IMG/VR virus record: IMGVR_UViG_3300024432_000043
Location: 1-31,904 of that record
Source of the DNA: a virus
Direction: 5' to 3' (one strand)
DNA: 31,904 nucleotides
The position numbers were made by a program, and so were the translations under genes. This document shows, piece after piece, positions 1 to 31,904 of this stretch. Position 1 is the stretch's first letter; every line of letters starts with the position of its first letter. The notes beneath the pieces are model-generated. The model saw only the letters and a program-made list of their open reading frames with translations, was not told where the DNA came from and ran no database searches.

Positions 1-191
1 TCTTTTTCTTCTGCTGTTAATTCAGGCAGCGGTTCATAATCTGTGCTTCTGCGGGGTGGTGGTTGTGTTTTTTTCATCATGGACTTTTTCCATTCGTAAC
101 CGCATTGGCATTTAGTTTCTTTCGGCAATTTGCAACGCTTACACTTCGGACATCTTTTTATTTTTCTCATGTCTGTGATTTTATAATTCAT
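1..191 (-). CDS. Zinc-ribbon protein, cut by the left window edge
   Basis: The frame is open from the ATG at 191 to the window edge, so only the first 63 residues are visible. Near the N-terminus there is a cluster of cysteines in the order CPKC, KRC, then a CQCGYEW motif at about residues 14-34, which looks like a small zinc ribbon. A basic stretch and a proline-rich linker follow. The start overlaps the stop of the upstream replication gene (ATGA) and is preceded by AGGAAG, so the two genes are translationally coupled. Being next to the initiator suggests a DNA-replication role, but this is inference. The family is not recognised. Confidence 0.65.
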   Translation of the reverse strand, partial: MNYKITDMRKIKRCPKCKRCKLPKETKCQCGYEWKKSMMKKTQPPPRRSTDYEPLPELTAEEK

Positions 192-928
192 ACCACTTCC
201 TGTTTTGCGTCATCAGCTAACCAGTTATTAATTTTTTCTAAAACATGCATAAATTTCCAACGGCGTGATTTTGGCATTGCTTCGTAACGTCCTTCCATCT
301 TGGCCAAAGATTGTGCAACGTTTAAATTTGGAAATCGATCTACGTATGCATCGATTGATCCCTGATCGAGATTAAAATATTTGTTTTCGGCTGTTAATAT
401 TTTGAACAAAATTTTGGGGGGTGGGTTGTCGTTATCTCTCTCCCTATTTTCTTTCATTTCATTCTTATTCTTATCCCTATTCTCATGTTTGTTATCACTA
501 TGTTGACATACTGGTGAATTACTGTTGTCAGACTGTTTCTTTTTTTTGCCTTTTTTCTTAGACGGGGAGCTGGATCTTTTTTCGTTAGGAGGGATGATTC
601 CATCTTCATTTGGGTACTTAAAAAATTTTTCGTAATTTGTTTGATGATACCATCCTGTAACTTTTATGTATTTTTCATCTGCCACTGTGTAAAATTCAAT
701 CAGTTTATTTTTCTGTAATTCGACTAATATTTGTTCAATATCACGACAAAATATATTCTCATCAGCGGGAAAAATTTCCATTTTTAATCGTTTAAGAGAG
801 TAAGGATGAATGCCGCCATCATCACAAAAATTCCAAAGACCTATGAAGAATAAACGAGCGATAGGGGAGCATTCCACAATCTGTGGTGATGTCCAAAATT
901 CCACTTTAATGTGTCTTATTTTAGCCAT
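188..928 (-). CDS. Phage replication initiator / replisome organiser (winged-helix type)
   Basis: A 246-residue protein. The first ~105 residues have the pattern of phage replication proteins with a winged-helix N-terminus: basic start (MAKIRHIKVEFW), an ARLFFIGLWNFCDDGG block at about 24-39, an LKRLKMEIFP block at about 45-54, and a wing ending in a TGWYHQTNYEKF segment. A very basic linker (SKKKGKKKK, about 123-131) leads to a C-terminal helical domain that probably contacts a helicase or loader. Such proteins bind the phage origin. I chose the ATG at 928 over one seven codons upstream because GGGGG lies at normal ribosome-binding distance and because the ATG overlaps the stop of a leader ORF (TAATG). 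Function is inferred from the fold pattern and the adjacent origin-like repeats. Confidence 0.7.
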   Translation of the reverse strand: MAKIRHIKVEFWTSPQIVECSPIARLFFIGLWNFCDDGGIHPYSLKRLKMEIFPADENIFCRDIEQILVELQKNKLIEFYTVADEKYIKVTGWYHQTNYEKFFKYPNEDGIIPPNEKRSSSPSKKKGKKKKQSDNSNSPVCQHSDNKHENRDKNKNEMKENRERDNDNPPPKILFKILTAENKYFNLDQGSIDAYVDRFPNLNVAQSLAKMEGRYEAMPKSRRWKFMHVLEKINNWLADDAKQEVV

Positions 929-1098
929 TATATACCCCCACGCAGGCATAAAAAAAGCCTATTATTAGCGATTTGGTGTCGTGGTCGGCACAGTTTTAAG
1001 CCGCACCGCCTCGCTAATAATAAGCTTTTAAACTGTTTTATGAATCCACGATATGCACATAATAACACAAAAAATCCATATTGCAAGTCATTTTGCAT
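928..1098 (-). CDS. Leader ORF (56 codons) coupled to the replication initiator
   Basis: An uninterrupted 56-codon frame starts at ATG 1098, with GGAG five bases upstream, and stops at TAA 930-928. The stop overlaps the initiator start as TAATG. Its middle encodes LLLARRCG and CRPRHQIANN, read through the two sides of a large stem-loop (953-1029). No similarity to a known enzyme is visible. The arrangement resembles the leader ORFs (icd-like in P1, ash-like in P4) that lie under C4/CI antisense RNA control and pass translation on to the next gene. The peptide may matter less than the act of translating it. It lacks confirmation beyond its open frame, SD and overlap. Confidence 0.5.
   Translation of the reverse strand: MQNDLQYGFFVLLCAYRGFIKQFKSLLLARRCGLKLCRPRHQIANNRLFLCLRGGI
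950..1029 (-). terminator. Long stem-loop with U-run: attenuator-like terminator ahead of the initiator
   Basis: On the minus strand, AAAAGC plus TATTATTAGCG (1029-1012) pairs with CGCTAATAATA plus GCTTTT (970-953). A single T-G wobble joins the two blocks, giving an 18-pair stem. The RNA continues into seven U residues (956-950), the form of an intrinsic terminator. The ~41-base loop has its own GC-rich pairing (CGGC with GCCG). It lies inside the leader ORF and ends 22 bases before the initiator ATG, so it would block the initiator unless translation or another fold opens it. It could also act as a terminator for plus-strand RNA (GCTTTT after the stem). Confidence 0.55.
1059..1086 (-). promoter_or_regulatory. 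Candidate leftward promoter inside the leader ORF
   Basis: TTGCAA (1086-1081) and TATTAT (1064-1059) are spaced by 16 bases on the minus strand. A transcript from here would start near 1052 and would consist mainly of the 953-1029 stem-loop before reaching the initiator. It may be a chance match in AT-rich DNA. Confidence 0.3.
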
Positions 1099-1127
1099 AA
1101 AAACTCCGTTTATTTTAATCCGTTAAA

Positions 1128-1171
1128 ATGGCGAACCCTAGCCAGCAGGTATCCCTGCTGACACGACACTT
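1128..1171 (-). ncRNA. C4/CI-type antisense immunity RNA candidate
   Basis: On the minus strand a perfect hairpin CAGCAGG-GATA-CCTGCTG (1160-1143) is followed directly by a second small hairpin region GGCTAGGGTTCGCC (1143-1130). This is the two-hairpin layout expected of C4-like phage RNAs. Just 5' of the first hairpin, GTGTCGTG (1169-1162) is exactly complementary to CACGACAC (983-976) in the loop of the downstream stem-loop, and the pairing extends two more bases past one bulge. It sits upstream of a leader ORF that is coupled to the replication gene, which matches the gene order of P4 and P1 immunity loci. The assignment rests on layout and complementarity, not on a covariance-model match. 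Confidence 0.4.
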
Positions 1172-1225
1172 TCATATAATAAGCGATTAATCCTGTTTAC
1201 CTTTCTCTTACCAAATTGCAATACG

Positions 1226-1287
1226 CGGAAAAATCGGAAATATCGGAAATATTAGATTTAATTTTTCCTAAATTTCCGATATTTCCG
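1226..1287. repeat. Iteron-like 9-bp repeats in an inverted array (origin candidate)
   Basis: Three head-to-tail 9-mers occupy 1226-1252 (CGGAAAAAT, then CGGAAATAT twice). Two inverted copies follow at 1270-1287 (AAATTTCCG, ATATTTCCG) after an AT-rich gap. Arms 1235-1250 and 1272-1287 form a perfect 16-bp inverted repeat. Position near the replication initiator and a DnaA box suggests initiator-binding iterons. On the minus strand the same sequence would fold into a hairpin followed by ATTTTT, so it could instead, or also, terminate transcription of the upstream membrane-protein gene. Confidence 0.5.
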
Positions 1288-1364
1288 GTACGGTAAATTC
1301 TTAATATATTTCCATGTCTACGGGAACATAAACTCTTAAATCCTTAAGCTTTCCTTAATAATTC

Positions 1365-1373
1365 TGTGGATAA
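1365..1373 (-). promoter_or_regulatory. DnaA box
   Basis: TTATCCACA on the minus strand exactly matches the DnaA box consensus. It lies about 80 bases from the iteron-like array and just after the stop of the membrane-protein gene. A single 9-mer can occur by chance, but its position supports an origin here. Confidence 0.45.
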
Positions 1374-1376
1374 CCT

Positions 1377-1820
1377 TTAATGTTTCGTCCTACTCGCCTC
1401 TAAAATAGGCAAATTAGCTTCAGTTGGCACATAAATTACTTGATTTCCATGATCTAAATGATCGATCCATAGATATCTCAAATATGCTTCATTATTTTGC
1501 AAGCTAGTACCGATAATTTTATTGGCCTTTGCTACACCTTTGGCTCGTTCTACCTCTGCCTGTGCCAGTAAAATGGATGATTCTTCCTTGGCTTTTGCTT
1601 CTCTAACTAAGATTTGCCGGTTCCAGTCTGCTCTCTGCAATTCAGCTTGACCAGATTTGCCTTGACTCCATACGCTATATTTTGCGCCTAATGCAACTGC
1701 ACCCCATATAGCACCAATCGGTATAGACAATGCAACAACGATAACGACAGAAGCAACAAATCCAAGAAATGACCATGCTAAAAGAGTCAGATCACCATCT
1801 TTTTTCGTAAGTATATTCAT
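1377..1820 (-). CDS. Small membrane protein resembling the C-terminal part of SPFH/prohibitin proteins
   Basis: A 147-residue protein with one or two hydrophobic segments at about residues 12-46, then a charged Ala/Glu-rich helix at about 55-105 (REAKAKEES, AQAEVERAKGVAKANKIIG) and an end containing VIYVPTEANLPILEA. The repeated AE/AK helix with an ERAKG.A.AN signature resembles the C-terminal helical part of prohibitin, stomatin and HflK/C proteins, but the beta-rich band-7 domain is missing. AGGAAG lies upstream of the ATG. It is in the same orientation as the replication genes and is separated from them by the origin-like region. A role in membrane complexes or in modulating host FtsH/HflKC is speculation. 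Confidence 0.6.
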   Translation of the reverse strand: MNILTKKDGDLTLLAWSFLGFVASVVIVVALSIPIGAIWGAVALGAKYSVWSQGKSGQAELQRADWNRQILVREAKAKEESSILLAQAEVERAKGVAKANKIIGTSLQNNEAYLRYLWIDHLDHGNQVIYVPTEANLPILEASRTKH

Positions 1821-1845
1821 ATTATTTCTTCCTATTTTAAAGAGA

Positions 1846-1945
1846 TAAATTAAGCCCGCTTGCTCAATTCCATTAAGTAGTGATGATGCGCGTTAACCCG
1901 TAGTATACTACTACACCCCATCCCATCACAAGCAGGCTTAATTTA
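1846..1945. repeat. Long inverted repeat enclosing a palindrome (structured control element)
   Basis: TAAATTAAGCCCGCTTG (1846-1862) and CAAGCAGGCTTAATTTA (1929-1945) form a 17-bp inverted repeat with one mismatch. Inside lie a perfect 12-bp palindrome GTAGTATACTAC (1900-1911) and shorter TGATG/CATCA pairing. On the minus strand this would be the 5' untranslated part of the membrane-protein gene, ending 26 bases before its ATG. No long U-run follows on either strand, so it is not a simple terminator. It may be a regulatory RNA structure or an operator region. Confidence 0.5.
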
Positions 1946-1982
1946 AGCTTACTCGCATAAATTGAATAAAGCCAGCCTAAAA

Positions 1983-2012
1983 TTTGTACGATTACCGTGG
2001 CACTATTTGTAA
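1983..2012 (-). promoter_or_regulatory. Candidate leftward promoter for the membrane-protein gene
   Basis: TTACAA (2012-2007) and TACAAA (1988-1983) are 18 bases apart on the minus strand. The -10 region overlaps TTGTACGATT, which shares its core with the operator-like palindrome at the rightward promoter. This is weak on sequence alone, but some leftward promoter is needed in this interval. Confidence 0.3.
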
Positions 2013-2024
2013 TCTTTTTAGCAT

Positions 2025-2053
2025 TTGACATTTAAACATAAAATACGTACAAT
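2025..2053 (+). promoter_or_regulatory. Early rightward promoter
   Basis: A perfect -35 box TTGACA (2025-2030), a 17-base spacer and a -10 box TACAAT (2048-2053) give a strong sigma-70 promoter about 30 bases upstream of the first early gene. Confidence 0.8.
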
Positions 2054-2062
2054 CGTTCGTAC
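2047..2062. promoter_or_regulatory. Operator-like palindrome over the early -10 box
   Basis: GTACAATCGTTCGTAC has matching GTAC ends and a partly symmetrical centre. It covers the -10 box and start of the early promoter. A related TTGTACGATT occurs at 1984-1993. A repressor, perhaps the adjacent Cro-like protein, could bind both. This is inferred from position and symmetry. Confidence 0.4.
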
Positions 2063-2083
2063 ATATATTAGGGAGGTGCAGAA

Positions 2084-2362
2084 ATGCCAGCAGCTAGAAT
2101 AAACATGGCTAAAGTAAAAAATAAAAACTCAGATGCAAAGCAAGCATACCTTGAGGCAATTAGGAAAGCCGGTAATTGCAATCGGTTGGCCGTATTGATG
2201 AAACGTGATAATGGTATAATTTATAGATGGTTATATAAAAAATGTCCACCAGGAAAAGATTTAATGCATCATGACTCTGCATTTGAAGTGCAAAAAGCCG
2301 TTAATATCAAAGGGTTAGCAGAAAGATTATGCCCTAGCATAAAAAAAATAAAAAAATATTAA
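2084..2362 (+). CDS. YdaS/Cro-like helix-turn-helix regulator
   Basis: A 92-residue basic protein, first gene of the early operon. Residues ~20-80 fit the YdaS/Cro-like pattern: AIRKAGNCNRLAVLMKRD, then an IYRWLYKKCPPG turn, then AFEVQKAVNIKGLAERLCPS, where the family usually ends in a similar ..RLRPD-like segment. GGGAGG lies seven bases upstream of ATG 2084. A second in-frame ATG eight codons in is a weaker start. It is likely a DNA-binding switch protein acting on the neighbouring divergent promoters. The match is by motif pattern only. Confidence 0.6.
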   Translation: MPAARINMAKVKNKNSDAKQAYLEAIRKAGNCNRLAVLMKRDNGIIYRWLYKKCPPGKDLMHHDSAFEVQKAVNIKGLAERLCPSIKKIKKY

Positions 2363-2368
2363 AAAAGT

Positions 2369-2411
2369 GTTGACATGCGACCTACTGTCCGTATACAATG
2401 GAGTTGTCAAC
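2369..2411 (+). promoter_or_regulatory. Second early promoter framed by an inverted repeat
   Basis: TTGACA (2370-2375) and TACAAT (2394-2399) are separated by 18 bases, the same -10 as the first early promoter. GTTGACA (2369-2375) is repeated in inverse as TGTCAAC (2405-2411), so the -35 box and the start point lie in matching half-sites, as expected for a repressor operator. The transcript would begin near 2406. Confidence 0.6.
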
Positions 2412-2413
2412 TA

Positions 2414-2425
2414 ACAAAAGGATGT
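2414..2425 (+). promoter_or_regulatory. CsrA-like binding site over a ribosome-binding site
   Basis: ACAAAAGGATGT matches 10 of 12 positions of the CsrA consensus (RUACARGGAUGU), including the whole ARGGAUGU core. It includes the only Shine-Dalgarno sequence for the gene at 2432, and it lies within about 10 bases of the predicted start of the transcript that encodes csrA. Confidence 0.5.
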
Positions 2426-2431
2426 GACGAA

Positions 2432-2596
2432 ATGATAGATATTATGAAAACAGGATTAGACGCCCAGGGTCATACAATAAAAGCTAACAACGATAGACTT
2501 GAAGAAGACGATGTCATGTTTCCTGAAACGGAAGACTTCGATTCAAAAGCCGATCGTTTATATGAAGAAGCCGTGGGACGAGAAATTAATAAATAA
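2432..2596 (+). CDS. Small acidic protein of unknown function, upstream of csrA
   Basis: A 54-residue protein with many Asp and Glu residues, mostly charged and probably helical (RLEEDDVMF, SKADRLYEEAVGRE). I chose ATG 2432 because AAGGA precedes it; the frame can be extended upstream to 2375, but that would run through the promoter. It is 12 bases ahead of csrA on the same transcript. No family is recognised. Confidence 0.6.
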   Translation: MIDIMKTGLDAQGHTIKANNDRLEEDDVMFPETEDFDSKADRLYEEAVGREINK

Positions 2597-2608
2597 GGAG
2601 GAATCAGA

Positions 2609-2806
2609 ATGTTAGTTTTAACGAGAAAAGCAGGCGAAAGCCTATTTGTCGGAGACGATATCAAGTTTACGATATTTAAAGTGAAGGGGAGCCAGGTCGT
2701 AGTAGGAATCCAAGCCCCCAGTCATGTTGCTATCAAAAGAGATAACATGAAATATGATATCATAAAAGAGCCTGAGAATCAAACCAAGGAGGGGATATCA
2801 TGTTAA
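2609..2806 (+). CDS. csrA: Phage-encoded CsrA/RsmA RNA-binding regulator
   Basis: A full-length 65-residue CsrA. The N-terminus MLVLTRKAGE and the GDDIKF, VKGSQV and VGIQAP blocks align without gaps to E. coli CsrA. Residues known to contact RNA are kept: L4, R6 and R44, with I42 in place of V42. AGGAGG lies at good distance before ATG 2609. CsrA dimers bind GGA motifs in mRNA leaders and block or alter translation and stability. A phage copy could retune host carbon or virulence metabolism, or control the phage's own GGAGG-rich messages. It lies between two small unknown genes, and the last bases of csrA overlap the next start. Confidence 0.93.
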   Translation: MLVLTRKAGESLFVGDDIKFTIFKVKGSQVVVGIQAPSHVAIKRDNMKYDIIKEPENQTKEGISC

Positions 2807-2994
2807 AAAACATAGCAAAATATAGAGTAAAAAATCTTAGCAAGGTGGCCATTGACTTAATTAAGGTGATGAAAAAGCATAACGTTTGGTTTTACGGAGT
2901 GGAACACACTACGCTTTCAGGTGATGAAAAAATAAAAGAAGTGGAGTATGAGATATCACCATTTTCAATTAAGTTTAAGAAAAATATAGAATAA
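2800..2994 (+). CDS. Small basic protein of unknown function
   Basis: A 64-residue lysine-rich protein; the start ATG 2800 overlaps the end of csrA and has AAGGAGG upstream. The pattern is an N-terminal helix (about 1-27), a HNVWFYGVEHTT core, and a beta-like C-terminus (VEYEISPFSIKFKK). No family is recognised. Tight coupling with csrA suggests joint expression. Confidence 0.6.
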   Translation: MLKNIAKYRVKNLSKVAIDLIKVMKKHNVWFYGVEHTTLSGDEKIKEVEYEISPFSIKFKKNIE

Positions 2995-3004
2995 CAAGGT
3001 TTAT

Positions 3005-3103
3005 GGGTATCTGACGCAAGCTTATCGATGCGCTTGCAATGGGATTGTTTGCGAGATGCCAATTATAAGAATAAAAAAAATCGAATAGTTGGATACCCCT
3101 TTT
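3005..3103 (+). other. Structured intergenic element with terminator-like end
   Basis: GGGTATCT (3005-3012) can pair with GGATACCC (3091-3098), followed by CTTTT. Inside is a GC-rich hairpin, GCAAGC (3016-3021) with GCTTGC (3032-3037). The 134 bases between the flanking genes have no ORF. It may be a terminator with a large insert, a structured leader of the YopX gene or a small RNA. Nothing here fixes which. Confidence 0.35.
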
Positions 3104-3128
3104 AATTGATTAGTAAGGAGCAAGACAA

Positions 3129-3617
3129 ATGAACTACGATAGATTTTTAACACGGGCTTGGGGTAAGCGAGAAAAAAAGATGATCTATATTGGGGATAAA
3201 TTTAACCCAAATCACTATGGAAATTCTCCTTACGAATTAGTTGGAATAGATTCGCGGGGGTTAATAACTTTAGACCCATGGAAACAAGAAATAAATATAT
3301 TGCCTTTTGGCGACCGTTTCGTGCCGATGACATGTGCTGGATTGCCGGATAAGAATAAAAAGTTGATTTATGCAGGGGATATTTTAAGAGTGCCACCAAA
3401 GGATGATTGGGATAAAATAAATTTTGCATCTTATGAAGTTCTTTTCTACGATAATGATTCTTGTGATTCTCATATTGGTTTTCGGATGAACCGAGTACAT
3501 TATCATGGCAGCGTTTGTGGTGGGTGGGTGCCAAATTTTAACCCCAAAAATACAAGCAAGATGGAAATCATCGGCAACAAATGGAAAAACCCAGAACTTT
3601 TGGAGGGTAAAAAATGA
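3129..3617 (+). CDS. YopX-family phage protein
   Basis: A 162-residue protein with the YopX layout. The middle reads GLPDKNKKLIYAGDILRV (family: GL.D.NG..IYEGDI), and the C-terminus reads MEIIGNKWKNPELL (family: EVIGN...NPELL). The first 20 residues include RAWGKREKKM, like the family's R.WD....M start. YopX proteins are common in temperate and other phages; their function is unknown. AAGGAG precedes ATG 3129. Confidence 0.8.
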   Translation: MNYDRFLTRAWGKREKKMIYIGDKFNPNHYGNSPYELVGIDSRGLITLDPWKQEINILPFGDRFVPMTCAGLPDKNKKLIYAGDILRVPPKDDWDKINFASYEVLFYDNDSCDSHIGFRMNRVHYHGSVCGGWVPNFNPKNTSKMEIIGNKWKNPELLEGKK

Positions 3618-3706
3618 ATGACTGGGGAATTACAATTATGACATGTGTAACTTGTATTTGTATAGCAGCTGTAATTATAACCTTAATATGGAGGGGGAAA
3701 CTATGA
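3614..3706 (+). CDS. 30-residue single-pass membrane peptide
   Basis: The ORF starts at ATG 3614, overlapping the stop of the YopX gene (ATGA), and ends at TGA 3704-3706, overlapping the next start (again ATGA). GGAGG precedes it at good distance. The peptide is MNDWG, then one hydrophobic stretch of ~20 residues with three Cys residues, then WRGKL. This is a classic tiny membrane protein: short N-tail, one helix, positive C-end. It is too small for family assignment. Double coupling and the SD argue it is real. Confidence 0.6.
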   Translation: MNDWGITIMTCVTCICIAAVIITLIWRGKL

Positions 3707-3954
3707 GCGAAATAGAAATCAACGAGGATAATTGCGTTTTGAGTGAAATGGAATTACTAGAAATAAAGTCAATGATAAAAGAGCGATATAAGTATACTCC
3801 AACTAATCAGCCACAAAAAATCTTCCAAAAAATAACCAAGCTAAACGATATTGTGAAATACATGGAGGAACAAGGAATATTGGTTTATGGCGGCGATGCG
3901 GAACTTGTTTTAAGTAAAAGAGGTAAAGAAAAATTAGGTATCAGCAATGAATAA
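3703..3954 (+). CDS. Small early protein of unknown function
   Basis: An 83-residue protein starting at ATG 3703 with GGAGGGGG upstream; a longer frame upstream exists but lacks this SD. An acidic N-terminal half (EIEINEDN, EMELLEIK) is followed by a basic helical part. The stop lies inside the start region of the RecE-like gene (8-base overlap). No family is recognised. Confidence 0.6.
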   Translation: MSEIEINEDNCVLSEMELLEIKSMIKERYKYTPTNQPQKIFQKITKLNDIVKYMEEQGILVYGGDAELVLSKRGKEKLGISNE

Positions 3955-4816
3955 AATTATTGAAAACATGCCCGAAAAAGAATATCGCGCACATCCTGCG
4001 GTTTCTCAAAGCGATTTGAAGAATCTAGCAAAAGCACCTTTATACTATAAATATAAAAAAGAAAATCCATCAGCAGACACGCCAGCCTTAAAAATTGGTC
4101 GCATGATTCACACGTACATCTTAGAACAAGATAAATTTGAAAAGGAATATTTTGTTACAGAAAAAGTAAACAGGACAACCAAAGCCGGCAAAGAAGCTTT
4201 TGCTATTGCACAAGAAAAAGCCAACGGGCGGGAAATAATCTGGAATCAAGATATAGAAGCTGCAAAGAAAATGAAAGAAATGGTGATGAAACTTGAGGTT
4301 AATACAGGAACAGAAGAAGCACCTAAAATTGTAAAATTATTTGAAGCGTTGAATAAAAAAGCATCAAAAGAACTCTCTATATTCTGGCAAGACCCAGATA
4401 CAGGTGTGGAGTGTAAAGGTAGAATTGATGGCTATAGTGAGTATTGGAATATGTTATTTGATTTAAAAACTACTCAAGATTGCTTGGATGGCGAGTTTAG
4501 AAGATCGTTTTTTAAATACAAATACCACATACAAGCAGCGTTTTACATGGATGGCATAAAAGAATTAACCGGCAAAGCACCAGAGGGATTTATGATTTTT
4601 GCTTTGGAAAAAGAAGACCCATATTTATGTAAATCCCATTATACAGATTTTAACGATGAACCTATAGAAACAGGTCGAAAAGAATATAAATATATGTTAA
4701 ATTTATATAGTGAATGCGAAAGTAAAAATAATTTTAATGAAGCTTTTGAAAAAGAAATGGGCGAGATTAAATTTGTCCCGCCTTGGTACAGCAAATTAAC
4801 ACCAGAGGAATTTTAA
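3947..4816 (+). CDS. RecE-like exonuclease (PD-(D/E)XK fold)
   Basis: A 289-residue protein with the pattern of RecE C-terminal nucleases. SQSDLKNLAKAP lies near residue 20, IGRMIH at 50-55 supplies a His, CKGRID ends in D161, LFDLKTT has D172 and K174, and Y193.IQAAFYMDG follows. The D...D-x-K core is the metal-binding site of this superfamily. RecE nucleases resect double-stranded ends 5'-to-3' and hand 3' tails to the annealing protein RecT, which is the next gene here. It overlaps the upstream gene by 8 bases, and the next start is 2 bases downstream. Confidence 0.85.
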   Translation: MNKIIENMPEKEYRAHPAVSQSDLKNLAKAPLYYKYKKENPSADTPALKIGRMIHTYILEQDKFEKEYFVTEKVNRTTKAGKEAFAIAQEKANGREIIWNQDIEAAKKMKEMVMKLEVNTGTEEAPKIVKLFEALNKKASKELSIFWQDPDTGVECKGRIDGYSEYWNMLFDLKTTQDCLDGEFRRSFFKYKYHIQAAFYMDGIKELTGKAPEGFMIFALEKEDPYLCKSHYTDFNDEPIETGRKEYKYMLNLYSECESKNNFNEAFEKEMGEIKFVPPWYSKLTPEEF

Positions 4817-4818
4817 AC

Positions 4819-5802
4819 ATGAGCAAAGAAATAGTTAGACAAAAAACACCAGAAATAATGGAATGGGTATTAGACAATGGGGAGCAATTACAATTTACAT
4901 TAGATGATGCTAAAAATATTGCAGGAAACCCTAATGTTACTGCAAAAGAATTTTATATGTTATGCAAAATTTGTGCGCCCAGCAAACTTAATCCTTTTCT
5001 TAAAGATGCTTTTTTAATAAAATACGGTAACAATCCAGCACAAATTATCACAGGTAAAAATTCAGCAATGAAGGTAGCTAGTAGGAATAAAAATTATAAT
5101 GGCTTTAAAGCTGGGATTATTGTTATTGATAAAACTAAGAAAATTATACATCGTGAAGGTGCTATGGTTTATGATGGCGAACAATTAGTAGGCGGATGGG
5201 GAAAAGTATTTAAAAAAGATCAAAGTGAGCCAGCATACATTGAAGTTTCTTTAAAAGAATATATCGGAAAAACAAAAGACGGTTCAACTAATAAACAATG
5301 GCGAGAAAAGCCCGCAACAATGATTAGAAAAGTAGGGCTTGTCCAGCCCTTACGAGAGGCTTTTCCGGAGGATCTTAACGGCGTATATGATGAATCAGAA
5401 GTTGCTGCTATAGAAAATGCTCAAAAAGGCGAAAATACAACGGTAAATTCAAAAGTTGCTAGTATTTTCAGCAAAAAAGATGAAGATATTATTGAGGGTG
5501 AGATAGTAAAAGAGACTGCATGTAAATTAAAGCCTATTAAAAACCTTGGAGAAGATACCGCGCCGGATTTAACCTCCGAATTACATCATTACATAAACGC
5601 TTTAGATGTTCCTGGAGAAACAATAAATAAATGGTATAACAAGGCTGGTGTCAATAATTTGGGTGCATTAACCCCTGACATAAAACAAAAATGTATTGAT
5701 GATTTGAAACCAAAATATGAAGCATTAAAACAGGAAAAAATTCAAGACCCAGTAAAAGAAACTTTAAAACAAAATGAAATGTTCAGCGAGGAGGATAAAT
5801 AA
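4819..5802 (+). CDS. recT: RecT/Bet-family single-strand annealing protein
   Basis: A 327-residue protein. The N-terminal two thirds match RecT/Bet proteins: LCKICAPSKLNPFLKDAFLI at about 50-70, AQIITGKN, GWGKVF, and KPATMIRKVGLVQPLREAFP at about 175-195. The C-terminal third is lysine- and glutamate-rich, with a short helical tail. RecT proteins coat and anneal single strands to make recombinants and rolling or concatemeric DNA. The start at ATG 4819 has GAGGAA upstream; an earlier in-frame ATG lies inside the nuclease gene. It acts with the upstream nuclease and the SSB two genes downstream. Confidence 0.88.
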   Translation: MSKEIVRQKTPEIMEWVLDNGEQLQFTLDDAKNIAGNPNVTAKEFYMLCKICAPSKLNPFLKDAFLIKYGNNPAQIITGKNSAMKVASRNKNYNGFKAGIIVIDKTKKIIHREGAMVYDGEQLVGGWGKVFKKDQSEPAYIEVSLKEYIGKTKDGSTNKQWREKPATMIRKVGLVQPLREAFPEDLNGVYDESEVAAIENAQKGENTTVNSKVASIFSKKDEDIIEGEIVKETACKLKPIKNLGEDTAPDLTSELHHYINALDVPGETINKWYNKAGVNNLGALTPDIKQKCIDDLKPKYEALKQEKIQDPVKETLKQNEMFSEEDK

Positions 5803-6237
5803 ATGGTAGAAGATTACAAGTTTCCAATAGTTGGCGGCATGAAAGATAGTTTTAACGAATTAGATAGGGGGGCGTTAGAATGTATGCAAGCAGGTTATCC
5901 GGTTGATAGCATGGTAGTTCAATCTTTTTACGAAAGAAAAAGAAATTGTAGAAAATGGATTCAAGATTTACCATTTTTAAAATTCAAAGAAGATTGGGAA
6001 ATAAAAATAATACCACCCACAACAACTGCATTAATTAGATTTCAAGTGCGTAAAAAAGATGCTTGGGTTAGCGTTTATTTTGATTCTGATTGCAGATTGG
6101 GTTTTTCACCCGAGCCGTACTGGGAAATTTATCCGGTTGGCAATGACGCAGAGCGTTATGTTTTGGGAGAAGAAGACGAGCTTTTAGAAGGAATCGAAAA
6201 GGCTTTAAATGAACAATTAAACAAGGAGATTAAATAA
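5803..6237 (+). CDS. Unknown protein of the recombination module
   Basis: A 144-residue soluble protein placed directly between the RecT-like gene and SSB, with no gap on either side (ATG follows TAA). GAGGAGG serves as SD. It has aromatic-rich middle segments (FYERKRNCRKWIQDLPFLKF, WVSVYFDSD) and an acidic end (GEEDELLEGIEKALNEQ). No family is recognised. Its fixed position suggests a role in the same DNA transactions. Confidence 0.7.
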   Translation: MVEDYKFPIVGGMKDSFNELDRGALECMQAGYPVDSMVVQSFYERKRNCRKWIQDLPFLKFKEDWEIKIIPPTTTALIRFQVRKKDAWVSVYFDSDCRLGFSPEPYWEIYPVGNDAERYVLGEEDELLEGIEKALNEQLNKEIK

Positions 6238-6648
6238 ATGTCAGGAATAAACAAAGTTATTTTAATAGGAAACTTAGGGAATGACCCAGAGGCACATCAC
6301 ACACCAGACGGGAAGGTTATAACAAATATTAGTGTAGCTACAAGCAAAAGTTGGAAAGACAAACAAACCGGAGATCGGAAAGAAAAAACCGAATGGCATA
6401 AGGTAGTGTTTTTTAACAGACTAGCTGAGGTAGCTACAGAATATTTAAAAAAAGGTTTTAAAGTGTATATTGAGGGAAGTTTGCGCACCAACAAATGGAA
6501 AGATAAATCCGGCAATGATCGTTATACCACTGAAATAATTGCTCGCGAAATGCAAATGCTGGATGACAAAGGCGATAAGATCGATACACAATCAACTGTT
6601 CAGAAATCGGCCGAAACAAAAACATACGATGACGATATACCATTTTAG
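6238..6648 (+). CDS. ssb: Single-stranded DNA-binding protein
   Basis: A 136-residue SSB. The OB fold spans about 1-105, with [14 protein letters not shown] at the start, [26 protein letters not shown] and [14 protein letters not shown] short linker leads to the acidic tip DDDIPF, the peptide by which SSB recruits partner proteins. AAGGAG precedes ATG 6238. It protects single strands during replication and RecT-type annealing. Confidence 0.95.
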
Positions 6649-6661
6649 GAGGGTTATGAAG

Positions 6662-6853
6662 ATGACATTCGTAGTTATACCGGTCACATTTGCATCTACT
6701 CTTGTTAATAGATTAGCAAAAGAAAAACTATTGACAGCAAGTATAGCGAATGCTATTGATATTGTCACAGATGAAGTAGATAAACTTGAAAAAGATCAAG
6801 AGCATTGCAGCTGGAATGCAAAGAAAAGAGAGGTGAGAGGTGAGCAAAAATGA
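6662..6853 (+). CDS. Small early protein of unknown function
   Basis: A 63-residue protein with a hydrophobic start (MTFVVIPVTFASTLV) and a charged helical rest. The start at ATG 6662 is preferred over ATG 6656 because GGAGG is nine bases before it but only three before the other. It overlaps the next gene by 14 bases. No family is recognised. The first 17 residues could be a membrane anchor. Confidence 0.55.
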   Translation: MTFVVIPVTFASTLVNRLAKEKLLTASIANAIDIVTDEVDKLEKDQEHCSWNAKKREVRGEQK

Positions 6854-7196
6854 AGCAGAAAAAGCATTTGAATCGGTAAAAAAAAATTTTGATAACCCTG
6901 TTATGCAAGCTACGGGTCGCATGTGGTATCATATAAAAATAGTTGAAATAATTAAGGACACAACCAAGACGCAGATGTTTTTATTTTTTTTGATCGGCCT
7001 AGCCAATGTAATATTTTTTGCAATTGGATATCATACGTTTAAGCATCCTAACAATTTAGTTATTATATGTCAGTTTTTTTCTTTGTTAGCGGGGATGCTT
7101 ATGTTTTGGGAAATGTATGTAGAGGCCTGTGAATATAAATTATTTAAAAGAAAATTAAAAAGTGAGTCAAAGAAGCAAAAGGTGAGCGATGAGTGA
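6840..7196 (+). CDS. Small membrane protein with two predicted helices
   Basis: A 118-residue protein starting at GTG 6840 (GAGAGG upstream). Two hydrophobic segments at about residues 45-66 (MFLFFLIGLANVIFFAIGY) and 70-92 are separated by a short HTFKHP loop, so both ends probably face the cytoplasm. The C-terminal tail is basic and ends in VSDE. No family is recognised. Membrane position could mean exclusion of other phages or lysis-related work, but nothing here proves it. Confidence 0.6.
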   Translation: MSKNEAEKAFESVKKNFDNPVMQATGRMWYHIKIVEIIKDTTKTQMFLFFLIGLANVIFFAIGYHTFKHPNNLVIICQFFSLLAGMLMFWEMYVEACEYKLFKRKLKSESKKQKVSDE

Positions 7197-7197
7197 G
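7180..7197 (+). repeat. Gene-junction repeat, copy 1
   Basis: AGGTGAGCGATGAGTGAG spans the stop of the membrane-protein gene and the start of the next gene. The same 18 bases recur at 7358-7375. In both places it encodes the C-terminal VSDE of one protein, carries AGGTGAG as SD, and starts the next protein with MSE. Confidence 0.7.
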
Positions 7198-7374
7198 TTT
7201 ACATTAGAAGAATTAGACTTATTGTCATATGGACTAATATCTATGTTGCATAATAAAAACTATTATAAGCCTTTCGGTAAAACTAAAATTAAAGATTTAT
7301 TTGATAAAGTGATTCAATTAAATATAAAGATAAGAGAAAACAACTATTCAGCTATTGAGGTGAGCGATGAGTGA
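7189..7374 (+). CDS. Small early protein of unknown function
   Basis: A 61-residue protein, mostly helical, with leucine- and lysine-rich segments (FTLEELDLLSYGLISML). It begins and ends in the two copies of the junction repeat, so its start (MSE) matches that of the next gene and its end (VSDE) matches that of the previous one. AGGTGAG is the SD. No family is recognised. Confidence 0.6.
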   Translation: MSEFTLEELDLLSYGLISMLHNKNYYKPFGKTKIKDLFDKVIQLNIKIRENNYSAIEVSDE

Positions 7375-7375
7375 G
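7358..7375 (+). repeat. Gene-junction repeat, copy 2
   Basis: Exact second copy of the 18-base stop/start cassette described at 7180-7197, 178 bases downstream, joining the next pair of genes in the same way. Confidence 0.7.
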
Positions 7376-7573
7376 GGTAGGGAAAAGTTAAAAGAAGTTT
7401 TAACTATAGGTTCAGATTATTATATCCAGGATGAGCATATCAAATCGGTATTATTAAAAGCGACTTTCGTAGACTGGTTAGATGAACATAGAACCACCGG
7501 AATATTTTTATCTGGAGGTATTTTCCAGAAGATCGGCATTGAAAGGGTTCTTAAAAAAGTGCTAGGAACTTAG
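7367..7573 (+). CDS. Small early protein of unknown function
   Basis: A 68-residue protein starting in the second junction repeat (GAGGTGAG as SD). It has a charged N-terminus, a central VDWLDEHRTTGIFLSGGIF segment and a basic tail. No family is recognised. Its stop is followed by a 65-base gap without a gene. Confidence 0.55.
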   Translation: MSEGREKLKEVLTIGSDYYIQDEHIKSVLLKATFVDWLDEHRTTGIFLSGGIFQKIGIERVLKKVLGT

Positions 7574-7638
7574 TAAGGATGCGGATGTATAGATGAAATT
7601 TCCGAGTATAGTTTTTTAATTTAACATAGGAGAAGATA

Positions 7639-7914
7639 ATGGATAAATTTATTTATAAGTACGTACTAGATTTAAAACCAACCACCAGTATAAAAATTCC
7701 AGCAGGATATGAAATTCTAACTATACAACAACAACATAATAATATTTGTTTGTGGGCATTAGTAGATACTGATAGCCCAGTAATTGTTGAAACTTTTCAT
7801 ATAATTGGAACAGGGCAGATGTTTCCTTGGGAAAAAACAAAAGTTAAATATGTAAATACTGTGCAAATGGGTAATGGCGCATTAATATGGCACATATTTA
7901 AAGATATATCTTAA
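7639..7914 (+). CDS. Small phage protein, DUF7352-like
   Basis: A 91-residue protein. The pattern KYVLDLKPTTSIKIPAGYEILTIQQQ, then LWALVD, then IIGTGQMFP, and a final WHIFKD resembles a widespread small phage family (I recall it as DUF7352; the exact name is from memory). It is probably a compact beta-rich domain. AGGAGAAG precedes ATG 7639. Function unknown. Confidence 0.6.
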   Translation: MDKFIYKYVLDLKPTTSIKIPAGYEILTIQQQHNNICLWALVDTDSPVIVETFHIIGTGQMFPWEKTKVKYVNTVQMGNGALIWHIFKDIS

Positions 7915-7960
7915 AATTTCAGAGTACAGTGATTATCGGAACAACTAAAGAGGGGGCAAG

Positions 7961-8452
7961 ATGAGCAAAAACGAACCAGAAACTTTATGTGTGGCATGGC
8001 TTTCTAGCTGCCAGCAATTTACTCTTATTCAAGATGTATATATGGTAGCTGTACAATCTGCTGTTAGATCATTGGATAAAGAAGAAAAAAAACTTTTAGA
8101 TAAATTTGCAAGATATCTTATAGATAATCAACCATCGAAAGGTAAAAAGCTAAGATGGAAATTTAATAGATTTACTAAAAAAGTAATGAAATTTAAAAGC
8201 AAGAAATTTAAAATTAATATAATAGTTGAAAAATTATTAAACTCAGTAAAGTTTATTTCAGCACGCCCTATTGTGGGAGCTATTGCAGTAAAGTATCCGC
8301 ACAACAATTCTTTTTCTGTTTTTATTGGAATTGCGATGGGTGAAGATGAAGACAATGATATTTCCTACATAAAAAGCATGGGGCAGAGAACAACGGAAAT
8401 AATAGCAAGAGGGATTTTTCCTCAATTTAATGACATGAAATATCATAGTTAA
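7961..8452 (+). CDS. Early protein of unknown function
   Basis: A 163-residue protein. The N-terminal 60 residues look helical, followed by a strongly basic patch (about 60-90, rich in Lys and Phe) and a C-terminal half with short hydrophobic strands (FISARPIVGAIAV, SFSVFIGIAMG). GAGGGGG precedes ATG 7961. No family is recognised. Confidence 0.6.
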   Translation: MSKNEPETLCVAWLSSCQQFTLIQDVYMVAVQSAVRSLDKEEKKLLDKFARYLIDNQPSKGKKLRWKFNRFTKKVMKFKSKKFKINIIVEKLLNSVKFISARPIVGAIAVKYPHNNSFSVFIGIAMGEDEDNDISYIKSMGQRTTEIIARGIFPQFNDMKYHS

Positions 8453-8471
8453 AAACGAGAGAGGTGAAAAT

Positions 8472-8675
8472 ATGACAGATGATAAAATACCTAAACCCAT
8501 TTGCCAAATTTGCGGTTTAGAAAGAAAAGCTTTTGATGGTTTGGTTTTGTTTATGCATTACGGAGTTTTCTGTTTTGAATGTCTGGGTAAATACGAGCCA
8601 AGATTTTTGAATATTTGTAGAGAAGCCGTTAAAGTAGAAATCAAAAAAATAAAAAAAGAGAGGAGCGAATTATGA
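8472..8675 (+). CDS. Small zinc-finger protein
   Basis: A 67-residue protein with ICQICG and VFCFECLG as two CxxC knuckles about 21 residues apart, typical of a zinc-binding treble-clef or ribbon fold, followed by a basic helix (EAVKVEIKKIKKER). GAGAGGTG precedes ATG 8472. The stop overlaps the next start by ATGA. It is probably a nucleic-acid or protein adaptor. The family is not recognised. Confidence 0.6.
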   Translation: MTDDKIPKPICQICGLERKAFDGLVLFMHYGVFCFECLGKYEPRFLNICREAVKVEIKKIKKERSEL

Positions 8676-9421
8676 GATATCGCTGTAATTTTTTATTCGG
8701 AAACTTAGAAATAAACGATGATTATATAAATGTTCCACCTCCCGGATGGTGGGACGCAACAAAAACTTATAATCTATCCCCTACTCGCACAATAAAAATA
8801 AAGCGCAAGTGTTCGCATGACCAAATTAACAATATCAGATCTTTTAGACTGGCCATACAATATAATAAATACACAACAGGAGTAACACAAATGTTAAATC
8901 ACGAATATGTAGAACCTAAATTATATAAAGAACCTTTAAAAGCACCCTTTAAAAATTATCACATGAAGAAATCTTATGCTTATCAATTACAACAGCTTAC
9001 CGAACAGGCATTTACATTAAACTATAAGTTGCATCCTAGAGAATCAATTCGTACCGCACCCCTCACTTGCGGCACACCTTGGCGTGATCTTGATTACTAT
9101 GATGATGATTACGTTGCAAGATTTATAAAAAACTTAAAGACTGCAATAAAAAATAGCGAGGATGTTCTTCGTGAACGAATCAGAAAAGCAAAAAGAAAAG
9201 CTTATTTAAAAGATTACAATTTCTTTAAGGATTTATTTGAAAAAAAACCTGCTATCAAAGAACCGAGCGCACCGCCTCACCAGATAGCAAACTCTAATTC
9301 CAGAATGTTTTCGCCAGGACGTACAATTACTTTACGCCGTCAGCAGCCAAACGGGAACATAACAAACATTAATTTTATTTTTAATTTTAATATCGGCAGA
9401 GCTACGTGTGGGATTTTGTAA
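8672..9421 (+). CDS. Early protein of unknown function
   Basis: A 249-residue protein coupled to the zinc-finger gene (ATGA overlap, GAGGAGC as SD). It has an N-terminal PPPGWWDATKTYNLSP block, a CSHDQINNIRSF segment, a charged helix rich in Arg and Lys at about 165-195, a proline stretch (IKEPSAPP) and a C-terminal asparagine- and phenylalanine-rich end (NGNITNINFIFNFNIG). No family is recognised. The low-complexity end is unusual among its neighbours. Confidence 0.6.
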   Translation: MRYRCNFLFGNLEINDDYINVPPPGWWDATKTYNLSPTRTIKIKRKCSHDQINNIRSFRLAIQYNKYTTGVTQMLNHEYVEPKLYKEPLKAPFKNYHMKKSYAYQLQQLTEQAFTLNYKLHPRESIRTAPLTCGTPWRDLDYYDDDYVARFIKNLKTAIKNSEDVLRERIRKAKRKAYLKDYNFFKDLFEKKPAIKEPSAPPHQIANSNSRMFSPGRTITLRRQQPNGNITNINFIFNFNIGRATCGIL

Positions 9422-9432
9422 GGAATAAAAAC

Positions 9433-9714
9433 ATGAAATTATTTTCTTTGGTTTGGTATTATTATAAATGGAAGATCTATTATCCGGTGAAAGCGAACTT
9501 ATTTAATTTGTCTAATCCACCTGATGTTACCATTAGGTCGGAAACTCTCAAAGGAAGCGATCACCAAAAAATAACCATACGCTTAAAGAATAAAAAGATA
9601 ATGGAGTTTAAGGTAAAGGGAAGAATTTACGGGATTATTTCGCATACTTCGGTTAGACTATTGGCCGAGAAGTGGAGTGATCTTTTGGACGAAAGCGAAT
9701 ATTTTGACGAATAA
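9433..9714 (+). CDS. Last protein gene of the early operon, unknown function
   Basis: A 93-residue basic protein. I chose ATG 9433 because AAGGAAT lies upstream; an in-frame ATG at 9406 would overlap the previous gene by 16 bases and lacks a clear SD. The N-terminus is aromatic (FSLVWYYYKWKIYY), the middle is a beta-like KITIRLKNKKIMEFKVKG segment, and the end is acidic. The double stop TAATAA is followed after 3 bases by the tRNA. No family is recognised. Confidence 0.6.
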   Translation: MKLFSLVWYYYKWKIYYPVKANLFNLSNPPDVTIRSETLKGSDHQKITIRLKNKKIMEFKVKGRIYGIISHTSVRLLAEKWSDLLDESEYFDE

Positions 9715-9717
9715 TAA

Positions 9718-9798
9718 GGAAAGGTATGGAAGTGGCTAAACCAGGCAGTCTGTAAAACTGTTCCCTCGGGTTCGGAGGTTCAAATCCTACCCTTTCCA
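9718..9798 (+). tRNA. tRNA-Tyr (anticodon GTA)
   Basis: Full cloverleaf. The acceptor stem GGAAAGG/CCTTTCC is perfect, with discriminator A at 9798. The D stem is TGG/CCA, and the anticodon stem has five pairs with loop CTGTAAA. A 12-base variable arm, TCCCTCGGGTTC, makes it a type II tRNA as expected for bacterial tRNA-Tyr. The T loop is TTCAAAT, and the T stem has one G-A mismatch. No CCA is encoded. It begins three bases after the last early gene, so it is probably cut from the early transcript. It may supply tyrosine codons in phage messages. Confidence 0.9.
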
Positions 9799-9801
9799 GC
9801 T

Positions 9802-9839
9802 AAAAAACTAAGGATCCCGAAGGAGCCTTGTACCTTAGT
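9802..9839 (-). terminator. Intrinsic terminator of the late operon
   Basis: On the minus strand ACTAAGG (9839-9833) pairs with CCTTAGT (9813-9807), with internal GC-rich pairing (AAGG/CCTT), and the RNA then runs into U residues (complement of 9802-9807). It lies 23 bases past the TerL stop. Confidence 0.75.
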
Positions 9840-9854
9840 CTCGAAAGTCTAAGG
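9833..9854 (+). terminator. Alternative hairpin facing the early operon
   Basis: CCTTAG (9833-9838) also pairs with CTAAGG (9849-9854) around a CT-CGAA-AG core. The middle CCTTAG can thus pair to either side, giving two mutually exclusive hairpins between convergent operons. Only weak U-richness follows on the plus strand. Confidence 0.4.
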
Positions 9855-9861
9855 GTTGAAA

Positions 9862-11178
9862 CTATATTTTATTTAACTTTCTTGCTTTACTTGGCGTCTT
9901 ATCTGCATAATAATCCTGCCATCCAACAACTAAATATCTTAAGGCATCTGCACCATGACTAGCCCAATTATGCAACGGTTTATCACTATAACAATGATGT
10001 TCTTCAGAATACTTTTTGCGATATTCCATAATGCAATCAATACCTTTAGCGCAATTCTTCTCGTGAAAGATCAAAGATGGGAATTGCGCTCGCACCGCAT
10101 CTATGCCATCTTGAATAGGAATGTTAGGCACAATTTGAAATCTAAATCCTCGTGATAGTGCATATTCAAACCGAGATTTTCCCGAAGTTAACTCCCTGAC
10201 TTTTATATCATGCGGGGCAAAATGACCTCTATATTGTATAGAATTAGCTTTAGAAAACTCTTGTATCATATTGAAATAATGTTCTAAACCTTCCCCATTA
10301 CATTCATAATAATTTATAAGTCTGAGTTCTTTTTTATATGGCTGCATAAACCAGATAGAAGTATAATCGCTTATACCCAAATCCCAAAAAGTATATATCG
10401 GCAATCTCGGATCAATGTCAAAATTCTTTACGCGACCTGCTTTTCTCGCTTTAGCTAAAAGTTTGCCATAGTAAGAACCTACATTACCAGCAGTAAACGA
10501 ACAATAATACTCTTGTTGAATGATCTCTTCTGGCGTTCCTTCTGCCCTATCATCATCAATTTGTTCTTGAGTGACAACGGGATTACCATATGCATCTTCG
10601 GTATCCTCAATGGTTAAAAACTGCGAAAACCATCTATCACTGTTTATGCCGTGAGAATACATTTTATACAAATGATTTGTGCCGCGCGGGGTTCCCTGAA
10701 ATATTGCCCACCCACCGTTTTCATTTAAAATCGGTTTGATTAACTCCCACGCAGTAGGATTATGTAAGGCATATTCAGAAAATACTACACCCACCGGATT
10801 AGAACCCATAAGCGAATCGTAATTGTCAGAACCTAAAAGTTGAAACGTAGAACCATTAATAAACCTGATAAGCATTTCTGTGTTATTAGGTTCGCCCTCA
10901 ATGAAAGATGGTGGGAAATGATCCAAAAATCGCACACCATTTTTATCAATAGCATTCCAGATATTACGGCGTGCTTGACGTTGTTCAGGAAATAAATAGA
11001 CATAATTGCCTTTTCTCTCCATCGCAGCACCGATTAGGATATTTATAAAAGTCTTGTCTTTTCCGGCACGCCTATGCCAAACACATACTGCGCGCCTCTT
11101 TTGCTCTTTAAAGAATGCTCTCCATACCGGAATCTGATATTCCCTTAACTTAAAATTGTATGGTAGATTTATTTTCAT
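9862..11178 (-). CDS. terL: Terminase large subunit
   Basis: A 438-residue terminase with both activities. The ATPase part has a Walker A-like WHRRAGKDKT (34-43), Walker B ending FSE (E135) and a coupling motif QGTPRG (161-166). The RNase-H-like nuclease part has FWDLG (D266), HD (323-324) and DALRYL (D411). It cuts and pumps phage DNA into the empty head together with the portal. The start at ATG 11178 follows the fibre stop by a few bases and has no good SD, so it probably depends on coupling. It is the last gene of the late operon. No small-terminase gene is recognised in this window. Confidence 0.95.
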   Translation of the reverse strand: MKINLPYNFKLREYQIPVWRAFFKEQKRRAVCVWHRRAGKDKTFINILIGAAMERKGNYVYLFPEQRQARRNIWNAIDKNGVRFLDHFPPSFIEGEPNNTEMLIRFINGSTFQLLGSDNYDSLMGSNPVGVVFSEYALHNPTAWELIKPILNENGGWAIFQGTPRGTNHLYKMYSHGINSDRWFSQFLTIEDTEDAYGNPVVTQEQIDDDRAEGTPEEIIQQEYYCSFTAGNVGSYYGKLLAKARKAGRVKNFDIDPRLPIYTFWDLGISDYTSIWFMQPYKKELRLINYYECNGEGLEHYFNMIQEFSKANSIQYRGHFAPHDIKVRELTSGKSRFEYALSRGFRFQIVPNIPIQDGIDAVRAQFPSLIFHEKNCAKGIDCIMEYRKKYSEEHHCYSDKPLHNWASHGADALRYLVVGWQDYYADKTPSKARKLNKI

Positions 11179-11181
11179 AAA

Positions 11182-12669
11182 TTATGCTAATGTGCCAAAC
11201 GCTATAATACCCACTTCCTGTGAATCTCTTTTTGTATTACTAGCATCCACACATTCAACTCTAATCGAATTGACAGCTTTTCCAATTGGATAAATTATTG
11301 AGGTATTATTTATTCCGGTCACTAAAGGAGATTTAGTACTTGTTGATTCAGTCCATTCTCCTATACTGAAACTTATTGACCACGTTATCGTATAATCTCC
11401 GGTGCCATTACGTACGACACTGCTGAGATTATAAGAATCTTTAATAGTCACGCCTGCGTTTCCGTCAAACGTAACCCACGCTTTTGCAACGGCTGAACCG
11501 TGTACTATTCCCCGGGATGAATCATTTGCTAGTTGATTTCCGAGGAATAAAAATTGACCTCCAACATAAACCAATATGTATACCTGGTTAGTTTGCAAAT
11601 CACTAGCCGTAAGAACCGTTCCATCTGCTCTGGAAATTGTCTGCACTCCCAATCCATTAATGTTGATTGTAGATGCCCCAGTATTTGAAACATTAATTAA
11701 TACCTCGATCGTTAAACCTGGAACATAAGCAGTTATTCCGGTTACTGTTCCGGTATAGGCATTTGCTGCACCTCCGGCTACTACATAAAAAACATTTTCA
11801 CTATGACCTTTTAAGGTACTAGGGGTGATGTATTTAAAATTATCTGTTCCAGTTTCTACTTCCGCTTGTGTTGCTTTTTGACTAAGCCCTAATAAATAAT
11901 ATTCACCATCATGATATATAAATGCATAAGTAACCCCACTAGCCAGATCAGCGGAATTTAGTGTTGCACCATTACTATTTACAAGATTTTTAGCTCCCAA
12001 TCCATTAATGTTGATTGTAGATGCCCCAGTATTTGAAGATCCAAAATTTAAAAAGATTTCCTCACTAGTTGTATATCCAACAAAATCTGTAATAGTCACA
12101 ACATAAGTATTAACACCTGTAGTAACTCCGTACCATGTCTCACCGGGAAGCGTATCCCCGATTTCTACAGCTTCGATTTCTGTGTTAGTGTCATCCATTC
12201 TCCATGATTGCTTAGCTGCAAGTTGAGGTATTGTATAATCTTTTGCAATTACTTGTTCTGAGTTTTGATATTTAGGTTGTAGTTTTCTGGTTTCCATTCT
12301 AAGCTGTTTTAATTCTCTATCAAACTTAGAAAAAATTTCATTAAAATCCTCGGGGTCAAAATTTTGATTTGTTAAGAAATTATAATTAGCAGAAAAATCT
12401 ATATCAGCCATAATGGTTATTATATCGTTGGTTGCAGCTCCTACATTTAAAACAACTGTAAATGAATTTCCTACCCCAACTCCGGTTATAGTGTAATCAG
12501 TAGTTAAAACCAAAATATCTGTAGTATCATCTGGAGAAACACCAGCTAAGGTTTGATAAACTTCTATATCAGTTTCATCTTCAATTCTCCAAGTTCCTGC
12601 AAAATTAGTTTGTCCACTACTTGCAGCATATTGCTTTCTGGTGGAATTATCATTAATCGTAATAGCCAT
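11182..12669 (-). CDS. Tail fibre with T7-like N-terminal attachment domain
   Basis: A 495-residue protein. Residues 1-100 form a beta-rich block (YAASSGQTNFAGTW, ITGVGVGNSFTVVL) like T7 gp17-type fibre N-termini that bind the tail, followed by a helical segment FDPEDFNEIFSKFDRELKQL at about 105-140. Two copies of a GASTININGLG...YYLLG-like unit follow at about 215-265 and 330-375. The C-terminus (KSPLVTG..., VRVECVDASNTKRDS) may be the receptor-binding or trimerising end. SD AAAAGGAG precedes ATG 12669. It lies directly between the tailspike and TerL. Confidence 0.8.
   Translation of the reverse strand: MAITINDNSTRKQYAASSGQTNFAGTWRIEDETDIEVYQTLAGVSPDDTTDILVLTTDYTITGVGVGNSFTVVLNVGAATNDIITIMADIDFSANYNFLTNQNFDPEDFNEIFSKFDRELKQLRMETRKLQPKYQNSEQVIAKDYTIPQLAAKQSWRMDDTNTEIEAVEIGDTLPGETWYGVTTGVNTYVVTITDFVGYTTSEEIFLNFGSSNTGASTININGLGAKNLVNSNGATLNSADLASGVTYAFIYHDGEYYLLGLSQKATQAEVETGTDNFKYITPSTLKGHSENVFYVVAGGAANAYTGTVTGITAYVPGLTIEVLINVSNTGASTININGLGVQTISRADGTVLTASDLQTNQVYILVYVGGQFLFLGNQLANDSSRGIVHGSAVAKAWVTFDGNAGVTIKDSYNLSSVVRNGTGDYTITWSISFSIGEWTESTSTKSPLVTGINNTSIIYPIGKAVNSIRVECVDASNTKRDSQEVGIIAFGTLA
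11646..11689 (-). repeat. 44-bp exact repeat in the tail-fibre gene, copy 1
   Basis: This 44-base segment is identical to 11994-12037, 348 bases away. It encodes the SNTGASTININGLG part of the second protein unit, while the surrounding unit sequences differ. Confidence 0.85.
11994..12037 (-). repeat. 44-bp exact repeat in the tail-fibre gene, copy 2
   Basis: Second copy of the repeat at 11646-11689, encoding the first GASTININGLG unit. Confidence 0.85.
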
Positions 12670-12670
12670 A

Positions 12671-15600
12671 TTAAACTCCTTTTAATCTAAGTTCTAATTT
12701 ATCAATTCTTGTCTTTTGTTCTTGTATACATTTTATTAATGGAGCAATAAGTTTCTTATAGTACACTCCACGTAATTCTTGTTGACCATCTACATCATCA
12801 TAAAAAACAAAATCCTTATTTACTTTTTCCACGTCTTCTGCGATCAATACATACTCTTTTTCTGGAGAACATTCATCCGTGTAATTCTCATCCTCATCTT
12901 TTAATCGCATATTGCATATTTTTGGTTCTAAATCATAAATAAAAGAAGCATCGAAATCTTCAATGTTCTTCTTTGACGCTAGAATAGAAGACACATAACC
13001 AATTTGCCCGTCTGATTGAATCTCCAGATCCCGCGCACTTGTTACTGTGTCAGCATATACAGCTGGAAAAAAGATCTCTCCATTACCCTGTCCGATAGTC
13101 ATCCATTCCCCAGCACCTGTAAAATCCAAAGTCTCACTACCGGTGCTTAAATTACCGATTTGCCATTTTGTTACGTTATTTGTTTTAAAGACAAGTGCGT
13201 AATTATCATTGTCATCATGGCGATCAGCGATTAAGGTCGCACTTCCATCGGTATTTCTAGCTACAATATCTGCGGAATTAGTCGCACTATTTCGTCCGAC
13301 AATAACAACTCCTGCACCTTTTGGTGTGAAAGTTAAGTCAGTACCGGCACCTGCAACAATTATAGCCGCGTCATTTAAAAGTAATTGATCAACTGCAATC
13401 GTAGTAGTTGGCGTAGTTGCTCCAATTGAAACACCATCGATTGTGCCTGAATCAATATCTACGTTTGTTAAGTTTTGATTGTTGAGATCTTGAGCAGCAC
13501 TCCATGTTAGACTACCACTAATTGTAACGGCTGAAATATCACCACCGTTAATGTCAAAATCACTGCTAGTTACTTTATTGAACACAACATCATCTGTGGT
13601 CGAAATTCCCTGATTCGTAGCACCCAGATAAACCCACTGCGCAGCACTGATTGTTGTAGCTCCGATATTCGCGAGTTGTGAGACTTCTGCTGATGTCAAG
13701 TCAAGCACTCCGTTAGCATTAATACTTGTGCCGCTAACCGTATACATATTTGTTGATTCAAAATCAGTAAACCAGCCTTTTGAAATGCGCGTTCCGGTCA
13801 AACCAATATCATTAGTTACTTTTAAACCTCCATCGATGGTTACCTTAAAATTAGCATCAACAGAACTAGAACCTAGGCTGATTAGATTACTACCTGCATC
13901 AATATGAAAAAGTGGCGCACCCGCATCAGTTCCCCAGATATTATAATCGACATCTTTAGTTCCATGATTAACGTCAATCTTTGTAACATCATCACCAACG
14001 TCAATTTCGATAGCGGTTGATAAGGCTGTTGTTAATATATATCCATCAGCATCAGCCTTTGCTGTTACAGTCCCAGCGATAATATTATTAAAAGTAACAT
14101 CATCATTTACTGTTTGGCCACTGCGTCCTGCTAGCAATAAATATTGAGCGTGATCGTCATCTGTTAAACCGGCTAAATCTCCGTGATCTGTTACCGAGGT
14201 TCCCTGTTCGGGGGTTTCAAAAGGATTTGTAATTTCAGCAAATGAACCGACTCCCTGTCTGATTACAATGCGGCCAATGTATATAGAAAAATCCCTTAAG
14301 AATACGGGTGGCACCGGAACAGTTTCAGCTAAGGCGGTTGCAATACTTACAGCATTTGATGTGCCGTACTGCATCTGAATATGTCCGTCAAAATCACGAT
14401 AAAAAAATCTTGTTCCGTAACGATTAACTGTCAATGCTGTAACGGCTGACCCATTCCAATAATTTGCATTATCAACTGCAGATACCCCTGCCGCATCTGG
14501 AGTTGTTGAAGCTGAGCTATTCCACACATCGAAATGATCGGCACCACTTGTATCAATTGCCGGCGTAGTAATTCGATTATGTGCGCAATAATCAACCCCA
14601 GCGGTTACAGTAATATTACGTGTTCCTGTTTCTCCTATGATTTCACCACTTGCACGTTGAAAACCATAGAGTTCAAAATCTTTTTTACATGACTTAGTCT
14701 GATATTCTTCAAAAAACTGACCGGCTTCCAGGATATGTAATGTTGAGCCATCACGATATACTCTACCAATCATTATTTGAGTACGTAAATTAACTGATGA
14801 AAAAGTGATAGTAGCCGCAGCAATCGGGGTTCCAGAATTATAATCAATATAAATATAATTAGTATTGTTATCAGTTAAAGCTAAACCGGCCGTACCAGCG
14901 TAATCGAATGAGAAATTAGCTCCTATTCCGCTATCTGTCGACTTAATTAACCCTTCTCCGGCAGCAATATCTACTGTGCCTGAACCGCCATCAGTAATAT
15001 CAAAGCCATCCCATGCTGATGCACCCTGACTTAAATCTATAAAATCTTGGATTGTAGTGTACGTTGGAGTACCTAACGCACTTATTTTAAAAAGATCATA
15101 TATACTTGCTGATGTTGCAAATGTAAGATTGGTTGAAGAACTATCCACTGTAGCAGTTATGCCTGTAACATAGGAATTATCGCTACCATTGTCAGTATAA
15201 GTTGTAAACGAGCATATAATATTTTGATTAGCATTACCGTTTACAGTTACATTAACTGCACGCGCATGACTGAACCACGTTGCACCGCCATCGATAGTAA
15301 TATCAGCGTCAGATTCAAAATTACAAAACTGATTAAAACTGCCCGCGATAACCATATTTGTTGAAATATTGTGAATATTTGTAAATTTATTTCTTCCTGC
15401 GCTCGAATCGCTCAAATCGATATCTGCAATATAACAATTCGATACCTGATTTTCTGAAGTGTCAGTTAAATCTAACTCAAGATCTCCATTTAAGTTATCG
15501 ATTTGGTTTGCGTTAACTTCTAAAGAAATAATCCCTCTATTCGTAGTATTACTATGTATTCCATTTACTATTGCCGATTCATTGGCTATTGAAATTATGT

Positions 15601-16693
15601 TTTGCAAATTTTGAATAGTACCGTTAACTGTTATATTAGATATTATTCCTCCATTCATGTTGTCTATTAATTGATTACAAGATGAACCACCACCGACAAA
15701 AGTACAATTTGTCACACTCGAATTATTGTATAAATTTTTAAATCCAGCACCAGAACCATTGTATAAAGCGAATCTGCAATTATCTATATGCATTCTGTTA
15801 GTAGCACTTCCTGACGCAATACCTGTCACTCCTGATGAACCGCTAATATCTCCTTCCATGTCCGACATGTACAATTCGCCAGTACTTGACAGAGTTACTA
15901 AATCAGTACCACCTGCAAGTGTAGATGTGAGTTTTCCGCTCTCAAAAATCAAATCACCTGCGCCAGAAGCTATAAAACGATACGTTGCCATATTGCAAGT
16001 ATCTGTTATTTTTATATTCACAGTGTTTGCGCCAATCGTTACGTCTTTCGTTTCAGTAAAGTTTCCTATAACTGCTAGAGCGTATTTGCCAGCCGCCCGC
16101 GCATCTTCAATCGAATTATATTCAGCTCCGCTGCCGGCATTACCAACTGTCGTCCACAATGCACCCATAGTAAGGCTTTGTACAAAAGCAGTAGTAGCTA
16201 ATTTAGTAGATGAGTCACTCAAGGCTTGTGTCGTAGCTAATGTTCCATCTGGTAAAGTAACGCTTGAACTTAATACTCCAGCACCATCGGTTTGTACGAT
16301 GCCGTTAGCAACCGCTAAACCACTTAAAGTTAATCCAGCGAATGTAGGGGAACTTGCAATTAATACAGCCTGATCTAAATCAAAACCATCTACCTGATCG
16401 GCATTTAAGTTTGCAACTTTAGTGGTACTCGCAACAATAAAAGGGGCTGTACTCGTTACTATATCGCTTTCAAATTGTAAAGCAGTTATTTTAAAAGAAC
16501 CAACATCCCAGTTTGCAGTCAATGCAACCGAACCATCTTTATTAAGATAATTCTGAAATAAATATTGATGTTGGATTTTATAAGATGAGCCATTCGGGTC
16601 TTCGGTAGTATCACTTATATCCACGATATGCATAAGATCGCCAGATGCTGGTGCAGCTGTCATTTCATTTGTTAAATCCGTTAGTTTAGGCAT
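12671..16693 (-). CDS. Tailspike / side-tail fibre with S74 intramolecular chaperone
   Basis: A 1340-residue protein. The N-terminus (MPKLTDLTNEMTAAPASGDL, then YLFQNYL) is a common fibre start. Residues ~180-530 have the short repeated strands of a beta-helix. The middle contains several DHGDLAGLTDDDHAQYLLLAG-type linkers common in phage fibres. The last ~105 residues are an S74 chaperone: S1236 and K1241 in SILASK fit the Ser-Lys cleavage dyad, followed by KNIEDF, YVLIAEDV and a C-terminal coiled coil. The chaperone trimerises the fibre and then cuts itself off. SD AAGGAGG precedes ATG 16693. Confidence 0.85.
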   Translation of the reverse strand: MPKLTDLTNEMTAAPASGDLMHIVDISDTTEDPNGSSYKIQHQYLFQNYLNKDGSVALTANWDVGSFKITALQFESDIVTSTAPFIVASTTKVANLNADQVDGFDLDQAVLIASSPTFAGLTLSGLAVANGIVQTDGAGVLSSSVTLPDGTLATTQALSDSSTKLATTAFVQSLTMGALWTTVGNAGSGAEYNSIEDARAAGKYALAVIGNFTETKDVTIGANTVNIKITDTCNMATYRFIASGAGDLIFESGKLTSTLAGGTDLVTLSSTGELYMSDMEGDISGSSGVTGIASGSATNRMHIDNCRFALYNGSGAGFKNLYNNSSVTNCTFVGGGSSCNQLIDNMNGGIISNITVNGTIQNLQNIISIANESAIVNGIHSNTTNRGIISLEVNANQIDNLNGDLELDLTDTSENQVSNCYIADIDLSDSSAGRNKFTNIHNISTNMVIAGSFNQFCNFESDADITIDGGATWFSHARAVNVTVNGNANQNIICSFTTYTDNGSDNSYVTGITATVDSSSTNLTFATSASIYDLFKISALGTPTYTTIQDFIDLSQGASAWDGFDITDGGSGTVDIAAGEGLIKSTDSGIGANFSFDYAGTAGLALTDNNTNYIYIDYNSGTPIAAATITFSSVNLRTQIMIGRVYRDGSTLHILEAGQFFEEYQTKSCKKDFELYGFQRASGEIIGETGTRNITVTAGVDYCAHNRITTPAIDTSGADHFDVWNSSASTTPDAAGVSAVDNANYWNGSAVTALTVNRYGTRFFYRDFDGHIQMQYGTSNAVSIATALAETVPVPPVFLRDFSIYIGRIVIRQGVGSFAEITNPFETPEQGTSVTDHGDLAGLTDDDHAQYLLLAGRSGQTVNDDVTFNNIIAGTVTAKADADGYILTTALSTAIEIDVGDDVTKIDVNHGTKDVDYNIWGTDAGAPLFHIDAGSNLISLGSSSVDANFKVTIDGGLKVTNDIGLTGTRISKGWFTDFESTNMYTVSGTSINANGVLDLTSAEVSQLANIGATTISAAQWVYLGATNQGISTTDDVVFNKVTSSDFDINGGDISAVTISGSLTWSAAQDLNNQNLTNVDIDSGTIDGVSIGATTPTTTIAVDQLLLNDAAIIVAGAGTDLTFTPKGAGVVIVGRNSATNSADIVARNTDGSATLIADRHDDNDNYALVFKTNNVTKWQIGNLSTGSETLDFTGAGEWMTIGQGNGEIFFPAVYADTVTSARDLEIQSDGQIGYVSSILASKKNIEDFDASFIYDLEPKICNMRLKDEDENYTDECSPEKEYVLIAEDVEKVNKDFVFYDDVDGQQELRGVYYKKLIAPLIKCIQEQKTRIDKLELRLKGV

Positions 16694-16729
16694 TTTATTT
16701 CCTCCTTAAAATATTTTTAAAATAAAAAT

Positions 16730-16891
16730 TTAAGCGTCAAATTGAAATTCGTATTGATCTCCATCTTGAAAATTAAATTCTTGTATGTCCTGAAATTGAT
16801 AGTCATTATTTGCAGGTGTCGGGGTTCCCGAACCAGTCATTAACCACCATCCAGCAAATCTTGATTGCACATAAAATCCAAAATCAGGCAT
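16730..16891 (-). CDS. 53-residue virion-region protein of unknown function
   Basis: A short frame from ATG 16891 to TAA 16730, starting two bases after the previous stop, with GGTGGA upstream. The protein begins MPDFGFYVQSRFAGWWL and ends in a Gln/Phe/Asp-rich tail (QDGDQYEFQFDA). Tight packing between two structural genes in the same direction argues it is translated. It is too small for family assignment and may be a minor tail or spike part. Confidence 0.6.
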   Translation of the reverse strand: MPDFGFYVQSRFAGWWLMTGSGTPTPANNDYQFQDIQEFNFQDGDQYEFQFDA

Positions 16892-16893
16892 AA

Positions 16894-17211
16894 TTATTTT
16901 CCACCGTATAAATAAAAATTAGCACTTCCAGTTGTTTTGGTTCCAAGCGGAGACGCAAAAGCATGTGAAGTTATAACTTTTTTTCCATTCGCAACAGGTA
17001 AAAACGCACCTGGTGTTACTGTAGATGAATCATAAAACACAAAACTTCCGTAAGTTGTTTCAATAACAATATCCACACTTGCATCTGAAATTATCCATTT
17101 AAACGGATTAGTTGCATCCGTACCTACAACTGCTTGTTCTGTATCAGTTGCACCCGGATAAAAAGAAAGCTGGTCTGGTAATTGTGTACCTATAATTTCT
17201 TTGTCTGTCAT
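16894..17211 (-). CDS. Small spike-base-like structural protein
   Basis: A 105-residue beta-rich protein. The order GATDTEQAVVGTDATNPFKW, DIVIETTYGSFVFYDSST, GAFLPVANGKKV and a final NFYLYGG resembles the small spike-base proteins next to phage fibres (RCAP_Rcc01079-like), but the match is by pattern only. AAAGGAG precedes ATG 17211. It sits between the internal proteins and the tailspike, as expected for a fibre or spike adaptor. Confidence 0.5.
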   Translation of the reverse strand: MTDKEIIGTQLPDQLSFYPGATDTEQAVVGTDATNPFKWIISDASVDIVIETTYGSFVFYDSSTVTPGAFLPVANGKKVITSHAFASPLGTKTTGSANFYLYGGK

Positions 17212-17235
17212 TTTTAATACTCCTTTATAAATTAA

Positions 17236-19836
17236 TTAAACTCCTAATGCTGATGTTGGCGGTACAAAATAATCTGCCTCACCCTCATCTCTAACTCTTT
17301 TCTGATGATTTAATAAAGACCTACGTAATGAACCTGGCGACATAATCTCTTGTATGTGATAACCAATCAGGTAATCGAATATCGGTTTGATATACAACAA
17401 ATTTAAACCGGGTATGTTACGCTTTATTACATGATACAAAGGTGATGCAAATTTCTGACCATGTATTACTTTCCCTATAACCTTTATTAAGTCATCAGCA
17501 TTTCTAATTGCAGGACCCGAAGCAGAAATCAATGGGTCTTTACCATATCTTGCAGCACCAAATAATGCAGTTAAGAGTTGCCCGTAAACTCCTGTAACTT
17601 CTGAAAAAGTATCAACCATGCTTTTAACGCTTATAATTTTTGGTGGTAATTTCCCTTCGGCTGCATTCTTAAGTGTTTCCCCCATATATGAAGTAACTGC
17701 AATACCTGCCACATATAAAGAAAGACCTGAAATATCTTTTTTAAGTCCTCCTAATTTTCCTAAAACTCCTTCACCTTCCATTACATTAGATAAAATACTA
17801 CCTAAGATTCTATGTCCTACTCCTACAGGCCATGCGTGTGCTTGAACCATTAATCTATTAAGATTACCTCCTGCTGTTCCGGGTTTTGTTCCCATTCGCA
17901 TTAAGGATTGTTCTGTTGGATCATTACTTAAATAAATAAAATGCGCACGATCTATAGACATTGCGGCCATTCTTTGGTGTAGATCTAATTGACTATCTTT
18001 AAATTCTTTTGAAGTAATTTCTTTTTTTCCAAGATAATTTGCGATTTCTTCTTTTGAATATTGCAATGGATCATCAGGCGTTATAAGTCTTCTGTTATCA
18101 GGTAACTTAAAACTATGCTTTCTTATTAAATCCCACTCTTTTTCATTTATACCATAGCGTTCTAAAGTAAATTGAAAATCAGGGTGTAACTTATCAAACG
18201 ATATTTTAGAGTGATGCCAAAGTTCTCTTGCAAAATCTCTAAATGGCCCATTAGTAATAAACTTATCCCACGGATGAATTAAATTGGCATTAAAAAAATA
18301 ACCCATTGCTTTTGCTTGAAGACCTGTTAGAGAATCAGCAGAAGCAAAACGTGACATTCCATCGCCAGCAGTATCTTTTCCCCAATATCCTAAATCTTTA
18401 AGATCTTTTGCAGTAGTTTCAATACCAGTAAGTCGTTTTACTAGATGCTTAAATGGGATATAAAAAGATTCAAGCCATCCGTGACCGCTTTGGTGTAATT
18501 GAACTTGCCAACCTGCAAGATCAGTAAAAGCACGCGTTATTGAACCACCATAAGATGCCAGTGCTTGGGTGCATAAAACTGTATTTGTATTTTTGGCACT
18601 TTGTGCGCTAACGGGCATTTTTGCAAGACCTGTAACCTCATCAAAGACTCTATCAATTTTATTTAAGTTAGTAGTTAATTTTTCTCGCAAATGCGTAGGT
18701 TTATCATGAATACGTTCCATTAAAATGCTTTTTACTTTTGCAAATACTTTATATGGTTGTGGAGTCCATTCTTTCGCCATAACTTCCATTTTTGCACCAG
18801 TTTCTAAAGTATGTTGAATAATATGTCCTACATCTCCATAACCATATTTTCTGTTCGCTTGATCAAATGCCCATCCATCTTTATAAAACAAACGTTTTTT
18901 ACGTCTTGCAATATTTGCAAGACCTCTAAAAACATAATCATCTTTTTCATCGGCAGAACTATTTGGTTGTTCTAAAACTTGGTGATCAAATTCATCACGC
19001 ATAATACGATCTATTTCTTTATCATCATTTGCGCTAGAGCCAAAAGATTTATCTCTGTCTAAATATTGTAATTCTGTATCACGCCATCTTTTATATGCTT
19101 TTTCGTAATCTTCCTTATGATTAAATATTTTTCCTGGACGAGAGTGAAATAATAAACTTTTCCAGCGTGTATCTTCTGTTTGTAACATTCTTGCTGAATC
19201 TCTATGATAAGAACCCATAAATTCTTCAACATCATTAAAAGGTAAACCTGCTTCGTGCAAACCTGTTAAGGTTTCTTTAAAATATTTTTTTATTATTTCG
19301 CCCATTTTTTTAGCTTCAGGGTTTTTAGAACCACCTGGGTTTCCTGTTTCTTCTAAAAGATCACCACCATATTTTTTTCGCCATGATCTGCTTGCAAATT
19401 GTTTTAAAAGTTTATTTTGTTCTAATTCTGTATTAAATCTACCAATACGAGTAGCAACTAAAGTATTTCCTCTTAAATGTGTTGACTTTCCAAATGCTCG
19501 CGCCCATTTTTTTATTCTACTTGGAATACCAGCAATTCTTGCATGAAGTGGTTTTGATTCATCAACTTCATTTGCGTTATCGATAAATGTTATTTTGTCA
19601 TGAACCGAATTAGCAAATTGCAATTTTTGTGCTTCAGCAAACTTGCTATTTCTGTTAGCTTCTTCTGCCATTTGTTTGAATAACTCACTTTGTGCGTTTT
19701 CTGGTGTCATACCTTGATCTACAAAATCAGAATGACGTTGTTTTATTTCTTTCGCTAAGTCACTTTTGCCCTTCTTATCAAGACCCTCGAAACTTGCTTT
19801 TAATGCTTCTGTAATACAAAAATCTAAAGATGGCAT
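17236..19836 (-). CDS. Large internal virion (ejection) protein
   Basis: An 866-residue protein. I chose ATG 19836 because AAGGAGG lies eight bases upstream and because it overlaps the previous stop (TGATG); a GTG seven codons earlier runs through that SD. The protein is largely helical and basic, with long charged regions (about 1-400), a hydrophobic segment near residues 690-720 (LYVAGIAVTSYMG) and a C-terminus LLNHQKRVRDE. The size and position, last of three consecutive large internal proteins, match T7-like gp16 ejection proteins that enter the host cell with the DNA. No lytic transglycosylase motif is evident. Confidence 0.65.
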   Translation of the reverse strand: MPSLDFCITEALKASFEGLDKKGKSDLAKEIKQRHSDFVDQGMTPENAQSELFKQMAEEANRNSKFAEAQKLQFANSVHDKITFIDNANEVDESKPLHARIAGIPSRIKKWARAFGKSTHLRGNTLVATRIGRFNTELEQNKLLKQFASRSWRKKYGGDLLEETGNPGGSKNPEAKKMGEIIKKYFKETLTGLHEAGLPFNDVEEFMGSYHRDSARMLQTEDTRWKSLLFHSRPGKIFNHKEDYEKAYKRWRDTELQYLDRDKSFGSSANDDKEIDRIMRDEFDHQVLEQPNSSADEKDDYVFRGLANIARRKKRLFYKDGWAFDQANRKYGYGDVGHIIQHTLETGAKMEVMAKEWTPQPYKVFAKVKSILMERIHDKPTHLREKLTTNLNKIDRVFDEVTGLAKMPVSAQSAKNTNTVLCTQALASYGGSITRAFTDLAGWQVQLHQSGHGWLESFYIPFKHLVKRLTGIETTAKDLKDLGYWGKDTAGDGMSRFASADSLTGLQAKAMGYFFNANLIHPWDKFITNGPFRDFARELWHHSKISFDKLHPDFQFTLERYGINEKEWDLIRKHSFKLPDNRRLITPDDPLQYSKEEIANYLGKKEITSKEFKDSQLDLHQRMAAMSIDRAHFIYLSNDPTEQSLMRMGTKPGTAGGNLNRLMVQAHAWPVGVGHRILGSILSNVMEGEGVLGKLGGLKKDISGLSLYVAGIAVTSYMGETLKNAAEGKLPPKIISVKSMVDTFSEVTGVYGQLLTALFGAARYGKDPLISASGPAIRNADDLIKVIGKVIHGQKFASPLYHVIKRNIPGLNLLYIKPIFDYLIGYHIQEIMSPGSLRRSLLNHQKRVRDEGEADYFVPPTSALGV

Positions 19837-21392
19837 CAACCTTTCCTCCTTAGACACGCTTGAATAGCATTAAACATTTTTTGAGTTCCTTTGAGTTTTG
19901 CTTTTACGTCTTCCGTATCAGCTAATTCTTTAACTTCTGGTGACATTTCTTTCTGACGCGCTTTAAATTTAGTCTGTTCTTTTTCTAATAAATCATTAAC
20001 GCTTTTTTCTTCTGGCGGTATTTCTACTGGTTCTTTTGGTTCAACATACGAAAAATTCGATTGCGCAGAGTGTTGTTTTTCGACTTTATTCGCCAAATCT
20101 TCCATATTAGAGGCCTCTGGCGCGTTCTCGCGGGTAGCTATCATGTCATCAATATCAGCTTTCTTGTTTAGTAGCAGATCTTTATCGGTAGCTAGTTGTT
20201 TGAACCTTGTATCTTCTGGCTCGACTTTTTCTTTTGTTAGTTGATCTAATTCATCGTTTATATCATCAAGTTTTGTTTGATTGATATCTCTACTATTTTT
20301 CAAATCGTCCAATTCTTTAACATAACCCTCTGGGTCTTCTCTTAATCTATTACCTAAACTATCCTGCCAATCATCATGATAATTCTGCTTTATTATCTCT
20401 GAAACGTCAGGTAACTTGCCATTCTCCATCTGTGCTACACCGCTTTTGAAAGCTTCCTCGTGTGCGTGCGAAGAAATGGCAGGTTCCTGAACTATTGGCT
20501 CTGGTTCACCTTCTTTAGGTTCATTCATGCCTTTTTCTTTGGCAAAATCAGATTTAAGCTCTGGTCTTCTAGAACTTAATCCTCTGCCGAAAACTTTTCC
20601 TGCTCCAAATTCTGCTGCTCCAAAAACCATACCAGCCGGAATGCTATACAAAATATTACGAATCGAAGCATCTTCTTGATGTGCGCGTTCTTCTGCATAA
20701 TCAAGTCCGGTAAAGACCGGCATTTCACCACCACGAATAATAGTTTTTGCCGTAAAAGCTTTAACTGTTGCTTGAGCTTCGGGTGATAACGCTTTAATTT
20801 CAGGTAGGAAATCAGCGGCAAAACTTGCTGCCGGTGCGAGGGCTTCTCCTGCAAGTCCACCAAACAGTAAAAACAAGGGATTAGCAAAGCCACCCATTAA
20901 ATATGCGCCTCCTTTTGCTATCGCAGACCATGTACCCTGATTTGTGCGCGAATTTAAATCCTCAAAAATCTGATTTTGATCGTAATGAATTGCTTCTTCT
21001 TTCGCTAGATTTTCATATACCCCCTGATTAAAATTTAAACCTGGACGTTTGTATTCACTATTTTCGTATTCATCTTTGGTTAAAAATTTTTCAGGAGGTG
21101 TAAAAAAAGCTGCGGCGGCTGTACCGATATTTTGTGTAAATCTATGTGCTAATAAGCCTCCAATAAACTTTTGCTGTATATCTTTTTCAGTATTTAAAGA
21201 ACGTGCTTTAAGATTACCAAGTAAACTTACACCAGTAGTAAAACTTTCTTTTGCATCCGCCCACAAAACTTTAGACAAAGGAACAGCTCCCTCATCAGTT
21301 GTAAAAGCTGGTTCTGGTTCTTCTGGAGCAGTCCATGGAGCCGGTTGTGGCTCAACTTCTTGTGGTGTTTGTGTTTGCTGTCCTTGCATCAT
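19836..21392 (-). CDS. Internal virion protein with hydrophobic segments
   Basis: A 518-residue protein. The N-terminal 40 residues are proline- and glutamine-rich. Two Ala/Gly-rich hydrophobic segments at about 160-196 (YLMGGFANPLFLLFGGLAG) and 246-270 could insert in a membrane during ejection. From about 330 on it is strongly charged and probably coiled coil (LDDINDELDQLTKEK-like pattern). The start ATGATG overlaps the previous stop by ATGA; the end overlaps the next start by TGATG. It is likely part of the DNA-ejection channel together with its neighbours. Confidence 0.6.
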   Translation of the reverse strand: MMQGQQTQTPQEVEPQPAPWTAPEEPEPAFTTDEGAVPLSKVLWADAKESFTTGVSLLGNLKARSLNTEKDIQQKFIGGLLAHRFTQNIGTAAAAFFTPPEKFLTKDEYENSEYKRPGLNFNQGVYENLAKEEAIHYDQNQIFEDLNSRTNQGTWSAIAKGGAYLMGGFANPLFLLFGGLAGEALAPAASFAADFLPEIKALSPEAQATVKAFTAKTIIRGGEMPVFTGLDYAEERAHQEDASIRNILYSIPAGMVFGAAEFGAGKVFGRGLSSRRPELKSDFAKEKGMNEPKEGEPEPIVQEPAISSHAHEEAFKSGVAQMENGKLPDVSEIIKQNYHDDWQDSLGNRLREDPEGYVKELDDLKNSRDINQTKLDDINDELDQLTKEKVEPEDTRFKQLATDKDLLLNKKADIDDMIATRENAPEASNMEDLANKVEKQHSAQSNFSYVEPKEPVEIPPEEKSVNDLLEKEQTKFKARQKEMSPEVKELADTEDVKAKLKGTQKMFNAIQACLRRKG

Positions 21393-23236
21393 TTTCTTGA
21401 TCTCTCAAATAAGCTTAAAACATTTCGTGGATGTTTTGCTATTAATCCATGTAGATCGCTTGTTTTATCCTGCAAATCCTTCCAGTGAACTTCATATCGT
21501 GTGGGCGTTCCCGCTTTCATAAACATCGGTGTAAATCCATGTGCATCTACCCAATAAGCTCCAGAATCATCGCTTATCGTGCGCCAATGACCGCTTTTGA
21601 TTAAATCCATATCTTCCTGTAATTTTTCCCCACCTGTTAAACCAACTGAAACACCTCTTTTCAATGAAATATTTTTACCGTCAATATTCCATACTTTTTT
21701 ATAATTAGATGAAAACCATTCTGCCTCTTTGTTATTCTTAGCATTAATAAATTCCCCTGTTTTTAAAGCATGATCTATAGCATCTTTAGTTGATAGTTCT
21801 TTTAATTTTCCTGTTTTCGCATCTTGTATAACGTTAGGATACACAATAGGTTTCCCATCTACTGTTGCCCATGACATTTTATGAGTAGCGAAATTATCTC
21901 CACCTAACTCAAGAACTGGTTTGCCTTCTGGTTTTAAGATTCTTTGAACAAAATTCTTATTAGAATTGTTTTGTAAAATTCTCATTATTTTTGTTTCATC
22001 AGTTTCAGGTGGTCTACCTAATGCTAAAAATGGAACATTCGGTAAATCTTTTTCTTTTGCAAATAAAGCATCCTTTGCATTTGAAAGAGGAACATTTACC
22101 GGAACACGCACCTCTTTTAAATACCCAGAATATCTATTATTAAACATTGCATCGGCTATTTGTTTTCCCGATTTAGATGCATTAGTAGTTCCATTATGCT
22201 GAAGAAAATAACCAGCAGCAGCGGTAGCTACTGAATTAACCATCCCAGATTTAAATTCTTCGGTATCGGGTTTATTACCGTAAGTATTCAATAATAATTG
22301 CAAATCAGAAGTGGCATTAGATTTAAAATCAGAAAATCCTGCGCCAGTAATCCCACCATCCTTTAGTCTTTTTTGAATTTCAGCTGATTGTTGAAAAGAC
22401 AATAGCATTCCTTGGATAAAAGGTTTTGATTTAGGAATATTTTGCAACCCTGCTAAAGCCATGATGTTTTGTGGCATGCCAGCTTTTGCTAAATCTCTAG
22501 CGGCAATAGTTCTATATTGTCCATAAGAATCATAAACGTCATTTACAAGTTGTAATTGCTTTTTAGGGTCGGTTTGTGCTTCAACTGCTGAAACAATATT
22601 TGCAGCCTGATCATTTTTCATCACACTTAATTGTTGATTATTTGCTCCCATCATTCTTTCTTTATCTAAGGCGACAGCTAATGGATTTATGGTTTGTGGT
22701 TGTGCGGGTTGGATTTTAGTTACACCATCATTAGCTGCCGTCATCCTTGCTTCAAAAGCTTTTGTTACATCTGGATTATCAGAAACATAACCAAAAGGAT
22801 CTTTTTTAAATTGCGTCTGAAAAGTATTTATTTGCGATCCCAGCGCTGAACTAATTTTATTTTTAAACTTAAAACCAGGGTCATCAGAAAATGGTTCTAA
22901 CTGTTTTAGTATTGATCGACTTTGTGAAAACGGAATAAATTTCATGGATTGTTTTGTAACACTAAAAACCGAAGCTGCTGTCAACCGATGCTCAAAGTTT
23001 TTTCGATCTTCAACGGGAAGTGCTTCGGTTCTTAGTTTAACATTTGAAACGTGTGGGGAATTTATATCAAGAGTGCCATTACTTACTTGTCTTACTGTAT
23101 CATTTGCTTGTTCTTTGATAAGATTTTGACTAGTATCTGCACTTTGTTTAGTTTGGTTCATCATAGACAATGCTTGAGCCTGAACTTTATGTTTTGTTGC
23201 AGAATCTATACTTTTATTTTCCCCTAAACTTTTCAT
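21389..23236 (-). CDS. C-terminal part of internal virion protein (read by -1 frameshift)
   Basis: The frame is open from before 23344 to the stop at 21389. The first ATG (23236) has no SD. The 36 codons upstream of it (KEKFTYNQAAEQSYADASYL, then DFRKVLANKNQ) read naturally as a continuation of the gene at 23940. The full frameshift product would be 850 residues, close to T7 gp15-type ejection proteins. Residues near 600-700 of the fusion contain a domain with DNFATHKMSWATVDGKPIVY and EAEWFSSNYKKVW, a block I have seen in other large phage internal proteins without known activity. If no frameshifting occurs, this would be a broken gene. Confidence 0.65.
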   Translation of the reverse strand: MKSLGENKSIDSATKHKVQAQALSMMNQTKQSADTSQNLIKEQANDTVRQVSNGTLDINSPHVSNVKLRTEALPVEDRKNFEHRLTAASVFSVTKQSMKFIPFSQSRSILKQLEPFSDDPGFKFKNKISSALGSQINTFQTQFKKDPFGYVSDNPDVTKAFEARMTAANDGVTKIQPAQPQTINPLAVALDKERMMGANNQQLSVMKNDQAANIVSAVEAQTDPKKQLQLVNDVYDSYGQYRTIAARDLAKAGMPQNIMALAGLQNIPKSKPFIQGMLLSFQQSAEIQKRLKDGGITGAGFSDFKSNATSDLQLLLNTYGNKPDTEEFKSGMVNSVATAAAGYFLQHNGTTNASKSGKQIADAMFNNRYSGYLKEVRVPVNVPLSNAKDALFAKEKDLPNVPFLALGRPPETDETKIMRILQNNSNKNFVQRILKPEGKPVLELGGDNFATHKMSWATVDGKPIVYPNVIQDAKTGKLKELSTKDAIDHALKTGEFINAKNNKEAEWFSSNYKKVWNIDGKNISLKRGVSVGLTGGEKLQEDMDLIKSGHWRTISDDSGAYWVDAHGFTPMFMKAGTPTRYEVHWKDLQDKTSDLHGLIAKHPRNVLSLFERSRK

Positions 23237-23286
23237 CCATTTATTGGGATCTTGGTTTTTATTTGCTAAGACTTTTCTAAAATCGT

Positions 23287-23940
23287 TTAGATAACTTGCG
23301 TCGGCATAAGATTGTTCTGCTGCTTGGTTGTAAGTAAATTTCTCTTTGGGGTAATAAGACCACGATTCATTGCAGAATCATTTGCTTGATGAACTCGATT
23401 AATTAAAAAATCACCTTTGCTTAGACTTTTGGTTTTATCTTCGGGATCTGGGATAACTTCATCACTTAACTTTGCATTGATTGCATCATCAGTTGTTTTA
23501 GTATTATATTCCTGTAATCCACCAATTAATTGATTCTTTTTTAAACTATTTACTCTACCGGCAATTACATCCCTATTTCTATCTCCATAATATGAGATAA
23601 AATTAGAGATAAACGGTTTGATTTTAGGATCTATGCTATTTAATACCCCTTTTGACATACCAGTAAGTTTGGCATCATAAGTATCTAAAGCACCATCATT
23701 AAATTTATTTGGATCTAAAACACTCTCTCTAATCCTTGAAATACTATCTCTAACTTGAATTTGTGCAGCATCTTTTTCCGCCTCAAGATTTCCTTTTGCT
23801 ATTGTTCCAGTTACTTTCGCAACTCCCAGACCAAAACTTGCTAATCTATCACCTAACGATGAGAGTGCAGCCTGACGATCTGGAAGCGCACGCGGTTGAA
23901 CCTCTACTTGCTCTTGAAATTGTGGTAAATCCTTAACCAT
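23287..23940 (-). CDS. N-terminal part of internal virion protein (zero frame, 217 residues)
   Basis: The start ATG 23940 has AAAGGAT upstream. The first ~60 residues are Gln/Leu-rich (QFQEQVEVQPRALPDRQAAL), then helical (ASFGLGVAKVTGTIAKGNLE). The frame ends at 23287, just after the protein sequence stops resembling its natural continuation. At 23350-23344 the mRNA reads C CCA AAG, a -1 slippery heptamer. Up to that point 199 residues are shared with the long form, and the zero frame adds 18 more before the stop. The virion may therefore contain both a short and a long form. Confidence 0.7.
   Translation of the reverse strand: MVKDLPQFQEQVEVQPRALPDRQAALSSLGDRLASFGLGVAKVTGTIAKGNLEAEKDAAQIQVRDSISRIRESVLDPNKFNDGALDTYDAKLTGMSKGVLNSIDPKIKPFISNFISYYGDRNRDVIAGRVNSLKKNQLIGGLQEYNTKTTDDAINAKLSDEVIPDPEDKTKSLSKGDFLINRVHQANDSAMNRGLITPKRNLLTTKQQNNLMPTQVI
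23344..23350 (-). other. Candidate -1 slippery site CCCAAAG
   Basis: The zero frame is ACC CCA AAG; slipping back one base gives CCC AAA and then GAG AAA TTT, which continues the protein in the downstream frame. It fits X XXY YYZ and has the same AAAG end as the lambda GGGAAAG site. I see no strong downstream stem-loop. Confidence 0.6.
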
Positions 23941-23957
23941 TATTTATCCTTTTTTAC

Positions 23958-24422
23958 TTATACAAAGGTTGGTGCGGCCTTCGCACTCTTAGTTCCAATC
24001 CCAGTTCTAAAACCAATAATTGCCTCTGCACTTTTAATTACCGTTCCAAAAATCCCTGATATCTCTTTATCTCGTACATTCTTTCTAGCAGAAGAAATTT
24101 GTGCTTTCTCAAAAGAAAGATTAAGTGCTGCTGCATCTTCGTCCTCATTAAATTTCGCAAAACTAGATCGCTGAACCATCTGAAATGACGGAGAGGCTAA
24201 AGATACCCCTCGTGCTGCTTCAGTTGCTTGAGAAGTAGCTAAAACTTGCCGCATTCTTTGAGTACGCTGTAAAGATTGTTGTGCGGCAGCAGTTTCTTCC
24301 ATTTGCTCTTGCCGAATTAATTGTCGTTGTTCCTCGCGCGCCCCCCCAATCTGAGCAAAAATACTACCAGCCTCAAAACCGCCTACTACTGTAGCTGCAG
24401 CTATATCAAAAATACTTGCCAT
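23958..24422 (-). CDS. Small internal virion protein (T7 gp14-like)
   Basis: A 154-residue Ala/Gln/Glu-rich helical protein. The hydrophobic N-terminus (IFDIAAATVVGGFEAGSIFAQIGG) is followed by a long Gln/Arg-rich helix (REEQRQLIRQEQMEE) and a C-terminal helix. This resembles small ejection proteins such as gp14 that form the outer-membrane end of the ejection channel. Its place directly after tail tubular protein B and before the large internal proteins is the T7-like order. AAGGAAAATA precedes ATG 24422. Confidence 0.7.
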   Translation of the reverse strand: MASIFDIAAATVVGGFEAGSIFAQIGGAREEQRQLIRQEQMEETAAAQQSLQRTQRMRQVLATSQATEAARGVSLASPSFQMVQRSSFAKFNEDEDAAALNLSFEKAQISSARKNVRDKEISGIFGTVIKSAEAIIGFRTGIGTKSAKAAPTFV

Positions 24423-24435
24423 AATTATTTTCCTT

Positions 24436-24453
24436 ATGTTTAACGTTAAACAT
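24436..24453. repeat. Perfect 18-bp palindrome between tail and internal-protein genes
   Basis: ATGTTTAACGTTAAACAT is its own reverse complement. It lies in the 44-base gap between the tail tubular B stop and the next start, and on the minus strand it is flanked by two near-identical AGGAAAATAAT sequences, one of which is the functional SD. Confidence 0.8.
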
Positions 24454-24466
24454 TATTTTCCTCACT

Positions 24467-26401
24467 TTAACCGTCCTCATTTATTTCAACTAAAAACCCT
24501 AATCCCCGAATGAGCATAGGTAATGGTTCTTGTTGTGTAATCTCAATCTCAACCTGTGGATCCCATCCAACCATTGGACTAGATTCATAAAATCCGGTTC
24601 TAGGGGGTGTAACCACACCAAATCCTGCGGTATTCATCTTTAAAGTAGGAATTTCAAAATCATCGATATAAATCCCAAGTGATTCATAAAAATCAACCCA
24701 TAATGTCTTTATTCTTTTACTAAAATAGTAATTATTTCCAACTTGGGTAGTAATGCTTATCGGCATAGGGATGATTTTAGGAATATAATTCAAACCAACT
24801 TCAACATCAGTTACATTATATTCCACTTCGATCTGACCACTGACTACAACCTTATCTTGCATGTTAAAACCGTCACCAATAACTTTTACGGTTTCGGCTT
24901 CTAAATGATCAAGACCTGTAATAGTTGTTCCGGGCGCACCTAGAGTCTGAACACTTGTAGAATCGGTTAGAATATCAAAAGATAATTTCTCTAAATAAAA
25001 TTTAGTTACAGAATTTATCTCTCTTTGAACAATAAAATAAACATTATTTTCAGATGAAACAATATGTTGAAACTGACCGTCTGTAGTAGCAGACGTCCAA
25101 CCTTTTACATTCTCCTGTTCTATGGACTGCAAGATAGCCAAAGTTCCATCATTATTAATGACAATTAAATAATTTCCTTGGTCAACATCAGGATTTCTAT
25201 ATGTAGCCATTCCTACAGGTGTTTTAATCAAAGTCTGAGAAGATATAGAAATGTCACTAAACACATATCCAGCTCGCTGAACGTCATATCGCATTGACCA
25301 CACCAGCTTTCCACCACGATCTATATATACCACAGCATTATCAAATATAATGGCTCTTGTGCCTCCAATACCATTCCTGGATTGCTGATTGAATGCAATA
25401 TTTGCAGGAGTAAGTGCAGAATCATCGATAAATGGCATTGTAACTACACCACTTGAAGTAAATACCACAAATGTTTGGCTTCCCAAGATATCTTCTACAA
25501 CATTTGAATTATTTGTATTTACAAATACTCCGATTGAATTTGTAGCTAACAACTCGCTATCATCAAAATTATTATACTGATTGGTTTTTGACATCCAAAC
25601 ACCTTGTGGTAAGGAATTAGAACCTGCAACACAAAGACGATCTTGATAAAATGTTCCAGTACGCGGATATCCTAACGAAGCTGACCATGCAGGTTGAGTT
25701 AAAACAGATAATGTTCCTAAAATCGCATTGGTATTTTTGAAATCCTCTATTGTCGATGCATTAACTAAATTTGCATTAGTATAAGAAGTAATACGCGCTA
25801 CCCCTTCATTTCCAAAAAACAAACCGTTTACATGAGTAGTTTTAAATGGACTTCCTGTAGCAGCTATTGTTATTACACCCGCAACTCCAGAAGGAGTAAA
25901 AGTTGCTGCATCATAATTTCTATCGAAATCATAAGTGGGAAACCATGTAAAGATTCCTACGGATAATGTCCACCCAGCATGAGCAGCAGTACGAATTAAT
26001 TTATATGGAGCAATTGTCGGATGAAAAATATATAATTCATTGACACTTTGTGTCCAATTTATATCAGGAAGGTTACCAGCGGTATAAGGCGTTACCACCG
26101 TTGCAACTAAAGCATCTTGATAATATATCTTTAAAGATAAGGGTTCAAAAACCAATACGTAAATCGATTCATCTTCATATTCAAGAACCGCTAATCTAAA
26201 TTCATCACTTGATGTTCCTACAATTAAACTCGTAACAAATTCTGTTCCAAACCGTCTTTGAACTCCACCCTGTGGCAACAAAACAACATTTTCTAACTCT
26301 CTTGCGCCTTTTTCAAATATATCGATATCAGTTCTAGCTAAAAGGCGTGGATCGATAGCACCTTTAGTAAAATTCGCTTGTTTATGAATTATCGCGACCA
26401 T
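24467..26401 (-). CDS. Tail tubular protein B / nozzle protein (gp12-like)
   Basis: A 644-residue beta-rich protein. The N-terminus FTKGAIDPRLLARTDIDIFEKGARELENVVLLPQGG is typed here in parts: TKGAIDPRLLARTDI at about 13-27 and LENVVLLPQGGVQRRFG at about 36-52, the start pattern of podovirus nozzle proteins. The rest consists of many short strands with aromatic residues (YFSKRIKTLWVDFYES near 555). It forms the tail tip that receives fibres. The start overlaps the tail tubular A stop by 13 bases. Confidence 0.8.
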   Translation of the reverse strand: MVAIIHKQANFTKGAIDPRLLARTDIDIFEKGARELENVVLLPQGGVQRRFGTEFVTSLIVGTSSDEFRLAVLEYEDESIYVLVFEPLSLKIYYQDALVATVVTPYTAGNLPDINWTQSVNELYIFHPTIAPYKLIRTAAHAGWTLSVGIFTWFPTYDFDRNYDAATFTPSGVAGVITIAATGSPFKTTHVNGLFFGNEGVARITSYTNANLVNASTIEDFKNTNAILGTLSVLTQPAWSASLGYPRTGTFYQDRLCVAGSNSLPQGVWMSKTNQYNNFDDSELLATNSIGVFVNTNNSNVVEDILGSQTFVVFTSSGVVTMPFIDDSALTPANIAFNQQSRNGIGGTRAIIFDNAVVYIDRGGKLVWSMRYDVQRAGYVFSDISISSQTLIKTPVGMATYRNPDVDQGNYLIVINNDGTLAILQSIEQENVKGWTSATTDGQFQHIVSSENNVYFIVQREINSVTKFYLEKLSFDILTDSTSVQTLGAPGTTITGLDHLEAETVKVIGDGFNMQDKVVVSGQIEVEYNVTDVEVGLNYIPKIIPMPISITTQVGNNYYFSKRIKTLWVDFYESLGIYIDDFEIPTLKMNTAGFGVVTPPRTGFYESSPMVGWDPQVEIEITQQEPLPMLIRGLGFLVEINEDG

Positions 26402-26985
26402 CTAGCTCCCCCACCTCTAACTTCGATATAACGTTGATCTTGAATTCCACGATTTGGATGCTGTTGCGCATCAGTAGAAAGTGCCAAAGCTTTTTCTTGG
26501 ATAGTTTTTCTTTCCAGAATTACAATATATTTATCATTATTAGTTATAGGATTTGCATAGTCTGAAGCTAAAGCATGAGCGAAATAATCTACAAAATACA
26601 AAGGCAACGCTGTAACTTTAGGTAGAAAACGATATTCAGCATATATAGCTTGATCACCGCCCATATTCATATAAAGCTTATCTTCATATATCTGAAAATC
26701 TAATGTGCGCGGCCATAATCGCCATAAAGCTAAAAGATCAGTAGGAATCTGATACTTATAATTATAAGGAATTTCATCGGGAATAACCGGAAAGGCAATA
26801 TTGGATAATTGAGCAAGTTTTACTGGAAATCTCCATTCGTTTTGTGCGATTATTTTTGGAAATAAAAAATTAAATCCTGTTTCAAGTGAAGATGCTATTT
26901 CCCCACCTGATGCAATTGTAGCGATGGGTCCTTTTCCGAGAATCGTAAGTGAACGTGAGATAATCTGAATTTTTGTAAAAGGCAT
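26389..26985 (-). CDS. Tail tubular protein A (gp11-like gatekeeper/adaptor)
   Basis: A 198-residue protein with the pattern of the family: ISRSLTILGKGPI at about 9-21, ETGFNFLFPKIIAQNEWRF at about 35-53, YNYKYQIPTDLLALWRLWP at about 74-92, and IYAEYRFLPKV near 113. It connects the portal to the nozzle. AAAGGAGG precedes ATG 26985. It is the first gene after the terminator-like hairpin at 27007-27031, at the head of the tail-gene block. Confidence 0.8.
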   Translation of the reverse strand: MPFTKIQIISRSLTILGKGPIATIASGGEIASSLETGFNFLFPKIIAQNEWRFPVKLAQLSNIAFPVIPDEIPYNYKYQIPTDLLALWRLWPRTLDFQIYEDKLYMNMGGDQAIYAEYRFLPKVTALPLYFVDYFAHALASDYANPITNNDKYIVILERKTIQEKALALSTDAQQHPNRGIQDQRYIEVRGGGARWSR

Positions 26986-27006
26986 TCCGTGCCTCCTTTA
27001 AACCAT

Positions 27007-27031
27007 AAAAGGGGGGGGGCAAAATGCCCCC
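27007..27031 (-). terminator. GC-rich hairpin with U-run between head and tail genes
   Basis: On the minus strand GGGGGC-ATTTT-GCCCCC (27031-27015) is followed by more C and then TTTT (complement of 27007-27010). It looks like an intrinsic terminator, perhaps leaky, between the head genes and the tail genes. The plus strand shows a run of nine G at 27011-27019. Confidence 0.6.
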
Positions 27032-27043
27032 ATCCTTTAAATG

Positions 27044-28630
27044 TTAAGCAACACGGATTGCACTAACATAAACAATTGTTGAGGGGGAATCAGTTCCGCC
27101 ACCATCTGTTTCTGTTACACGCAAAGTCCCTGAAGCTGCAACCTCATGGTATGCATCATCAATCGTTGTTGCCCGACCAATAGTTTGGTCAGCATTATTG
27201 ATATCAATTGCATCCGTAATGTTATTTGCACCGTTAAATATCTGGATGGTATCGCCAGCGGTACCAAGTCCAGTATTAACAACCCACGCATCTATAACTC
27301 TGATCTTATGAGTTACAGTCACATCGGTATTCGCCGTTGCACCACCTGCCGTGTCAATCCTAAATATCTGTGGTAAACCACCAATAACGTTAGCATTAGC
27401 TACATCAGCAGTAACCGTACCCGTTAAAGTATTTGGATTAATCATCGCCTCATCAACAGCACCAGCCTGAATGGTTGTAGCACCGGCATTATCTATAGCG
27501 ATATCACCAGAAACTGCAACAGAGGCAAAAGTCGTGCCATCACCAATACCAATTTGAGCATTGGCTGAGAAGTCAGTCACAACAGCAACATTAGAATTAT
27601 CACCCAATAATAGGTTTCCTTCTGTTAATGCCGCCATTTTCGACCATACAATAGCAGCCGCAGTGGCAACCTTCGCATTATCAACAGCAAGTGCCGCTAA
27701 TTTCCCATTATCAATAGCCAAAGCGGCTACGGTTAAGGCACCCGTATTGGCTAAAGTGGCGTCACCAGATACAACAACCGAGGCAATAGTTGTACCATTC
27801 CCCACTAGAATTTGCGTATCGGTTTTAACGTCTGTCACGACAGCTACATTTGAGTTATCACCTAGTAAGATACTGCCTTCGGTAAGTGCAGCTAACTTTG
27901 AATAGTCGATAGCTGCAGCAGTTGCAACTTTGGCATTATCTACCGCTAAAGCAGCGAGTTTCCCATTATCTATCGCTAAAGCAGCGACAGTTAACGCACC
28001 CGTATTCGCAAGCGTAGCGTCTCCTGACATCGCAACTGATGCAATTGTAGTGCCGTTACCTACTAAAATCTGAGTATCAGTTTTTACATCGGTAACTACA
28101 GCGACATTGGAATTGTCTCCTAACAAAATACTGCCTTCAGTTAAGGCAGCTAGTTTAGAATAGGCAATAGCAGCCGTTGCAGAAACTTTAGCATTATTAA
28201 TAGCTAAATTAGCAATGGTTAAAACACCAGCATTCGTCATAGTGGCATCACTCGACATAGCAACAGAGGTTATGGTCGTACCATTACCCACGAGTATTTG
28301 AGTGTCCGTAGAAGCATCTAAAGCAACAGCCTTATCCGATGCATTACCAACATAAACACTTCCTTGAGCGAGGTCTAAATTGCCTTCAGGAATGTCGTAT
28401 GCTTCAACCGTAACATTAGTTGTAATAGATGTTACTTTATACAATCCATATCCATCACTAGCATGTATATCAATCACATCAGTTAAATTCCAATCAAGTA
28501 TTTTGTCATTGAAATATGCAGATGCAATAGCAGTAGCTAATGAATCAGTGGTTAAGTATTTTCTCCATACTCCTGCTACAGAAGAACCAGAACTAGTAAT
28601 TCTGGTTAAATTATCGTTATCGAAAGTCAT
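27044..28630 (-). CDS. Repetitive head/virion surface protein
   Basis: A 528-residue Ala/Thr/Val-rich, beta-rich protein just downstream of the capsid gene. Residues 157-242 and 243-328 are two nearly identical 86-residue repeats (SKLAALTEGS, GDNSNVAVVTD, TQILVGNGTTIASV, LTVAALAIDNGKLAALAVDN). Diverged half-copies lie on each side (about 108-156 and 329-395). The final ~110 residues (VIDAWVVNTGLGTAGDTIQIF, TLRVTE, STIVYVSAIRVA) are a separate beta domain often found at the end of phage surface proteins. It is likely a head decoration or fibre protein by position. AAAGGAG precedes ATG 28630. Confidence 0.65.
   Translation of the reverse strand: MTFDNDNLTRITSSGSSVAGVWRKYLTTDSLATAIASAYFNDKILDWNLTDVIDIHASDGYGLYKVTSITTNVTVEAYDIPEGNLDLAQGSVYVGNASDKAVALDASTDTQILVGNGTTITSVAMSSDATMTNAGVLTIANLAINNAKVSATAAIAYSKLAALTEGSILLGDNSNVAVVTDVKTDTQILVGNGTTIASVAMSGDATLANTGALTVAALAIDNGKLAALAVDNAKVATAAAIDYSKLAALTEGSILLGDNSNVAVVTDVKTDTQILVGNGTTIASVVVSGDATLANTGALTVAALAIDNGKLAALAVDNAKVATAAAIVWSKMAALTEGNLLLGDNSNVAVVTDFSANAQIGIGDGTTFASVAVSGDIAIDNAGATTIQAGAVDEAMINPNTLTGTVTADVANANVIGGLPQIFRIDTAGGATANTDVTVTHKIRVIDAWVVNTGLGTAGDTIQIFNGANNITDAIDINNADQTIGRATTIDDAYHEVAASGTLRVTETDGGGTDSPSTIVYVSAIRVA
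27647..28162 (-). repeat. Two tandem 258-bp coding repeats
   Basis: The repeats at 27905-28162 and 27647-27904 encode 86-residue units with only two clear internal differences plus small end changes. Their DNA is not identical: in 60 aligned bases (27693-27752 against 27951-28010) I count 12 differences, none of which changes the protein. Confidence 0.8.
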
Positions 28631-28645
28631 AATTATCTCCTTTAA

Positions 28646-29485
28646 TTATACTGTAAAGTCAATTTTAACAATACCTTCCGCATCAATAGCAACAGCGTTA
28701 GCTTTATACTTAGAGGTTGCTAAAAATGATGTTTTTATTGGTATGTAATTAACTTCATTTGAAAAATCCATGCCGATGGCATAGCCCATTGAGTTTTGTG
28801 CAAAAGCATAAGCGGTATTAGTTGCTCCAGATACAGGCATTCCACCTTCATCCATATCACCAATAACAATCCAAGTATAACCAAACATAGTTAAACCATC
28901 GATTGTACTGCCGTTATCCAATAGTGCTTTTTTAGTAAAATCACTATCAGTAAACTTCTGTTCATTCAAAATATCTTCTTCGCCTTCAGCGTTAATTGCG
29001 ATATAACGTCTAATTCCACGCATTACATTATTTTTCGAGAAGAATTTATTGAGTTTAGTGTATTTTGCAAAGGTAAAACCAGTTGCACCAGCTGCAATGG
29101 TATTGGTAGTACCAGAAGCATCTAACGCATCAATCGCTAACTGATCAGCTCTACGGCCGATAGAAGAACCAAGAGCTTCGGATAACTCGCGGATTTCATC
29201 GAAATTGATTTCTCTTTGAGAAAAGATATCGCTATAATCTGATGCATACCAATCCTGTAAGGTAACTGTAGGTCGAGAATAGGTTAGATTCATCGGTTCT
29301 ACATCATCTTGAACGGCCTTTTGCTTGGCAATACCTTTACCGATTTTTGGGAATTTTACCGTTGCTCCCACAACGTTGCGTCTTTCACGCATTGTGCCAC
29401 GAAATTTAAACCCTTTTGATTGGTAAGCTTGCTTAACCATAGGGTCAAATAAATCAATGGCGACAGTATTAACAAAAATAGACAT
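28646..29485 (-). CDS. Major capsid protein
   Basis: A 279-residue protein, HK97-like by pattern. The order TVKFPKIGKGIAKQK, PTVTLQDWYASDYSD, INFDEIRELSEALGSSIGRRADQLAIDAL, FSKNNVMRGIRRYIAI and GMDFSNEVNYIP is that of phage capsid proteins (Phage_capsid_2-type). I chose ATG 29485 (MSIFVN) over ATG 29497 because GAGG lies six bases before it, inside the longer frame. A separate sigma-70 promoter lies 120 bases upstream, as expected for the most abundant virion protein. It follows the scaffold gene. Confidence 0.88.
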   Translation of the reverse strand: MSIFVNTVAIDLFDPMVKQAYQSKGFKFRGTMRERRNVVGATVKFPKIGKGIAKQKAVQDDVEPMNLTYSRPTVTLQDWYASDYSDIFSQREINFDEIRELSEALGSSIGRRADQLAIDALDASGTTNTIAAGATGFTFAKYTKLNKFFSKNNVMRGIRRYIAINAEGEEDILNEQKFTDSDFTKKALLDNGSTIDGLTMFGYTWIVIGDMDEGGMPVSGATNTAYAFAQNSMGYAIGMDFSNEVNYIPIKTSFLATSKYKANAVAIDAEGIVKIDFTV

Positions 29486-29606
29486 AATAAGCCTCATTAA
29501 AAGTAGTTATTAAAAAAAATATTCCATTATCTTTTTCGTGTATCTTCTCTTAACGAGGCCTCAAAGAGGGTATCTCATATCGTAAAAGGACGATTCAGAT
29601 ATAAAA

Positions 29607-29635
29607 ATACTACCCTAAATTGCACAAAAAGTCAA
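29607..29635 (-). promoter_or_regulatory. Promoter of the major capsid gene
   Basis: TTGACT (29635-29630), a 17-base spacer and TAGTAT (29612-29607) on the minus strand. A leader of about 115 bases follows, containing CTCTT/AAGAG pairing around GAGGCCTC before the capsid SD. Confidence 0.7.
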
Positions 29636-29651
29636 CTAACTTATGTGAAAG

Positions 29652-30497
29652 TCATTTATGAAACCTATTTATCTTATCAATATATTTCTGTGCTTTTTCC
29701 GGATGTTCGGCCAAATTCTCTCCCTCATAAATGTTAGCAGCAAAATCATTTTTAACATCTTTGAGTGTTTCCTTAGGGGGTGCGTGAACTTCATTGGTTG
29801 GTACACTAAATCCGTTTGTATTCATAAGATTTCGTAACGCACGCATTCCAGCAGCACTATGAACACTATCAAGCAATGCCCCTGCATCTTCTTTGGAATT
29901 ATTGTTTTTAGTCCAATTCTCAATGTTTTTTTTATCTTCTTCAAAAGATGCCCCATAAGCTTTAGCTTCATTCTCCATGTTTGTTTTGGGTTCACTGATT
30001 ATCGATTTAGCAAGGCCTGCAATCTTTATCGCAAAATCTTGAGAGACATTTGCATTCTGACATTCTGTTACAAATTGATTAAAAGTCTTGTCTTGAGTAT
30101 CAAAAGCAAAGTTATCATCCTCAATCGTTGAAAAATCGTATTTATCAGGTGCGCCAGTAAATGCACCTAATCTTTGACTTTGTTCTCCCAATTTCTTTTC
30201 TGCATCCCCATAAGCTTTTGCTTGATTCTCCATATTATATCCGTATTTCTCAAGCAAAAATGGTGGTATATCGCCAGAACCAAGCACTCCTTCTTTAAGC
30301 AACCACTGTCCTTTTTTTAATTTAATTTCTTGATCGGTTTTGGTTTCGACAGTAGCATCTTCAACTTGTTTGGGTGTTTCTGTCTGATTCGTTTTATCTT
30401 CCACACCCTCATTATTCTTTTGATAATCCCCTGGAATCCCCACAACTTTTCCAGTTTCTTGACCTTCTTGGCTTTCCATTTCCACGGTTTCATTCAT
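29652..30497 (-). CDS. Capsid scaffolding/assembly protein
   Basis: A 281-residue acidic, Glu/Lys/Gln-rich protein without hydrophobic stretches, located just upstream of the capsid gene. The segment AYGDAEKKLGEQSQRLGAFTGAPDKYDF at about 95-122 is read in parts as AYGDAEKKLG and GAFTGAPDKYD, a signature of phage scaffold proteins. The C-terminal basic helix (KAQKYIDKINRFHK) is the usual capsid-binding end. An ENQAKAYG motif recurs as ENEAKAYG about 85 residues later. AAAGGAG precedes ATG 30497, only 3 bases after the previous stop. Confidence 0.8.
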   Translation of the reverse strand: MNETVEMESQEGQETGKVVGIPGDYQKNNEGVEDKTNQTETPKQVEDATVETKTDQEIKLKKGQWLLKEGVLGSGDIPPFLLEKYGYNMENQAKAYGDAEKKLGEQSQRLGAFTGAPDKYDFSTIEDDNFAFDTQDKTFNQFVTECQNANVSQDFAIKIAGLAKSIISEPKTNMENEAKAYGASFEEDKKNIENWTKNNNSKEDAGALLDSVHSAAGMRALRNLMNTNGFSVPTNEVHAPPKETLKDVKNDFAANIYEGENLAEHPEKAQKYIDKINRFHK

Positions 30498-30500
30498 ACC

Positions 30501-30818
30501 TTACTCCTTTGGTTTAGTTTGATTAGCAACAATTTGTTTGTATTGCTCGATCAATTGCTCGATCTGAAAGATCACACTGGCTTGTCCACTTCTAAACCCA
30601 GAATAAACTTCTTCAGAACCAAATTTTTTCAAGATCTCTGGATTGACTGGCCAGATCACCGCATGATTCTTATTTGAAATGTAAATTTCTTTTAACAAGT
30701 GCAGTAATTTCTTACCGGCTGTGGTACATTCAAATACTTCATTGATTAAAATAGCTAATTCGTTTGGTTTATTAAGATTGCCACCATTTTCTTGAACTTT
30801 TAACTTTTCAGTTTTCAT
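30501..30818 (-). CDS. Small Bbp19-like phage protein
   Basis: A 105-residue mostly helical protein. AGKKLLHLLKEI at about 34-45 and a later YSGFRSGQASVIFQIEQLIE at about 72-91 resemble the small Bbp19-type proteins that sit between portal and scaffold genes in podoviruses. The assignment is by pattern and position only. The start overlaps the portal stop (ATGA). Confidence 0.5.
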   Translation of the reverse strand: MKTEKLKVQENGGNLNKPNELAILINEVFECTTAGKKLLHLLKEIYISNKNHAVIWPVNPEILKKFGSEEVYSGFRSGQASVIFQIEQLIEQYKQIVANQTKPKE

Positions 30819-31904
30819 TGTTGACCTCCCATGGTCGGTTGTTGTTGAGTTGATGAGGCAGGTTGTTGCGGAGACATTCCTTGAGGCAATCCTCCTGTAG
30901 GTGCGCCAGGCAGTTGCGGTTGCTGTTGTGCAGCTTCGGATGCTTGTTCGCCTAATGCATCTAATTCTTGAACTGATTTTACAAGTTTTGGGTCTACATC
31001 TAGGTTTTCTGCTAGATATTCAAACCATTCATTAGCATTCAAACCCATAACAGATAATTGTGGACCAAAGATAGACTGTGTAGTTTGCGCTAACTGAACA
31101 CTACGATTAACATTTTGCAAACCTTGTGTCTGAATAAGCGGGGATTTATATTTTAATGAAACCTCTTTTCCATCCACCACAATGTTGGGAATAATTCCTT
31201 TTTTCGTTAAAACAAATACTATTCGTTGTGTGAGTTTGTCTAACAACTCAAATTGCAACCTACTGACAAATGGTATTTTTTGCTCTAACTGTTCTTGGTT
31301 GCGTAACATAACTTCAGTAGCGGTTAAATTTGAATTAGGATCTAATGGACCGAGTGGTTGAGAGAAAAATATCTTGTTAATCATCTCCTGTAACCGTTCG
31401 ATCTGAACTTCTCCGAATTTCGGATCACCCCCCATCGGCACCGCTTCCATCGGTAACTGACCAATTGACGTGGGATTTATCGGAATAATCGACCATGGTT
31501 CCAGATTTATAGTGTGAGGGTTGAATATGCCGTCACTAGCACCCATAAAAATAGGATTTGATCTCAACCTAGCGGCTTTTAATTCATCGGCTACAACCTC
31601 GTTTAAGGTTGCCATAGTAGGTAATGCTTGATCTGCTGGTCCTCTCCCGTAAACTTCATCAGCACGCTTAAATGCTCTAAATACAATCCATGGACTAGAT
31701 CTTATGAGTTGATCTACAATCAAACTTTTCGCACGTTGTTCTATGACGATATATTCAAATTTCTTCTTATCCGGATTGAATATCGTACCCTCAATTAAAT
31801 CTACTTTTGCGTTGGGATCTTGTTCGAGTAATGTGGCCAAACCGTCACTTAACTTAGCTTGAGGCCAAGTGCGCTTAACATTTCTGAGGGGAAACTTTCT
31901 AAAG
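30815..31904 (-). CDS. Head-to-tail connector (portal) protein, cut by the right window edge
   Basis: The frame is open to the right edge, so only the C-terminal ~363 residues are visible and the true start is outside. VYGRGPADQALPTMATLNEV and NLEPWSIIPI match the podovirus connector family, as do LPMEAVPMGGDP and LTATEVMLRNQEQ. The last ~60 residues are Gln/Pro/Gly-rich. The portal is the ring through which DNA enters and leaves the head. A TTG at 31840 could look like a start but lies inside the frame. Confidence 0.9.
   Translation of the reverse strand, partial: FRKFPLRNVKRTWPQAKLSDGLATLLEQDPNAKVDLIEGTIFNPDKKKFEYIVIEQRAKSLIVDQLIRSSPWIVFRAFKRADEVYGRGPADQALPTMATLNEVVADELKAARLRSNPIFMGASDGIFNPHTINLEPWSIIPINPTSIGQLPMEAVPMGGDPKFGEVQIERLQEMINKIFFSQPLGPLDPNSNLTATEVMLRNQEQLEQKIPFVSRLQFELLDKLTQRIVFVLTKKGIIPNIVVDGKEVSLKYKSPLIQTQGLQNVNRSVQLAQTTQSIFGPQLSVMGLNANEWFEYLAENLDVDPKLVKSVQELDALGEQASEAAQQQPQLPGAPTGGLPQGMSPQQPASSTQQQPTMGGQQ

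Follow-up and report, generated by a model that had tools for sequence, protein, structure and literature searches.

The replication initiator gene of an AT-rich tailed phage is preceded by a leader that may act as a cis-acting, translation-gated attenuator of this gene, a reading to which we assign a probability of about 0.42 and which is moderately supported by evidence that is in silico throughout. By default, a long hairpin (1029-953) followed by a U7 run would end transcription inside a small leader ORF, uORF2, while the initiator start is base-paired, so that little initiator would be made. Ribosomes translating uORF2 would melt the 5' arm of this hairpin, whereupon an upstream segment (1189-1162), anchored on a bulge, would take over the 3' arm and hold the terminator open. 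The same ribosomes would then finish at the TAATG junction and restart on the initiator. From the elements described below and their predicted folds we infer that transcription terminates, that the two ORFs are coupled and which way the switch works; the upstream segment may also act in trans as a separate small RNA.

The initiator gene and its leader

The source is a virus record of 31,904 bases, analysed over its whole length (the window). Its structural genes are podovirus-like and include a head-tail connector, a tail tubular-like protein and a capsid; RecT, a PDDEXK nuclease, SSB and a CsrA homologue are also encoded. The last of these (PF02599, E 6e-17, 2609-2806) lies in the early region and represents a phage-borne post-transcriptional regulator, and a tRNA-Tyr (GTA) gene at 9718-9798 separates the early region from the terminase gene. 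As to a possible temperate or plasmid life, neither an integrase nor a partition gene was recognised in those ORFs that were checked, the virus record being a fragment. A second record overlaps this one, its capsid and tail proteins being identical; it extends the right end and carries an HTH_3 regulator gene as well as another tRNA (L171:1242-1327, minus strand).

A preliminary description of this DNA had proposed a replication gene downstream of a leader ORF and a long stem-loop with a U-run, and these elements are borne out. The gene at 928-188 (minus strand) matches phrog_1408, replication initiation protein, with E 1.3e-29, and tblastn links it to phage replication initiators and replisome organisers. 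Its relatives in IMG/VR and in the species genomes scanned are no more than about 58% identical over the N-terminal domain. The leader ORF starts at ATG 1098-1096, is led by an SD-like GGAG, and its stop shares one base with the initiator ATG (TAATG). An in-frame ORF of at least 56 codons ending at the initiator start arose in 0.6% of dinucleotide shuffles, and one in any frame in 1.9%. No credible relatives of the uORF2 peptide were found, nor any family match for the possible second small ORF, uORF1, and no convincing promoter was identified upstream of the leader. The features are collected in Table 1.

Table 1. Features of the initiator gene and its leader (window coordinates)
Feature	Position	Strand	Basis or remark
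Phage replication initiator gene	188-928	minus	ATG 928-926; phrog_1408/2149 and tblastn relatives
Leader ORF uORF2, 56 codons	928-1098	minus	SD GGAG about 1107-1104; TAA 930-928 overlaps initiator ATG
U7 run after the hairpin	950-956	minus	sequence
Long terminator-like hairpin inside uORF2	953-1029	minus	77 nt, 19 pairs, -35 kcal/mol
11-nt unpaired bulge ACGACACCAAA, 3' side of hairpin	972-982	minus	holds 7/8 octamer-target bases
Octamer target CACGACAC	976-983	minus	complementarity
uORF2 segment pairing with initiator start region 935-926	1055-1064	minus	predicted fold
Possible second small ORF uORF1 (MKVSCQQGYLLARVRHFNGLK)	1110-1175	minus	no good SD; may be untranslated
All-AU hairpin AUUUUAA-CGGA-UUAAAAU	1111-1128	minus	with flanking pairs partly covers uORF2 SD
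Strong hairpin CAGCAGG-GAUA-CCUGCUG, downstream of octamer	1141-1161	minus	fold
Octamer GTGTCGTG, seed of upstream arm	1162-1169	minus	exact complement of 983-976
Second part of upstream arm	1172-1189	minus	1184-1176/957-965, 1174-1172/969-971, 1189-1187/949-951
62-bp inverted repeat, ATCGGAAAT-like units	1226-1287	.	just upstream of leader; arms 86% complementary

The leader as a whole folds with z = -4.3. Its long hairpin has the form of an intrinsic terminator or attenuator, a stable stem followed directly by a U-run. It is not listed by a standard terminator scan, its loop being large and interrupted. The single large bulge in its predicted fold is the one in Table 1, and the bulge region (981-971) has a mean unpaired probability of 0.76. 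In folded transcripts ending at 915-870 the initiator start is paired with uORF2, and in longer ones it pairs instead with a local downstream hairpin; the start is thus predicted to be sequestered in the leader transcripts folded. The two hairpins formerly described at 1128-1160 reduce to one strong hairpin (about 1161-1141), since the other, a GGC/GCC stem, has 3 bp and is absent from the MFE structure.

Pairing of the upstream arm and the predicted switch

The preliminary description had also drawn attention to an octamer, and GTGTCGTG (1169-1162) and CACGACAC (983-976) are indeed exact complements, each unique in the window. By itself this complementarity is marginal and near chance: an 8-bp complement occurred somewhere in the leader in 57% of dinucleotide shuffles, a figure that fell to 3.9% when at least 5 G/C were required, and one between the segments holding the octamer and its target was seen in 6.9%. 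Two further properties had been overlooked. The target falls on the unpaired bulge of the terminator-like hairpin, an arrangement found in 44 of 1000 shuffles, and a second stretch (1184-1172), co-linear with the octamer, extends the pairing into the 3' arm. This second stretch belongs to an imperfect 24-nt repeat of the 5' arm region of the hairpin, a repeat that is unremarkable by itself (55 of 1000 shuffles).

Taken together, the upstream arm and the hairpin region pair with -50.4 kcal/mol, compared with -33.7 ± 4.5 kcal/mol for shuffles. This strength was reached by 2 of 1000 shuffles with the widest segments and by 5-10 of 1000 with narrower ones. All the shuffle probabilities given for this leader are nominal, post hoc, non-independent and uncorrected for the number of segments tried, although they agree in direction. 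As a control, 14 of 1596 random 36-mers from the window paired with the 3' half of the hairpin as well as the upstream arm did.

In free folding the terminator hairpin is preferred by 7 kcal/mol, and the proposed switch would therefore require a ribosome or an RNA acting in trans. When a ribosome-sized footprint was placed on the 5' arm (1050-1022, 1040-1012, 1030-1003 or 1020-992), the MFE structure flipped to one in which the upstream segment forms 24 pairs with the 3' arm region. When the upstream segment was shuffled, the flip was matched in 7 of 500 cases, or about 1.5%, for the footprint tested. With the 5' arm covered, an alternative pairing that excludes the terminator, as expected of an attenuator, is thus predicted.

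A more specific version of the attenuator reading is a ribosome-armed toehold antiterminator, in which the upstream strand would land on the bulge and displace the ribosome-opened 5' arm, thereby tying the initiator to translation of the leader peptide, possibly also between transcripts. We regard this version as rather doubtful. If the strand did act between transcripts, expression of the initiator would report phage dose.

Alternative readings and related leaders

The assignment of the region to the P4 CI / P1 C4 type, made in the preliminary description, has to be withdrawn. Described C4 RNAs are about 77 nt long and processed by RNase P; their architecture comprises three stems, with loops a' and b' pairing with the target and b' doing so over the ribosome-binding site (PMC5320573). 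Neither at the gathering threshold nor with E relaxed to 10 did the Rfam C4 model (RF01695) match anything in the window, and the C4, c4-a1b1 and isrK models had zero matches in the leader, despite positive controls in which C4 scored 68.8 bits in P1 and 74.9 bits in P4, c4-a1b1 matched in both, and isrK matched P4 at 60.8 bits. A long closing stem around two hairpins is absent from the fold of 1195-1100, which has one strong hairpin, and the pairing octamer sits 5' of it, unlike the target-pairing loops of C4. A P4-style pairing of the middle element (1174-1100) with both flanking repeat copies, or with the ribosome-binding sites of uORF2 and the initiator, was no better than in shuffles. Because the target is the 3' half of a terminator-like hairpin and not the ribosome-binding site of uORF2, pairing should open the terminator, which is opposite in sign to C4/CI silencing. 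From the earlier proposal that the same logic controls replication, pairing in cis, a coupled ORF and a terminator-like hairpin before a replication gene are retained, and the C4/CI type is not.

These results also bear on an immunity RNA in the broader sense, a small trans-acting antisense RNA that would be cut from the leader at about 1190-1110, pair with 983-951 of other transcripts and silence the initiator. The same-transcript complementarity, the coupled leader ORF, the downstream replication gene and the single-stranded target in the bulge would suit it, but the silent models, the missing C4 fold, the expected activation and the shuffle-level pairing at ribosome-binding sites make it quite improbable. 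Rather unlikely is a dual RNA like IsrK, whose segment would pair with the 3' part of uORF2 in cis as an inactive fold and, as a short RNA, activate in trans; the layout is that of isrK-orf45-anrP (PMC4825925), but the isrK model, which finds its match in P4, finds none here, and there is no terminator between the upstream segment and uORF2 to yield a short RNA. A plain intergenic or leader terminator with translational coupling, the upstream complementarity being a coincidence or a by-product of the duplicated repeat, is unlikely as well, yet deserves some weight: the octamer and the 24-nt repeat are each close to chance, free folding favours the terminator, and other 36-mers of the window pair equally well. 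Against it stand the landing of the octamer on a single-stranded bulge, the co-linear second stretch, and the strength of the combined pairing, which only 0.2-1.6% of shuffles surpass. The region may, finally, work as DNA, as an origin, operators or promoter duplicates binding the initiator or a repressor, with the RNA folds incidental. The iteron-like inverted repeat of Table 1 possibly represents iterons of an origin or an operator, and segments are repeated (1176-1199 / 1017-1040 and 1211-1221 / 1076-1086). The hairpin with its U-run and the overlapping, SD-led ORF are, however, signatures at the RNA level, and a purely DNA-based element appears very improbable, although both explanations may hold.

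The viral, genome, phage and plasmid collections searched yielded no leader that could be aligned with this one, and the attenuator reading concerns a single leader sequence. Nothing informative came from blastn of the leader against phages and plasmids, from local blastn against about 160 fetched loci, or from comparing the leader DNA with eight records sharing other genes. A blastn match in Legionella adelaidensis was confined to the initiator coding sequence, and the one match of a DNA pattern scan of viral contigs (L168) was a GC-rich terminase-like coding sequence and is attributed to chance. The terminase gene had no relative in the viral contigs. The relatives of the initiator mostly follow directly on an ordinary gene and cannot, for this reason, test the leader; no Rfam C4 match was found in those sampled. 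In a relative with a 60% identical capsid (G002), the corresponding interval holds a small opposite-strand ORF and not this leader. At L172:8640-8691 (plus strand), in a relative whose capsid is 60% identical, a stem-loop followed by a U-run ends about 20 nt before the start of a small early gene.

Of all stems in the fetched loci that have a U-run and a loop of 20-70 nt, the two longest were that of the window and that of L112, a viral contig sharing the neighbouring gene 1377-1820 (68%). At L112:3100-3200 (minus strand), an AU-rich, bulged terminator-like hairpin with a 21-pair stem and a U-run lies directly before an early gene whose product reads, by eye, as a ParB-like/methyltransferase protein. 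It has an 11-nt 3' bulge and a complementary upstream 7-mer, the complement being insignificant alone (113 of 1000 shuffles), and no overlapping leader ORF was seen. This contig hints that the bulged-terminator layout recurs before another early phage gene.

A different arrangement was observed in another phage contig, at L074:2893-3002 (plus strand). Immediately before a homologous initiator with 55% identity lie a TATAAT-like box and a C4-shaped RNA with a closing stem GCCGCC/GGGCGGC and an inner hairpin CUUCGGG/CCCGAAG. The Rfam C4 model gives no match to this RNA. It contains an ACCUGU for which there are two complementary ACAGGU copies, one of them over the initiator ribosome-binding region.

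Comparison with known systems

To our knowledge, the RNA leaders that govern the replication or lysogeny of phages, such as P4 CI, P1 C4 and IsrK, are few and come mostly from enterobacterial elements. If an initiator carried a leader that works by this logic but is unrelated in sequence, this would suggest that the coupling of a leader ORF to a switchable terminator has been used repeatedly, and searches limited to the C4 family would then miss such circuits.

In attenuators of the trp and his type, the position of the ribosome on a leader ORF chooses between a terminator and an alternative pairing, and the proposed switch would work by the same choice. It differs in that no regulatory codon run is evident, in that the alternative arm lies upstream of the leader ORF and would pair with the 3' arm of the terminator, and in that uORF2 continues through the terminator into the next gene.

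In plasmids of the I-complex, control of the initiator combines an antisense RNA with a leader peptide to which the initiator is coupled (PMC10286972). The phage leader resembles these, for example repY-repZ of ColIb-P9, in having a coupled leader peptide before the initiator and an RNA structure that would gate it. Here, in contrast, the gene is that of a phage, an antisense RNA gene was not found, and a terminator-like hairpin lies within the leader ORF.

With P4 CI and P1 C4 the leader shares complementarity within one transcript, located ahead of both a coupled ORF and a gene for phage control or replication. It lacks their closing stem and target-pairing loops, and its target is a terminator arm, so that activation would be expected; the CI RNA of P4 has been described as causing premature termination (PMC4825925).

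In the Salmonella prophage Gifsy-1, the stop of orf45 overlaps the antirepressor start, the 3' end of orf45 pairs with an RNA from further upstream, and the short IsrK activates the coupled gene in trans, a circuit (IsrK-orf45-anrP) that is experimentally established (PMC4825925). The phage leader repeats this layout: within one transcript, RNA ahead of a small leader ORF is complementary to the 3' part of that ORF, the leader stop overlaps a phage control gene at its start, and alternative folds and coupling are predicted. The differences are that neither the sequence nor the Rfam isrK model (RF01394) matches, that the terminator lies inside the leader ORF and not before it, and that the controlled gene is a replication initiator. 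Judged by layout and without a sequence relationship, IsrK-orf45-anrP is the closest match known to us.
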